This document shows positions 1 to 64,000 of a stretch of 64,000 nucleotides of DNA, in pieces. The notes beneath the pieces are model-generated. The model saw only the letters and a list, made by a program, of their open reading frames with translations, ran no database searches and was not told where the DNA came from. This stretch comes from Acinetobacter sp. YWS30-1 (GTDB lineage: Bacteria; Pseudomonadota; Gammaproteobacteria; Pseudomonadales; Moraxellaceae): contig NZ_CP114606.1 of assembly GCF_033558715.1 (NCBI RefSeq), forward strand, positions 2,418,001 to 2,482,000. The letters run 5' to 3'. The stretch's first letter is position 1. Each line of letters opens with the position of its first letter. Both the position numbers and the translations under genes were made by a program.

Positions 1-1
1 C

Positions 2-430
2 TTCGCAGCGGATTATCTGGATCTGCCAATTCGCCAGAATGAAGAAACGCTGGAAGAATTCCTCAAAGCAGCTCCGGCTCAACTTCTAGTCAAATTTAAA
101 AATACCAACTCGCTGACTTCTCGTATCCGTGATGTATTGAAGAGCCAGATCGGTGAAGAAATGCCGACTTTGAACGATGTCGCATCAATGCTCTATCTGT
201 CTCCACAAACCCTGCGTCGCCGTCTGGCTGCCGAAGGCAAGAGCTATCAGGGCGTGAAAGATGCACTGCGCCGTGATGCCGCAATTCACTTATTGCTTAA
301 TCCGGATCTGACTCTGGAAGATGTTGCGCAACAGGTCGGCTTTAGTGAAACCAGTACTTTCCACCGTGCTTTCAAAAAATGGACAGGGGTAACACCAGGC
401 CTATACCGTCAGTTACACGGTTACCATTAA
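2..430 (+). CDS. AraC-family transcriptional regulator, C-terminal part
   Basis: The frame is open from the first bases of the window, so this is the 3' part of a longer gene whose start lies upstream. The visible 142 residues end in a double helix-turn-helix typical of AraC/XylS DNA-binding domains: a first helix-turn-helix around 'LYLSPQTLRRRLAAEG' and a second around 'EDVAQQVGFSETSTFHRAFK', followed by the usual 'WTGVTPGLYR' ending. The segment before it would be the end of an effector-binding domain. The next genes are a thiolase and a FadB-like enzyme in the same direction, so regulation of that fatty-acid or related acyl-CoA catabolic pair is a reasonable inference, not shown by the sequence. 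A hairpin plus T-run follows at 491-518. Confidence 0.9.
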   Translation, partial: FAADYLDLPIRQNEETLEEFLKAAPAQLLVKFKNTNSLTSRIRDVLKSQIGEEMPTLNDVASMLYLSPQTLRRRLAAEGKSYQGVKDALRRDAAIHLLLNPDLTLEDVAQQVGFSETSTFHRAFKKWTGVTPGLYRQLHGYH

Positions 431-490
431 AAACCTTGCTCTAAAAATGTATACTTGAAAAGTATCGTTTATTAAGCGCTACAAGCCCCT

Positions 491-518
491 AGCCCAAGCT
501 CCAGACTTGGGCTTTTTT
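491..518 (+). terminator. Rho-independent terminator after the AraC-type gene
   Basis: An 8-bp stem (AGCCCAAG paired with CTTGGGCT) with a 7-base loop is followed directly by a T-run. It lies 60 bases after the regulator stop and 137 bases before the thiolase start, so the thiolase has its own promoter. Confidence 0.85.
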
Positions 519-654
519 ATGCCCGCTTTTTAATCCATCAAGACTGACCAAATTGTTCAAATGATCTGGTCCGTTCTCGTCATTGCACTTCAAGATTTAA
601 TCATTACACTCGAAGCATTAGAACAATTTCAGTAAAGCAAGAAAAGGATATTGT

Positions 655-1860
655 ATGAGCGAGGCCTATATTATTGATGCCATTCGCACGCCACGCGGAA
701 AGGGAAAAAAAGACGGATCATTACATGAAGTTAAACCAATTAGTTTACTGACTACGCTCTTAAATGAACTGAAAGATCGCCATAACCTGGATACATCTCA
801 GGTGGATGATATTGTGCTGGGCTGTGTGACTCCAATCGGTGATCAGGGTGCAGACATTGCCAAAACTGCTGCAATTGCCGCAGGCTGGGACAATGATGTG
901 GCTGGCGTTCAGATCAACCGTTTCTGTGCTTCGGGTCTGGAAGCTGTAAATCTGGCAGCACAAAAAGTTCGTTCAGGCTGGGAAGATCTGGTCGTTGCGG
1001 GTGGTGTTGAATCCATGTCTCGCGTTCCGATGGGTTCTGATGGCGGCCCGTGGGCATTAGATCCTGAAACCAATATGGCTTGCGATTTTATTCCACAAGG
1101 CATAGGGGCTGACCTGATCGCGACCATTGATGGTTATAGTCGTGCAGATGTAGATCAATTCGCCGAGCAATCACAAAAGAAAGCGGCAGCAGCCCAAGCG
1201 AATGGTTATTTTGATAAATCTATTATTCCAGTGAAAGATAAAGCTGGCGTCGTGATTCTAGACAAAGATGAATTCATTAAACCGACAACAACTGCAGAAG
1301 GCTTAAGTGCATTAAAGCCAAGTTTTGCAACGATGGGCCAGATAGGCTTTGATGCCATCGCTCTACAGAAATATCCGGAAGTAGGCTCTGTAAACCATGT
1401 ACACCATGCGGGTAATTCTTCAGGCATTGTGGATGGTGCAGCAGTCGTATTACTTGCCTCCGAACAGGCAGTGCAACAGCAAAATCTCAAGCCACGCGCC
1501 AAAGTACTGGCAACGGCACTGGTTGGTGCCGATCCAACCATTATGCTGACCGGCCCTGCCCCGGCTGCACGTAAGGCTTTAGCCAAAGCTGGACTCACCA
1601 TTGATGACATCGATCTGTTTGAAGTCAATGAAGCTTTCGCTGCTGTGATGATGCGCTTTATCAATGAAATGAAAGTTGATCCTCCCAAAGTCAATGTTAA
1701 TGGTGGTGCCATTGCCATGGGACATCCACTCGGTGCGACCGGCGCCATGATTCTAGGCACTTTACTGGATGAACTGGAACGTCAAGGTAAGAAACGTGGA
1801 CTGGCTACCCTGTGTGTGGGTGGTGGTATGGGCATCGCAACCATTATTGAGTTGGTATAA
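655..1860 (+). CDS. Acetyl-CoA C-acyltransferase (thiolase, FadA-like)
   Basis: A 401-residue thiolase. It performs the last step of beta-oxidation, cleaving 3-ketoacyl-CoA with CoA to acetyl-CoA and a shortened acyl-CoA. The nucleophilic cysteine is Cys91 in '[10 protein letters not shown]'. The C-terminal catalytic motifs are '[15 protein letters not shown]' (His357) and 'LCVGGGMG' (Cys387), all in the expected positions, and the length is normal for the family. The start has a good ribosome site (AAAAGGA, about 6 bases upstream). The stop is followed after 10 bases by the ATG of the multifunctional FadB-like protein, so the two form an operon. This thiolase-first order differs from E. coli fadBA, so it may serve a specialised acyl-CoA pathway. 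Confidence 0.93.
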
Positions 1861-1870
1861 GGAGATCAGC

Positions 1871-4004
1871 ATGAGCGCAATTCAATATCAAAAAACTGAA
1901 GATCACATTGTCATTCTGACCTTTGATTCTCCGAACCAGTCCGCCAATACCATGAATGCCGACTTTCGCGCGACTCTGGAAGAAGTCGTTGCCCAGTTAC
2001 AAGCAGATGAACAGATCGCCGGGATTATTTTCCGATCAGCAAAAAAAACATTCTTTGCTGGCGGTGATCTAGATGAGTTAATTCAGGCGACGCCTGAACA
2101 TGCCACCGAATTCTTCAATATGATTGAAGACATGAAAGCCAAACTGCGTTATATCGAAACGCGTGGTATTCCAGTAGTGGCAGCTTTAAATGGTACAGCC
2201 TTAGGCGGTGGTTGGGAAATTGCTTTATGTGCCCATCATCGTATTGCGCTGAATGATGCCAAAACCAAGTTTGGTTTACCTGAAGTCACTTTAGGCTTGC
2301 TGCCAGGCGGTGGCGGTATTGTCCGCATGGTTCGTCTGCTAGGCCTGCAAAATGCCTTACCTTTGCTGATGGAAGGCAAACAGTTCGGTGTAGAGAAAGC
2401 CAAGTCTTTGGGACTGGTGCATGACACAGCCGACTCACTGGATGAGTTACTAGATAAATCTATAGCCTGGATTAAACAACATCCGCAATCTCAACAGCCT
2501 TTCGATGTAAAAGGCTACAAAATTCCGGGAGGCTCTCCTTCTTCGCCTGCCGTTGCACAGATGCTGGCCATTGCTCCTGCGATGTTGCGTGATAAAACCA
2601 AGGGTTGTTATCCAGCACCAGAATCTATTCTCTCCGCTGCGGTTGAAGGTGCTCAGGTTGATGTCGATACTGCGCTAAGAATTGAGTCGCGTTATTTCAC
2701 CTATCTCGCTACCGGCCAGATTTCCAAGAACATGATCGGTACATTCTGGCATGGCATGAATGCCATCAAGTCGGGTGCCAGCCGTCCTAAAGACTTTACG
2801 CCATGGAAAGCCACTAAAGTAGGTATTTTGGGTGCAGGCATGATGGGTGCTGGTATTGCCTATGTCACTGCCAGTAAAGGCATTCAGGTGGTGCTGAAGG
2901 ATATTTCGGTCGAAGCTGCGGAAAAAGGCAAAGCGTATAGCCAGAAATTACTGGATAAAAAAAGTGGCTCAAGGCCGCTTAACAGCCGAAAAACGTGACC
3001 AGATTTTAGCTCTGATCCATGCTACTGCGAGCATGGCAGATTTAGCAGGTTGTGACCTGATTATTGAAGCAGTATTTGAAAATCAGGAACTCAAAGCCAA
3101 AGTTACTCAGGAAGCAGAGCAATATTTATCAGCCAACGGTGTAATGGCATCCAATACCTCAACTCTACCCATCAGTGACCTAGCTCAAGCCTCTCAGAAT
3201 CAGGCAAATTTTATCGGTCTGCATTTCTTTAGCCCAGTCGACAAAATGCAACTGGTCGAGATCATTAAGGGGAAAAATACTTCAGCAGAAACACTGGCCA
3301 AGGCATTTGACTATGTGCAGCAGATTGGCAAGCTACCGATTGTAGTGAATGACAGCCGTGGCTTCTTTACTAGCCGTGTCTTTGGCACCTTTGTACAGGA
3401 AGGATTACGTTTGCTTGCCGAAGGTGTGCATCCAGCTCGTATTGAAATGGCTGCGCTGAAAGCCGGTATGCCAGTCGGACCACTTGCTATTCAGGATGAA
3501 GTCTCTCTGACGCTTTCTGAGCATGTAGCTGCAGAAAGCCGTAAGGCTCTGGCTACACAAGGCAAAGAACGTCCAAGCACCGATGCGGATGCCGTGATTC
3601 AAACCATGATTCATGAGTTTAACCGTAAAGGCAAAGCTGCTGGTGCAGGTTTTTATGACTATCCTGAAGGGGGCAAAAAGCAGCTATGGTCTGGCTTGGA
3701 GCATTGGTATAAAGAAGTGGATATTTCTGAACAGGAAATGATAGACCGCTTCCTGTTTGTTCAAGCCCTCGATACTGTGCGCTGTCTGGAAGAAGGTGTG
3801 CTGGAATCAGTGGTCGATGCCAATATCGGTTCAATCTTTGGAATTGGTTTTGCCGCCTGGACGGGAGGTGCAGTGCAGTTCTTGAACCAGTATGGTTTAA
3901 CCAAGACCTTGAATCGTGCTGAAATCCTAGAACGTAAATATGGCGAACGTTTCAAAGCGCCACAGTTACTCAAACAGAAAGTTGCTGAAGGTCAGCGTTT
4001 TTAA
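1871..4004 (+). pseudogene. FadB-like enoyl-CoA hydratase / 3-hydroxyacyl-CoA dehydrogenase, frameshifted
   Basis: Read across one frameshift this is a single protein of about 710 residues. The N-terminal crotonase domain has the oxyanion-hole segment 'GTALGGGWEIAL' and 'LPEVTLGLLPGGGG'. The NAD-binding Rossmann motif is 'GILGAGMMGAGIAYV', and the 3-hydroxyacyl-CoA dehydrogenase part has 'LHFFSPVDKMQLVEII'. It would hydrate enoyl-CoA and oxidise 3-hydroxyacyl-CoA ahead of the thiolase. The start is the ATG at 1871 behind AAGGAG. At 2957-2963 there are seven A's. With six, 'LLDKK' continues as 'VAQGRLTAEKRD'; with seven, the frame stops at 2998. So the upstream reading frame makes hydratase plus a cut NAD domain, and the rest lies in the third frame to 4004. 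This is a true pseudogene, a slippage site or a homopolymer sequencing error. Confidence 0.88.
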
Positions 4005-4025
4005 AACCTGAGTCTAAAAAAAGAG

Positions 4026-4037
4026 GAGCTTAACTCC
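4026..4037. repeat. Left 12-bp target-site duplication of the first IS4-family element
   Basis: GAGCTTAACTCC occurs here and again at 5305-5316, immediately outside the element ends. The copies are the two halves of a former terminator hairpin (GAGGAG, CTTAA, CTCCTC flanked by A's and T's). A 10-13 bp duplication is usual for the IS4 family. Confidence 0.85.
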
Positions 4038-5304
4038 ACTGCTGTCCCATAGTTTGCTTTAAATAAAAAAACCTGAGTCCTAACAGTTAAAATATGAGTG
4101 CAAACAAACACTTTAACGACCAGGATTCAGGTTTTGTCCCATCAGAATACCGTATTTCATGAGCTAATTAAACCTGTTGTGCGACAGGATTTTGAACAAC
4201 TTGCTAAAGTACACCATGTTGGACAGAAATTTAGAGCGGCTTCCCGGTGGGATCAGTTTATTGCCATATTGATGTCTCAATTCTCTTGTAGGCAAAGTCT
4301 GAGAGATATTCAATCCAATTTGGAGTGCCAACAGGAAAAGCTAAGTCATCTCGGAGCAAAGTCTATTCCCCGAAGCACGCTGGCACGAATCAATGAGCAG
4401 CAGCCTGCTGCCTTGTATCAACAGCTATTTTACAAGTTGCTTAAATACTATGACCACTCAAAAGTCGCTCATAAATTTCGCTTTAAGAATCCCTTGTATT
4501 CCTTGGATGCCAGTCATATTGACCTGTCGCTTTCCTTATGTGAATGGGCCAAAGTTCACGACTCAAAAGCCAGCATGAAACTCAGTATAGGATTGAATCA
4601 CAGCAATGATATTCCTGAGTTTGTTGCAGTTGAAAATGGCAAAGAAAATGACATGGTACAAGGCCGCAAATTCCAGTTTCCTGCTGGCAGCATTGTAGTT
4701 TTTGATAAAGGCTATGTCGATTACCAATGGTATGCAAATCTGACTGCTCAAAACATTGGATTTGTCACACGTTTTAGGCCTAAATCTGTGTATCAGGTGA
4801 TCCAGCAACATCCAGTGCTTGAATCCAAAGGTATTCTAAAAGATGAAACCATTCAGCTGAATAGCGCACATGCCCTAAAAAGAAAAGCCCCAGTGTTAAG
4901 AAGAATTGAATATAGAGATCAGCAAAGTGGCAAGCACTTTAGCTTTCTCAGCAATAACTTTCATTTAGCCGCCTCCACCATTGCGGTGATTTATAAAGAT
5001 CGTTGGAAAGTTGAGCTGTTCTTTAAGGCGATTAAGCAGAATCTCAAATTAAAAGCGTTTCTAGGCCGCAGCAGGAACGCAATTCAGACACAAATCTGGA
5101 TTGCGATGATCGCCTATTTATTGGTGAGTTTCGCTCAACATTTAGGAAAAACAGGTTGGACAGTTCAACGTTTACTCAGAATAATTCAAGTGAATTTGTT
5201 TGAAAGAAGAACTTTAAAAGCTTTATTTTCACCCGATAAAATACCCATAAAACAAGAGGAAGCTCATTTGAGCTTCTTCTTGTGAAAAATTGTGGGACAG
5301 CAAT
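4038..5304 (+). mobile_element. IS4-family insertion sequence (first copy type, 1267 bp)
   Basis: The ends are ACTGCTGTCCCATAG on the left and, read inward from the right, ATTGCTGTCCCACAA: short imperfect inverted repeats sharing TGCTGTCCCA. Both ends are flanked by the 12-bp direct repeat GAGCTTAACTCC. One transposase gene fills the element in the same direction as the beta-oxidation operon. Removing the element and one repeat copy rebuilds a bidirectional hairpin with A- and T-runs, so it inserted into the terminator of the FadB-like gene. Confidence 0.88.
4098..5285 (+). CDS. IS4-family DDE transposase
   Basis: This 395-residue transposase appears intact. The N-terminal segment 'NTVFHELIKPVVRQDFEQLA ... 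RWDQFIAILMSQFS' is typical of the subgroup with a DUF4372-like N-terminus. Catalytic aspartates are in 'YSLDASHIDL' and 'VVFDKGYVDYQW'. The YREK signature fits exactly: Y, two residues, R, three, E, six, K in 'YKDRWKVELFFKAIK'. The frame starts at GTG; an ATG four bases upstream is out of frame. Because the host terminator is split by the element, transcription from the thiolase/FadB operon may run into this gene. Confidence 0.9.
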   Translation: MQTNTLTTRIQVLSHQNTVFHELIKPVVRQDFEQLAKVHHVGQKFRAASRWDQFIAILMSQFSCRQSLRDIQSNLECQQEKLSHLGAKSIPRSTLARINEQQPAALYQQLFYKLLKYYDHSKVAHKFRFKNPLYSLDASHIDLSLSLCEWAKVHDSKASMKLSIGLNHSNDIPEFVAVENGKENDMVQGRKFQFPAGSIVVFDKGYVDYQWYANLTAQNIGFVTRFRPKSVYQVIQQHPVLESKGILKDETIQLNSAHALKRKAPVLRRIEYRDQQSGKHFSFLSNNFHLAASTIAVIYKDRWKVELFFKAIKQNLKLKAFLGRSRNAIQTQIWIAMIAYLLVSFAQHLGKTGWTVQRLLRIIQVNLFERRTLKALFSPDKIPIKQEEAHLSFFL

Positions 5305-5316
5305 GAGCTTAACTCC
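5305..5316. repeat. Right 12-bp target-site duplication of the first IS4-family element
   Basis: Second copy of GAGCTTAACTCC, followed by TCTTTTTT, the downstream T-run of the interrupted terminator. Confidence 0.85.
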
Positions 5317-5440
5317 TCTTTTTTATTTCAACACCATAGAATTTCTAAGCCTGATATTCTCTCTAAATGACACATTTTGATCTGCTTTCCAGGCAATTTA
5401 TGTTATAAAGTTACATGAGTTAGACATCCACGATGGGTAC

Positions 5441-5800
5441 ATGCATATGACTGATCACAGTTCACCTGAAAAATCACCTTGGGGTTGGAAAGCACTGATT
5501 ATCTTCTGTATTTTAGGTGGATTATTCATGTTGTTTTTCTGGCTTGCGGTCAGCAATGAACCAGACTACATGCCAAGCCAGCAAAAGAAAGAAAATACCC
5601 AGCAGCATGCTTTTAAGAATGCACCTGCGATGTCTCCAGAAGCTTTAGCCAAAGCACAGGCTGACCGTGAAGCTCGTCAGGCGACCTCTTCATCTCATCA
5701 GACTCATGAGACGAGCGTGGAAGAGCACAATATGTCTGCTGAAGAACATGCACAGATGGACAATGCTAGCCATGACGAAAATACCACTCATGGCCACTAA
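5441..5800 (+). CDS. Small membrane-anchored protein with histidine-rich tail, unknown function
   Basis: A 119-residue protein I do not recognise. A short polar N-terminus precedes one strongly hydrophobic segment (about residues 17-39, 'ALIIFCILGGLFMLFFWLAV'). The remaining 80 residues are hydrophilic, rich in Ala, Glu, Gln and His, and end '...HDENTTHGH'. This fits a single-pass inner-membrane protein; topology is not decided by the sequence. The histidine and acidic tail could bind metal, which is a guess. A second in-frame ATG two codons later (5447) is an alternative start. It stands alone, ending at a bidirectional terminator shared with the GNAT gene. Confidence 0.7.
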   Translation: MHMTDHSSPEKSPWGWKALIIFCILGGLFMLFFWLAVSNEPDYMPSQQKKENTQQHAFKNAPAMSPEALAKAQADREARQATSSSHQTHETSVEEHNMSAEEHAQMDNASHDENTTHGH

Positions 5801-5820
5801 GCAGTTCCAAGATCAAATTT

Positions 5821-5850
5821 AAAAAAGCGAGGTTTTCCTCGCTTTTTTAT
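5821..5850. terminator. Bidirectional rho-independent terminator
   Basis: The stem GCGAGG/CCTCGC has a 4-base loop and A-run and T-run flanks, so it can end transcripts from both sides. It lies between the convergent small membrane protein gene and the acetyltransferase gene. Confidence 0.85.
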
Positions 5851-5853
5851 TTT

Positions 5854-6291
5854 TTAGTCTTTTAAGCTGAGATACATATCTATATGTGGAATGCCACAAT
5901 CCAGATATTCTTCACCCTGCACGTCAAAACCCAAGTTCTGATAAAAGCCAATCGCATGTACCTGTGAAGAAAGCTTTAGGAATTCACGTTGCTCTGCCTT
6001 GGCCTGATCAATCACAGCCTGCATGATCTTTTGGCCAATACCCGTACCACGTGCCGACTGTAATACAGCTACGCGACCAATACTGTGATTCTTTAATAAG
6101 CGTGCAGTCGCCACGGCTTGATCCTGTAAATAAGCCACAAAATGCGTAGAGATTGCATCCTCCACATCCCATTCATCTTCAGGAGCAATTTGCTGTTCCT
6201 GAATAAAAACGGCTTCACGTATCACTCTGGCATCTTGGGCTAACTCATCCCAGCTGCCTGACACGATCTTAAGATTGTGATTGTCTAGCAT
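5854..6291 (-). CDS. GNAT-family N-acetyltransferase
   Basis: A 145-residue single-domain acetyltransferase. The acetyl-CoA-binding motif A is 'GRVAVLQSARGTGIGQKIMQAVIDQA' with the R/Q-x-x-G-x-G/A loop 'RGTGIG'. The N-terminal 'VFIQEQQIAPEDEWDVED' resembles the ElaA/YjcF-type subgroup. The substrate cannot be predicted. Its start overlaps the end of the upstream methyltransferase gene by 7 bases, indicating translational coupling and possibly linked function. Confidence 0.85.
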   Translation of the reverse strand: MLDNHNLKIVSGSWDELAQDARVIREAVFIQEQQIAPEDEWDVEDAISTHFVAYLQDQAVATARLLKNHSIGRVAVLQSARGTGIGQKIMQAVIDQAKAEQREFLKLSSQVHAIGFYQNLGFDVQGEEYLDCGIPHIDMYLSLKD

Positions 6292-7535
6292 TTAGAACCA
6301 ATTCCCTGCTGATCCCACTGGTTATTCAATAACAATTCCAGTGAATGTTTTTGAATTCCATACATCTCTTTTAATACCTGAATCTGGGCGAGAACAGCCT
6401 GATCGGGCTGTTCATAATCCTTCCGCTTGGTCGCCAGAATCATTTTATTTTTACTGGTGTGTTCTAGGGCCACAAATTCAAAGACCTTGGTTTCATACCC
6501 ATACGCCTTAAGCAATAAGGCACGAATGGTATCCGTCAGCATTTCGGCTTGCTGCCCAGCATGGATGCCAAACTGCAACATTGGTGACAGCACTTTCGGA
6601 CTCTGTAATTGCGGTCTTAACTCTTTATGACAGCATGGAGCACACATGATGATCTGTGCATTCAAGCGAATACCGCTATGGATTGCAAAATCGGTCGCCA
6701 CAGCACAGGCATGCAGAGCGATCATCACATCGAGACGTTCCGGTTCATAGGTACGCACATCGCCCTGGAAGAAATCCAGCTGGCTAAAACCGGATTGCTG
6801 TGCAACATTCTGACAGAACTCGACCATTTTGGGATTCAGCTCTACGCCAGTGACATACGGCGTCTGGCCATGTTTTTGCATATAGTCATACAGCGCACAG
6901 GTTAAATATCCCTTACCTGAACCAAAATCAACGATACGTAATCCTTGTTCCTGTGGCTGGATTTGTGCCAGTGCGCCTGAGAAAATCTCGACAAATTTAT
7001 TAATCTGTTTCCACTTACGCGCCATGCTCGGAATGATCTGGCCTTGCTGATCGGTGATTCCTAAATGCTGTAGGAATACACTGTCCTGATCGACATAACG
7101 CTGTTTAACCCGGTCATGGCCCTGCTCGGCTTTTGACTTTGTAGAGGCAGGTTTAGCTTTACTTCGTGTCAGCATGGCCTTTTTCTTGTTTTTCTTCAGC
7201 TGCAATTCTTCCTGATCGGTAAACAGGTTAGCTTGCTTGCAACAGGCCAATAATTCCGTTACTTGAGTCAAGGCTTCATTCAAAGGATAGTTTTTGGTGA
7301 CATCCTGAGTCTTGTATCGATAGACACAGCTCAAAACCTTCTGTTCATTGAGCGAAATGACTCTAAAGGTCATTTTCTCCAATTGTTCAAGTTCACCTTT
7401 ATACTGACTCAAAATCAGACGATCAAAATGATCAGTTTCAAAGGCTTGCTGAAAAGCCTCCAAGAATTGTTGTTCCTGAACCGAGAGAGAAGTCGATGGC
7501 GACATAAGAAAAACCTGATATGAATTGCTGCTCAA
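6285..7535 (-). CDS. SAM-dependent methyltransferase (Methyltransf_32-like)
   Basis: A 416-residue protein. The first ~150 residues are poorly recognisable and contain a very basic stretch ('KKNKKKAMLTRSKAKPASTKSKAE') that could bind nucleic acid. The rest is a class I methyltransferase: SAM motif I 'RIVDFGSGKGYLTCALYDYM', an acidic post-I motif 'VTGVELNPKMVEFC', and 'DVMIALHACAVATDFAI'. The cysteine-containing 'MCAPCCHKELRPQL' is characteristic of the PF13679 group, which includes putative RNA methyltransferases. The target is unknown. The gene overlaps the acetyltransferase and is divergent from the hemolysin-III-like gene. Confidence 0.8.
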   Translation of the reverse strand: MSSNSYQVFLMSPSTSLSVQEQQFLEAFQQAFETDHFDRLILSQYKGELEQLEKMTFRVISLNEQKVLSCVYRYKTQDVTKNYPLNEALTQVTELLACCKQANLFTDQEELQLKKNKKKAMLTRSKAKPASTKSKAEQGHDRVKQRYVDQDSVFLQHLGITDQQGQIIPSMARKWKQINKFVEIFSGALAQIQPQEQGLRIVDFGSGKGYLTCALYDYMQKHGQTPYVTGVELNPKMVEFCQNVAQQSGFSQLDFFQGDVRTYEPERLDVMIALHACAVATDFAIHSGIRLNAQIIMCAPCCHKELRPQLQSPKVLSPMLQFGIHAGQQAEMLTDTIRALLLKAYGYETKVFEFVALEHTSKNKMILATKRKDYEQPDQAVLAQIQVLKEMYGIQKHSLELLLNNQWDQQGIGSKC

Positions 7536-7597
7536 GTTTAATTGTTCTTAACTTAAAAGCAAAATTGAATTATTATACAAGTGTATATTTAAAAAGA

Positions 7598-8251
7598 ATG
7601 ACAACCATGCAGAATGCTCCCCTAGTTCCAGATTATGATCACAATGAGGAACGGATTAATTATATTAGTCATGGCCTCGGTGCTGCACTGGCTTTAATTG
7701 CCGGTATTTTATTGATTATTAAAGGCTCTTATTTGAGTGCCGGACAATGGATTGGCCTTTGGGTCTATGCTTTCAGCATGATTCTGCTTTTTTCCGCTTC
7801 GATGCTCTACCATATGTCTACGGCTGCAGACCGACGCTATTTTTACAAAAAAGTTGATCATACGGCAATTTATTACCTGATTGCAGGTACCTATACCCCG
7901 TTTCTGTCGATTGCGATTCCAACAGCCAAAGCCCAGTATTTACTGATTGCCTTATGGGTGATTGCTGTACTGGGAACACTATTCAAGTTCATTTTCATCA
8001 ACCGTTTCCAGAAACTTTCTTTGGTCGCTTATCTGGTCATGGGATGGCTGGCATTACTGGTTATGGACGATATGCAGCAGCACTTAAGTGCTCAATCTTT
8101 AACCTTTCTGATCATTGGTGGCTTAGCATACACTGTAGGTGCATTGTTTTACGCTTTAAAAAGAGTAAGATATACCCACGCTATCTGGCACATTTTTGTA
8201 TTGATAGGCGCAGGATCACATTTTCTGTCTATTTATCTTTACGTGATTTAA
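7598..8251 (+). CDS. Hemolysin III family (PAQR/TrhA) membrane protein
   Basis: About 217 residues from the ATG at 7598 (an ATG at 7607 is also possible; a longer frame from 7520 begins inside the divergent gene's 5' region and is less likely). Seven hydrophobic segments are visible. The family residues are present: 'ERINYISHGLGAALA' near the N-terminus, 'FSASMLYHMS' and 'DHTAIYYLIAGTYTPF' in the middle, and 'HAIWHIFVLIGAGSHFLSIYLYV' at the C-terminus; the conserved His residues are the expected zinc ligands. Members of the family are implicated in membrane energetics and lipid homeostasis rather than proven hemolysis. Confidence 0.88.
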   Translation: MTTMQNAPLVPDYDHNEERINYISHGLGAALALIAGILLIIKGSYLSAGQWIGLWVYAFSMILLFSASMLYHMSTAADRRYFYKKVDHTAIYYLIAGTYTPFLSIAIPTAKAQYLLIALWVIAVLGTLFKFIFINRFQKLSLVAYLVMGWLALLVMDDMQQHLSAQSLTFLIIGGLAYTVGALFYALKRVRYTHAIWHIFVLIGAGSHFLSIYLYVI

Positions 8252-8310
8252 TCATCTCATTTCTCCATTTCAGTGACCCTGAGCGAGTTGAAACGAGAAG
8301 ATTGCAGTTG

Positions 8311-8349
8311 TTTTTTTAAAAAATTACGCCTTTTTTAAAAAGATTACGC
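8311..8349. repeat. Tandem ~19-bp direct repeat upstream of the MHS transporter
   Basis: Two adjacent copies of TTTTTTAAAAA(A/G)ATTACGC occur at about 8311-8330 and 8331-8349, with one clear mismatch. They lie 45-80 bases before the transporter start and could be a regulator-binding site or an AT-rich promoter element. Function is not established. Confidence 0.5.
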
Positions 8350-8393
8350 TTTTAAAACTAAGTTTTTTATTTTTAGTAAGTGTAAGGTTATTC

Positions 8394-9710
8394 ATGGCGT
8401 CTTCAGATTCTATCGTTGTAACAGAAACTACAGCAACCAATTCAAAATTTCGTGTTTTAACAGCAAGTTTAGTGGGCACTACAATCGAATTCTTCGATTT
8501 CTATATTTATGCCACAGCTGCCGTTATTATCTTCCCTTATCTGTTCTTCCCTACAAGTACAGATCCTATGACTGCGACTATTCAGTCGCTGGCAACCTTT
8601 GCGATTGCCTTTATTGCCCGTCCAATCGGTGCTGCACTCTTTGGTCATCTGGGAGACCGGATCGGACGTAAAGCGACACTGGTCGCGGCCTTGTTGACCA
8701 TGGGCCTTTCTACCGTTGCCATTGGTTTATTGCCAACTTATGCACAAATCGGTATTGCTGCGCCATTATTGCTGGCCCTTTGCCGTTTAGGCCAAGGTCT
8801 TGGTTTGGGTGGTGAATGGTCAGGTGCGGTTCTACTGGCAACTGAAAATGCGCCAGAAGGCAAACGTGCCTGGTATGGTATGTTCCCGCAACTTGGTGCA
8901 CCAATTGGCTTCATTCTGGCAACAGGTTCATTCTTGACGCTTGGCGCATTCATGTCTGAAGCAGAGTTCATGCAATGGGGCTGGCGTATTCCATTTATCT
9001 CTAGTGCGCTACTGGTGATTATAGGTTTATGGATTCGCTTGAAATTGCATGAAACCCCTGCATTCCAGAACGTGTTGAAAAAGCAGAAAGAAGTGAATGT
9101 ACCCTTCTTCGAAGTATTCAAAAAGCATTCTAAAATGCTGGTATTGGGTACCATCGCTGCGATCTGTACATTCGTGGTGTTCTACCTGACGACTGTATTC
9201 GCATTGCAATGGGGTACTAAACAGCTCGGCTATACACGTGAAGAATTCCTTCAATTGCAATTAGTTGCAACTTTGTGCTTTGCTGCATTTATTCCACTTT
9301 CAGCAGTACTTGCGGAAAAATTCGGTCGTAAGACAACTTCAATCGCGGTATGTGTGGTCTCTGCTATTTTCGGTATCTTCTTTGCCGATATGCTTGAATC
9401 AGGCAGTACGCTGGTTGTGTTCTTCTTCTTATGTATCGGCCTAGCGATCATGGGTCTAACTTATGGTCCGATTGGTACTGTATTGTCTGAAATCTTCCCG
9501 ACTTCAGTACGTTATACCGGTTCTGCACTGACCTTTAACCTGGCGGGTATTTTTGGTGCATCTTTCGCGCCATTGATTGCAACCAAACTGGCAACAACTT
9601 ATGGCTTGTCTGCAGTAGGTTATTACCTCACAGCAGCATCTATCCTGTCATTGCTTGCATTCTTGCTGATCCGTGAAACTAAAAATGATGATGTAAACAA
9701 TCAGATCTAA
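8394..9710 (+). CDS. MFS transporter, metabolite:H+ symporter (MHS) type
   Basis: A 438-residue, twelve-helix major-facilitator protein. It has the MHS-family opening 'VGTTIEFFDFYIYATAA' and the loop 2-3 signature 'GHLGDRIGRKATL'. Further family motifs are 'LCRLGQGLGLGGEWSGAVLLATENAP' and the second-half repeat 'LAEKFGRKTTS'. MHS proteins (ProP, ShiA, KgtP) import organic acids, betaines and similar solutes with protons; the substrate here is not predictable. It is a single-gene unit with an intrinsic terminator at 9740-9769. Confidence 0.88.
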   Translation: MASSDSIVVTETTATNSKFRVLTASLVGTTIEFFDFYIYATAAVIIFPYLFFPTSTDPMTATIQSLATFAIAFIARPIGAALFGHLGDRIGRKATLVAALLTMGLSTVAIGLLPTYAQIGIAAPLLLALCRLGQGLGLGGEWSGAVLLATENAPEGKRAWYGMFPQLGAPIGFILATGSFLTLGAFMSEAEFMQWGWRIPFISSALLVIIGLWIRLKLHETPAFQNVLKKQKEVNVPFFEVFKKHSKMLVLGTIAAICTFVVFYLTTVFALQWGTKQLGYTREEFLQLQLVATLCFAAFIPLSAVLAEKFGRKTTSIAVCVVSAIFGIFFADMLESGSTLVVFFFLCIGLAIMGLTYGPIGTVLSEIFPTSVRYTGSALTFNLAGIFGASFAPLIATKLATTYGLSAVGYYLTAASILSLLAFLLIRETKNDDVNNQI

Positions 9711-9739
9711 GGATCATGACAAATTAAGTCATCTCAATC

Positions 9740-9769
9740 AAAGCCAGCAGTTCACGCTGGCTTTTTTTT
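9740..9769 (+). terminator. Rho-independent terminator of the MHS transporter
   Basis: AAAGCCAGC and GCTGGCTTT form a 9-bp stem around a short loop, followed by a T-run. Confidence 0.85.
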
Positions 9770-9851
9770 ATGATTTCACAACAAAAACTTGCTACTTCTT
9801 TGCTGATATTTCGGGAACAATCAAATAAATAAAGCCAGAGAATGAGGCAGA

Positions 9852-10268
9852 GTGATGCAGGATCTTATTGAGCAACTTACTCAAGAACAGCTGGTAGATA
9901 TTGTGATTCTGCTAGAGGATGATAAAAAACTAGAAGCCATTCGCTATATCCGGACGCATACAGCTTTAGATGAATCACAGGCGATACAGGTCATTGATGA
10001 AATTGTCCGTGAACATGATCTGGCGCTGAATCGAGACAATAAAGGCAATATTGGCCCACGGTTCACTGATGATGCAGATGAAAATATTCCAGTGGTAACT
10101 ACACCTTTGGAAGTTCCAGATCATCCCAACCTGAGCATCGCTAAAGATACTGAGGTAGCTGCACAGCAAGTCGGCAAACGCGTACCCGGCCGTGAGATTG
10201 AAAAGAAAATCTGGATCACCGCAGCCATTATTTTACTGATTATTATTGTGCTCTGGTTGCTGCTTTAG
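9852..10268 (+). CDS. Putative tail-anchored protein with an L7/L12-like N-terminal segment
   Basis: A 138-residue protein of unknown function. Residues about 1-50 are helical and acidic. The stretch 'KKLEAIRYIRTHTALDESQAIQVIDEI' has the spacing of the C-terminal domain of ribosomal protein L7/L12 ('K...AI+.+R..TGL.L.EA...V'), a fold also used in stand-alone adaptor proteins. A disordered, proline-rich linker follows. The C-terminus is one hydrophobic helix ('IWITAAIILLIIIVLWLLL') ending at the stop codon, typical of tail-anchored inner-membrane proteins. The start could be the second codon (ATG ATG). It faces the convergent phosphoesterase gene with only 21 bases between stops and no clear hairpin. 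Confidence 0.72.
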   Translation: MMQDLIEQLTQEQLVDIVILLEDDKKLEAIRYIRTHTALDESQAIQVIDEIVREHDLALNRDNKGNIGPRFTDDADENIPVVTTPLEVPDHPNLSIAKDTEVAAQQVGKRVPGREIEKKIWITAAIILLIIIVLWLLL

Positions 10269-10289
10269 CAGCAGTAAATGAATCCTTTT

Positions 10290-11300
10290 TTATACCAATT
10301 CGATAATATCAATGGTTGGTGGTACGCGAAAACGAAATGGCACGCCCACCATACCCGTTCCCACAGTCACAAATACATCTGCATGTTCATGCCGGTATAG
10401 ACCTTTTTTATGGCCCAGAATGGAGACCTTTTTCATCACATAATCCGTCAGCCAAGGTAACTCGACCTGTCCGCCATGCGTATGCCCAGAAAGCATCAGT
10501 GGTCGTGTTGGCAATTTCGGCACCATATCCACGGTATCTGGATTATGTGACAGAATCACCCAAGGTTTGTCTTGAGGCAGATCCGGCATTGCGCGCATAT
10601 CGGTTTTTCCAGCCCAAAGATCCCCTACCCCGAGCAGACGGAATTCATCAAACTCAACAATCTGCCCTTCAATGTCCATAACCTGATTCACTTCCAGCGC
10701 ATAACGAAGCAATTCCTGAATAGGCGGACCAGGATACTGTTCATCATGATTCCCTGTCACCGAATATACCGGCGCATGAATTTCTTTCAAGACCGCCAAT
10801 TCCTGTGCCAGTTTATTTTCAGGTTCATAGGTCCAGTCCCCTGCAACCACCACCAAGTCCGGTTTCAGATGGTTCAGCTTATGTACAATCTGTCTTAACT
10901 GGCGCTCATGTCCGGAAAACAGACCAATATGTAAATCTGCAATCAGGGCAATCCGTACCGGTTTTTTAAGTTTCTGCTGAGGATTGATTTGATAAGGCGT
11001 GGTTTTAACCCGAATCAAATGCGGCTCGATAAAACGTGCATAACTGAGTACGGCACTAATCACGAAAATAAAAATAGACTCATGAATCGAATAGTAGCCC
11101 ATCCATCCTGCATAAATACTGAAGAACACCAACGGAATCAGTAAATAGGCCAGATAGAAAGCCAGCAGGTGACAAAACGCTTTAAAGGGATGAATGGTTT
11201 CTGTACGAGACTGACTCGACCAGGCCTGATACACTGCCCAAACGGCAAGAATGGCCATGCCTAGATAAAAATAAAAAAGTACGGAACTGGTATCCCACAT
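10290..11300 (-). CDS. Membrane-bound metallophosphoesterase
   Basis: About 336 residues from the ATG at 11300, which is preceded by AAGG; a longer frame to 11375 lacks support and runs into the divergent gene. The N-terminal ~110 residues hold three or four membrane helices. A calcineurin-like phosphoesterase domain follows with all metal-binding motifs: 'IADLHIG' (DxH), 'VVVAGDWTYE' (GDxx), 'VTGNHDEQY' (GNHD), 'ILSHNPDTV' and 'LSGHTHGGQVELPWL' (GHxH). The layout matches the YkuE/YaeI group; the natural substrate is uncertain. Confidence 0.85.
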   Translation of the reverse strand: MWDTSSVLFYFYLGMAILAVWAVYQAWSSQSRTETIHPFKAFCHLLAFYLAYLLIPLVFFSIYAGWMGYYSIHESIFIFVISAVLSYARFIEPHLIRVKTTPYQINPQQKLKKPVRIALIADLHIGLFSGHERQLRQIVHKLNHLKPDLVVVAGDWTYEPENKLAQELAVLKEIHAPVYSVTGNHDEQYPGPPIQELLRYALEVNQVMDIEGQIVEFDEFRLLGVGDLWAGKTDMRAMPDLPQDKPWVILSHNPDTVDMVPKLPTRPLMLSGHTHGGQVELPWLTDYVMKKVSILGHKKGLYRHEHADVFVTVGTGMVGVPFRFRVPPTIDIIELV

Positions 11301-11395
11301 AGATTTGCCTTGTCGAGTCGAGGAGCTGATTAGTGGCTTTATATTTATCTTTTCATAGCTGGCAATTATACTCAATCCAAATTTTTCAGTCTTTG

Positions 11396-13036
11396 ATGTT
11401 TATGGTAAATGCTCCCCACGCTTCCGCTCATTCAAAACCCTCTGGCTTATCAAAAGCTTACCGCTATAAAGCTGGCATTTTACTGAGCTGCAGCCTGGTA
11501 CTCGGCATTCCTGCTTGCAGTACGCTGCCTCCGCAAACTGAACAGCCTAGCCGGATGGCATTTGAAACGGATACCTCGCAAACCAGTCTGGCCCAGATTG
11601 TTGAACCTTTACGTCGGCAGAATATTGGCCTGACCGGTTATCACGTGTTACCAGATCCGCTCGAAGCACTCGCTGCACGTATCCAGCTGATTAATAAAGC
11701 GGAACGCAGTCTGGATCTGCAATATTACATCTGGGATAACGACCGTATTGGTGCACTGGCTCTGCATGCCCTCATTCAGGCAGCAGACCGTGGCGTCAAA
11801 GTCCGTTTGTTGATGGATGATAACAATGCCAAGAAAATGGAAGGTATTTATCTGGCACTAGATCAGCACCAGAATATTGAGGTCAAACTGTATAACCCCT
11901 ACCGTTTCCGTAAATACCGTGCCATGGATATGCTGCTGGATCTAAAACGGATCAACCGCCGCATGCACAACAAAAGCTTTATTGCCGATAACCAGATTGC
12001 CCTGATTGGTGGCCGTAATATGAGTAGCCAGTATTATAACGTCAGTGACAGTTATCAGTTCTCTGATGTAGATGTGATGCTGGTCGGTGCCGCTTCTGAC
12101 GAAATCATTCATTCTTTTGATGAATACTGGAATGATGATTATGCCTATCCGGTTCGGCAGATTGTTAATCCTCGTCATCATACGCTACGCTACCCGAGCC
12201 TGAAACAGCAGCTGGAAGAATATAGCCATGATACTGCAATCCAGAACTACCTGAATCTGGCCAATCGTTCACAGGCTTTCGATAAATGGCTGGAACACAA
12301 CATTCAACTTGATTGGGTAGAAGCTGAAGTCGTCAAAGATCCACCAAGTAAAATCAAGTCAAAGGCTAAGACTGAAGATCACTTGAACTTCCAGTTATTA
12401 CAGCATCTGGAAAAACCGGAAGAAAGTGTGGATATCGTGTCGGCCTATTTTGTACCGGAAAAACAGGGTGCAGAACGTCTCAAGAAATTGGCTTCAGAAG
12501 ATGTCAAAGTTCGAGTACTGACCAATTCTTATAAGGCCAATGACGTGCCGCTGGTCCATGCCTTTTATGCTAAATATCGTCAGGAATTGCTAGAAAATGA
12601 TGTAAAACTTTACGAGTTTTTGGCCGCGCCAGATGCCGACAACCTGAATGCCAATACTGAAGAGCTGGCACAAAAAGCGAAGGTCAGCTTAAAAGGCCTG
12701 AGCCGTTCCAGCCTGCATGCCAAATTGATGGCCATTGACCAGAAACAGGTATTTATTGGTTCTTTTAATTTCGATCCACGCTCAGCTTATTTGAATACTG
12801 AAATTGGCGTATTGCTAAATAGTCCTAATCTGGCCCGTGCGGTACACGAAACCATGGACAAGAATTTAAGCAAGTATGCCTATAAGTTGGTTCTGGATGC
12901 CAACCAGAACATTAACTGGAAAATCCGCAATGCCAAAGGTGAAACAAAGACCTTTAAAAAAGAGCCAGGAATGAAGTGGTATCAAAAAGCCTCAATAAAA
13001 TTCCTGTCGATACTCCCGATCGAAGGTTTTATGTAA
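11396..13036 (+). CDS. Phospholipase D family lipoprotein (ClsC/YmdC-like)
   Basis: About 546 residues from the ATG at 11396 (the ATG at 11402 is also possible). A basic N-terminus and hydrophobic stretch end in '...LVLGIPAC', a plausible though not ideal lipobox. Two HKD motifs identify the phospholipase D fold: 'HNKSFIADNQIALIGGRN' and 'HAKLMAIDQKQVFIGSFNFDPRS', each with H-x-K-x4-D. This architecture fits cardiolipin synthase C-like enzymes that join two phospholipids, or a related phosphodiesterase. It is divergent from the membrane phosphoesterase gene and convergent with the acyltransferase, so three membrane-lipid or phosphoester genes lie together. Confidence 0.85.
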   Translation: MFMVNAPHASAHSKPSGLSKAYRYKAGILLSCSLVLGIPACSTLPPQTEQPSRMAFETDTSQTSLAQIVEPLRRQNIGLTGYHVLPDPLEALAARIQLINKAERSLDLQYYIWDNDRIGALALHALIQAADRGVKVRLLMDDNNAKKMEGIYLALDQHQNIEVKLYNPYRFRKYRAMDMLLDLKRINRRMHNKSFIADNQIALIGGRNMSSQYYNVSDSYQFSDVDVMLVGAASDEIIHSFDEYWNDDYAYPVRQIVNPRHHTLRYPSLKQQLEEYSHDTAIQNYLNLANRSQAFDKWLEHNIQLDWVEAEVVKDPPSKIKSKAKTEDHLNFQLLQHLEKPEESVDIVSAYFVPEKQGAERLKKLASEDVKVRVLTNSYKANDVPLVHAFYAKYRQELLENDVKLYEFLAAPDADNLNANTEELAQKAKVSLKGLSRSSLHAKLMAIDQKQVFIGSFNFDPRSAYLNTEIGVLLNSPNLARAVHETMDKNLSKYAYKLVLDANQNINWKIRNAKGETKTFKKEPGMKWYQKASIKFLSILPIEGFM

Positions 13037-13060
13037 TGAATATCTCTGAGTATTTCTAAT

Positions 13061-13088
13061 AAAAAAGCCTCTTAATGAGGCTTTTTTA
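13061..13088. terminator. Bidirectional terminator between convergent genes
   Basis: AAAAAAGCCTC, loop TTAAT, GAGGCTTTTTT. It sits after the phospholipase D-like stop and overlaps the last codons of the acyltransferase on the other strand. Confidence 0.83.
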
Positions 13089-13881
13089 ATACTTTGATTT
13101 GTAACCTTTGCAAACCTTCTAGCATATTTTCATGTACTAATGCAGTCAGGCTTTCTACTGTATGCCCTTCAGTCGAAATTGCTGGTAAGGCCATCAGATG
13201 AGCTGTCACTTTAGGCATTTCCAGAACATTCTGTACATGTTTGGCAAAACTGATGTTCCCAATAAAAGGCGCCACCATATCCAGTTCACCCTGCTGATTC
13301 ACATAACAGATCAGACAGATTTGTACCGGACGTTGCGCTTCAATCGCTGCACCCAGAATACGTCCATAAATTTTTTTAATTGAGCGTCCATCAGATGTGG
13401 TCGCTTCAGGAAAAAACAGGACTGGAATATTCTGTTTCAGGAAGCCGGTAATCTGTTCACGGATTCTGACCGAATCTCCTGAACCACGCTTGATAAATAA
13501 GGTGCCACCACCTTTAGCCAGCTTGCCTAGAATTGGCCAATTTTCAATTTCAGCTTTGGCCAGAAAAAACACTCGCGCGCCTGAACCCAAAACGGCGATA
13601 TCCAGCCAGGACACATGATTGCTCACCCATAATGCCGGCTCACGTGGAATCACGCCATGGACCTGAACCTCAATATTAAATACCTTGCACAACTGGCGAC
13701 AGAAATACTGCACATATCGGGTATTGTTCGGATTATTCGGATCTTTATACAAACCATGACGGTAAACCAGATAAAACCCCTGGCTGATGGCTGCTAATGC
13801 AGAAGTCGTTTTTCTTGTATAAAGAAAGAATTTTGCAAAACCTTGTATCTCAGGTGATTGATTTTGTACAGTCGAGTTCAT
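13072..13881 (-). CDS. Lysophospholipid acyltransferase (PlsC-like)
   Basis: A 269-residue member of the PlsC/LPLAT family. Catalytic block I is 'SNHVSWLDI' (H-x4-D). Block II-like residues are 'LFIKRG' and block III is 'LFFPEATTSDG', an FPE-x-T variant. Family enzymes transfer an acyl chain to lysophosphatidic acid or another lysolipid or ornithine-type acceptor at the inner membrane. No strong transmembrane helix is obvious beyond a weak N-terminal segment. The 3' end carries the terminator hairpin. Confidence 0.85.
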   Translation of the reverse strand: MNSTVQNQSPEIQGFAKFFLYTRKTTSALAAISQGFYLVYRHGLYKDPNNPNNTRYVQYFCRQLCKVFNIEVQVHGVIPREPALWVSNHVSWLDIAVLGSGARVFFLAKAEIENWPILGKLAKGGGTLFIKRGSGDSVRIREQITGFLKQNIPVLFFPEATTSDGRSIKKIYGRILGAAIEAQRPVQICLICYVNQQGELDMVAPFIGNISFAKHVQNVLEMPKVTAHLMALPAISTEGHTVESLTALVHENMLEGLQRLQIKVLKKPH

Positions 13882-14070
13882 AAAAAGATCACTAAATCCT
13901 AAACAAGATACAGGGAATATCCACGAATTAAACCCATTTTATACTGTTCATGTCCAACTTGCATTGATAATAAAAAACGACCAAGTACATCTATATTTTC
14001 AATTTAAATTCATTAAATGAATTAAATAAAATAAATCAATCGAAATATTAGATTAAAAAGGATGCTCATC

Positions 14071-14202
14071 ATGCAAGATGAAACAGTGAAATCAGCTGAG
14101 ATGATTCGGCCCTTAAAAGTATTGAGCTATATCTTGGGGGGTACCCTGTTATATACGGCGCTGCTCGTAACACTTGCACAACTGTTTGTCACGGCACTCT
14201 AA
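14071..14202 (+). CDS. Putative 43-residue single-pass membrane protein
   Basis: A short frame in the otherwise empty 13882-14278 gap. The start ATG at 14071 has AAAAGGA 8-9 bases upstream; an in-frame ATG at 14062 has no such site. The product begins with a polar head (about residues 1-12, including 'MQDETVKSAEM') and then a hydrophobic helix ('LSYILGGTLLYTALLVTLAQLFV'). This is the usual design of bacterial small membrane proteins. I do not recognise it, and no terminator follows before hflX. Confidence 0.5.
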   Translation: MQDETVKSAEMIRPLKVLSYILGGTLLYTALLVTLAQLFVTAL

Positions 14203-14278
14203 AACAAAGCCTGCTATTTCAGTATCTGTAAAGTTCATTTTCAACTAAAATGAAGTTTTCAACTGGAGATTGGCCTGA

Positions 14279-15619
14279 GTGGAATATTTTGAGCAACATC
14301 AGGGAAAAGAACGCGTCATACTGGTCAGTGTGAGCGTACAAATGCTGGATGACCTTGATGCTGAAGAGTTTCATCTGTTAGCTCAATCTGCAAATGCCGA
14401 AATTCTGGAACATCTCTTTGTTCAACGCTTAAAACCGGATGCCAAATTTTTTGTGGGTTCAGGAAAAGCAGAAGAAATTGCTGAACGGGTCAAAGAATTG
14501 GATGCCAATCTGGTCATCTTCGATCATGCGCTGACACCTGCCCAAGCACGTAACCTTGAAAATGTGGTGCATTGCCGGGTGGTTGATCGTACCGAACTCA
14601 TCCTCGATATTTTTGCACAGCGTGCCCGTACCTATGAAGGTAAACTGCAAGTTGAACTGGCACAATTACAGCATCTGTCTTCACGACTGGTTCGTAGTCG
14701 TACCAATCTGGATAGCCAGAAAGGCGGGATCGGTCTGCGTGGTCCGGGTGAAACCCTGCTAGAAACAGATCGCCGTTTATTGCGTATCCGCATGGGACAG
14801 CTTAAAACCAAAATAGAAAAAGTCCGTCAAACCCGTATTCAGGGCCGTGTTGCTCGGCAAAAAGCGGCTGTTCCAACCGTGTCTTTAGTAGGTTATACCA
14901 ATGCGGGAAAATCTACCTTATTCAATATTCTGGCCGATAGCGATGTTTATGCAGCAGACCAACTATTTGCGACTCTGGATCCAACTTTAAGACGCCTGCA
15001 ATGGGACGGCGTCGGTAATCTGGTACTGGCAGATACGGTAGGCTTTGTGCGTAATCTTTCGCATTCACTGGTCGAATCTTTTAAAGCCACACTGGAAGAA
15101 ACCGTTGAAGCCACCCTGCTTTTGCATGTGATTGATTCCAGCAGTCCGGAAATGCTTGAACAAATTGAAGCCGTTGAAAAGGTGCTCAAGGAAATTGGTG
15201 CCGACGTCCCGGTGTTACGAGTTTATAATAAAATCGACTGTAGCGGTGAAGATGCCAAAATCATTTATCGCCAGCCCGGTCAGCCTGAACGGGTCTATGT
15301 TTCAGCACATAGTGGTGAAGGTCTGGATCTGTTACGCAAAGCCGTGCATGAAGCATTAATGGGTCAGATTCAGCACTTTGAACTGGTATTGAAACCTGCC
15401 TATGGCAAACTGCGCAATCAACTTTATGCGCTGAACGTGATTCAGTCTGAACATTATGATGATGAAGGTCAGTTACATATCGATGTACGGATTGCACCTC
15501 CGAAGCTGGAACAGTTGATCAAACAGGCTCATTTACCGATAGAAGAAATTCTGGGATCTCAAGCACTTCAATTCCAGCGTCCACTTGAAGAGTTTGAAAT
15601 CCAGCGTAAGATCGAGTAA
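14279..15619 (+). CDS. hflX: GTPase HflX
   Basis: A 446-residue ribosome-associated GTPase of the Obg-HflX superfamily. The N-terminal HflX domain includes 'KPDAKFFVGSGKAEEIAE' and the signature 'GIGLRGPGETLLETDRRLLR'. The GTPase domain has G1 'GYTNAGKST', G3 'DTVGFVRNL', G4 'NKID' and G5 'VSAHSGEG'. HflX splits stalled 70S ribosomes after stress. Translation starts at GTG (14279) behind GGAG. It is followed closely by lrgA/lrgB-like genes rather than hflK/hflC as in E. coli. Confidence 0.95.
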   Translation: MEYFEQHQGKERVILVSVSVQMLDDLDAEEFHLLAQSANAEILEHLFVQRLKPDAKFFVGSGKAEEIAERVKELDANLVIFDHALTPAQARNLENVVHCRVVDRTELILDIFAQRARTYEGKLQVELAQLQHLSSRLVRSRTNLDSQKGGIGLRGPGETLLETDRRLLRIRMGQLKTKIEKVRQTRIQGRVARQKAAVPTVSLVGYTNAGKSTLFNILADSDVYAADQLFATLDPTLRRLQWDGVGNLVLADTVGFVRNLSHSLVESFKATLEETVEATLLLHVIDSSSPEMLEQIEAVEKVLKEIGADVPVLRVYNKIDCSGEDAKIIYRQPGQPERVYVSAHSGEGLDLLRKAVHEALMGQIQHFELVLKPAYGKLRNQLYALNVIQSEHYDDEGQLHIDVRIAPPKLEQLIKQAHLPIEEILGSQALQFQRPLEEFEIQRKIE

Positions 15620-15641
15620 AACTTGATAAGTAAACTTTTAA

Positions 15642-16025
15642 ATGACATCACCAATGAACTGGATAAAACATATTGACTGGCCAGCATGGATCAGCACTCT
15701 CCTCTTAATTATTGTATTTCGTGAAGCTTCAGTCTGGCTAATGACCCAGCTAGATCATCCTGAATTGGGCAACCTGGTCGGACTCATCAGCCTGCTAGTC
15801 ACCTTATTTGCCTGGCGCTATTTTGGCAAAATTCCAGCGCGTCTGGTGGATACTAATAACAAGCTGATGAAAGAAAGTGCCTTCGCTTTTTTACCGATTA
15901 GTGCAGGCGCGCTAATTATGTTGATGCATATGGGACAAAAAATTCCGGCCTTTATGCTGGTGTTATGCCTGAGTACTCTGCTCCCTCTTTGGATCTACGC
16001 CAAAATGGCAAAACGCTGGTTATAG
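15642..16025 (+). CDS. CidA/LrgA-family membrane protein
   Basis: 127 residues with four hydrophobic helices and the family segment 'FLPISAGALIMLMHM'. LrgA/CidA proteins resemble holins and work with LrgB/CidB; they are linked to murein hydrolase control and, in several bacteria, to pyruvate or small-metabolite transport. The partner gene begins 9 bases after this stop. An in-frame ATG four codons later (15654) is an alternative start. Confidence 0.85.
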   Translation: MTSPMNWIKHIDWPAWISTLLLIIVFREASVWLMTQLDHPELGNLVGLISLLVTLFAWRYFGKIPARLVDTNNKLMKESAFAFLPISAGALIMLMHMGQKIPAFMLVLCLSTLLPLWIYAKMAKRWL

Positions 16026-16034
16026 GAGTCGCAC

Positions 16035-16709
16035 ATGTTTTCTGTTCTTTATGGCTTTGCGATTACCTTAATTGCTTATCTGCTTGCCAAACCCTGCAAT
16101 CGTATTATTCCGCAAATTCCTGTGATTGTGTTTAGCATGTTCCTAGTGCTGGTGATTTTATTGGTGCTGGGTATTCCTTATGAGCATTATATGGATGAGG
16201 TCAATCCACTGTTTAACCATTTGCTTGGTTATGTCACAGTTGCACTGGCGATTCCGCTAGCCGCCATGCGTTATGATGACCTGCCACTGAAAGCTATTGT
16301 CGGAATTCTGGTTTTTGCCAGTATCAGTGCGGTCGCCTTACCGATGGGTCTCGCCTATTTACTACATATGTCTTCTGGCGACATCATGGCCTTTGCCACC
16401 CGTGCAGTCACGACACCAATTGCAATTAATATTGCGACCTTACTGGAGGCACCTGTTAGTCTGGCCATTCTGATCGTCATTTTGTCTGGCGTAATTGGTG
16501 CAGCATTTTCACCATTTATTTTACGACATATCAATGATGAGCGTGCTTCAGGTCTGGCTCTAGGTCTAGCAGCACATGCGATTGGTACAGCTCAAGCCTG
16601 GCAGCGTGGCAGTGTTGCCGGACGTTATGCTACGTTTGGCATGGCAGTGAATGCCGTTTTTACTGCGATCTGGTTGCCAACTTTTATACTTTATCTGCAA
16701 AAAATGTGA
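16035..16709 (+). CDS. CidB/LrgB-family membrane protein
   Basis: 224 residues and about seven transmembrane helices. The conserved LrgB core 'ATRAVTTPIAINIATLLEAP' and 'GLALGLAAHAIGTAQAWQRG' (the H-x-x-G-T-x-x-A motif) are intact. The gene is preceded by AGGAG and co-transcribed with the LrgA-like gene. The two are expected to form one export or transport unit. Confidence 0.9.
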   Translation: MFSVLYGFAITLIAYLLAKPCNRIIPQIPVIVFSMFLVLVILLVLGIPYEHYMDEVNPLFNHLLGYVTVALAIPLAAMRYDDLPLKAIVGILVFASISAVALPMGLAYLLHMSSGDIMAFATRAVTTPIAINIATLLEAPVSLAILIVILSGVIGAAFSPFILRHINDERASGLALGLAAHAIGTAQAWQRGSVAGRYATFGMAVNAVFTAIWLPTFILYLQKM

Positions 16710-16796
16710 CTCATCAATCAATATTTAACGTTTGTTTCTGAATGAAACTATTCTTACTATAGGGAAATAAAGAATTTTTCACTCAGGAACAGACCT

Positions 16797-17243
16797 ATGA
16801 AAAAGGTTCAATTATTATCCGTTTTAGCCCTGACCTTTTTCAGTCATCTGGCTTTCGCTTCCGATATTTCAGGTACCTGGAGAAGTATTGACGATAAAAC
16901 AGGATCAGCTAAAGCAATTCTGGAAATTCGTGAAACTTCAAATGGTGTTTATACTGCCAAAATTACCAAGATCACGCCTCGTCCTGGCTACACACCACGC
17001 GAAACCTGTGTTTCCTGTCCTGCACCTTATACCAATAAACCGATTCTTGGTCTGGATGTACTCACCGGCTTAAAAGATGCAGGTAATAATAATTTCTCTC
17101 AGGGCAAACTGATTGACCCTTTATCTGGCAATATTTATAACACCAAAGCTAAATTAAGTGCCAATGGCAAACGTCTAACCCTACGTGGTTATGTGGGTGT
17201 TTCAGCCTTAGGACGCAGCCAGACTTGGATTAAACAAGATTAA
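16797..17243 (+). CDS. DUF2147 secreted protein, paralog 1
   Basis: 148 residues with a clear Sec signal peptide (MKK start, hydrophobic core, cleavage after '...HLAFA'). The DUF2147 domain starts 'ISGTWRSIDDKTG', contains a C-x-x-C-P motif ('CVSCPAPYT') and ends 'LRGYVGVSALGRSQTW'. The family is periplasmic or extracytoplasmic, beta-rich and of unknown function. It is the first of three paralogs in this stretch. It differs from the others in the middle ('DAGNNNFSQGKLIDPLSG'). Confidence 0.88.
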   Translation: MKKVQLLSVLALTFFSHLAFASDISGTWRSIDDKTGSAKAILEIRETSNGVYTAKITKITPRPGYTPRETCVSCPAPYTNKPILGLDVLTGLKDAGNNNFSQGKLIDPLSGNIYNTKAKLSANGKRLTLRGYVGVSALGRSQTWIKQD

Positions 17244-17409
17244 TTCATGACTTAGTGCACAGAAGCTTGCATTTTCATGCATTAAGTTGTATCAATATTA
17301 GACAGATGCTTTTTTTATACAATATAAAACATGCATATAAATATTAGATTCATTTGCTTTAACAGGCTTAGCATCAAACGGATTTTGATGGGCAATATAA
17401 GGAGATAGA

Positions 17410-17580
17410 ATGCAAGACATTACCATGTTAAAGATCTTACTGAATTTCTCTGCTTTTACTGAAAATTCAGCCACAAAGCAATTAACATCGGCATATTTCT
17501 GTCATGGGGAATCAACAGGGTTAAAGCAGATTGATCGAGCAATCTGCAACGCTCATTACTCTAAAATCAACCAAAATTAA
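17410..17580 (+). CDS. Putative 56-residue protein between DUF2147 genes
   Basis: A short frame with a strong ribosome site, AAGGAG at 17399-17404, five bases before the ATG. The product (about 56 residues) starts 'MQDITMLKILLNFSAF' and contains two cysteines and a mixed polar tail. It shows no membrane helix or domain I can name. The quality of the ribosome site is the main argument for translation. The remaining sequence to 17640 shows nothing else clear. Confidence 0.4.
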   Translation: MQDITMLKILLNFSAFTENSATKQLTSAYFCHGESTGLKQIDRAICNAHYSKINQN

Positions 17581-17640
17581 AAAACCACACGCTTGTGTTT
17601 GGGATAGTTTGTTTCATCTATGAAAAAAGGATAAATATAA

Positions 17641-18090
17641 ATGAATAAATCTAAATTAGGATTAATGCTCATTGCTACATTCATGACTGGGACCATTTAT
17701 GCACAAGACTTGACCGGGACATGGCAACAAATCGATGATAAGACTGGTTCACCCAAAGCACTGATTGAAATCCGTCAGGACAGCAATGGTACTTATGCCG
17801 GCAAAATTGTCAAAGTAACGCCTCGTCCAGGTTATACCCCACAAAAAACCTGTAATAAATGTCCTGCTCCTTATACCAATCAGCCGATCCTGGGGATGGA
17901 CGTACTGACAGGTTTAAAACAGGTCGGTGATAGCGTGAATTATGAAAAAGGTCGTGTGATTGATCCATTGACAGGTAAAATTTACGATGCCAAGGTTCGT
18001 CTGAGCAGCAACGGCAAACGTTTAACCCTACGCGGTTATGTGGGTGTATCTGCTCTGGGTCGTAGCCAAACCTGGATTCGTCAGGAATAA
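17641..18090 (+). CDS. DUF2147 secreted protein, paralog 2
   Basis: 149 residues. The signal peptide ends near 'TGTIYA|QDLTG'. The mature domain has the same order as paralog 1: 'GTWQQIDDKTGSPKALIEI', 'TPRPGYTPQKTCNKCPAPYTNQPILGMDVLTGLK', 'KGRVIDPLTGKIYDAKVRLSS', 'LRGYVGVSALGRSQTW'. It is closer to paralog 3 than to paralog 1 in the central part. It has its own terminator at 18107-18134. Confidence 0.88.
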   Translation: MNKSKLGLMLIATFMTGTIYAQDLTGTWQQIDDKTGSPKALIEIRQDSNGTYAGKIVKVTPRPGYTPQKTCNKCPAPYTNQPILGMDVLTGLKQVGDSVNYEKGRVIDPLTGKIYDAKVRLSSNGKRLTLRGYVGVSALGRSQTWIRQE

Positions 18091-18106
18091 GTTCACACTT
18101 TTTCTC

Positions 18107-18134
18107 AAAGCTGCCAAACAGGCAGCTTTTTTTA
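18107..18134 (+). terminator. Rho-independent terminator after DUF2147 paralog 2
   Basis: AAAGCTGCC, loop AAACA, GGCAGCTTT followed by more T's. It separates paralog 2 from paralog 3, so they are separate units. Confidence 0.85.
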
Positions 18135-18221
18135 TAAATTTAATTCCATGTTTTTAATTATTTATTGACTATTTGTGCAATCTTCCTAACATGTGCGGGT
18201 AATAATGAAAAGTTCTTTGGA

Positions 18222-18677
18222 ATGATGGATATGTTAAAGAAGATATTCCTTGCCACATTGACTACAGGATTCATGATGAACCTGTGGGCTCAAGATATTA
18301 GCGGAACCTGGCAACAAATTGATGATAAAACTGGAGCAGCAAAAGCCATCATTGTCATCGAAAAAGAAGCAAATAATACTTACTCAGGCAAGATTGCGAA
18401 AATCACGCCACGTCCAGGTTATACACCACGCGAAAAATGTAATAAATGTCCAGCCCCTTATACCGATCAACCGATTTTAGGCATGACTATTCTAAAAGGC
18501 CTGAAACACGTTGAAGGCACCAAAAATTATGAAAAAGGTCGTGTCATTGATCCATTGGCAGGTAAAATTTATGATGCCAAGGTTCGTCTAAACAATACCG
18601 GCAAGCGTTTAACGCTACGTGCCAGTATGGGCGTTTCAGTTCTGGGTCGCAACCAGACCTGGATTCGCGCAGACTAA
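18222..18677 (+). CDS. DUF2147 secreted protein, paralog 3
   Basis: About 151 residues from the ATG at 18222; ATGs at 18225 and 18231 are also possible, and 18231 ('MLKKIFLATLTTGFMMNLWA') gives the most typical signal peptide. The mature domain repeats the family pattern 'ISGTWQQIDDKTGAAKAIIVIEK', 'CNKCPAPYTDQPILGMTILKGLK', 'KGRVIDPLAGKIYDAKVRL'. The last part has drifted ('LRASMGVSVLGRNQTW'). Its terminator was interrupted by the second IS4-family element. Confidence 0.87.
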   Translation: MMDMLKKIFLATLTTGFMMNLWAQDISGTWQQIDDKTGAAKAIIVIEKEANNTYSGKIAKITPRPGYTPREKCNKCPAPYTDQPILGMTILKGLKHVEGTKNYEKGRVIDPLAGKIYDAKVRLNNTGKRLTLRASMGVSVLGRNQTWIRAD

Positions 18678-18698
18678 TGATCAGCACATAAAAAAGCC

Positions 18699-18709
18699 AC
18701 GTTGAACGT
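18699..18709. repeat. Left 11-bp target-site duplication of the second IS4-family element
   Basis: ACGTTGAACGT, itself a perfect palindrome around a central G, is repeated at 20101-20111. The left copy is preceded by AAAAAGCC and the right copy followed by GGCTTTTTT, the two sides of a former terminator. Confidence 0.88.
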
Positions 18710-20100
18710 TAATGCCAGTCAGTTAAGAGATTGACTGGCTTTTTCTTGGGTATTTTTGAGGTTTTCCTTTTACAACCCTTGGATAACTCCTCACTCTTCT
18801 CTCAGGTATAACATACCGATTAGATTTCTCCATTAAACTTTCCAGATGTTTGGGGAGATTACCTGCAGAAGCCAAAGAGTCGAATCTGAGTAAATTAAGA
18901 AGGGCAATAGATGCAATATGAAAACTGATTCTCAAAGGACTTACTTTAGCTCGTTGAGCCATATGTTTCATTTGTCGTCTCAGAACATTATAGGCAATCA
19001 AGACACCCCATAATTCTTGATAAATTAAGTCTGGTTGCTTGCTTCTTAAGAGCTTACCTTTCTGCAAATTGCTTTTAATTTCTCGGTAACACATTTCAAT
19101 TTCCCAACGCTGAGCATATAACTTTGCCAAGGCTATAAGTGGGTATGTCTTTGAATCTAATAATGAAGTAATGTAACGTCTGATTTTTCCTGCCTGCTCA
19201 ACTTCAATCAAACGTGCCTCCCAATAATCCCCTAACGTTGGGTTAAGCTTCTTGGCTCTAGGTGATATTGGCATCCTGATATGAAAATCATGTGGGGAAT
19301 TCCGTTTAATAATTTCATAACGTAAATTATCTTTTGCTCGCATCAGCCAATGACTTGATTCTGCACGTGTTTGCCACCCTATTAGAAAATCAGCAGAGAA
19401 ATAAGCTCGATCAAATAATGTAATACTTTGTGCTGGAGGAGATAATTGATTTGCTAATGTGAGTTCACCCTGATCCATACTGCCTATTTGGGCATCTATG
19501 ATTTCATGGGTATTGGTATTGACTAGGCACGTGGCTCTCACTTGTGGGTAAGGTGCTACAGCAGTTTTACCTTTAGATGAGCCAAAATGATTAAAGTTCT
19601 CTTCGGTCAGCGGCATAGACCAAACCACCCCATCAACAGCACATATGCTAAGTCCTTGAAAGTTTGAATATTGTTGCTGTGTTTCATCAAACCATGCTTG
19701 GCTGAGCAGAGAGAATAAGGTACTTAAAGGCTCTTGTCCTAAACGTTGTCGTGCTTGGACTGCTGCACTAGGAACACAATATTCTGTTGTACCAAACACG
19801 AGGTTTAATTGCTCTACAACATAGCTGATGGGTTGATTTCGAAACAAGGCAAGCCCAATAACAAGCCAAACCACATGCTCAGCAGGTAATTTTCTCCTTC
19901 TGATTGATGCCTTACCTGTTTGATGCAGGCTTGTTTCAATCCAATTTAAATCAATAAGTTCACAAAAATGGTTGAGTGATGGGAGAGAATGTTCAAGAGT
20001 GGATTCTAAATGTTCAGATAAAGACATAAAAAAATGAGCGTATTTACATACACTCATTTTTACTACATTTTACTAAAATTTGCTTAACTGACTGGCATTA
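18710..20100 (-). mobile_element. IS4-family insertion sequence (second type, 1391 bp)
   Basis: Perfect 18-bp terminal inverted repeats, TAATGCCAGTCAGTTAAG at both ends, are flanked by the 11-bp direct repeat ACGTTGAACGT. One transposase gene lies on the minus strand. Removing the element and one repeat copy restores a 7-bp stem hairpin (GCCACGT/ACGTGGC, loop TGA) with A- and T-runs. That hairpin served as a bidirectional terminator between DUF2147 paralog 3 and apaH. The ends and transposase differ from the element at 4038-5304. Confidence 0.92.
18723..20057 (-). CDS. IS4-family DDE transposase (with IS4-type N-terminal domain)
   Basis: This 444-residue transposase appears full length. The N-terminal domain ('LPAEHVVWLVIGLALFRNQPISYVVEQL') is the PF13006-like IS4 N-terminus. 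The catalytic D's are in 'CAVDGVVWSM' and 'LFDRAYFSADF'. The YREK motif is 'YAQRWEIEMCYREIK' with exact spacing. An in-frame ATG at 20027 ('MSLSEHLEST') is an alternative start. The gene runs in the same direction as apaH, so read-through from the pdxA-rsmA-apaH unit could express it. Confidence 0.9.
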   Translation of the reverse strand: MSVCKYAHFFMSLSEHLESTLEHSLPSLNHFCELIDLNWIETSLHQTGKASIRRRKLPAEHVVWLVIGLALFRNQPISYVVEQLNLVFGTTEYCVPSAAVQARQRLGQEPLSTLFSLLSQAWFDETQQQYSNFQGLSICAVDGVVWSMPLTEENFNHFGSSKGKTAVAPYPQVRATCLVNTNTHEIIDAQIGSMDQGELTLANQLSPPAQSITLFDRAYFSADFLIGWQTRAESSHWLMRAKDNLRYEIIKRNSPHDFHIRMPISPRAKKLNPTLGDYWEARLIEVEQAGKIRRYITSLLDSKTYPLIALAKLYAQRWEIEMCYREIKSNLQKGKLLRSKQPDLIYQELWGVLIAYNVLRRQMKHMAQRAKVSPLRISFHIASIALLNLLRFDSLASAGNLPKHLESLMEKSNRYVIPERRVRSYPRVVKGKPQKYPRKSQSIS

Positions 20101-20111
20101 ACGTTGAACGT
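20101..20111. repeat. Right 11-bp target-site duplication of the second IS4-family element
   Basis: Second copy of ACGTTGAACGT, followed by GGCTTTTTT. Confidence 0.88.
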
Positions 20112-20133
20112 GGCTTTTTTAGCTTTGAATTTT

Positions 20134-20979
20134 TTAAAATACCGGATTATCGACAGCGAACATTTGCTGGTCTTCCAGTCGATAAGCCATCAGCTGATTA
20201 CCCCAGACACAACCACCATCGACATTCTGAATTCGCTCAGAAATGGTTTTACCCTGTAAGGCAGCCCAATGCCCAAATACAATTTGATGGGTTGCGGCAG
20301 TTTTCGATTCAAATTCAAACCAGGGCTTAAAGCCTTCCGGCATTGGATCATTCAGAGAGTCTTTAAAACTGTATTCTAAACGTCCTTCTGTATCGGTTAA
20401 ACGCATCCGGGTCAGGTAATTCACGATACAGCGTGTACGCTCATGACCTTCTAATTCATCTGACCAGAGTGTAGGCTCTTTCCCAAACATTTCCTTTAAG
20501 AAAGTATCCACCACCTCAAAATCATCATGGGCAATAATGGCTTCTACTTCTTTAGCCAATTCAGCCGTCTTGGCTGCATCCCAGATATTGGGAATACCGG
20601 CATGGGTCAGTACCGTCTGTTCATTCGGAAACAGACACATCGGCTGTTTACGGATCCAGTCAATTAACTCATCACTGTCGATCGCATCAATCACATCACG
20701 GACATTATCCTTGTCTTTAATCGGCTTAATACCGCGTGCATAAGCCAGCAAAGTCAGGTCATGATTACCCAGCACTGTTGCCGCCACGCCATTATCGACA
20801 AGCTTTTTAATGAAGCGTAATGCACCCAGCGAGTTTTCCCCTCTAGCCACCAGATCACCAGCAAACCAGACAAAGTCCTGATCAGAATCAAAACGGATTT
20901 CTTTCAGCAGTGCCTTCAAGGCTTCAAAACAGCCTTGTACATCACCAATCACATAATTGTATCGAACAGTGCGGGTCAT
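20134..20979 (-). CDS. apaH: Symmetrical bis(5'-nucleosyl)-tetraphosphatase ApaH
   Basis: 281 residues. It hydrolyses Ap4A to two ADP and also removes Np4 caps from RNA. Metallophosphatase motifs are 'VIGDVQGCFE' (GDxxG), 'WFAGDLVARGENS' (the usual GDLVNRGP-type motif, altered at the end), 'VLGNHDLTLLA' (GNHD) and 'LTHAGIPNIWD'. The C-terminus has 'FGHWAALQG' and 'VDGGCVWGNQL'. It is the last gene of pdxA-rsmA-apaH, five bases after rsmA. The apaG gene found between rsmA and apaH in E. coli is absent here. Confidence 0.95.
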   Translation of the reverse strand: MTRTVRYNYVIGDVQGCFEALKALLKEIRFDSDQDFVWFAGDLVARGENSLGALRFIKKLVDNGVAATVLGNHDLTLLAYARGIKPIKDKDNVRDVIDAIDSDELIDWIRKQPMCLFPNEQTVLTHAGIPNIWDAAKTAELAKEVEAIIAHDDFEVVDTFLKEMFGKEPTLWSDELEGHERTRCIVNYLTRMRLTDTEGRLEYSFKDSLNDPMPEGFKPWFEFESKTAATHQIVFGHWAALQGKTISERIQNVDGGCVWGNQLMAYRLEDQQMFAVDNPVF

Positions 20980-20984
20980 TATTT

Positions 20985-21803
20985 TTAAGCTACCATTTGA
21001 TCAGATAAAGCCACAAATTGGGCAAGTGACAGTATCTCTGGACGTGCCATTGGATCCACACCTGCCTTTTCAAAACCATCTTCAACCAGCATCCCTTTCA
21101 GGCTATTACGCAAAGTCTTACGGCGCTGGGTAAATACATGCGATACCAGATGAGCCAAAGCTTTTTCATTTTTTGCCACGATCGGTTTTACATCGTACGG
21201 CTCCAAACGGAACACGGCAGACGTCACTTTTGGTGGCGGATTGAAAGAGCCTGGCGGCACTTCAAACAGGAAAGTCGGTTTGCAGTAATACTGGATCATG
21301 ACCGACAAACGACCATATTCTTTGGTATTTGGTGAAGCTGTAATACGATCGACCACTTCTTTTTGCAGCATGAAGTGCATGTCTTTGACTTTGTCACCAA
21401 ATTCCAGGAGATGGAACAACAGCGGTGTCGAAATGTTATAAGGCAGGTTTCCGACTACACGTAACGGACGACCTTCTTCAAACAAATTGGTGAAATCGTA
21501 TTTCAGCGCATCTGTTTCAATAATGGTTAAACGTTCAGGATGCGGCACACGACCCGGCAAACCAGCGGCCAAGTCACGGTCCAGCTCAAGTACGGTCAAG
21601 GCATCACATTCACCAATTAAAGGAGATGTCAAAGCAGCCAGACCCGGACCAATTTCAACAATATTTTCGCCTGCACGCGGATTTACGGAACGCACAATTT
21701 TGGCAATGACACGTTGGTCATGTAAGAAGTTTTGACCAAAACGCTTACGCGTGTGATGCCCTTCATCTTTTGGGTTTAAGGCATTAATCTGATACATAGA
21801 CAT
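20985..21803 (-). CDS. rsmA: 16S rRNA dimethyladenosine transferase RsmA (KsgA)
   Basis: About 272 residues from the ATG at 21803 (an ATG at 21797 is an alternative). It dimethylates the two adjacent adenines near the 3' end of 16S rRNA. Motifs: 'RFGQNFLHD', SAM-binding 'VEIGPGLAALT', 'LELDRDLA' and the catalytic 'VVGNLPYNISTPLLFHLL' (NLPY). The C-terminal KsgA domain ends '...LSLAQFVALSDQM'. It lies between pdxA and apaH in a compact operon. Confidence 0.96.
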   Translation of the reverse strand: MSMYQINALNPKDEGHHTRKRFGQNFLHDQRVIAKIVRSVNPRAGENIVEIGPGLAALTSPLIGECDALTVLELDRDLAAGLPGRVPHPERLTIIETDALKYDFTNLFEEGRPLRVVGNLPYNISTPLLFHLLEFGDKVKDMHFMLQKEVVDRITASPNTKEYGRLSVMIQYYCKPTFLFEVPPGSFNPPPKVTSAVFRLEPYDVKPIVAKNEKALAHLVSHVFTQRRKTLRNSLKGMLVEDGFEKAGVDPMARPEILSLAQFVALSDQMVA

Positions 21804-21827
21804 TTCCAACGTGTAATAAAGACGAGA

Positions 21828-22796
21828 TCATTGACGCGCTAAATCCAGCGCCAAGTCCACAGCCACATGTAAGCTTGAGCTTTTCGCAAGGCCTGTACCT
21901 GCGAGGGAGAGTGCTGTGCCGTGATCGACAGAAGTTCGGATAAACGGTAAGCCCAAAGTAATATTGATGGCTTCACCAAAGCCCTGAGATTTTAACACAG
22001 GTAAACCCTGATCGTGATACATCGCCAGAACAGCATCGGCATCTTTCAAATTTTCAGGGGTAAATAAAGTATCTGCAGGCAGGCTCAGGCTCATATTGAT
22101 ACCCTGAGCGCGATAGCTTTCAAGCGCAGGATTGATCACTTCAATCTCTTCCATCCCCAGATAACCGCCCTCACCTGCGTGTGGATTTAAACCGCAGACC
22201 AGAATATGCGGATGTTCAATTTTGAATTTGGATTTCAGGTCATGAATCAGGATATCAATCACCTGATGCAGGCGTTCCGGAGTAATCGCATCAGCAACTG
22301 CACGAAGTGGAAGATGTGTGGTTGCTAAAGCCACGCGCAAGGTTTTGGTTGCTAACATCATCACCACACGCGGTACACCTGCAAATTCCTGGTAATACTC
22401 GGTATGACCGCTAAAATGGATGCCTGCATCGTTAATTACCGACTTTTGCACTGGTGCAGTCGCTACACCCACGCTTTTATTCGTCATAGCATATTCAGCT
22501 GAACGACGTAGCTGCTCCAGTACATAAGCGGCATTATGGCTATTCAGCTGTCCTAGTACTACCGGCTCTTTTAAAGGCACATGCTCGACATAAAGCTGAC
22601 TTTTTTCTGAAGAAATCGTTTGCCCTGTATATTCAATCAGTTCAACCAGAAGTTTTAACTGCTGTGCCCGTTGACGGAGCATTTCCAGATCGGCAAGTAC
22701 CACCAATGGACGTTCATCAATACGATCCGCCAGACTCAGGCAGATATCTGGACCAATTCCGGCAGGTTCACCACTGGTAATATATAAAGGCAGCAT
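21828..22796 (-). CDS. pdxA: 4-hydroxythreonine-4-phosphate dehydrogenase PdxA
   Basis: About 322 residues from the ATG at 22796 ('MLPLYITSGEPAGIGPDI'), which matches the usual PdxA start; the longer frame to 22817 is unlikely. It oxidises 4-hydroxythreonine 4-phosphate in de novo pyridoxal phosphate synthesis. Family motifs: 'SGEPAGIGPD', 'ATAPVQKSVINDAGIHFSGH' (metal-binding His), 'GLNPHAGEGGYLG', 'ADTLF', 'MYHDQGLPVLK' and 'RTSVDHGTALSLAG'. It is first in the operon with rsmA and apaH. Confidence 0.96.
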   Translation of the reverse strand: MLPLYITSGEPAGIGPDICLSLADRIDERPLVVLADLEMLRQRAQQLKLLVELIEYTGQTISSEKSQLYVEHVPLKEPVVLGQLNSHNAAYVLEQLRRSAEYAMTNKSVGVATAPVQKSVINDAGIHFSGHTEYYQEFAGVPRVVMMLATKTLRVALATTHLPLRAVADAITPERLHQVIDILIHDLKSKFKIEHPHILVCGLNPHAGEGGYLGMEEIEVINPALESYRAQGINMSLSLPADTLFTPENLKDADAVLAMYHDQGLPVLKSQGFGEAINITLGLPFIRTSVDHGTALSLAGTGLAKSSSLHVAVDLALDLARQ

Positions 22797-23331
22797 GACT
22801 TTCTTCTGTATTATCAATTGTCCTTATTTTAGTACAAATTTCACAGGGAAAGTTTTAGATAAAGGTTTAGATGATGTTTATTCAAATAATACTATACCTT
22901 TCTCATTATATTAAAGAAAGATAAACCGGACGGACGTCAATAAATCCTATAAAGAGTTTCAGGCAATCATCTCAACACTCGACACGTTTAGCTTTTGGCA
23001 TTTTCAGGGAGGATTGTCTCAAGTTTAGAAAGTAAACCTAAGCAGAATCGAAGACGGGCCATTTGCTAAAGAAATACATATTAAAAAACAGGTGAATCCA
23101 TTCATACAAAGATGTGCCCCCTAGTCTTAGATCCGTTTTATTATTTAATGATTAATCATATGGGCTTATAGGCTAAAAATCCTACTGGTCATTCATTGAA
23201 AGACGTTGTAAAATACAGCGCTTGAAATTTTATATTTTCATTGTGGTTCTCCCGGCTTTCGGGTAGAATTCGGTCTCCTTTTGTTTGGACAGCTTCCATA
23301 GTCCAAACCAACTATAATAGGTAGTGGTTTA
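22797..23331. other. 535-base gap: divergent pdxA and rplM promoter/leader region
   Basis: No supported gene. The sequence is AT-rich. Near rplM it contains two small hairpins: CCCG-GCTTT-CGGG at 23251-23263, and TTTGGAC/GTCCAAA with a 10-base loop at 23284-23307, the latter about 25 bases before the rplM start. These could shape the rplM-rpsI leader, but I cannot tie them to a known ribosomal-protein leader class. Confidence 0.5.
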
Positions 23332-23760
23332 ATGAAAACTCTCAGCGCTAAGCCAGCTGAAGTTCAACACGACTGGTACGTTGTTGATGCTTCTGGCAAA
23401 ACTTTAGGTCGTCTCGCGACTGAAATCGCTCGTCGTTTACGCGGTAAGCATAAAACTTCTTATACTCCTCACGTTGACACTGGTGATTACATCGTTGTTA
23501 TCAATGCTGAGCAAGTCCAAGTGACTGGTAACAAATCACTTGACAAGAAATACTATCGCCATACTGGTTTCCCTGGTGGTATTCGTGAAACTAATTTTGA
23601 AAAATTAGTTGCTCACAAACCAGAAGAAATTTTCCAACGCGCTGTAAAAGGCATGTTGCCAAAAGGTCCTCTTGGTTATGCAATGATCAAAAAAATGAAA
23701 GTGTACGCTGGTACTGAGCATCCACATACTGCTCAACAGCCACAAGTTTTGGACATCTAA
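23332..23760 (+). CDS. rplM: 50S ribosomal protein L13
   Basis: 142 residues, the standard length. It starts '[41 protein letters not shown]', contains '[14 protein letters not shown]' and '[12 protein letters not shown]', and ends '[15 protein letters not shown]'. L13 is an early-assembly protein of the large subunit. It is followed 12 bases later by rpsI, the conserved pair in most bacteria. Confidence 0.98.
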
Positions 23761-23772
23761 GGGATACAGCAC

Positions 23773-24159
23773 ATGGCTACTAACTATGGTACAGGTCGCC
23801 GTAAGACCGCAACTGCACGTGTTTTCCTATCTGCTGGTACTGGTAAACTCGTAATCAACAACCGTTCTTTAGAACAATACTTCGGTCGTGAGACTGCTCG
23901 TATGGTTGTTCGTCAACCTCTTGAACTTCTTGAAGCGACTGAGAAATATGACCTTTACATCACTGTTGCTGGTGGTGGTATCGGTGGTCAAGCAGGCGCT
24001 ATCCGTCACGGTATTACTCGTGCACTGATCGCTTCTGACGAAACTCTTAAACCTGCTCTTCGTCAAGCTGGTTTCGTTACTCGTGATGCTCGTGAAGTTG
24101 AACGTAAGAAACTTGGTTTACGTAAAGCTCGTAAACGTCCTCAATTCTCTAAACGTTAA
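23773..24159 (+). CDS. rpsI: 30S ribosomal protein S9
   Basis: 128 residues. Begins '[19 protein letters not shown]', contains '[19 protein letters not shown]', and ends in the basic tail '[14 protein letters not shown]' that reaches the P-site tRNA. Second gene of the rplM-rpsI operon, closed by a strong terminator. Confidence 0.98.
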
Positions 24160-24178
24160 TTCGTTTACCGAATCGGAC

Positions 24179-24210
24179 AAAAAACCCTGGTGTATACCAG
24201 GGTTTTTTTA
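24179..24210 (+). terminator. Rho-independent terminator of rplM-rpsI
   Basis: AAAACCCTGG, short loop, CCAGGGTTTT and a T-run. Confidence 0.88.
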
Positions 24211-24246
24211 TGGCTTGAAAATGACCACTTAATATTATTTTTATTG

Positions 24247-24366
24247 TCATTGTTCATGCACATCCTTACCCCATACCCCTTCATGACACCAGAAGGATTT
24301 GGTCAGATAATAATTCGCAACACCGATGATAATAAACAGAATAATTAAGCCAAAATTCATGATCAT
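24247..24366 (-). CDS. Putative 39-residue membrane miniprotein
   Basis: A short minus-strand frame in the gap between rpsI and sspA. It has a strong ribosome site (AAAGGAG) nine bases before the ATG at 24366; a second ATG follows two codons later. The product starts with one hydrophobic helix ('NFGLIILFIIIGVANYYL') and ends in a short charged tail with one Cys and two His ('KSFWCHEGVWGKDVHEQ'). The ribosome site, helix and charged tail make it look real. I do not recognise it. Confidence 0.55.
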   Translation of the reverse strand: MIMNFGLIILFIIIGVANYYLTKSFWCHEGVWGKDVHEQ

Positions 24367-24491
24367 GTTGTTCTGCTCCTTTCATTTTTTTCTACTCTAC
24401 CCTGCCTTAGTCCAATTGGCTTTTTATGCTTCGTGCTTTTTAGGTTGATTTTTAGTATCCTAGTCTATTCATTAGAACTTAATCAGGATTT

Positions 24492-25160
24492 ATGTCAGTC
24501 GAAAGCGCGCCACTTCAAGGACTCACCTTATATAGCCATGCCGATGACTTTCGTTCCCATTGGATTCGCTACGTACTTGCCGAAAAGCAGATTAAATATA
24601 ACCTGATCCTGGTCGATAGCGATGATGAAGATCTGGCCAGCCTCAATCCTTATAACCAGCTGCCCATGCTGATTGAAAATGATTTAAAATTATTCAATAC
24701 CAGCATCATTTCCGAATATATAGACGATCGTTACCGCCAGAACAAGCTCTATGCAGATGCCCCCATGCCTCGTGCGGAACAGCGGCAATATATCTGGCGT
24801 TTTGAAAATGACTGGCTCAAACTGGCAGATATCATGCTATGCCATCCGGATACTCTGGACGCTGCAGCCAAAGTGAAGGCTCAAAAACAGTTGCATGATA
24901 TCCTGATTTCATTAACGCCCCTGTTCCAGCATTTTCCTTATTTTATGTCGGAACAATTCAGCATCTTAGATTGTATGCTGGCTCCCATTTTCATTCGACT
25001 CAAAAGCATGGGAGTAGAATTACCTCGACAACAATGTCGTCCATTTTATTTATATTGCCAACGAGTTTTTAGCCGTCCTGCATTTGCAAAATCCATGACC
25101 TTGCAGGAAAAAAACCGCTACCAAGAGCAAATCAAACCTGTAGAGAAACATCATGTCTGA
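24492..25160 (+). CDS. sspA: Stringent starvation protein A (SspA), GST-fold regulator
   Basis: 222 residues with a glutathione-S-transferase fold: N-terminal thioredoxin-like part 'LTLYSHADDFRSHWIRYVLAEKQI' through 'NPYNQLPMLIENDLKLFNTSIISEYIDDRY', then a helical C-terminal domain. SspA binds RNA polymerase and changes sigma-70 promoter use under starvation and acid stress. The GST catalytic residue is not conserved, as expected for SspA. It sits downstream of rplM-rpsI as in E. coli, and overlaps sspB by 8 bases. Confidence 0.9.
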   Translation: MSVESAPLQGLTLYSHADDFRSHWIRYVLAEKQIKYNLILVDSDDEDLASLNPYNQLPMLIENDLKLFNTSIISEYIDDRYRQNKLYADAPMPRAEQRQYIWRFENDWLKLADIMLCHPDTLDAAAKVKAQKQLHDILISLTPLFQHFPYFMSEQFSILDCMLAPIFIRLKSMGVELPRQQCRPFYLYCQRVFSRPAFAKSMTLQEKNRYQEQIKPVEKHHV

Positions 25161-25581
25161 ACAAGAATTCAACTTAAGTCCTACCCGTCCCTATATGGCA
25201 CGTGCAATCTATGAGTGGATTTGCGATAACAATATGACGCCTTATCTGCTGGTCGATGCTACACGTCCAAATACCATGGTACCCGAGCAGTTTATTAAAG
25301 ATGGCCAAATTGTCCTGAATATTGTGCCGCATGCAGTTCATGCGCTAAATATGGATAATGAAGCCATCACCTTCTCAGCACGTTTTGGTGGCGTATCACG
25401 TGATATCTATGTACCGATGGCAGCAGTCCTCGGGATCTATGCACGTGAAAATGGTCAAGGATTATTCTTTGATCCAAATGAATATGAGCATACACAAAGT
25501 GATGAAGATGCTTTAAAATCAAGCACTGAAGAACAGCCTGAACCCGCAAAGAAAAAACCAACCCTAAGGTTATTAGATTAA
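25153..25581 (+). CDS. sspB: ClpXP specificity-enhancing factor SspB
   Basis: 142 residues. The substrate-binding domain runs from 'SPTRPYMARAIYEWICDNNMTPYLLVDA' to 'FSARFGGVSRDIYVPMAAVLGIYARENGQGLFF'. A flexible acidic linker follows, and a C-terminal ClpX-docking tail ('KKPTLRLLD') similar to the XB motif of E. coli SspB. It tethers ssrA-tagged proteins to ClpXP. Translationally coupled to sspA. Confidence 0.95.
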   Translation: MSEQEFNLSPTRPYMARAIYEWICDNNMTPYLLVDATRPNTMVPEQFIKDGQIVLNIVPHAVHALNMDNEAITFSARFGGVSRDIYVPMAAVLGIYARENGQGLFFDPNEYEHTQSDEDALKSSTEEQPEPAKKKPTLRLLD

Positions 25582-25599
25582 AAATAATGGAGTAAGTGA

Positions 25600-26247
25600 A
25601 TGGCTTTTGATTTAGTACAATATTTTGTTGAACAGATAGAAACTCAAAAGCCTGAGCTTCTACAAGGCTATACAAAAGAAGAAAGACGTAAATATATTTC
25701 AGAAATCAATGCTCTCACTTTAGGCAAACTGATTAGCGAATGGCGTAACAATCCGCAAAAAATATATAATGAAATCAAGCATCCAGATAAACTTTATATT
25801 CTGGAAATCGCCCGTCACCTGACTACCCGAGTGGAAAACAAGTCAACTTTACCGAAACCCGAGCTGGAGCAGCTCACGTCTGAAATTTTCCATTTTCAGC
25901 TGACTGAATTGAAGCAGTTACATGATACTGGCAATCATAATCAGACCAGTATCCAAGAGCTGTTGAAAGGACAAATTGAACATTTGTCTGGGCAGGCAGA
26001 TGATTGGGTTTGGACAACAAATAACCTAACAGAACTCAAAGGCTCTAAACCAATTCATGAAGAAGAGCTATCATTAGAAGCATCAATGAAGGAGTTTAGC
26101 CAAATGGTTCATCAAAATAGCCAGCATCATGATATTGAAGAAGTTGCTGTTGTAGAAACACCAACCTGGGCAAAAATCGTTGAGCCAGTGGTTGCGCTTG
26201 CGATTCTTTGGGTATTGATTGAAGCAGTATTACGCGTATTTGCATAA
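25600..26247 (+). CDS. Tail-anchored protein of unknown function
   Basis: 215 residues, 18 bases after sspB and probably in the same operon. I do not recognise a family. Most of it is charged and probably helical ('QIETQKPELLQGYTKEERRKYI', 'ELEQLTSEIFHFQLTELKQL'). The last ~20 residues are one hydrophobic helix ('IVEPVVALAILWVLIEAVLRVF') at the very end, which predicts a tail-anchored inner-membrane protein with a cytoplasmic domain. Ends at a hairpin terminator. Confidence 0.7.
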   Translation: MAFDLVQYFVEQIETQKPELLQGYTKEERRKYISEINALTLGKLISEWRNNPQKIYNEIKHPDKLYILEIARHLTTRVENKSTLPKPELEQLTSEIFHFQLTELKQLHDTGNHNQTSIQELLKGQIEHLSGQADDWVWTTNNLTELKGSKPIHEEELSLEASMKEFSQMVHQNSQHHDIEEVAVVETPTWAKIVEPVVALAILWVLIEAVLRVFA

Positions 26248-26277
26248 CTACTTCAACCTCAAAAATTTAGTTTTACT

Positions 26278-26307
26278 AAAAGCCAATGAGATATTGGCTT
26301 TTTTTAT
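26278..26307 (+). terminator. Rho-independent terminator after the sspA-sspB unit
   Basis: AAAAGCCAAT, short loop, ATTGGCTTTTTTT. Confidence 0.85.
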
Positions 26308-26668
26308 TCTTTAAATTTATTAGAGAATGAAGTGAATCTATTTTTTCAACTGAAATTTTTACCTAATTAGTTCCATAATCCATTCAAAATATTTTATTAC
26401 ATCTTTTAGATTAAGGTGAGATTATAGATTAAAAAATAATCACAGAATCATTTCACATATCCTTAAATAAAAAGATAAACGCATCACATAATTAAAAAGT
26501 ACAAGTTAAAAATTAAGATATAAAGTAAAACATTAAATTTTATATGGTTTTTATTTCAATTGTAATTTACTCCCCCATTTTTATAATGAATTTGAATGAA
26601 AAAGATAATATTCGAACTTCATCAAATACAACTAACGCATCAACTATTTTTATAACAGGGAAATAATT
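26308..26668. other. AT-rich leader region of the GTPase/roadblock cluster
   Basis: No coding sequence is seen in this very AT-rich stretch. It carries the promoter-like element at 26560-26587 and a leader of about 75 bases before the first gene. Confidence 0.5.
26560..26587 (+). promoter_or_regulatory. Putative sigma-70 promoter of the GTPase/roadblock cluster
   Basis: TTGTAA (-35-like, 26560-26565), a 16-base spacer and a consensus TATAAT (-10, 26582-26587), about 80 bases before the first start codon. The preceding 100 bases are almost all A/T and could act as an UP element. Confidence 0.55.
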
Positions 26669-27028
26669 ATGGCTAAGGTAACCTAAGATACACTTACAGA
26701 CATTGATGGTTTCGTTGCTGTAGCATTAGCTGATGGTGAAAGCGGCTTGGCTCTGGCAACTCAAGATGGTGGCAATATCGATCTTGAACTTGCAGCAGCC
26801 GGCAATACAGAAGTGGTTCGCGCAAAACGCCGTGTAGCGAATTCATTAAACCTGAATGACTCGATTGAAGATATTCTGATTACGCTGGGCAAGCAATATC
26901 ATCTCATTCGCCCACTCGAAAAGAATAACAATGTATTCCTGTATCTTGTACTGGATCGTTCTAAAGCAAACCTGGCTATGGCTCGTCATGAGCTTAAATC
27001 TTTTGAACAAGGTTTAGACTTTAGCTAA
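26669..27028 (+). pseudogene. Roadblock/LC7-type protein 1, stop at codon 6
   Basis: From the ATG at 26669 (GGGA eight to nine bases upstream) the frame reads M-A-K-V-T-stop, then continues open for 113 codons: '[26 protein letters not shown]...' to '...[16 protein letters not shown]'. '[19 protein letters not shown]', '[36 protein letters not shown]' and the final helix match the roadblock/LC7 fold, which dimerises and acts on small GTPases. The stop (TAA at 26684) may be a mutated CAA. The only later in-frame start is a TTG at 26747, which would delete the first strand. So this copy is probably not functional unless read through or mis-sequenced. It heads a four-gene unit. Confidence 0.75.
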
Positions 27029-27039
27029 TACACAGTTTT

Positions 27040-27065
27040 CCCCTTTATTTCATGTAATAAAGGGG
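27040..27065 (+). promoter_or_regulatory. Strong intercistronic hairpin in the GTPase/roadblock cluster
   Basis: CCCCTTTATT, loop TCATGT, AATAAAGGGG: a perfect 10-bp stem with no T-run after it. It lies between the first and second genes and may protect the upstream mRNA or partly terminate, giving more of the first product than of the others. Confidence 0.6.
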
Positions 27066-27115
27066 ATCCTTATGCGCTTCACCCAATAAAATATAAACTT
27101 TAATCGAGACTTAAA

Positions 27116-28092
27116 ATGCATAGGCATTATATTCATATTGGAATAGCAGGTTTAAGTATTCACGATGCAGATAAACTAAAAAAACTTTACAACACATCAT
27201 TCCTGACCATTTTATCCTGCAATGGAACACTGCTTCCGATCCTCATCTCGATTGCCTGTTGGTGTATGAATACTTTCTTGAAACAGAGGGTATTCAACGT
27301 GTTCTCAAAAACCAAAAATGCCCTTATTTATGCATTTCTAAAAATACTCAATACTCGAACCAGATTATAAATAATACGCTCGCTTTACCCCTGCAAAATA
27401 CACAAAATCTCAAGCACTGGTTTGAGCAAAACGTCCTAAATTCAGAAATTACCTCAGAAATAGAAGAACCTATATTTTCAGCCCCCATTCAGATCCAGCA
27501 ATCTTCTGACCATCCTTACACCATTAACTTTTTTAAAGAGATGCTGCATCCTGAAAAAGGTAAATTACATCTCTATGATCAGCATGGCACCATTGCCATT
27601 ATTGACTCAGCAAAAAACCTGGCCTGGTTAAACAAAGACCGGGCTGAAACTGGCACAGACTTTTCTTTTCAATATGACTTCGCATCTACTAGCGACCTCT
27701 TAAAAGTGACACGTAGAGAAACGCAGATTCTCCAAGACTGGTTATGGAATTTTTTCTGGAACTCGCCTAGTTTTGCTCAGATCGCACCTGAAGATGGTCA
27801 TTATAAAATTCATTACTGGCCAAAGCCGGCTCATCCGCTGCATAAAAAACGTATTTTTCAGATATCAGCCTGTTTTATTCAAGGGGCTAAAATTTCAAAA
27901 ATTGCTGAACAACATGCAATTTCTTTACTCACGCTTCGACAATTTATCGCAGCCAGTATGGCTTCAGGAAATATTGAAAAAATTAATGCTTGGGAAAGTC
28001 GCTATCGCACCACTGAGCCAGTTGAAAGAATAGAACAGCAAAATTTCATTAAAAGCTTTTTTGGAAAGCTTCGATTTAAATTTGGATTTTAA
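27116..28092 (+). pseudogene. Unknown two-part protein with C-terminal helix-turn-helix-like segment, frameshifted
   Basis: Two frames join into one sensible protein of about 325 residues if one A is added to the seven A's at 27178-27184. 'MHRHYIHIGIAGLSIHDADKLKK' then continues 'TLQHIIPDHFILQWNTASDP', 'HLDCLLVYEYFLETEGIQRVL' and on to '...KSFFGKLRFKFGF'. The N-terminal ~110 residues look like a degenerate receiver-type alpha/beta domain. Near the C-terminus 'AKISKIAEQHAISLLTLRQFIAASMASGNIEKI' has the shape of a winged-helix or helix-turn-helix. I do not recognise the family. It lies between a roadblock gene and the GTPase gene, the place held by the winged-helix-like DUF742 protein in Streptomyces conservons; that comparison is an analogy. 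Confidence 0.65.
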
Positions 28093-28106
28093 TAAAGTAA
28101 ATACTT

Positions 28107-28649
28107 ATGATTTTACAACAATATAAAATCGTTTTTGCGGGCTCCATGGGCGCAGGTAAAACAGCCGCGATACGTTCATTATCTGATATACCAGTGTTAC
28201 TCACTGAGGCACTGAATACTGACGACCGCAGCCATACAAAAATGGAAACCACGGTAGGAATCGATTATGGTGAGATCACATTAGAAGATGGAACCAAAAT
28301 TGGCCTGTATGGGACGCCTGGACAAAGTCGCTTTGACTTTATCTGGCCTGTCATCTGTCAAGGCGCACTAGGTGCCATTATCCTTATTGATCATACAGTG
28401 AGTGATCCGATCCAAGAACTGGAAAGCTATATCGAAGTATTCCAGGAATATACCCATAATATTGCCATTGGGATTACGCACAGTGATCTTGAAAGCCCTC
28501 ATTTTACCCAGATTTATAAGGACTGGCTGATCCAGCAGGATCTCTATACCCCCCTCTTTTTTGTAGATGCTCGTCAAAAAGACGACATCTTGCTTCTCTT
28601 AGAAGCCCTCATTACTTCAATCGAAGTCAACCATAACCTCATGAGCTAA
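28107..28649 (+). CDS. MglA/conservon-type small GTPase
   Basis: 180 residues. The P-loop is 'GSMGAGKTA' (12-20). A switch-I-like Thr lies in 'METTVGIDYGEI', and the G3 region is 'LYGTPGQSRFDF' (about 68-78), where the usual Asp of D-T-x-G-Q is replaced by Gly. G4 is 'THSD' instead of N/T-K-x-D. The Gln/Arg/Phe after G3 matches the MglA and CvnD group ('PGQ.RF'). Such GTPases are controlled by roadblock proteins and set cell-pole or signalling states. The cluster encodes roadblock proteins on both sides. The start is 14 bases after the preceding stop, and the next gene follows after 10. Confidence 0.85.
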   Translation: MILQQYKIVFAGSMGAGKTAAIRSLSDIPVLLTEALNTDDRSHTKMETTVGIDYGEITLEDGTKIGLYGTPGQSRFDFIWPVICQGALGAIILIDHTVSDPIQELESYIEVFQEYTHNIAIGITHSDLESPHFTQIYKDWLIQQDLYTPLFFVDARQKDDILLLLEALITSIEVNHNLMS

Positions 28650-28659
28650 GGATTAAAGC

Positions 28660-29073
28660 ATGCTTACTATACAAGAAAGACGTCAAGCCCCCGAAGCCCT
28701 CGTTCAGCATGCCAAACAGCAAATTCAGGAGATCATTAGCAATGTTCGTGGCGTATATTATGTAATGGTCTGCTCAACAGATGGGTTTGAATTGGCCACA
28801 ATTCATAAGAAAGACAACTATAACAATAGCAAGCTTGCTGCTGTGAGTAGCTCGATTTTAGCGATGGTTTCTGCATTTACTAAAGAGATCCATCTTACTG
28901 GCTGTCAGAGCATTACTTTGGATGCAGAAAATGGTAAAGCCATTTTGACAGCGGTTGCAGCACCGAAACACCCTCTTATTCTGGTCACTTTAGCCGAAAA
29001 AGATATTTTATTGGGTCAGGCCCTGTATATGCTGAAGAATGCCACACAATCCATTATCGCTGCAGATCAATAA
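28660..29073 (+). CDS. Roadblock/LC7-domain protein 2
   Basis: 137 residues, intact. An N-terminal helix is followed by the roadblock core 'IISNVRGVYYVMVCSTDGFELATI', 'SKLAAVSSSILAMVSAFTKEIHL', 'SITLDAENGKAILTAVAAPKHPLILVTLAEKDILLGQALYML'. This is the MglB/CvnB-like type expected to bind the adjacent GTPase as a GAP or scaffold. It is the last gene of the cluster. Three bases after the stop an IS3-family element separates it from its terminator at 30398. Confidence 0.87.
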   Translation: MLTIQERRQAPEALVQHAKQQIQEIISNVRGVYYVMVCSTDGFELATIHKKDNYNNSKLAAVSSSILAMVSAFTKEIHLTGCQSITLDAENGKAILTAVAAPKHPLILVTLAEKDILLGQALYMLKNATQSIIAADQ

Positions 29074-29121
29074 ATATGTCTTGTCCTGAAATAGATTGAC
29101 AGTATTCCACTTCAAACCGAG

Positions 29122-29931
29122 TTAAGCAATTAGCTCGGTTTTAGTTTGCTCATACGTCTGATTCGGGGTGTTCATATTTAAACTTAAATGTGGTCTATAG
29201 CAATTATAAATCATAATAGATTCCGCAATTAAGTGATCTAACTCCTTCATGGTTTGACATCGTGTAATTAAAAACTCCTGCTTTAATATTCCATTAATCC
29301 GCTCTGCTAATGCATTCTGGTAACAGTCTCCTCCATCTGTCATAGAAGGACATACCCCATAATGGCGTAATGCCGATTGATATAGTTCAGAGCAATACTG
29401 AGAGCCTCTGTCTGAATGATGAATCATCCTTGTCGCTCGATCCGTCACATGCTGCATCGCCATATGTAGAGCCTGCACAACATTCTCCGCACGCATATCA
29501 TTCGATAACTTATAACCTTTAATCTGACGGGTATAAGCATCTGTCACTAAGGATAAATAATGTACGCCTTCAGCACTCTCAACATAAGTAATATCACTAA
29601 CAAAGACTTCGTTGGCTTGCACTGCTGAATAATCCTTTAATAAATTTGGATGCTTCTTCATCCAATGCTTGCTATCCGTAGTTTTTGTATAGCGACGCTT
29701 GGGGCGAATCAATAAATTATGCTCTTTCAATATTTTAAATAACTGATCCCGTCCACACTTTAAACCACGCTGCAACAATTTGCCTTTAATAAGCCAATAC
29801 AGCTTACGTGTTCCGATACTTGGCATGAGACAACGATATTCCATAACCAACTCAAGTATTTGTTCAGTTGCTTGTGCAGTCATTTGAGCACGTTTTTCTG
29901 CTTGATAATAAGCTTGTCGGGTGATTCCCAA
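29122..29931 (-). CDS. IS3-family transposase OrfB (integrase domain)
   Basis: 269 residues counted from a TTG. HTH_21-like N-terminus 'RQAYYQAEKRAQ ... IGTRKLYWLIKG', then an rve integrase core with the DDE triad: 'VFVSDITYVE' (D), 'IHHSDRGSQYCS' (D) and 'NALAERINGILKQE' (E). The frame stays open upstream of the TTG ('...SQRRLSVSSYCQWLGITRQ') across the end of orfA. So the active protein is probably an OrfAB fusion made by -1 ribosomal frameshifting near the end of orfA, as in other IS3 elements. Confidence 0.9.
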   Translation of the reverse strand: MGITRQAYYQAEKRAQMTAQATEQILELVMEYRCLMPSIGTRKLYWLIKGKLLQRGLKCGRDQLFKILKEHNLLIRPKRRYTKTTDSKHWMKKHPNLLKDYSAVQANEVFVSDITYVESAEGVHYLSLVTDAYTRQIKGYKLSNDMRAENVVQALHMAMQHVTDRATRMIHHSDRGSQYCSELYQSALRHYGVCPSMTDGGDCYQNALAERINGILKQEFLITRCQTMKELDHLIAESIMIYNCYRPHLSLNMNTPNQTYEQTKTELIA

Positions 29932-29954
29932 CCACTGACAATAACTTGAAACGC

Positions 29955-30344
29955 TTAGTCTTCTTTGGCTTTGCCAATCTTTGAAACGTGCTCGGTATAC
30001 TTTTTTCCAAGATCAGTCCCACATTCTTTATCAATGTGATAAATCACATCCTGAATAAATTCAGTTTTAAGCTTTTCTGCGGCTAACTGCTTTTCTAATT
30101 GGCGGATTCGTTGTTGGGGGGTTAATTGGCGTTTAGAAGAAGTCGGCATATTCGAAGTCCAGTCCTGTTGTCCGTGCTTGCGTAACCATACCAGCACAGT
30201 TGATCTTCCTTGAATACCATATTTTGCCTGAGCTTGTTTATAAGTAATTTGCCCTTTTTCTACTTCATGTACAACCATCATTTTAAAGGCGAAGCTATAA
30301 TCACGTTGTGTGCGTTTAACTCGTTGTTCTTGTGCATGTTCCAT
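29955..30344 (-). CDS. IS3-family transposase OrfA (helix-turn-helix)
   Basis: 129 residues. The HTH_Tnp_1-like segment is 'DYSFAFKMMVVHEVEKGQITYKQAQAKYGIQGRSTVLVWLRKHG'. A leucine-zipper-like coiled coil follows ('PQQRIRQLEKQLAAEKLKTEFIQDVI'). It recognises the element ends. The downstream orfB frame overlaps its last codons in the -1 frame. Confidence 0.9.
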   Translation of the reverse strand: MEHAQEQRVKRTQRDYSFAFKMMVVHEVEKGQITYKQAQAKYGIQGRSTVLVWLRKHGQQDWTSNMPTSSKRQLTPQQRIRQLEKQLAAEKLKTEFIQDVIYHIDKECGTDLGKKYTEHVSKIGKAKED

Positions 30345-30397
30345 AAAATAAGTCTCTTAAGGTGTAAACTTATTTCAGGACGGGACAATAGATAGAT

Positions 30398-30430
30398 TCA
30401 AAAAGGCTTAAATTTATTTAAGCCTTTTTC
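30398..30430. terminator. Bidirectional terminator, originally of the GTPase/roadblock cluster
   Basis: AAAAAGGCTTAAA, short loop, TTTAAGCCTTTTT. It would follow the roadblock protein 2 gene directly if the IS3 element were absent; it also faces the rRNA operon end. Confidence 0.8.
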
Positions 30431-30448
30431 TATTTCATCTTTATTTCA

Positions 30449-30488
30449 CGCATAAAAAAAGCCCCCTGCATGAGCAGAGGGCTTTTGG
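30449..30488 (-). terminator. Terminator of the rRNA operon
   Basis: Read on the minus strand: AGCCCTCTGC, short loop, GCAGGGGGCT, then seven T's. It lies just after the 5S gene. Confidence 0.85.
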
Positions 30489-30495
30489 AATAATG

Positions 30496-30610
30496 AGCTG
30501 GCGATGACTTACTCTCACATGGGAGACCCCACACTACCATCAGCGCTAAGAGGTTTCACTTCTGAGTTCGGGAAGGGATCAGGTGGTTCACTCTTGCTAT
30601 GGTCGCCAGC
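30496..30610 (-). rRNA. rrf: 5S ribosomal RNA
   Basis: About 115 nt. On the minus strand it starts GCTGGCGACCATAGCAAGAG and ends with the complementary GTCATCGCCAGC, forming helix I. The internal 'CCGAACTCAGAAGTGAAAC' segment is typical of 5S rRNA. Ends are estimated to within a few bases. Confidence 0.95.
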
Positions 30611-30851
30611 ACAACTGGTATGCTTACTCGCTATGGTCTTATTTACGTTGCTTGCGCTTCGTTTGCCTAGCTTTCTTCAAATAGAATGCATTAACAGATG
30701 TATCTGAGTTCTTGCGAGTAGAACTAAGCAGTGCTTAATTATACTCTCATTTGTTCGATTAGCTTAACTAAATCAAGTTTTTGTCTGATCGTTAGATCAA
30801 TATGAAATCAATTGATGCTTTATATACAACTGCTTGGGTGTTGTATAGTCA
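30611..30851. other. 23S-5S spacer
   Basis: About 240 bases with no gene or tRNA. The part beside 23S (about 30829-30854) pairs with the 23S leader to form the processing stem. Confidence 0.6.

Positions 30852-30854
<3 letters not shown>
30829..30854 (-). repeat. 23S processing stem, 3' arm
   Basis: CTTGACTATACAAC-ACCCAAGCAG on the minus strand is complementary to the segment at about 33731-33754 upstream of 23S, forming the long stem that RNase III cleaves. Confidence 0.75.
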
Positions 30855-33730
<2,876 letters not shown>

Positions 33731-33735
<5 letters not shown>

Positions 33736-33754
33736 TATACAACCCCAAACAGTC
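33731..33754 (-). repeat. 23S processing stem, 5' arm
   Basis: On the minus strand ACTGTTTGGGG-TTGTATAGTCAAG pairs with the 3' flank at 30829-30854. Confidence 0.75.
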
Positions 33755-34211
33755 GTTCATCCCTACAAGTAGGATAAACAACATAATCAACCAATCACTC
33801 AGTTAATTACACAGTTAGAGTCTCGTGAACTTAATCACTGTACAGCTTCAATTAGATTCATATACCAAAACGCTTGATTCAGTTAATTTCGCTAGTTCTC
33901 ATTCAATCACTTCAACAATCAATCTTGCGATCTCCTGTTTCCGCTCTTTCATGAGTATGAACAAATTATTTCAACTCAAATATATTCTGTTAATGATTTA
34001 ATGCATCCTCGTCGGATTGCATTACTGTGATAAATCACAGAGATTATCAAGTGGTGCGTATCTTAACGCTTCTACTTGTTAATCTCTAGGATCTAAACAC
34101 TTGATCGCTTAGGAACTAAACATTCACACCACTGTATGATCACATACTGCGCGAAGCGTAGCTTCTTGCTTAAATTTCAAGGAAAAACGTTGTTTTTCTG
34201 GTCTTGAAATT
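33736..34211. other. tRNA-Ala to 23S spacer
   Basis: About 476 bases, transcribed on the minus strand, with no further tRNA. Apart from the 23S processing arm beside 23S I see no feature I can name. Confidence 0.6.
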
Positions 34212-34287
34212 TGGTGGAGACTAGGAGAGTCGAACTCCTGACCTCCTGCGTGCAAAGCAGGCGCTCTACCAACTAAGCTAAGTCCCC
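34212..34287 (-). tRNA. tRNA-Ala(UGC)
   Basis: 76 nt including an encoded CCA. Starts GGGGACTTAGCTTAGTTGG; the anticodon loop TTTGCAC holds TGC; T-arm GTTCGACTC. It is the second tRNA in the 16S-23S spacer. Confidence 0.97.
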
Positions 34288-34334
34288 AGCTTATCAATTA
34301 AGTCAATGTTTCTGATTTTCTGTTTTCTGGCAGA

Positions 34335-34411
<77 letters not shown>

Positions 34412-34425
34412 TCAGATACATCGTC

Positions 34426-34454
34426 ATGAAGAACAACTTGTTGTGGATTCTTAC
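34426..34454 (-). repeat. 16S processing stem, 3' arm
   Basis: On the minus strand GTAAGAATCCACAACAAG followed by TTGTTCTTCAT, complementary with small bulges to 36141-36169 upstream of 16S. This is the RNase III processing stalk. Confidence 0.8.
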
Positions 34455-34472
34455 CAATCGTCAATCTTTCGT

Positions 34473-36009
<1,537 letters not shown>

Positions 36010-36140
36010 AAAATCATTTCGAACTTTATAAGTAAAGTTCTTAAACTTGGCTCATCAATTTTCTGACTTAAATTTCGCTCAAATAAACTTCGAGTAATTT
36101 AAACCAATCAATCAATGAAAATAATTTCGATCAATCAACC

Positions 36141-36169
36141 AGTAAAAATCCACACAAGTTGTTCTTCAT
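36141..36169 (-). repeat. 16S processing stem, 5' arm
   Basis: On the minus strand ATGAAGAACAACTTGT followed by GTGGATTTTTACT pairs with 34426-34454. Confidence 0.8.
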
Positions 36170-36220
36170 AATCTCTTAATGATCTTCTTGCTACTTCGTC
36201 AGTAGCAAGCTAGGTCGGCT

Positions 36221-36290
36221 ATATTACTCTCTATCTCTAGAAAGTCAACCAGTAATGAAAATTATTTTTAAACTTTCTTTCTAAAACCTA
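36221..36290 (-). promoter_or_regulatory. rRNA operon promoter with UP-element-like tract
   Basis: On the minus strand: TTGACT (-35, 36243-36248), a 16-base spacer, TAATAT (-10, 36221-36226), then GC-rich GCCGACC, a discriminator-like segment. Upstream (36252-36290) is an almost pure A/T tract, as in strong stable-RNA promoters. It lies about 210 bases before the 16S 5' end. Confidence 0.75.
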
Positions 36291-36557
36291 ACTCAACCAT
36301 TTCATGCTAAGTTACTGTTTTATCAGAAGTTTTAATCTTCATCACCGCCGATGGATGTGCATTCTACAGCATTTCAGAGGGCTTGCAATACCTTTTTCAA
36401 ATAAATCTTACCGCATGTCTAATTTTTAGCCTTTTATGAAGTTTTTATTCATTTATTATACAATTTTGCTTAAATTACGCCTATTCCTAGTAATACAGTT
36501 TATTATTCCGGGTTAAACAACGCCACTATACTCAGAACAAGGCTTTGGGGTTTCCTT

Positions 36558-37472
36558 ATGCATCGCTCTATTTATTTATCTTTATGCTTATTTTCTTTGG
36601 CCTCTAGCCCATTAATTTTTGCTGAAGACACTACTCAGTCTGAACAGACTGAAATAGAAACTGAATCTTCTACTACTGCTACGGTTCCACTCAGAGAAAA
36701 AATATCTTCTAAAGTGAGTCACCTGCAAACCCAGCTAAAAGTCGATGCTAGCGCTGCACAGGCTGAAGAAGTTAAAGATCCTTTCCAGGGCTGGAATAGA
36801 AAGGTGTATCAATTTAATGATGCAATCGATCAGGCAGTTGTTCGCCCCATTGCGGTTCAGTATCAGGAAAAGGTTCCTCAAGATGTGCGTGGCAGCTATA
36901 CCCAGTTCCGTAGCAATTTAGGTGAACCATGGAATGCGGTAAACCAGTTGATTCAGGGCCGTCCTGCTCGTGCAGCAAAATCTTTGGGCCGTTTTACCCT
37001 TAATACCTTAACTACTTTAGGTCTGGCAGACCCAGCCCGTCGTCTGGGACTGGATCATGAAGATGAAAAGTTCGGGATTACGCTAGGTTATTACGGTGTA
37101 CCTTCCGGTCCTTATGTGATGTTACCGTTCCTAGGCCCAAGTTCTGTGCGTGATACTTTCGGTATGGCAGTCGATAGCCAGACCCGTCCACAGAAATATA
37201 TTCTTGAAGATGATGAAGGCTTGTATTGGGGTGATCAATTCTGGCGTGCAATTGATAATCGTGCAGAATTACTTGATATTGAAGGTGTGTTAACAGGTGA
37301 TCGTTATGCACAAATTCGCGATATTTATTTGCAACGTACCAATTATATGATCGCCCAGAAAAAAGGTCTGGAACAGGAATCTTTATTCCTTGAAGATGAC
37401 TTCGATGATGAAAATCTTGAAGATGAATCTTTCGATGAAAATGAGACTGAATCTTCTAGTGATGACCTTTGA
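36558..37472 (+). CDS. mlaA: MlaA (VacJ) outer-membrane phospholipid-retrieval protein
   Basis: 304 residues. The MlaA core is complete: 'DPFQGWNRKVYQFNDAIDQAVVRPIAVQYQ', 'VPQDVRGSYTQFRSNLGEPWNAVNQLIQGR', 'RFTLNTLTTLGLADPARRLGLDHEDEKFGITLGYYGVPSGPYVMLPFLGPSSVRD'. It removes phospholipids from the outer leaflet and passes them to MlaC. The usual lipobox is missing: the signal sequence ends 'SSPLIFA|ED', suggesting signal peptidase I cleavage. The C-terminus has an extra acidic, low-complexity tail ('DDFDDENLEDESFDENETES'). Confidence 0.93.
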   Translation: MHRSIYLSLCLFSLASSPLIFAEDTTQSEQTEIETESSTTATVPLREKISSKVSHLQTQLKVDASAAQAEEVKDPFQGWNRKVYQFNDAIDQAVVRPIAVQYQEKVPQDVRGSYTQFRSNLGEPWNAVNQLIQGRPARAAKSLGRFTLNTLTTLGLADPARRLGLDHEDEKFGITLGYYGVPSGPYVMLPFLGPSSVRDTFGMAVDSQTRPQKYILEDDEGLYWGDQFWRAIDNRAELLDIEGVLTGDRYAQIRDIYLQRTNYMIAQKKGLEQESLFLEDDFDDENLEDESFDENETESSSDDL

Positions 37473-37484
37473 AACCTAAGCTCA

Positions 37485-37525
37485 ATGATGATTTGCTAGC
37501 GAAAACCGTTCGCTAGCAATCATTT
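37485..37525 (+). promoter_or_regulatory. Inverted repeat between mlaA and the gigA-like gene
   Basis: TTGCTAGCG, 9-base loop, CGCTAGCAA: a perfect 9-bp stem with possible extension by flanking ATGAT/ATCAT. There is no long T-run. It could be a weak terminator, an mRNA-stability element or a binding site. Confidence 0.5.
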
Positions 37526-37575
37526 GCTTGTTATAGTACATCTTATAACTCATTCCAGGATCGAACTACCTGTCT

Positions 37576-38544
37576 ATGTATTTCATTCAACCTACTCGCG
37601 ATATTCCTTATTTAGATCAAGTGCTTGAGAAGCTTCCGCACGTTCAAGTAATCAAGCTGGAAGATCACGAGTTGTACGATGCAACGATTATTGCCATTGC
37701 AGATGTACATGATTATCTGAAATACAAGTGGAACCTTCCGACTGTAGTATTAGCGCTGGAAAATGAAGGAACAGCCTTGGCACAAGCTTGGGAACAAGGC
37801 GCTTTGGCAGGCTGGATCTGGAATAAACTGCCTGAACAACCCGATATCGCATTACAAAAAATTGATGCGCAATATAAGCGTAATCAGGATAGTCGTGACC
37901 TTCCTTCTGCGGCAGAGCTACAAAAACGTTTGCTACCGAATGAAATTGAATTAACCAATTATGCGGTTGAAACCTATTTTCAGCCTTCTGCCTATCTATC
38001 TGGCGATTGGTATGATTACTGGAAAATCAGCGATAAAGAAGTCATTTTCTATCTGGCAGATGTTTCTGGTCATGGCGTTACCAGCAGTTTATTAACATCC
38101 TGGATGGCAGCCTTTCATGGACGTTCGAAAACGCCTCGTGAGCTGATCAAGAAGCTGAACGGGATGCTGGTTCAGGAAAATATTGAAAAACATATTACCA
38201 TGATTGCCGGAATTCTGAATCTGGAAACCCATGTCTTGAAATGGTCTAGTGCTGGCCACTACCCTCCTCCGATTATCTTTGAACCGAATCAGGAACCTAA
38301 AATCCTGTCATCCAGCAGCTTTCCTCTTGGCCTCACTGAAGACCTTGAGGTAGAAGAAAATGAATATATCCTCAGCCGCAATGCACGATTTATTATCTGT
38401 TCAGATGGAGCATTGGAGCCGTTTAACGGCGGTCTGAATGAACAATTTTCCCAATTATTGCATCACTTACAGAACGAATCCTTCGAAGCACCCGAACATG
38501 TTGCCGACGATATTGCCATTCTCAGCTTTATAAGAGTGAAATAG
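37576..38544 (+). CDS. gigA: PP2C/SpoIIE-type phosphatase, GigA-like
   Basis: 322 residues. The N-terminal ~110 residues look like a degenerate receiver domain lacking the phospho-acceptor Asp pattern. The C-terminal SpoIIE/PP2C domain has 'YLSGDWYDYWKISDKEVIFYLADVSGHGVTSSLLTSWMAAF' (metal-binding Asps), 'LKWSSAGHYPPPII' and 'FIICSDGALEPFN'. With the STAS protein encoded next it matches the GigA-GigB partner-switching pair described in A. baumannii, where it controls stress, antibiotic tolerance and virulence. The assignment rests on domain order and neighbourhood from memory. Confidence 0.82.
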   Translation: MYFIQPTRDIPYLDQVLEKLPHVQVIKLEDHELYDATIIAIADVHDYLKYKWNLPTVVLALENEGTALAQAWEQGALAGWIWNKLPEQPDIALQKIDAQYKRNQDSRDLPSAAELQKRLLPNEIELTNYAVETYFQPSAYLSGDWYDYWKISDKEVIFYLADVSGHGVTSSLLTSWMAAFHGRSKTPRELIKKLNGMLVQENIEKHITMIAGILNLETHVLKWSSAGHYPPPIIFEPNQEPKILSSSSFPLGLTEDLEVEENEYILSRNARFIICSDGALEPFNGGLNEQFSQLLHHLQNESFEAPEHVADDIAILSFIRVK

Positions 38545-38656
38545 CAGTATAATCACAAGCTTTATAAGCACTTAATTTGATTGCGACTTTCAGCTACTTG
38601 AGTATCCGTAGACCCTATGGGATAATTTAATATCCTTCTCTGCAAATGGCATTTAT

Positions 38657-39175
38657 ATGTCAACAGGTCATGTTGAATATGCAAGCTTGAATGGAACGCA
38701 TATTTTTAAGCTTATCGGCGAAGTGCGGGCCCAATCTTGTATTAGTCTAGACAAATTACTGAACAAACTTGAGCAGCAGGACAACGTTGTTGGCGCAATT
38801 GTTGATCTGACTGAAACCAGCTTTATTGACAGCACTGTACTGGGTGTCCTAGCAAAATTAGGACTTAAACTTAAGCAGTTCCATAAGATCCAGGCGGTGA
38901 TGTTGTCGACTAACTCTGATATCACGACTCTGGCCAACAGTATGGGCTTGGGGCAGGTCTTTGTCATTTTGGATTACTGCGGTGATTCAAATGTATGTAC
39001 GCGTAAACTGATGGAAGAACATGTGACGCATCAAGCAATGCTGAAAACTGTTCTAGATGCACACAAGACTTTAATGCGGTTAAATCAGAGCAACCAGAAT
39101 ATGTTTGAGCCCTTGGTCAAACAGTTGCAAAAAGAACAAGATAATCTAGATCAAGTGTCTGAACAAAAGGTATGA
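38657..39175 (+). CDS. gigB: STAS-domain anti-anti-sigma factor-like protein, GigB-like
   Basis: 172 residues. The STAS domain spans about residues 5-110. The phosphorylation segment is 'VDLTETSFIDSTVLGVLAKLGLKL', with Ser at the position of SpoIIAA Ser58. A helical C-terminal extension ('HVTHQAMLKTVLDAHKTLMRLNQ...') is longer than in SpoIIAA. It is the expected substrate of the upstream phosphatase in a partner switch. No anti-sigma kinase is in this window, so the third partner lies elsewhere. Confidence 0.82.
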   Translation: MSTGHVEYASLNGTHIFKLIGEVRAQSCISLDKLLNKLEQQDNVVGAIVDLTETSFIDSTVLGVLAKLGLKLKQFHKIQAVMLSTNSDITTLANSMGLGQVFVILDYCGDSNVCTRKLMEEHVTHQAMLKTVLDAHKTLMRLNQSNQNMFEPLVKQLQKEQDNLDQVSEQKV

Positions 39176-39195
39176 ACACACAATAAGGAATCCCT

Positions 39196-40023
39196 ATGAC
39201 TTTACTTTCTGTTGCACAGATGAATTCCCAAAATGAAATTGAGCAAAATTTCATGACCATCGAATCATTAATTCAACAAAGTAAAGCAAAAGGTGCTGAG
39301 CTTATTGTCTTTCCTGAAAATTTCGTCTGTTTTGCTGCTGGTAAGCAGCGCGAAACTGCAGCTCAATTCGAGAGCATTCAACAACGCCTGGAACAACTAG
39401 CGCATCAATATCAGATCTGGATTATCGCAGGGACATTACCCTGTCCTTATCGTCCTGATGGTTCGATTATTGAAGATGGCCGGGTTAGAACCGTAAGTCT
39501 GTGTATTAGTCCAGAAAAAACTGAAGCTCGCTATGATAAGATTCACCTCTTTGACGTGCAGGTCGGTGATGCTGTTGGGGGCTATCAGGAATCCCAATTC
39601 TTTGAACCAGGTACCGATGTCGTCGTTGCGAAGACGCCTTTTGGCAATATTGGCATGATGGTCTGCTATGACCTGCGCTTCCCTGAACTTGCGCTTCATT
39701 TACGTACACAAGGTGCAAATATTTTGACTGCACCATCTGCCTTTACCTTCACCACTGGCCAAATGCACTGGCAATTATTATTGCAAGCACGTGCTATGGA
39801 TACCCAATGCACAGTTCTTGGCGCTGCTCAACAGGGCTGGCATGGTGAAAAACGTCAAACTTGGGGACATGCCGCTGCCACAAACAGTCGTGGTCAACTT
39901 CTCGATATGGTGCATACCGAAGGCGCACAGATTATTACGGTTGATTTTGATTTGACTGAGCAGGCTAAAGTGCGTGAGTCTATGCCACTCATGCAGCATC
40001 GCAAGCTGCTACAATTCTCTTAA
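39196..40023 (+). CDS. Carbon-nitrogen hydrolase (nitrilase superfamily, Nit-like)
   Basis: 275 residues. Catalytic triad: Glu in 'ELIVFPENFVCF', Lys in 'RYDKIHLFDVQV' and Cys in 'GMMVCYDLRFPELAL'. The 'YDKIHLFD' and 'CYDLRFPEL' strings are typical of the Nit1/Nit2 and YafV branch, which hydrolyses deaminated glutathione or other omega-amides in metabolite repair. It is 20 bases after the STAS gene and probably co-transcribed. Confidence 0.87.
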   Translation: MTLLSVAQMNSQNEIEQNFMTIESLIQQSKAKGAELIVFPENFVCFAAGKQRETAAQFESIQQRLEQLAHQYQIWIIAGTLPCPYRPDGSIIEDGRVRTVSLCISPEKTEARYDKIHLFDVQVGDAVGGYQESQFFEPGTDVVVAKTPFGNIGMMVCYDLRFPELALHLRTQGANILTAPSAFTFTTGQMHWQLLLQARAMDTQCTVLGAAQQGWHGEKRQTWGHAAATNSRGQLLDMVHTEGAQIITVDFDLTEQAKVRESMPLMQHRKLLQFS

Positions 40024-40141
40024 TTCAGACTTTCCACCGTATTCTCATTCGCTTGCATAAATTAACAAAATCCCTGCTTATTCTTCCCTAGAAATTATGG
40101 AGCATAGAAGTTCCATAAAAGAACAAGCAGGAAATACTCTC

Positions 40142-40567
40142 ATGTCATTAGAAAAAGCAGTATATACCGCACGTGCCAAAGCTACAGGCGGTCGAGATGG
40201 CCGTGCAACCTCTGACGATCAGATTCTGGATGTAAAACTGGCAGTGCCTAAGGAAATGGGTGGCCCAGGTGGCGGGACCAATCCTGAACAATTGTTCGCT
40301 GCAGGTTATTCAGCCTGTTTTTTAGGTGCCATGAAGTTTGTTGCCAACCGGGATAAAATCAATATTAGCAAAGATGCCCATATTGAGGGTGAAGTTGGCA
40401 TTGGTCCGATTCCTACCGGTTTTGGCATTGAAGTGACTTTAAATATTCATTTAGAAGGAATGGAACAGGACGAAGCTCAAAAGCTGGTCGATGCCGCACA
40501 CATCGTTTGTCCTTATTCAAATGCAACCCGAAACAATATTGATGTTACTTTGAATGTCATCACCTAA
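40142..40567 (+). CDS. ohr: Organic hydroperoxide resistance protein (Ohr)
   Basis: About 141 residues from the ATG at 40142 ('MSLEKAVYTARAKATGGRDGRA'); the longer frame from 40097 adds 15 unlikely residues. The two redox cysteines of Ohr are in 'AAGYSACFLGAM' and 'HIVCPYSNATR'. The active-site Arg is in the N-terminal 'GGRDGRA' and the Glu in 'GGTNPEQLFAAGY'. It is a thiol peroxidase for organic hydroperoxides using lipoylated partners. No ohrR regulator is adjacent. Confidence 0.94.
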   Translation: MSLEKAVYTARAKATGGRDGRATSDDQILDVKLAVPKEMGGPGGGTNPEQLFAAGYSACFLGAMKFVANRDKINISKDAHIEGEVGIGPIPTGFGIEVTLNIHLEGMEQDEAQKLVDAAHIVCPYSNATRNNIDVTLNVIT

Positions 40568-40589
40568 GTCTACATAAGCATTCCACTCT

Positions 40590-40623
40590 CTATCCTGAAA
40601 AATCAGAAGTCATTTCAGGATAG
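40590..40623. terminator. Hairpin between convergent ohr and gspE
   Basis: CTATCCTGAAA, 12-base loop, TTTCAGGATAG: a perfect 11-bp stem. No strong T-run follows on either side, so terminator function is likely but imperfect. Confidence 0.5.
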
Positions 40624-40740
40624 AGCTGATTATTCTTATAAAATTTTAATCAAAATTGCTTTGTGCTATTTAATAGAAAAATAATCATTTGAGATATTTA
40701 CTTAAGAAAACTGCGCCTTCCTATCACAACGAATAAAAAT

Positions 40741-42228
40741 TTACTCTGCCGCCTCATTGGTCACACGCAAAACTTCTTCAATAGTCGTTTTACCAGTCAG
40801 CACTTTACGTAAACCATCATCACGAATTGAACCAGATTGCTGACGTGCATAGGTTTCCAGCTCATATTCAGCCGCATTACCATGAATCAGACGGCGCATA
40901 TGCTCATCAACCGGTACAATTTCATAAATGGCGGTACGTCCACTAAAGCCGGTATTACCACACCGTTCACAACCGTGCGGTTGAGGTAATCTTAAATCCT
41001 GTGGATGCTCAATATGTTCAAACAGATTCTTTTCAAATGCATCCGCATCCTTCCAGGTCGCACAATGCGGACATAAGGTACGTACCAGACGCTGAGCAAC
41101 TACCCCAATTAAGGAGCTGGATAGCAAGAATGGCTCAATTCCCATGTCTTTTAAACGGGTCACTGCACCAATCGCAGTATTGGTATGCAGCGTTGACAAT
41201 ACCAAGTGACCTGTCAGTGAGGCTTGAACTGCAATTTCTGCGGTTTCCAGATCACGAATCTCACCGACCATCACCACATCCGGATCCTGACGCAACATGG
41301 CTTTTAAAGCACGAGCAAAGGTCATGTCGACTTTGGTATTTACCTGAGTCTGACCAATCCCTTCTAACTGATATTCCACCGGATCTTCAGCCGTCAGGAT
41401 ATTTTTGGAACCATCATTTAGATCAGAAAGTGCTGCATATAAGGTAGTGGTCTTACCCGAACCGGTAGGTCCAGTCACCAGAATAATGCCATGAGGACGA
41501 TGCACCAGGGTCTTGAGTCGATCATAATCGTTATTCATCAAGCCCAGATGAGTCATATTTAGACGGCCAGCCTGTTTGTCTAGCAATCGCATCACCACCC
41601 GCTCCCCATAAGAGGATGGCAAGGTTGAAACACGGACATCGACTTCACGCCCTGCCAGACGCAAGGAAATACGTCCATCCTGAGGAATACGTTTTTCTGC
41701 AATGTCCAGCTTGGCCATGACCTTGATCCGTGATACCAGTAATGGCGCCAGCTCACGACGTGGCTGCACAATTTCACGCAACTGCCCATCGACACGCAAG
41801 CGTACCGAAAGTCGTTTTTCGAAAGATTCCACATGAATATCTGAAGCTCCAACCCGGATTGCTTCAGACAACAAGGCATTGATCAGACGGACAATAGGCG
41901 CATCATCCTCCTGATCCATCAGATCTTCGGCTTCAGGGACCGAATCAGCAAGGCTTAATAAATCCGGGTGATCTTCCAGACCAGCCGCGACCTGCTGTGA
42001 CTCACCACTATCGCCGGCAAAACTGGAACTGAGTAACTGATTGAATTCTTGTTCTGTACAATGTTGATACTGGGCCGGATGACCCAGCAAACGGCGTGCT
42101 TCCTGTAATGCAAGCATAGATGTATTATCACGACGGACAATAAAAGCCTGATCTCCCTCATAACGCAACAGCACACCATGACGTTTCGCAAAGCTATACG
42201 GGATTTGTAATTGTTTCAGTACTTGCAT
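40741..42228 (-). CDS. gspE: Type II secretion ATPase GspE
   Basis: 495 residues. It is the hexameric cytoplasmic ATPase that powers the type II secretion pseudopilus. N-terminal GspE/PilB-like domain, then the core: 'GASDIHVE', Walker A 'GPTGSGKTTTLYAAL', Asp box 'LTAEDPVEYQLEGI', Walker B 'DPDVVMVGEIRDLETAEIAVQASLTGHLVLSTLHTN'. A CxxC zinc segment ('CPHCATW ... CERCGNTGFSGRTAIYEI') marks it as the GspE/PilB type. It stands alone; the other gsp genes are not in the window, in line with dispersed gsp genes in Acinetobacter. Confidence 0.93.
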   Translation of the reverse strand: MQVLKQLQIPYSFAKRHGVLLRYEGDQAFIVRRDNTSMLALQEARRLLGHPAQYQHCTEQEFNQLLSSSFAGDSGESQQVAAGLEDHPDLLSLADSVPEAEDLMDQEDDAPIVRLINALLSEAIRVGASDIHVESFEKRLSVRLRVDGQLREIVQPRRELAPLLVSRIKVMAKLDIAEKRIPQDGRISLRLAGREVDVRVSTLPSSYGERVVMRLLDKQAGRLNMTHLGLMNNDYDRLKTLVHRPHGIILVTGPTGSGKTTTLYAALSDLNDGSKNILTAEDPVEYQLEGIGQTQVNTKVDMTFARALKAMLRQDPDVVMVGEIRDLETAEIAVQASLTGHLVLSTLHTNTAIGAVTRLKDMGIEPFLLSSSLIGVVAQRLVRTLCPHCATWKDADAFEKNLFEHIEHPQDLRLPQPHGCERCGNTGFSGRTAIYEIVPVDEHMRRLIHGNAAEYELETYARQQSGSIRDDGLRKVLTGKTTIEEVLRVTNEAAE

Positions 42229-42321
42229 CGCAGATTATAATAATGATGAAAAAATTTAAATTGAGTGTACTCTAAGCATATGACAGCGTGAAGTATGTTT
42301 TCAAAGATTTAGCAAGAAAGG

Positions 42322-43152
42322 ATGCCAACATTGCCCCAAGATCAAGAGGAATTAAACCTGCAGTCTCCCCGAATCCAATGGTGGGGAGAGCAAAGTTTTG
42401 AAATTAACGAGTCCAAGGCCTGGCAATTTGGCTCTCTGCTGTTTCGTTTGACCCGAGGCTTGCAGGAATGGCGACTAGAATATTACCGTCCGAGGGTTCA
42501 GTACGATTATGAACAGCAATGGCATCAGATCAGTGACCCACTGTTTGCATTTCCAACCCCGGTAAAAATTGAACGCTATATGTTCAAATCTACCCAAAGC
42601 AAATTACAGCTTATGCCTCGGCTGGCAAATCGCTCTGTGGTGATTAAACCGGTTGATCCGATTTATATTCCGGCTGGACAACGTGGAACGCTCTATATCA
42701 GCACTCCGCTATGGATTGCCGGTTTTGTCGAAGGTCAACGTGAACCGATTTTTGATCTTCCAGTGATTTTACCGAAAGACACCTGGTTTGGACCCAATCA
42801 TCGTTCCGGTGAAATTTGCTATGCTACCGCGGTCGACGGAAGAACCGAGCTAGAACAATTACGTCCTCGTGCATTCCGTGCTGTGACTCCAATTGAATTT
42901 CATAATACCAGTCACAAGCAACTACGTTTCGATCGTATGAATGTTCCAGTACCTGCATTACCTCTCTTTTATAGTGCCAGCACTGAACGTCTGTGGACCT
43001 CGCAGATTAAGGTTTTGCATGAAGGTCTGGATCGCCCACCCCGGATCCGGGTAGAAAACCGTACCCCGCCCAATGCGGGTGAAGTAGATTATTTACACCC
43101 ACCGCGTGATCCGGCGGGAAATTTATTTAATATGTTTGATTCATTTTTCTAA
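42322..43152 (+). CDS. DUF432-like protein, upstream partner of a mechanosensitive channel
   Basis: 276 residues, soluble, beta-rich by appearance, with no signal peptide or membrane helix. Segments such as 'PVDPIYIPAGQRGTLYISTPLWIAGF' and 'WFGPNHRSGEICYATAVDGRTELEQL' suggest the DUF432 family; this is recalled rather than searched. The stop is six bases before the ATG of the MscS-type channel gene, so the two are co-transcribed and it may modulate the channel. It diverges from gspE. Confidence 0.65.
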   Translation: MPTLPQDQEELNLQSPRIQWWGEQSFEINESKAWQFGSLLFRLTRGLQEWRLEYYRPRVQYDYEQQWHQISDPLFAFPTPVKIERYMFKSTQSKLQLMPRLANRSVVIKPVDPIYIPAGQRGTLYISTPLWIAGFVEGQREPIFDLPVILPKDTWFGPNHRSGEICYATAVDGRTELEQLRPRAFRAVTPIEFHNTSHKQLRFDRMNVPVPALPLFYSASTERLWTSQIKVLHEGLDRPPRIRVENRTPPNAGEVDYLHPPRDPAGNLFNMFDSFF

Positions 43153-43158
43153 GAGCGT

Positions 43159-44085
43159 GTGATGCCAAATTCGAATATTCCAACCGAAGTCACCAACAGT
43201 CTCAAGGGAGTATTTACTAATATTAATACCGATCGCCTGACTGAAATCGTCGTCGCGGTTGTGCTGTGTTTTATTGGTTTCCTGATCGCACGTTTTTTTT
43301 CGAATGCTTTTATCCGTACTATTGGTATACGCTTTAATGCGCATCAGCAAATGGTCTGGCGTCGTGGGATTTTCTACTTTATTTTCCTGCTGTTTGTAAT
43401 GGCAAGTTTAAAGGAGGCTGGCTTTAAGCTGAGTGTTTTCCTTGGTGCAGCAGGTATTTTAACTGTGGCCTTGGGTTTCGCATCCCAAACCTCTGCATCC
43501 AACCTGATCAGCGGTATCTTCCTGATTGGTGAAGGATCTTTTGAGGTCGGTGATACCATTCAGATTACACTGATTCGTGGACATACCGTTGAAGGTGAAG
43601 TGATTTCGATTGATCTGCTCTCGGTCAAACTGCTTACCCAAGATAATATCTATGTACGTTTACCGAATGAACAGCTGATTCGGGCTCCGGTACATAACCT
43701 GTCCAAGTTTCCAATCCGGCGTATTCCGATTACCTTGGCTATTAATTTCCATGAAGACATCATCAAGGTGCGTGAAGTACTGCTTGATGTTGCCAATAAA
43801 TATCCGCTGGTTCTGGCCGATCCAAAGCCTGCAGTCACAGTCACCGCCTTCCGTGAATCTTCGATTGAACTTTTGTTTGCGATTTGGTGTCAGCAGGAAA
43901 ATTATCTGAAAGTCCGTGATGAAATGCAGGAACGGATTCGAAATGGCTTTCTCGATAACCAGATTGAAATTCCGGTACCGAAAATGGGCTTTGTTGATCA
44001 TCCACTGGCTCGCCCACTGGAAAATGAAGACGTTGATCAATATGCCAATGAGAAGGAGCTGAAGAGAGAGCCGGATTTAAAATAA
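43159..44085 (+). CDS. MscS-family mechanosensitive ion channel
   Basis: 308 residues. Three transmembrane helices; the pore-lining TM3 is 'FLGAAGILTVALGFASQTSASNLISGIFLIGEGSFEVGD', with the Gly/Ala packing typical of MscS. The cytoplasmic beta domain follows ('GEVISIDLLSVKLLTQDNIYVRLPNEQLI') and an alpha/beta vestibule domain. It opens under hypoosmotic shock. The C-terminus has an added charged tail ('NEDVDQYANEKELKREPDLK'). Confidence 0.92.
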   Translation: MMPNSNIPTEVTNSLKGVFTNINTDRLTEIVVAVVLCFIGFLIARFFSNAFIRTIGIRFNAHQQMVWRRGIFYFIFLLFVMASLKEAGFKLSVFLGAAGILTVALGFASQTSASNLISGIFLIGEGSFEVGDTIQITLIRGHTVEGEVISIDLLSVKLLTQDNIYVRLPNEQLIRAPVHNLSKFPIRRIPITLAINFHEDIIKVREVLLDVANKYPLVLADPKPAVTVTAFRESSIELLFAIWCQQENYLKVRDEMQERIRNGFLDNQIEIPVPKMGFVDHPLARPLENEDVDQYANEKELKREPDLK

Positions 44086-44100
44086 CTTTTTCTAAATCAC

Positions 44101-44130
44101 TCCTCACCTCCCTTTACTAAGGGAGGAACT
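44101..44130. repeat. CTCC/GGAG intergenic palindrome (copy 1)
   Basis: TCCTCACCTCCCTTTACT followed by AAGGGAGGAACTG: an inverted repeat CCTCCCTT/AAGGGAGG just after the mscS stop. Related CT-rich palindromes occur at 49879-49962 and 61857-61951. Confidence 0.5.
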
Positions 44131-44235
44131 GTCATAAAAAGCCTGTCTTTCTTTTACATATCGCTTAAAGCAGTGCTTTAAGCTCGTTCAGGGTTTGGGG
44201 AGATTAAATTAACGCTCAAATCGAGTAATTTAGAT

Positions 44236-46941
44236 TCAAACCCTTTTCTCCCCATCCGGCATTGGTGCTATATACGCAATCAGTAGCATGACCCCACCGG
44301 CCAGCAAGAATGAAATCACACGTGTCAGTGTACCGGTATGAGATAAGTCGAATAACACCAGCTTCAAGCTGACGATTACCAGAATACTGCCTCCTAAAAT
44401 CCACATCGGTTTAAGCCTTTTTAGCGTAGCCGTCCACATAGTCGCCCAGGCCAGCAATACCCAAAGAATCGTCAGGCTTAACTGTACTGTGGCATTACTC
44501 CACAATTCCAGACTATTGAATGGTGTTTGCAGATAGATATGTAAGGCCCGTAATACAATATAGCTCGACAGCCATAACAGGCTCAGCACCATCAGTACCG
44601 ACATCATCCCACGATCGTGTCCTGCCCGAATCTGCTGCAACAGCATCCACAGGAAACTGGCAAGCATGGCCAGACTAATCAGGTCAAATGGATTGAATAG
44701 AGGTAACCAGTAATATTGGAAAGCTTGCTGGTTAAACAGTTGTGAGCATATTAACCAAGCTCCCATTAACACCAAGCAGTTTTTACTTTGCCAGAGTAAG
44801 CGCCACTCTGAATTTTCTTTTTGTCGGTAACACCAGAACCAGAACACCAGAGGAAGAATTACCATACTCAGATAAGGCATACCTGGAAGCAGGCATACAC
44901 TGGTCAAAGCCAAACTGGCAAATACCCCAAAGCTCATCCACTCTTTGGATAAATCAATTCCTTTCACCGGTCTTAACCATAAAGCAGCCAGCAATAATGA
45001 TGAAAGTGCAAAGATTCCACGCTCCAAAGCACTTGGCCAGACCAGAATCCCATTTTCGCTATAATCAACAGCCAGCAAAATCGCAATGATCACCAATGGC
45101 GTAAGACCGCTCCATTTTGGCAATAACCAGCACCATTCCTGATGCTTGCGCTGTATGATTTCACTTAGAACCGTATAACCCAGTCCAAGACTGAATAAAC
45201 TATAAATATAAGCCTGTTCATGAGCAAACTCATCTTCAAGCAAGGCAAACAACATCAGGGTCGAAGCAAAACTGAGAATGCTCAGAAAACTGATACTTAA
45301 ACTATTGAGCTGCTGGCGGTATTTGGCTTTAAGCTGACTCAGGAAGACGACGGCGACATAACAAAAGCTGAGAATCCAGAAAATTTTCCGCGGTGTGGGA
45401 TTAAGCTCGATCAGATAGTAAACACTACTGAAGCCTGCCATGATCAGCAGTCCCATACTCAGATAATGCGCAACCCGAATATTCTTTTCCAATGCCCAGA
45501 GATAAATTAGTACGCCTTCAACTGCCCAACCGACTACGCTCCACTGCTCTGTCAATAAAATGGGTGGAACCAAAGCCAGAAAGATCAGCATCAAGCTGAG
45601 ATAACTTTGGGAAATGACCTGAATACTTTCTCTACGACGCACTAAAGTCCAACAGATTGCAAATATCCCGGCAAATAACAGACTAAGCCCGGCTTGCCAA
45701 AGCTTCTGATCAGGCTGATTGAAATGAATCAGATACAGGAAAATATATGCGGTAATCGGTGCAGCGAAAATCAGGGCAAGATCCAGAACCGGTTTTAGAC
45801 GAAAACGGGAAAGATCTTGCTTGGCCAGTAACTGGCTAAAGCGAAAGCCTAGCCAGATGAATACCGCACTATGTGCCAGAATTAGAGCGGTCATGGTATA
45901 ACGCTCGTATGTGTGGCCATGAATCAGGCTATACATCCCACCTACTATGACTGTGACCAGAAAAGCAATCTGGTTCAGGATTTTCCAGGGCCGCAAACTG
46001 CTAAGTAACAGCACGCCGATATTAATCAGCAGATAATAACTAATGAACTCAACCGCAGAAGCATCCCGGGTCGGCAAGGTAAACGGCGCCAGATAGGCAA
46101 TGAATAAGGCCATGACTGCCAGCTCAATACTTTCCTGTTTCAAGCTTAAGTACAGCGTAATTGCCAAAATGACCAAGAACACCAGAGCTGCCAGTGGCAA
46201 CGTGGCAATCACCAGATTGTAATAGGCAAAGAACAAGGTCAGAAATAGTGCCCCTAATCCCAAGCCTTCCAGTGCCAGACCAAAACTTCGATTTTTAGCG
46301 ATCAGGGTATAACCCAATCCGGTCACAACAACAGCAGATAAAGCGACCAGTCCTAATTTTACCGCCAAGCTCAGCTGCCAGTGCTCTGTCGCAAAACGAA
46401 GTAATAAAATAATCCCAATGACCAGAATCGCGATCGCAGCTTTAAGGACCGGATTTCCTCGAAAAATCCATTGTTGGATCTGATCCAGCAATTGTGGTTG
46501 CTCTGGACTAGCTTGAGCAGCAATAGGTAAAGGAATATCTGGTTGAATGATTTCTGGATGTGTCTGATCTGCTGACCGGTAACGAGATTGCAACTGGACA
46601 ATCTTACGTTCCAAACGTTGTAACCAGCGTAATAGAAAGAAAATCCAGGCAGTAATGCCAATTCCCATCAGCCAGTTGAGCTCAGTCACACCTCCGACAA
46701 TGGCGATAATAGAAGAAATATATAGCGGTATTTTAGAATTGGCTGGCACAATCACCTGCGTCGGTGCAGCCAGATCTCGCATGGGCGCTTCAATCGCACT
46801 GATATATTGCATCACGCTGATCAGGAAACCCAGACCAGTGAGATAAGTCACGATCTGCAATTCCAGATACCATGCACTTATTCCCACAATTACCAGACTA
46901 ATCAGCCAGATCATACGCAATTCATTTTGCCCTGCCGTCAT
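44236..46941 (-). CDS. DUF2339 multi-pass membrane protein
   Basis: 901 residues, almost all hydrophobic helices (more than twenty). A short coiled-coil-like N-terminal stretch lies after the first helices ('RWLQRLERKIVQLQSRYRSADQTHPEI'). A characteristic DUF2339 start of the core follows: 'FRGNPVLKAAIAILVIGIILLLRFATEHWQLS', 'GLGYTLIAKNRSFGLALEGLGLGALFLTLFFAYYNL'. The function of this family is unknown. It faces the mscS gene convergently and is divergent from polA. Confidence 0.85.
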   Translation of the reverse strand: MTAGQNELRMIWLISLVIVGISAWYLELQIVTYLTGLGFLISVMQYISAIEAPMRDLAAPTQVIVPANSKIPLYISSIIAIVGGVTELNWLMGIGITAWIFFLLRWLQRLERKIVQLQSRYRSADQTHPEIIQPDIPLPIAAQASPEQPQLLDQIQQWIFRGNPVLKAAIAILVIGIILLLRFATEHWQLSLAVKLGLVALSAVVVTGLGYTLIAKNRSFGLALEGLGLGALFLTLFFAYYNLVIATLPLAALVFLVILAITLYLSLKQESIELAVMALFIAYLAPFTLPTRDASAVEFISYYLLINIGVLLLSSLRPWKILNQIAFLVTVIVGGMYSLIHGHTYERYTMTALILAHSAVFIWLGFRFSQLLAKQDLSRFRLKPVLDLALIFAAPITAYIFLYLIHFNQPDQKLWQAGLSLLFAGIFAICWTLVRRRESIQVISQSYLSLMLIFLALVPPILLTEQWSVVGWAVEGVLIYLWALEKNIRVAHYLSMGLLIMAGFSSVYYLIELNPTPRKIFWILSFCYVAVVFLSQLKAKYRQQLNSLSISFLSILSFASTLMLFALLEDEFAHEQAYIYSLFSLGLGYTVLSEIIQRKHQEWCWLLPKWSGLTPLVIIAILLAVDYSENGILVWPSALERGIFALSSLLLAALWLRPVKGIDLSKEWMSFGVFASLALTSVCLLPGMPYLSMVILPLVFWFWCYRQKENSEWRLLWQSKNCLVLMGAWLICSQLFNQQAFQYYWLPLFNPFDLISLAMLASFLWMLLQQIRAGHDRGMMSVLMVLSLLWLSSYIVLRALHIYLQTPFNSLELWSNATVQLSLTILWVLLAWATMWTATLKRLKPMWILGGSILVIVSLKLVLFDLSHTGTLTRVISFLLAGGVMLLIAYIAPMPDGEKRV

Positions 46942-47102
46942 TCTTCTCGTTCTCGTTCCTTAACCATGTCATCATACAACAGCTTGTACTGCTTATTTCA
47001 TCTTCACCCGATATTCGCTAAGCTGTAGAAACCGACTTGCCCCTGCGAGTGCAGTAAAAATCACGTACAATAAAACTGTTTTTTGAATAAGGAATTGATT
47101 AC

Positions 47103-49868
47103 ATGCCACCATTTGTCTTGGTCGATGGCTCTTACTTTTTATTTCGTGCCTTTCATGCACTACCACCATTAACCACGTCAACCGGTCTGCACACCAATGC
47201 AATTCGTGGTGCGATTTCTGCTATTCAAAAACTGATGCGCCGTACCCAGCCAACCCATATGGCGGTGATTTTCGACACGCCTGAACCGACTTTCCGTCAC
47301 GAGCTATCACCTATTTATAAAGGTGACCGTCCGAGCATGCCGGAAGAACTGTCACAGCAAATTCCATACTTACATGCCTTGATTCGTGCTTTGGGCATTC
47401 CCCTGCATATGCTGCCAGGTGCGGAAGCGGATGACATTATTGGTACACTGGCTAAACGTGCTGAAGCTTTAGGCCATCAGGTGCTGATTTCAACCGGTGA
47501 TAAAGACATGGCACAGCTGGTGACTGATAAAGTGACCCTGGAAGACAGTTTCAAAGAAAAACCAATGGATGTTGATGGGGTTTTTGAAAAGTTTGGTGTA
47601 TGGCCAAACCAGATCATTGACTATCTGACCCTGATGGGCGATGCCTCAGACGGTATTATGGGTGTGCCTGGGATTGGGGCGAAAACTGCAGCCAAATTAC
47701 TCAATGAATATGGCTCGATTGGTGGCATTCTGGAAAATGTCGACAAGATCAAAGGTAAAGTGGGGCAGAATATTAAAGACAATACCGATGGCATTGCATT
47801 GGATCATCAATTGGCCAGCATCATTTGCGATCTGGATTTAAGCTTCACTTATGATGACCTGAAACTTCAGGACCCAAATGTAGAAGCTTTACGTAATCTT
47901 TATACTGAACTGGAATTCCGTAACCAGCTGCAATCACTGGACCATCCGAATAATCCAAACAATCGTAACTATAAACAGGCTACCCAATCGATTACTGCTA
48001 AAGCAGCACCTGAACCTCAGGAAGCCAATGACCAGCAGGCAACACTAAGCAGTGATAACGATCATCTCGGAAAAGCGACGTATCATACTGTGTTGACTCA
48101 GGAAGATTGGGACAAGCTGTTTGAACGTTTAAACACTGAAAAACGCTTTGCTTTTGATACTGAAACCACCAGCCTGGATTATCGTATTGCACAGATTGTT
48201 GGTTTTTCGGTGGCTTTTGATGCAGAGGAGGCCTATTACGTACCGCTAGCACATGATTATGAAGGTGCGCCAGAACAGCTAAATCGTGAAGAAATTCTGG
48301 CTCAGATCAAACCGATTTTAGAAGATGAAGCGATTCAGAAAATTGGCCACCACCTGAAATATGATGCGCATGTTCTGGAAAATCACGGCATTCATCTGGC
48401 AGGCTGGTATTTTGATACTATGCTGGCTTCTTATGTACTCAACTCGGTTGCCACCCGTCATGGCATGGATGATGTGGCTCGTCTGTACTTAAGCCACTTA
48501 ACCACGACCTATGAACAGGTGGCAGGTAAAGGCGCCAAACAAAAAACTTTCAATAAAATCGAGATCGAAACTGCCGCCCACTATGCCGCAGAAGATGCGC
48601 ATGTGACCTATCGTCTGTTTGAAGTACTAAGCAAAAAGCTGCAGACTTATCCTGAACTGGTCAATATTCTGTACAATATTGAAATGCCGGTAGCGCGTGT
48701 GCTGACCAGTATGGAAGAAAATGGCATCCGACTGGATCTGGCTTTCCTGGATCAGCTCGGTTGTGAGTTCGCTCAAACCATGCAGAATCTAGAAAATCAG
48801 ATCACGGAAATAGCCGGTGAAGCGTTTAATGTCAGCTCTCCAAAACAGGTCGGTGAAGTTCTATTTGAAAAACTAGGCCTGAAAGGTGGCAAAAAGACCT
48901 CTACCGGTCAATACAGTACCAGCGAAAGTGTACTGGAAAAACTGGAACACCCGATTGCTGAACTGATTTTGGAATATCGCGGTCTGTCTAAACTGAAAAG
49001 TACCTATACCGATGGTCTATGCAAACAGGCCAATAACGAAACCCATCGTGTGCATACCAGTTATCATCAGGCACTCACAGCCACTGGCCGTTTATCGTCT
49101 ACTGATCCAAACTTGCAGAACATTCCCATTCGTGCAGAAATCGGACGTCAGATTCGTAAGGCCTTTATTGCGCCTGAAGGCCGTGTCTTACTCGCAGCAG
49201 ATTATTCACAGATTGAATTGCGTCTTATGGCACATTTATCTCAGGATGATGCGCTAGTAGATGCCTTTAACCATGGACAGGATGTGCATCGCCGTACCGC
49301 AGCTGAAGTTCTGGGTATCCCGCTTGAAGAAGTGACCAATGATCAGCGTCGTCAGGCCAAAGCCGTGAATTTCGGTCTGCTCTATGGCATGTCTGAATTT
49401 GGTCTGACCCGTCAGTTAGGTTTCACTCGTCAGGAATCACAGGAATATATCAAACAGTATTTCCGCCGCTATCCGGGAATTTATGAATATATGCAGCGTA
49501 CCCGTCAGGTGGCATTGGAACAAGGCTTCGTTGAAACTATTCTAGGTCGCCGTTTATACACACCTGATATCGATGCCCGTAACATGATGGTCCGCAAAGC
49601 CGCTGAACGTGCGGCGATTAATGCACCATTACAAGGTTCAGCTGCAGACATTATCAAAATGGCGATGATTGAGGTTGATAAAATGCTACCTAAAGATCAG
49701 GCCAAAATGCTGCTACAAGTGCACGATGAATTGGTATTTGAAATCGATGAAGCGATTGCAGATGAACTGGCTCCTCAACTGGCCGAAGTGATGCAATCTG
49801 TGATTGAAATCTCTGTGCCTTTGGTCGTGGAAGTCGGTAAAGGCATGAACTGGGATGAAGCGCATTAA
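47103..49868 (+). CDS. polA: DNA polymerase I
   Basis: 921 residues. The N-terminal 5'-3' exonuclease domain has 'LVDGSYFLFRAFHAL', 'GAEADDIIGTLAKRAE' and 'GDASDGIMGVPGIGAKTAAKLL'. The 3'-5' proofreading domain is active-looking, with 'FAFDTETTSLDY' near residue 350. Polymerase motifs: A 'LAADYSQIELRLMAHLS', B 'RRQAKAVNFGLLYGMS' and C 'LLQVHDELVFEID'. It fills gaps in repair and removes RNA primers. Confidence 0.97.
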   Translation: MPPFVLVDGSYFLFRAFHALPPLTTSTGLHTNAIRGAISAIQKLMRRTQPTHMAVIFDTPEPTFRHELSPIYKGDRPSMPEELSQQIPYLHALIRALGIPLHMLPGAEADDIIGTLAKRAEALGHQVLISTGDKDMAQLVTDKVTLEDSFKEKPMDVDGVFEKFGVWPNQIIDYLTLMGDASDGIMGVPGIGAKTAAKLLNEYGSIGGILENVDKIKGKVGQNIKDNTDGIALDHQLASIICDLDLSFTYDDLKLQDPNVEALRNLYTELEFRNQLQSLDHPNNPNNRNYKQATQSITAKAAPEPQEANDQQATLSSDNDHLGKATYHTVLTQEDWDKLFERLNTEKRFAFDTETTSLDYRIAQIVGFSVAFDAEEAYYVPLAHDYEGAPEQLNREEILAQIKPILEDEAIQKIGHHLKYDAHVLENHGIHLAGWYFDTMLASYVLNSVATRHGMDDVARLYLSHLTTTYEQVAGKGAKQKTFNKIEIETAAHYAAEDAHVTYRLFEVLSKKLQTYPELVNILYNIEMPVARVLTSMEENGIRLDLAFLDQLGCEFAQTMQNLENQITEIAGEAFNVSSPKQVGEVLFEKLGLKGGKKTSTGQYSTSESVLEKLEHPIAELILEYRGLSKLKSTYTDGLCKQANNETHRVHTSYHQALTATGRLSSTDPNLQNIPIRAEIGRQIRKAFIAPEGRVLLAADYSQIELRLMAHLSQDDALVDAFNHGQDVHRRTAAEVLGIPLEEVTNDQRRQAKAVNFGLLYGMSEFGLTRQLGFTRQESQEYIKQYFRRYPGIYEYMQRTRQVALEQGFVETILGRRLYTPDIDARNMMVRKAAERAAINAPLQGSAADIIKMAMIEVDKMLPKDQAKMLLQVHDELVFEIDEAIADELAPQLAEVMQSVIEISVPLVVEVGKGMNWDEAH

Positions 49869-49878
49869 TACTAAAGCT

Positions 49879-49962
49879 CCTTCCTCCTTTTAGGAGGAAG
49901 GTTGGGATAGAGGTTATTTAAATTTATAGACCTCACCCTAACCCTCTCCTACAAGGAGAGGG
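49879..49962. repeat. CTCC/GGAG intergenic palindromes (copy 2, double)
   Basis: Two nearby inverted repeats: CCTTCCTCC/GGAGGAAGG at 49879-49901, and CCCTCTCCT/AGGAGAGGG within CCTCACCCTAACCCTCTCCT... at 49931-49962. They lie between the convergent polA and yggT genes and probably also terminate transcription. The second resembles the repeat in the pheS-pheT gap. Confidence 0.55.
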
Positions 49963-49981
49963 AATTTTCTTTGGGATCTGA

Positions 49982-50551
49982 TTAAAGGCCGGTTAGCAAC
50001 ACAATTGCCACCTGGTTCATAATCATTTCAATTACGATCAGTGCCAAAATTGCCAGAATTGGAGACAGATCGATCATTCCCATATTCGGCATGATACGAC
50101 GGAACGGTGCCAATAATGGTTCTGCAAGTTCCTGAACCACTTCAATATAAGGTGAACGGGATTGCGTAAACATCACCACCCAGCTCAAAATAATCGTTGC
50201 AAAAATCAGGTAACGACAGAAGCGGATCAAATCCTGCATCATGGTGACGAAGGTTAGAATAAGCAAATGGATTGGACCATTTGGCATTCCCCCAGACAAA
50301 TACATGATGCCAAAAATTTTCAGCAAATACAGCACGACCAAAAGTGCCAGTGCAGCAGTATTCACCCGGCCTTTACCTGCAGTTGGGAAAATACGCCCAA
50401 ACACATCTACAATTTTAGTCGCTTTGACAGTAGATAGAACGACAGGATTATAAGGACTCACCGCGGCTAATTGCATTAAAAAGCGGAAGAATACGAGCAA
50501 AATCGCGACGTTAATGATAATGCCAAAAATTAGCGCAGAATTTGCACCCAT
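49982..50551 (-). CDS. YggT-family membrane protein
   Basis: 189 residues with two YggT repeats, each a pair of hydrophobic helices: 'LLVFFRFLMQLAAVSPYNPVVLST' and 'RYLIFATIILSWVVMFTQSRSPYIEVVQELAEPLLAPFRRIMPNMGMIDLSPILAILALIVIEM'. Members help in osmotic tolerance or in placing membrane complexes; the role is not settled. It follows proC, a conserved pairing. Confidence 0.9.
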   Translation of the reverse strand: MGANSALIFGIIINVAILLVFFRFLMQLAAVSPYNPVVLSTVKATKIVDVFGRIFPTAGKGRVNTAALALLVVLYLLKIFGIMYLSGGMPNGPIHLLILTFVTMMQDLIRFCRYLIFATIILSWVVMFTQSRSPYIEVVQELAEPLLAPFRRIMPNMGMIDLSPILAILALIVIEMIMNQVAIVLLTGL

Positions 50552-50583
50552 ACTTGAACGTTCCTAAAAATTAAACTGATAGA

Positions 50584-51414
50584 TTATTTGCTATTGTCAC
50601 TGAGCTCTTGGGCCAGTTCCTGACTACGTTTTTGCGCAGCAGCAAGCGCTGCCTGAATATTCTGAGAAATCTGCGCGCGATCAAACACTTCCAATGCCGC
50701 CTGAGTTGTACCATTCGGAGATGTTACATTTTTACGCAGCTCTGCCGGTGTATTCGAACTGGTGATCGCCATTTGCGCTGCCCCCAAAGCAGTTTGCAAT
50801 GTCAATGCAGTAGCTACTTTTTCATCCAGACCTAAATTCTTGCCTGCACGAATCATGCTTTCCATCATATAGAAGAAGTAAGCAGGTCCTGAACCAGAGA
50901 CTGCAGTTACGGCATCAATCTGAGCTTCTGAGTTTACCCAAATTGTCAGACCGGTAGAAGCCAAAACCTGACTCGCCAGCTCACGGTCATCATTACCAAC
51001 TTCTGCATTGGCAAATAAACCATGTGCACCAGTCTGTACCAATGCGGGTGTATTCGGCATCACACGGACAACACGGTCAGTACCCAATAGCGCGGATAAT
51101 GTTGCAATCTCGGCACCCGCAACAATTGAAATCACCAGCTTGCCATCAAGTAAACCTTGAAGTGGTTTTAACACACCAGCTAAAACCTGTGGTTTGACTG
51201 CAAACAGAACGATATCCGCATCTTTAATGGCAGCAATATTATCATCGGTGACATTCACTTCTTTTTCTGCAAGAAGTGAGCGTACTTTCTCAACCGGATC
51301 AGAAACTGTAATACGCGTTGCTGGCAACCCCTGTGAAATCAGCCCGCCAATCAAGGCTTGAGCCATATTACCGCCACCAATAAAACTAATATTACAATTT
51401 AAAGCTGCACTCAT
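50584..51414 (-). CDS. proC: Pyrroline-5-carboxylate reductase
   Basis: About 276 residues from the ATG at 51414; a longer frame overlapping tilS is not needed. It performs the last step of proline synthesis, P5C to proline with NAD(P)H. Rossmann motif 'ISFIGGGNMAQALIGGL'; 'VLFAVKPQVLAGVL', 'VVRVMPNTPALVQTGAHGLFAN' and the C-terminal family signature 'GSGPAYFFYMMESMIRAG ... LTLQTALGAAQMA ... LRKNVTSPNGTTQAALEVF' are all present. It begins two bases after the tilS stop. Confidence 0.95.
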   Translation of the reverse strand: MSAALNCNISFIGGGNMAQALIGGLISQGLPATRITVSDPVEKVRSLLAEKEVNVTDDNIAAIKDADIVLFAVKPQVLAGVLKPLQGLLDGKLVISIVAGAEIATLSALLGTDRVVRVMPNTPALVQTGAHGLFANAEVGNDDRELASQVLASTGLTIWVNSEAQIDAVTAVSGSGPAYFFYMMESMIRAGKNLGLDEKVATALTLQTALGAAQMAITSSNTPAELRKNVTSPNGTTQAALEVFDRAQISQNIQAALAAAQKRSQELAQELSDNSK

Positions 51415-51416
51415 GT

Positions 51417-52790
51417 TTAATGCTCGTCGTTGAATTCTAAAGTTGAAGAAACCGAAATGGGTAGCCACCCCCCTGCTTCACAATATGCAGATTGAGCTAA
51501 CCAAAATCCTTTAGGTGTAAACACGCCTAGCATAACATTATCTATGCTTAATATTTGAATAGTATGCCGAGTCCAGGGAAATATTTGCGCTTGCTGAATG
51601 GCTTTTTTGAGCGGCCAGTGCCCAATCCGGCCATAGAGATGAATTTTTTCACCCCCCTTCCGTTGACGCAAATACAAGGGTTGTCCTAATAAAGTGGGAG
51701 ATAATCCTATCTCAGCCCTTTGAATCCTAAATTGACCAGAAGGAAGATGAACCTGATCTTTATTCTGTAAAATGATCTGCTGTTCGGCTACAGTCGATTG
51801 TTGGTCAACCAGATAAACTTCAGCTTTTAGGCGATGCAACTGCTGCTGATAACGCACATAGTAATAACCCGACCAATGCAGCGCTGCTTGGGCATCTGGT
51901 TTCGCTCCAATTACTTCAACCTGTACACGCTCAACCATGTTCAGAGAGGGACGATATTGTCCTTCGCCTTTCATCCAGACCGAGAGTAACTGACGCTGCC
52001 GTGCTTTGGATAAACTTGAGAATGAAGGTAGATCGAGAATTTCGGCATTGCCACAGAGTTTCAGATCCTGCTCTAATACGTCTTGCAGAATGTTTTGCGC
52101 ATCCTGCATCAGTTCACTAGTACGTGCCAAGGCAGACTGCATTTTCGGATAGCGATGACTTAATACTGGCCACAGCACCTGACGTGCCCAAGCACGGTCA
52201 TAATGAGTATCCTGATTGGTCGGATCTTCAATATTCTGGATATTTAAATCTGCTGCCCATTGGCAAATCTGCTCACGGGAAATATCCAGCAGTGGCCGCC
52301 AGATGGTTAAATCGTGGCGGATATCGATGGCTTTCATCGCAGCCAGACCATCAATCCCTGCACCAGAAAGTAAGCGCAACATCAAAGTTTCCGCCTGATC
52401 CTGCTGATGATGGGCTAAGACCAGAATTTCATCGGGCTGAAGATGCTGTAAATAAGCTTGGTAACGCGATTGGCGAGCCTGAGATTCCAGATTACCACTG
52501 GCAACATGGACGGGCTGAATGATGCAAGGAATATTTAGTTGCTGACACTGATGCTGGACAAAAGTGCCCCATTCATTGCTGATACTTTGCAATTGATGAT
52601 CAACATAAATCGCGCGGATTTTTTTCGGGTACAAAAAAAACATCAGATGCAGCAACAGCATAGAATCTACGCCGCCACTGCATCCGATTAGAAATTTTGT
52701 TTCTGCAGGAAATTCCTGCAGTTGCTTTAAGATGCCAGACCTAAATTGTCGCTGCCAAACTTCATTAAACGTTGGTAACGTGCTTCGCAT
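51417..52790 (-). CDS. tilS: tRNA(Ile)-lysidine synthase TilS
   Basis: 457 residues. It converts the wobble C of the minor tRNA-Ile(CAU) to lysidine so that AUA is read as Ile. The PP-loop motif is '[19 protein letters not shown]' (SGGxDS, near residue 36); '[30 protein letters not shown]' and '[23 protein letters not shown]' are typical. A TilS C-terminal substrate-binding domain follows. The ATG lies inside the 3' end of accA (64-base overlap), implying translational coupling. Confidence 0.93.
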
Positions 52791-53551
52791 CGTGCTTGTG
52801 GTTCCATTGCTTGCAGTTCATTTAAAGCTTCTTTCAGGACTGCTTTCAGTTGGTACATGACTTCATCCGGATCCAGATGTGCGCCTTCACCTTCATCAAC
52901 GACGTATTCAACAATGCCCATCTTCTGTAATTTTTCAGCAGTCAATGCCAAAGCTTCACTGGCCTGTTCTGCTTTTTCTGCGGTTTTCCACAGAATAGAT
53001 GCACAACCTTCTGGTGAAATCACTGAATAAATACTGTGAGAGAGCATCACTACACGATCCGCAACACCAATGCCGAGTGCGCCACCTGAACCACCTTCAC
53101 CCAAAACTGTAGCAATTACAGGTACTTTCAGATTAGAAAGTTGTGCCAAACTTGACGCAATCGCTTCAGCCTGACCACGCTCTTCCGCACCCACACCTGG
53201 GTATGCACCCATGGTATCAATAAAGGTGAAGACTGGCAGATTAAAGCGTTCCGCCATATCGAGCAGACGCTGAGCTTTACGGTAACCTTCCGGGTTACTC
53301 ATCCCAAAATTATGCTGCAATTTTTCACGGGTACTACGACCACGGTGCTGACCCACGATCATCACCGGTTGTCCATCAAAACGTGCCAGACCACCGATCA
53401 TTGCGCCATCATCACCATAGAGACGGTCGCCATGTAAAGCATCAAATTCGGTGAATATTTCACCTACGTAGTCCAGAAATTGTGGACGTTCCGGATGACG
53501 AGCAATCTGTACTGTCGTCCATGCTTTTGATGGGGTAGCTTTATTTTTCAT
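52727..53551 (-). CDS. accA: Acetyl-CoA carboxylase carboxyltransferase subunit alpha
   Basis: 274 residues, shorter than the E. coli protein (319) because the N-terminal helical extension is missing, as in other Acinetobacter-type AccA. Core motifs: '[17 protein letters not shown]', '[25 protein letters not shown]', '[25 protein letters not shown]', '[39 protein letters not shown]'. With AccD it transfers CO2 from carboxybiotin to acetyl-CoA, the first step of fatty acid synthesis. It lies between ppx and tilS. Confidence 0.95.
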
Positions 53552-53581
53552 AGGTCAACCGTTTTCATCCCTATAAAGGTA

Positions 53582-55102
53582 TTAATTAACAAATTGTTCA
53601 GATTGAACCGAGAGCTCGATCTCCCAATTTTTAAACTGCACCTGTTCATCATGCAGTTCAGCAATCAGCAATGGCCATTGTTTGGCATCACCAGAAATGC
53701 TGAGCTGCCATTGTTGCGCATTCTTGACCTTGAGTTCAATGGCAGGAAGCATCTCATCACTACGACTGTGATTGACCAAAACCGCCAGACGCAACAGCAA
53801 ACACAGCTGTAAAAGTTTAGTTCCACCGACTTTCATCACATCATGCTTGGCATCAGCGCGCAATTTACGGCGATGGTGTGCGACCAAATGTGACAAATAA
53901 TTCTGATCTACCTGCGAAAAACCGGCAATGTCAGAATGTTGCAATAAATAGGCACCGTGGCGGTGATAACCACTATGACTGATCGCTAAACCAATTTCAT
54001 GCAAATAAGCGGCGCGACGGAGTAAATCACTGTCTTCACTATACAGGCCGAGATCACCAGCCACATCATCAAACAGTTTTTGCGCAGTCTGCACTACACG
54101 TTCGGCCTGTTTGGCATCGGCATTATAACGACCAATTAAGGCATGAACAGAACGATCACGGATATCTTCATGCTTGAAACGACCCAAGAGGTCATACATC
54201 ACGCCTTCACGCAATGCGCCATCTGAATAGACCAGATGTGGGATATTCAGTACATCAAATACTGCATATAAAATGGCAATTCCTGCAGGTAAAACTGCAC
54301 GACGGTCATCTTTCAGACCTTCAAACTCCATGTCCGAAACATGCTTATATTTTAATAATTTATCTTTAAGTTTTTCCAGACCTTCACGGGTGAGCTGTTC
54401 TTTATCATTGCTCCAGCCCATATTGACACAGATCTGACGACAGGCTTTGATCGTACCACTCGAACCAACGACTGCATCCCAACCGGCAGATTTATAAGTA
54501 TTGGCAATGCCTGAAATTTCTTTACGTGCCGCAGTCACTGCCTTATCAAATGCTTTATGGGTGATTTCACCATCAGCAAAGAATTTCTTGGTAAAAGTCA
54601 CACATCCCATCTGCACAGATTCGGTATGAATGGGTTCGAATTCTTCCCCAATAATCAGTTCAGTCGAACCCCCACCGATATCTACCACCAGACGACGGCC
54701 AGTATTGGCCATGGTATGTGACACACCGAGATAAATTAGACGCGCTTCTTCGCGACCAGCAATAATTTCAATCGGTTTTGGTAAAATTTCAGCTGCTTTC
54801 TGAATAAATTCATGACCATTTTTGGCCTGACGCAAAGCATTCGTTGCCACAATCCGTAAACGGTTCGGTTGTACCGATCCCAAGCGTCCGACAAAACGGG
54901 CCAGACAAGCCAAACCGCGCTGCTGTGCGGCTTCAGTCAAATTTTTATTTTCATCCAGTCCCGCAGCAAGTTGAACCTTTTCTGACATTGATGCGACTTT
55001 TTTCACTTCGCCATGATCCACCCGGGCAATCGCCAAATGAAAACTGTTTGATCCCATATCGATGGCTGCGAGTAATTCTTCATCAATCAAAAAATCAGAC
55101 AT
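53582..55102 (-). CDS. ppx: Exopolyphosphatase (Ppx/GppA family)
   Basis: 506 residues. ASKHA-type phosphatase domain: 'AAIDMGSNSFHLAIARV', 'LRIVATNALRQAKNGHEF', 'IIAGREEARLIYLGV' and 'LVVDIGGGSTELIIGEEFEP'. The C-terminal HD-like helical domain has 'AAYLHEIGLAISHSGYHRHGAYLL'. It degrades long-chain polyphosphate, and family members also hydrolyse pppGpp. It heads the ppx-accA-tilS-proC-yggT direction and is divergent from trxA. Confidence 0.93.
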   Translation of the reverse strand: MSDFLIDEELLAAIDMGSNSFHLAIARVDHGEVKKVASMSEKVQLAAGLDENKNLTEAAQQRGLACLARFVGRLGSVQPNRLRIVATNALRQAKNGHEFIQKAAEILPKPIEIIAGREEARLIYLGVSHTMANTGRRLVVDIGGGSTELIIGEEFEPIHTESVQMGCVTFTKKFFADGEITHKAFDKAVTAARKEISGIANTYKSAGWDAVVGSSGTIKACRQICVNMGWSNDKEQLTREGLEKLKDKLLKYKHVSDMEFEGLKDDRRAVLPAGIAILYAVFDVLNIPHLVYSDGALREGVMYDLLGRFKHEDIRDRSVHALIGRYNADAKQAERVVQTAQKLFDDVAGDLGLYSEDSDLLRRAAYLHEIGLAISHSGYHRHGAYLLQHSDIAGFSQVDQNYLSHLVAHHRRKLRADAKHDVMKVGGTKLLQLCLLLRLAVLVNHSRSDEMLPAIELKVKNAQQWQLSISGDAKQWPLLIAELHDEQVQFKNWEIELSVQSEQFVN

Positions 55103-55363
55103 TCTAGAAATAAACCTTTTAAGAATTGTGCTTAGAGTAATTCACAACCATGCAATTTAAAAGCCATTTGTCAGGACAATTTCGCGTAATTATTTTTTTC
55201 ATTTATAGGACAATTGTATGAGGCGATGGTGACTATCGTGATCATCCATTAGACAAAACAACATTAAAGCTTGAAAATTTACAGATTCCCCTACATTGTT
55301 AAAGATGGCTATGTAATACTAATAATTATAGTTATCTTTATAAAATTAATTCTGGAGCACTCC

Positions 55364-55690
55364 ATGTCTGGCAACATCGTAAACACTACTGACGCAAACT
55401 TCGAAGCAGACGTTCTTCAATCAGACGTTCCTGTACTGGTTGATTTCTGGGCTGGCTGGTGTGCGCCATGTAAAGCTATTGCCCCTGTACTTGAAGTATT
55501 GGCTGATGAATATCAAGGCAAAGTGAAAATTGTCAAAGTTGACGTAACATCTTGCGAACAAACTGCTGTGAATTTCAATATCCGCAACATTCCAGCTTTA
55601 TTGATGTTTAAAAATGGTGAAGTCGTAGCGACTCAAGTCGGTGCAGCACCAAAATCTAAATTGACTGCATTTATTGATCAAAACATCTAA
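55364..55690 (+). CDS. trxA: Thioredoxin
   Basis: 108 residues from the ATG at 55364 (GGAG upstream); a longer frame from 55271 is a chance extension. The active site is 'WAGWCAPCKAIAPVL', that is WCAPC rather than the more common WCGPC. The cis-proline loop is 'IRNIPALLMFKNGE'. An extra Cys is present in 'KVDVTSCEQTAVNFNI'. It reduces protein disulfides in the cytoplasm with NADPH and TrxB. It precedes rho, a conserved order in gammaproteobacteria. Confidence 0.95.
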   Translation: MSGNIVNTTDANFEADVLQSDVPVLVDFWAGWCAPCKAIAPVLEVLADEYQGKVKIVKVDVTSCEQTAVNFNIRNIPALLMFKNGEVVATQVGAAPKSKLTAFIDQNI

Positions 55691-56011
55691 GCATAAAATG
55701 CTATAGTAAAAATACGCGACCAAAGGTTGCGTATTTTTTTCGTCTATAAATTGACAAAAACCTGTTTCTCTCTTATATTTCAACTTCAAGAGATAAAGGA
55801 TGCTAAATCCTGTCAGTTTCTTACAAGACACATTACATAACATGCCGCTCGGCAATAGAAATTGTTTTCACATTTCTCTTTGAAACAATCAAACAGACCT
55901 CTGAATTGTTCTTGTGCAAATTCAATTGCTTTCGTTTGAATGCTTATATGCGGCCGAATGTTACTCCCTTTCTAACCTATACCTTAGAACTTTGATTCTA
56001 TCTGACCACCT
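55691..56011 (+). other. trxA-rho intergenic region
   Basis: About 320 bases. It contains the trxA terminator at 55710-55740 and then the rho leader. Long rho leaders are known to carry autoregulatory Rho-dependent termination in E. coli, and this one may do the same. No gene is seen. Confidence 0.5.
55710..55740 (+). terminator. Rho-independent terminator of trxA
   Basis: AATACGC-GACC, loop AAA, GGTT-GCGTATT and a T-run. Confidence 0.82.
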
Positions 56012-57280
56012 ATGAATTTAACCGAACTCAAGAAAAAACCGATTGGCGAACTCATCAAGATTGCCGAGTTTATGGGCCTTGAAGGTATGGCTCGTAACCG
56101 TAAGCAAGACATTATTTTTGCCATCTTAAAACGCCATGCGATGAATGGCGAAGAGATTTTTGGTGATGGCGTTCTAGAAATTTTGTCAGATGGTTTTGGC
56201 TTCTTACGCTCTGCAGCAGGCTCTTATTTGGCCGGTCCTGACGATATCTATGTCAGCCCATCACAAATTCGCCGCTTTAACCTGCGTACCGGTGACACCA
56301 TTACGGGAACCATTCGTCCGCCTAAGGAAGGTGAGCGTTATTTTGCTTTGCTGAAAGTCAATCAGATTAACTACGATACCCCGGAAAATTCACGTAACAA
56401 GATCTTGTTCGAAAACTTAACTCCATTGTTCCCTACTGAACAATTAGTAATGGAACTTGGTAATGGTACGACTGAAGATTTAACTGCACGTGTCGTCGAT
56501 CTGGTGGCACCAATTGGTAAAGGTCAACGTTCAATTATCGTTGCACCACCGAAAGCTGGTAAAACCATGCTATTACAGAACATCGCTCAATCGATTGTTC
56601 GTAATAACCCTGAATGTTTCCTGATTGTCCTTCTGATTGATGAACGTCCTGAAGAAGTCACCGAAATGGAACGTACCGTTCGCGGTGAAGTGGTCGCTTC
56701 TACCTTTGATGAATCACCTGCCCGTCACGTTCAAGTGGCTGAGATGGTGATTGAAAAAGCCAAACGTTTAGTTGAACACAAGAAAGATGTGGTGATTCTG
56801 CTGGATTCGATTACCCGTCTGGCACGTGCATATAACACTGTGATTCCTTCATCAGGTAAGGTATTAACTGGTGGTGTAGATGCACATGCACTTGAACGTC
56901 CAAAACGTTTCTTCGGTGCGGCACGTAATATCGAAGAAGGCGGTTCTCTTACTATCATTTCTACTGCACTGATTGAAACCGGCAGTAAAATGGATGAAGT
57001 CATTTACGAAGAATTCAAAGGTACAGGTAACCAGGAAATCACGCTAGATCGCCGTATTGCGGAAAAACGCGTCTTCCCTGCGATGAATATTAAGAAATCC
57101 GGTACGCGTCGTGAAGAACGTTTAATGTCCGAAGACAAACTTCGTAAAGTCTGGATTCTACGTAAACTTCTGCATACCCAAGATGAACTGGTCGCGATGG
57201 AATTCTTGCTTGACCGCATGAAAGAAACCAAGACCAATGATGATTTCTTTGATCAGATGAAACGCAAAGCATCGAACTAA
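56012..57280 (+). CDS. rho: Transcription termination factor Rho
   Basis: 422 residues, close to the E. coli 419. N-terminal helical and cold-shock RNA-binding domain ('[45 protein letters not shown]'). ATPase: Walker A '[15 protein letters not shown]', Walker B '[16 protein letters not shown]'. Q-loop and R-loop regions are '[52 protein letters not shown]'. The hexamer pulls RNA out of paused polymerase. Ends at a strong terminator. Confidence 0.98.
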
Positions 57281-57289
57281 AATTATCGG

Positions 57290-57320
57290 AAAGGTCACCA
57301 TTCAAGGTGGCCTTTTTTTA
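57290..57320 (+). terminator. Rho-independent terminator of rho
   Basis: AAGG(T)CACC, short loop, GGTGGCCTT and a run of T's. Confidence 0.83.
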
Positions 57321-57683
57321 TGGTTGACGCATGTTACACAATGAAACAATGTAATGAGATATCTGTAAACTTATTTTTAAGTTTTTGATTATTAAAATAA
57401 ACAAATAAATAACTGTATAATTTTTATAAGCTTAATAAGCCTTTCTCCAATCTATATCTTTCAATTAATTGTTATTTTCTGTTAAAAAACCCTTAATTTT
57501 TATCGTTTTTTCGCTGTTTTTGATGCTCCCCTAGTAGCAATTAAAAATGCGCAGTGATAGCATATTTGCAGACCAGTTAGACTGCTCCTGCGTTGTTAGT
57601 CCCTAACACTATTAGGAATAATAAAAGCATATTACAGCCTGACTTTGGTTTTTTTTAATCTCAATTTTTTAGAGAGTGATGCC
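57321..57683. other. Long AT-rich leader of the alanine-rich lipoprotein gene
   Basis: About 360 bases with no supported gene. Very AT-rich, with a more GC-rich island around 57545-57600 that probably holds the promoter. Confidence 0.45.
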
Positions 57684-57971
57684 ATGTTATTCAAAAAAAT
57701 CGCTATTGCTGCTGCAGTTGCTACTACTTTAGCTTTCGTTGGTTGTGCTAAAAAAGCTGACGACGCTGCTGCTGACGCTAACCAAGCTGCTTCTGAAGCT
57801 GTAGAAGCTGCTTCTGAAGCTGAAGCTGCTGCTGACGCTGCTGCTGTAGAAGCTACTTCTGAAGTTGCTGCTTCTGACGCTGCTGCTGTTGCTGAAGCTG
57901 ACGCTGCTGCTGCTGTTGCTACTGACGCTGCTGCTCAAGCTACTGCTGCTTCTGAAGCTGCTGCTCAATAA
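57684..57971 (+). CDS. Small alanine-rich lipoprotein
   Basis: About 95 residues from the ATG at 57684. The signal peptide 'MLFKKIAIAAAVATTLAFVGC' ends in a lipobox (F-V-G-C), giving a lipid-anchored mature protein of about 75 residues. The mature part is nearly all Ala, Glu, Asp, Ser and Thr with 'EAA'/'DAA' repeats and predicts one long helix. This makes it an Lpp-like or periplasmic coiled-coil lipoprotein by analogy. Alanine is encoded almost only by GCT, suggesting high expression. A strong terminator follows. Confidence 0.8.
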   Translation: MLFKKIAIAAAVATTLAFVGCAKKADDAAADANQAASEAVEAASEAEAAADAAAVEATSEVAASDAAAVAEADAAAAVATDAAAQATAASEAAAQ

Positions 57972-57991
57972 TCTTTACGATTATTCAGTAC

Positions 57992-58022
57992 AAAAAAGAG
58001 AGCCTTTGGCTCTCTTTTTTTT
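57992..58022 (+). terminator. Rho-independent terminator of the alanine-rich lipoprotein gene
   Basis: AAAAAAGAGAGCC, short loop, GGCTCTCTTTTTTTT. The IS30-family element begins about eight bases further on. Confidence 0.88.
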
Positions 58023-58030
58023 GTTTGGCG

Positions 58031-59096
58031 GATTCAAGCGGCAAGTGCAACAGTATAAAAACCAGCCATAACTTCACTCGGTGTATACCAACCTAGTGTT
58101 TTTCTAGGACGATGGTTGAGTGCAAATTCTATCTGCTCTATTTGTTCGTTTGACACGCCATCAAACGATGATGATTTTGGCAGATATTGACGGATTAAAC
58201 CATTCGTATTTTCATTTCTAGCTCGCTGAATAGACTTGTAAGGATCAGCAAAATACGTCTCTATGCCAGCATCAGTAATTCTTTTGTGTTCGGAAAATTC
58301 TTTGCCATTATCAAATGTCACACTATAAGCATGGCTCATTTGTAAACGATCTAATGCACAAGTAATCGTTTGAGAGGATGCTCTTGTTGGCCCTAAATGA
58401 ACAATATGTACATACAGGCTCTTTCGATCAACGAGAGTCAATAAAGCACCTTTATGATGTTTACCAATCACCGTGTCACCTTCGAAATCTCCTAAACGTT
58501 GTCGTTGATCAATGACCTGGTCTCGGCAGTGAATACTTGTTTTATCAATGATTTGACCCCTACGATCCGTGTTTTTGTAACCGCGTTTTCGATATTTCTT
58601 CTGATGCCTTAAATGTAGATGAAGTTTACCGCCTTTTGATTTATCTTGATAAATGTACTGGTAAATCCACTCATGTGAAGGTACATCCAGCCAACCGCGT
58701 TGTGTTAAAGCACCTGAAATTTGTTCGGGTGACCAGTCCAAACCAATCAAATAATCAATATAAGCGAAGGCAAATGCTGTCATTGATGATGAAGGACGGT
58801 ACCGTCTTTGACTTGCAAATTTAGCTGCCTGTTGAGCTCTATATCCACGTTGCCCAGTATTTCTTTTTAATTCACGGTAGATGGTTGATCGTGAACGTCC
58901 TAATTCCCGAGCAAGGGTAGCGATTGAACTTTTACTTTTCAAAGTAGCATAAATTTCGTATCTTTCATCTTGAGAAAGTTGGGTGTATTTCTTCATTGTG
59001 TGCTTTCCAATTGCGAGTTGAAAAAGTCTAATGATTCTATGAATACACCTAACTTTTTCAACTAACTACAAATGTGTTGCACTTGGGATTTGAATC
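58031..59096 (-). mobile_element. IS30-family insertion sequence (~1066 bp)
   Basis: Imperfect inverted ends of about 23 bases: left GATTCAAgcggCAAGTGCAACA and right (read inward) GATTCAAatccCAAGTGCAACA. One transposase gene lies on the minus strand. A GC or GCG duplication may flank it (58028-58030 and 59098-59100), within the 2-3 bp usual for IS30; the exact boundary is uncertain by one base. It sits between the terminators of the lipoprotein gene and ihfA. Confidence 0.85.
58034..58996 (-). CDS. IS30-family transposase
   Basis: 320 residues, apparently intact. N-terminal HTH_38: 'YTQLSQDERYEIYATLKSKSSIATLARELGRSRSTIYRELKRN'. Integrase core with the IS30 signature: 'LGDFEGDTVIGKHHKGALLTLVDR' (D), 'VTFDNGKEFSEH' (D), 'RARNENTNGLIRQYLPK' (E), then 'FALNHRPRKTLGWYTPSEV'. 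The stop lies inside the left inverted repeat. Confidence 0.93.
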   Translation of the reverse strand: MKKYTQLSQDERYEIYATLKSKSSIATLARELGRSRSTIYRELKRNTGQRGYRAQQAAKFASQRRYRPSSSMTAFAFAYIDYLIGLDWSPEQISGALTQRGWLDVPSHEWIYQYIYQDKSKGGKLHLHLRHQKKYRKRGYKNTDRRGQIIDKTSIHCRDQVIDQRQRLGDFEGDTVIGKHHKGALLTLVDRKSLYVHIVHLGPTRASSQTITCALDRLQMSHAYSVTFDNGKEFSEHKRITDAGIETYFADPYKSIQRARNENTNGLIRQYLPKSSSFDGVSNEQIEQIEFALNHRPRKTLGWYTPSEVMAGFYTVALAA

Positions 59097-59141
59097 TGCG
59101 TTTAGAAATATAAAAGATTAAAAAAATAAAATTTTTAAATG

Positions 59142-59167
59142 AAAAAAAGCAGATCAATTGATCTGCT
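59142..59167 (-). terminator. Terminator of pheT-ihfA overlapping the ihfA stop codon
   Basis: On the minus strand the palindrome AGCAGATCAATTGATCTGCT is followed by T's. The ihfA stop (TGA, 59154-59156) is inside the hairpin. Confidence 0.82.
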
Positions 59168-59450
59168 CATTCCCCACACGTTGACGGAACTTCTGCCCCG
59201 CGCGGAACGTAACAACACGGCGTGCAGAAATCGGAATCTCTTCACCCGTCTTCGGATTACGGCCTGGACGTTGGCGCTTATCACGTAATTCAAAGTTACC
59301 GAAACCCGATAATTTTACTTGTTCGCCCGAGATTAGCGCTTGGCTAATCTCATCGAAAAACAACTCGACCATTTGTTTAGCTTCACGACGGTTTAAACTC
59401 GTGAGCTCACTTAAATGATCAGCCATTTCTGCTTTTGTTAATGCTGTCAT
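59154..59450 (-). CDS. ihfA: Integration host factor subunit alpha
   Basis: 98 residues. It begins '[35 protein letters not shown]' and has the DNA-intercalating arm '...[30 protein letters not shown]' with the conserved Pro. With IHF-beta it makes sharp bends in DNA. The start overlaps the pheT stop by 4 bases (ATGA), the conserved pheT-ihfA arrangement. Confidence 0.97.
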
Positions 59451-61828
59451 GAAGCCCTCAATGTCGCTTGGTAAGTGTTTTCCAACACCTGAAGGATATT
59501 ATCCATACCTGATTTAATTTCAGCATCTTCCAGTGTACGGCTTGGATGCTGCCAGAGAAGTGCAAATGCCAGTGAGCGTTTCCCTTCTTCTACTCCTTGT
59601 CCAGTGTACACATCGAACAACCATGTCGAGCCTAGAAGCTCTCCACCTGTTTTTTCGATAAGTCCCTGAATTTCGCTAACATTAATCTTATCACTAATTA
59701 AAAGCGCAATATCACGTCGAACCGATGGAAAACGTGATAATTCTGTAAAATTAGATACATAAGTTTGCAAAACAGCCGATTGATCTAATTCAGCGACCCA
59801 AGTCGTCGCCAAATCGAGCTCATCTTCAAGTGATGGATGTAAACGACCTAAGTAACCAATTGACCGACCATCCACTAGAATTTCTGCAGATTGACCAGGA
59901 TGTAACCAGCTACGTTCAGAACGTACATATTCCACATTCAGACGTGCAGCTGCCAGCATTTCCTCAATGTCACCTTTGAAGTCAAAGAAATCCATTGGCT
60001 GCGCTTTACCATGCCAGGTTTCAGGCGTACGTGAACCAGTGGCAATCAAGGCAAAAGTTGGAATCTGTTTCAGATCATGAATTGAAGCCGCATTTTGGTA
60101 ATCAAAACGCAGACCAAGTTCGAAGAAACGTACACGGTTCTGCTGGCGGTTGACGTTGTACTGTACGCATGGAATCAGGCTAGACAGTAAAGTTGAACGC
60201 ATCACTGCCAAATCGCTTGAAATTGGGTTCGCCAAAGCCAATGGATTCACCGCTGGATTTAACTGTTTTTCCAGTTTCAGGTCAGCAAAACTGAAGCTGA
60301 TCGCTTCCTGATAACCCAAGGTCACGGCTGTTTGACGAAGCTGAGTTAGTTCGAATTGATCTTCATATTTCGCCAACTTCACATCAATGACCGGTAAGCT
60401 GATTTGAATATTGTCATAACCGTGAATACGGGCAACTTCTTCAATCAGGTCTTGGTAAATTGCCATATCATAACGGTGTGATGGAGGAACCACTGACCAC
60501 TGGCCTTCAGCTTTTACAGTCACTTCACAACCTAAACGCGTTAAAGCATCTGTAATGAAATCTGATTCAACTGTATAACCTAATAATTGATCGACTTGCG
60601 CTTGTTCTAGCTCAATCGCTTCACGCTTTGGTAATAGCTCTGGTTTTTCAGCTACAATGATTGGACCAAACTCACCGCCTGCAAGCTCAGCAATCAACTG
60701 AGATGCACGATGCATTGCAATCATAGGCAATTCGAAATCGACACCACGTTCATAACGTTGAGATGCATCAGTATGCAGACCGAAACGACGGGCACGGCCA
60801 GCAATATGCAATGGCGCGAAGAATGCTGATTCTAGGAAGATTTCAGTAGTTTCATCAGTTACCGATGAAGACAAGCCCCCCATAATCCCTGCAATCGCTA
60901 ATGCTTTTTCATCATCTGCGATTACCATCACATCATCTTGCAGTTCAACTTCCTGTTCATTTAATAGAACAAGTTTTTCACCTGCAGTCGCTTGACGTAC
61001 ATGTACTGAACCTTGAACCTTGCCACCATCAAAGGCATGCAGAGGTTGACCCAGTTCCATCAATACATAGTTGGTGATGTCGACCAGAATACTGTGCTGA
61101 CGGATACCGGCACGTACTAAAGCTCGTTCCATCCACTCAGGGGTTGGTGCTTTGGTATTGACGTTTTTGATCACACGACCGAGGTAACGTGCACAACCTT
61201 CAGTTTCAACAACGACTTTCTTCTCATCTGCAAGAGTTGCTGCAACTTCTTTAGTTTCAGGTGCAGTGACAGGCAATTGGTTAATTACACCAATTTCACG
61301 TGCGATCCCGCGAATACTGAAACAGTCACCACGGTTCGGAGTGATGCTGATATCAATCACGTTGTCATCAAGGTCTAAATATTCACGAACATTGACACCG
61401 ACTGGTGCATCTGCAGGCAGTTCTAACAGACCATCAATTTTATCTTCAAGATCGATTTCTGAAGCACCGCATAACATACCTTGTGATTCAACACCACGCA
61501 GTTTGCCTTTCTTGATTTTAAAATCGCCTGGTAATACTGCACCGATGGTAGCTACTGGTGCTTTCATACCGGCACGTACGTTCGGTGCACCACACACGAT
61601 TTGCAAAGGCTCACCTGAACCAATGTTCACAGTCGTTACACGTAAGCGATCTGCATCAGGATGCTGTTCGACAGTCAGGACTTCACCCACAACCACACCT
61701 GTGAAGGGTTTTGCGGCTGGAGACAAATCATCTACTTCCAAGCCCAGCATAGTCAGTTGGTCAGACAGTTTTTCGCTATCGATGGCTGGGTTAACCCATG
61801 TGCGTAGCCAATTTTCGCTAATTTTCAT
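59447..61828 (-). CDS. pheT: Phenylalanine-tRNA ligase subunit beta
   Basis: 793 residues, normal for PheT. N-terminal EMAP-like tRNA-binding domain ('[49 protein letters not shown]'). Then the B3/B4 editing domain ('[12 protein letters not shown]'), the B5 domain, the inactive synthetase-like domain and the C-terminal FDX anticodon-binding domain ('[18 protein letters not shown]'). With PheS it charges tRNA-Phe and edits Tyr. Confidence 0.97.
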
Positions 61829-61856
61829 TTATAAAAAACCTGTAATTTCAATCTCT

Positions 61857-61951
61857 AGAATCCCCCTCTGATTCCCCCTTCTTCAAAGGGAGAGAACTCC
61901 TATCTTTTCGCGGAGTCCCTCTCCTTTTTTAAAGGAGAGGTTAGGAGAGGA
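61857..61951. repeat. CTCC/GGAG intergenic palindromes (copy 3, between pheS and pheT)
   Basis: Several overlapping inverted repeats: CCCCCTTCTT...AAAGGGAG near 61874-61892, and CCCTCTCCTTT/AAAGGAGAGG with TTAGGAGAGG near 61917-61951. They resemble the copies at 44101 and 49879. They lie between pheS and pheT, which are normally co-transcribed. Confidence 0.55.
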
Positions 61952-61964
61952 CTAAATAAAAGTT

Positions 61965-62966
<1,002 letters not shown>

Positions 62967-63104
62967 TTAGAAATATTTTTAAAAACCCCATATTCTAACA
63001 GTTTTTAGGCACATTGATGAAGTGCGCTTTTAATGAAAATTAGATTGGCATAGCGAAAAATAAAAAGTATAAAATAAGCAGGATATCAATTAGATCAAAT
63101 CACT

Positions 63105-64000
63105 ATGGCACTCGATCAAATTTGGAAACAGCAACTGACCCTCGTCACTTATGGCAATGAGTTTTTAACTCAGGATCTCAGTTTCAGCCGCTGGCTGAAT
63201 CACTCCATTTTTAATCAGCACCATTTAACTTTCCGTGATCTGATTTCCCAGCATTTACTGGCACAGCACTTTCAAATCTGGCTAGAAGGACTGAAAAAAC
63301 AAGGGGTTCGTCGTATTAGTCTGCATTCTTCACATTTACTGGAAGATGAAAATAACCCTAATGCCAATGTCGAACTGGTTCCTTTGGCTCATGTGATTAT
63401 CAGTCATCATGCTCAAGGTAAAACCGCCTGGATGATCGGTAAGGAACTGGCTGAATGGTATACCGCTGATAATGATTATGAAGCACCGGAAGCCCAACAG
63501 TCGCCTTTACGTCATGAAGTATTCTGGCGTTATGAACTGAATAATAAACTGGCCAAAAGAATTGATGCTGATCTGGTACAACCAAACTGGGATGATATTC
63601 ATACCTATACCGAACAGGAATTATTTGAACATCATTTAGCTCAAGGATTCACTGAGCCTGCTTATACTGGTTTGCCTTATTACGGTACTACCCCAACGAT
63701 TCAGTCTCATGCAGAAAATCCGAGTCATCTTGCTTTAATACCAACGGATTATTCATCTGATTATGCTCATCAGACCTTGTACCGTCTGGATGCATTAAGT
63801 GATTTTATTCAGACGAAGATTCAACACCCTTATAACGATGATGGTCAGGTACTGAATCCAGAGCAGCAATTAAATCTGCGCCACTTTGCACAAAAAATCG
63901 ATGAAATCAGTGCCAAGTTCATTGTGAAAGTGGCCAATCATTATAAAACCGCACAACTCACTCCTAAAGTGACGCCTGATCCTTTTGCAGGGATGAATAC
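63105..64000 (+). CDS. Unidentified protein, 5' part (runs off the window)
   Basis: An uninterrupted frame from the ATG at 63105 to the last base, nearly 300 codons, divergent from pheS. The start reads 'MALDQIWKQQLTLVTYGNEFL'. The protein is hydrophilic with no signal peptide or membrane helix, contains 'HVIISHHAQGKTAWMIGKELAEWY' and is rich in His and aromatic residues ('YTGLPYYGTTPTIQSHAENPSHLALIPTDYSSDYAHQ'). I do not recognise a family. The start has only a weak ribosome site. The end and full length are unknown. Confidence 0.75.
   Translation, partial: MALDQIWKQQLTLVTYGNEFLTQDLSFSRWLNHSIFNQHHLTFRDLISQHLLAQHFQIWLEGLKKQGVRRISLHSSHLLEDENNPNANVELVPLAHVIISHHAQGKTAWMIGKELAEWYTADNDYEAPEAQQSPLRHEVFWRYELNNKLAKRIDADLVQPNWDDIHTYTEQELFEHHLAQGFTEPAYTGLPYYGTTPTIQSHAENPSHLALIPTDYSSDYAHQTLYRLDALSDFIQTKIQHPYNDDGQVLNPEQQLNLRHFAQKIDEISAKFIVKVANHYKTAQLTPKVTPDPFAGMN

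Follow-up and report, generated by a model that had tools for sequence, protein, structure and literature searches.

A probable Group 3 MglA-type GTPase operon of the Acinetobacter chromosome and its probably decaying copy in strain YWS30-1

The closest described relatives of the locus presented here are the Group 3 MglA systems of Wuichet and Sogaard-Andersen (2014), which occur almost exclusively in beta- and gammaproteobacteria (PMC4316618). According to the available text of that paper, such a system consists of a protein with a receiver-like and a winged-HTH end, an MglA and one or two MglB; the G3 motif GTPGQ is common to Groups 2–5, the Group 3 G4 motif often has no Lys, and its G5 motif reads DAR. 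The MglA/MglB system of Myxococcus (Group 1) likewise combines a small GTPase with a roadblock GAP; its G3 reads TVPGQ, and an arginine finger adjoins G2 (same partial text). A single genetic study of Group 3 MglA was found in the literature searched, and it concerns an orphan gene: in Snodgrassella the mgl locus has one mglA and two coupled mglB, and a mutation in an additional, orphan Group 3 mglB goes with altered soft-agar spreading and gut competition (PMC11112851, available part). What is known of such systems in Acinetobacter? The genus is not named in the main text of PMC4316618 as far as it was available, and no description of this system in Acinetobacter came up in the literature searched, among the matches listed, where ‘roadblocks’ look metaphorical. 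The accessible part of PMC12845397 holds nothing bearing on this GTPase system, and in that of PMC10806987 mglA and mglB are other names of secretion-system genes, unrelated to it. The first-pass annotation knew of no clear description of such a unit in Acinetobacter, which agrees with these searches, but the kind of unit has been on record as Group 3.

How does our locus compare? The window (the whole stretch of DNA analysed, 64,000 nucleotides from Acinetobacter sp. YWS30-1) holds four tightly spaced genes on one strand in the order R1–Mid–GTPase–R2, as read directly from the sequence (Table 1). This is the order that the first-pass annotation gave for a unit running from 26560 to 29073, but 26560 belongs to a promoter-like site and is no gene start; promoter-like sites in the region number seven against a shuffle mean of 9.5, which is not above chance. 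It also overlooked that only the GTPase and R2 are open, R1 being interrupted by a stop codon and Mid split over two frames. The genome has one match each for the GTPase, Mid and R1; at E<=0.001, Robl_LC7 matches R2 and no other protein in it. No second GTPase copy was found in this genome or in that of Acinetobacter variabilis, the nearest relative seen. A plasmid origin was considered and is unsupported, as 128 hits in 72,556 plasmid records included only one Acinetobacter record, 60% identical.

Table 1. Features of the locus, with positions counted from the first letter of the window
Feature	Position	Strand	Evidence and remarks
Promoter-like site	26560..26587	+	10/12 consensus matches, spacer 16; consensus match only
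R1, diverged roadblock-family gene, interrupted	26669..27028	+	Reading frames; family by Pfam and orthologues
R1–Mid intergenic stem-loop, lacking a T run	27039..27066	+	z -2.76
Mid, two-part protein, frameshifted	27116..28092	+	Reading frames; homology to partner proteins of Gammaproteobacteria and Neisseria
Small GTPase, MglA type, 180 aa, intact	28107..28649	+	Pfam, motifs, constraint
R2, roadblock/LC7 protein, 137 aa, intact	28660..29073	+	Pfam, profile match, constraint
Insertion sequence, two reading frames	29077..30387	-	25-nt imperfect inverted end repeats, ATA on both sides
Likely operon terminator (perfect inverted repeat of 14 bp), moved away from R2 by the insertion sequence	30400..30429	+	

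Small-GTPase models recognise the GTPase, whose motifs include GSMGAGKT, GTPGQSRF, THSD and DAR. Its profile matches 186 distinct solved chains, and the 60 listed are eukaryotic-type small GTPases, mostly Rab proteins. The Gly in place of Asp in G3 and the unusual G4 were at first taken as alterations; both the Gly and the missing Lys are normal Group 3 motifs. G4 reads TH.D in all 12 Acinetobacter rows, and the Lys is present in three of 23 distant gammaproteobacterial rows; in G5, DCR or DPR replaces DAR in a few relatives. The identification of R2 as a roadblock protein is supported by its Pfam Robl_LC7 score of 31.3 bits (cut-off 23) and by a profile match to solved roadblock chains (2.7e-6). 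R1 scores 14.6 bits against the same model, below the cut-off, and its nearest solved chain, a weak match (E 0.091), is a roadblock. Sixteen of 20 R1 orthologues match Robl_LC7 at E<=0.1, with 8.1e-5 as the best value. Judged by these matches, R1 is a diverged relative of the roadblock family; the earlier name is kept by way of the orthologues, but the gene's own score falls short and its frame is not open, a TAA at 26684–26686 forming the sixth codon. Comparison of R1 and R2 by hhalign gave no support for homology, the alignments being shallow.

The first frame of Mid (27116–27370) gives way to the second (27175–28092) through a one-base frameshift at seven consecutive A (27178–27184); relatives, A. 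variabilis included, read this spot in a single frame. The first-pass annotation described a protein with a receiver-like N-terminus and an HTH-like C-terminus and left it otherwise unrecognised. The kind of protein probably matches the Group 3 partner, already described in the available text of PMC4316618, but it is not one open frame here. Its homologues include the partner proteins found in other Gammaproteobacteria and in Neisseria. No Pfam match of Mid exceeds the cut-off (where a cut-off was shown). HTH_40 matches nine of 22 Mid members at E<=1 (best 1.9e-4), below the Pfam cut-off where shown, and a receiver family matches only two of ten Mid proteins, weakly (E 0.18). What occupies the place of the phospho-acceptor? 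In the alignment it is His or Asn in all nine Acinetobacter rows, some of which have an Asp directly after it; in the rows of other Gammaproteobacteria it is Asp (12 of 20) or Asn (8 of 20), and in the Neisseria row Asp. The alignment, as distinct from a structure, suggests that the Acinetobacter N-terminus is a pseudo-receiver lacking the phospho-acceptor Asp.

The features shared with Group 3 are GTPGQ in G3, a G4 without Lys, DAR in G5, an adjoining partner protein, whose receiver-like and winged-HTH ends are putative here, and one GTPase gene with two genes for MglB homologues (PMC4316618, partial text). The window copy differs in its broken R1 and Mid, and Acinetobacter differs in the His or Asn at a place where many others have Asp. 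A tree of the GTPase, built from 39 rows with few long-branch outgroups and no reference set, does not prove membership of Group 3; the assignment rests on composition and motifs. That not all components are intact here bears on function and not on descent. Group 1 was considered and set aside: the window G3 is GTPGQ and not TVPGQ, and Thr-Thr (METTVGID) stands next to G2 in place of the arginine finger (PMC4316618, available text). Taken together, the window operon is, with a probability of about 0.8, an ancestral Group 3 MglA/MglB-type system, of a kind known since 2014, that sits at its old place in the Acinetobacter chromosome and is decaying in this copy. The kinship first proposed, with MglA/MglB modules and with conservons, was right in outline as to the type of GTPase switch, but the unit is no conservon.

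The GTPase occurs in 108 and R1 in 111 of 175 Acinetobacter genomes (both in 104, R1 alone in seven, the GTPase alone in four), and across the class a GTPase match was obtained in 49 of 274 genomes. Of these 49, the 20 gammaproteobacterial loci at the top of the list were opened; 19 have a Mid homologue adjacent to the GTPase, and 15 have an R2-like gene there. A single scan gave 60 named loci, all from Acinetobacter except one Moraxellaceae bin, with neighbours listed for twelve. Eight of these twelve have the gene order of the window and follow, as in the window, a GST-domain gene (probably sspA), sspB and a gene of 213–220 aa. The same order behind the same neighbours in eight loci means that the arrangement is far beyond chance. 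The named loci also include a second arrangement, GTPase–R2–Mid–R1, and a two-gene Mid–GTPase locus without adjoining R1 or R2. The first reading would have fallen had GTPase homologues never occurred beside roadblock genes elsewhere, and the neighbourhood search found them there in other genomes.

Several neighbourhoods outside this pattern were noted in passing. An operon of this kind also occurs in a Neisseria gonorrhoeae record (L182, 2891–5560), where Mid and the GTPase are fragmented and R2 is open. In a relative from the same taxonomic order (L023, 575–2900), a related GTPase lies beside roadblock-like genes and downstream of another gene, presumably that of a BLUF photoreceptor. One gammaproteobacterial locus of this kind (L151, 8441–11382) adjoins genes with T2SSE/MshEN and T2SSF domains, which are the motor and the inner-membrane protein of pilus or type II secretion systems. 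In further loci of other Gammaproteobacteria (L153, L155, L160, L162 and others) two more proteins recur: before Mid, one of about 240–250 aa, of which the single example scanned matches TPR weakly, and after the GTPase, one of about 215–235 aa, of which the single example scanned has no Pfam match; neither was seen in the listed Acinetobacter loci.

How common is damage to the module? Among the 60 named loci, genes are split by stops, a frameshift or an insertion in three: that of A. variabilis (L035), that of Acinetobacter ursingii (L091), with an insertion in the GTPase, and a second-copy locus of Acinetobacter tianfuensis (L070), with a frameshifted Mid. Re-examination of an apparently two-piece Mid in L070, L073, L082 and L083 showed a true frameshift in L070 and a single open frame in the other three; Mid of L084 has no N-terminal part and that of L033 no standard start codon. 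A second set comprised 84 loci, 80 from GTPase-positive Acinetobacter genomes plus the window, G079, G191 and L035, with many organisms overlapping the named loci; since loci were chosen by a detectable GTPase, the set is biased against a broken one. In this set R1 is full in 69 loci, damaged in four and not found within the stretch in 11. Mid is full in 76 and damaged in six (one by loss of the standard start codon, one lacking the N-terminal part), with one cut by a contig end and one falsely flagged, that of L262, which is a single frame with a long linker. The GTPase is full in 82 and broken in two, and R2 is full in 82 and absent from two. A. variabilis carries its own lesions in R1, Mid and the GTPase and neither of the window lesions.

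The two open genes still look constrained. Compared with A. variabilis, the window GTPase has a dN/dS of 0.074 and R2 one of 0.04, against 0.075–0.116 for three neighbouring genes, values that we read as a recent loss of constraint; the module would have been working until recently, and part of it may work still. Over the same pair, dS is 0.16–0.31 for Mid, the GTPase and R2 and 0.045–0.085 for three upstream neighbours, a two- to fourfold excess in the operon that may reflect codon bias or recombination. For the circuit as a whole, we infer the biochemical steps and the output as follows. In intact relatives the GTPase would cycle between GTP and GDP states, and a roadblock dimer (of R2, probably with R1) would bind it and speed hydrolysis, as MglB does. 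Mid would sense the state of the GTPase and relay it, either by way of its HTH end or as a scaffold. In the window the full circuit should fail because R1 stops at codon 6 and Mid is frameshifted, although GTPase and R2 can still be made. The window copy is thus probably falling out of use.

Could the GTPase and R2 have been kept as a working GTPase/GAP pair with another output, after R1 and Mid were lost? We consider this conceivable but unlikely. Both genes are open with few amino-acid changes, and a distant species (G079, 66–75% DNA identity to the window in aligned pieces) has independently arrived at an early R1 stop and a Mid without its N-terminal part with the GTPase and R2 open. R2, moreover, is broken in none of the 82 loci that hold it, but with 12 damaged genes in the set, and if damage follows gene length, a rough hand calculation puts the chance of this at P ~0.09, which is not significant; the selection of loci by a detectable GTPase works against finding that gene broken, and the nearest relative, A. 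variabilis, has lost the GTPase too. That R1 and the partner are being lost across Acinetobacter while the GTPase and R2 stay selected as a minimal MglA–MglB pair with an HTH-independent output is unlikely as well. Or is the operon intact and the damage an artefact of sequencing or assembly? Both lesions of the window are single changes known from one assembly, which speaks against decay, the frameshift falls in a run of A, and relatives in the genus are mostly intact. The R1 stop, however, lies outside any homopolymer run, genome completeness is given as 99.99, and two lesions in one operon together with an independent set in the nearest relative argue for relaxed selection, so that we regard errors of this kind as improbable.

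Biological rescue of the two broken genes, with Mid made by minus-one slippage and R1 by a later restart, would be very improbable. The seven-A run is a plausible slippery site with the downstream frame as the continuing one, and a TTG at 26747 could restart R1; yet relatives, A. variabilis among them, use one frame at the A run, so that frameshifting is no conserved feature, and the restarted R1 would lose its first 26 residues, several of them invariant. We give next to no chance to a true conservon-like system, that is, Group 2 with kinase and DUF742. The conservons of Streptomyces (CvnA-D; example L183) also have a roadblock gene and a GTPase that shares GTPGQ in G3 and DAR in G5, and the window GTPase is 38% identical to the conservon one over residues 4–168. 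Conservons also have a sensor kinase and a DUF742 protein, whereas the three genes upstream of the window operon gave no kinase match, an insertion sequence lies downstream, DUF742 is not among the families listed for Mid, and the host is no actinobacterium. A Group 3 operon in decay remains the reading that we prefer.

The insertion sequence, which we take to be IS3-like, sits just past the stop codon of R2 and ahead of the probable operon terminator, and disrupts no gene; in A. variabilis a similar hairpin lies close behind R2. The hairpin between R1 and Mid is predicted in all 21 stretches compared (the window and 20 picked from the 60 named loci) although their sequences are quite different, and in the 14 of the 21 tested against shuffles z ranges from -2.5 to -5.6. 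Visual inspection shows a terminator-like stretch of four or more T behind it in eight of the 21, but not in the window. The simplest reading would be that R1 is overproduced relative to the downstream genes. Farther on, the minus strand of the window carries tRNA-Ala and tRNA-Ile genes (34212–34411), a pair of the kind found in rRNA operon spacers, and several relatives have spurious rRNA-type frames downstream of the locus as well.

What might the module do? Control of pole-located machinery such as type IV pili had been suggested, and the comparison shows no link: PilT-family genes are present in 175 of 175 Acinetobacter genomes, whether or not they have the GTPase (108 of 175), so that polar pilus control as an essential role is unsupported. 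The genome of the window has seven T2SSE-family ATPases over the cut-off, none with stops. The pilus idea is therefore weak for this locus; by analogy with Snodgrassella, where the available part of PMC11112851 links a Group 3 mglB to pilus-type spreading, it may be possible.

Group 3 is a widespread class of MglA, and within the single genus Acinetobacter its module is intact, duplicated, rearranged or broken in some members and absent from others. The function of the module may hence be readable from the traits that track it across these species. In practical terms, neither annotation nor experiment should treat the operon of the window as a functional switch.
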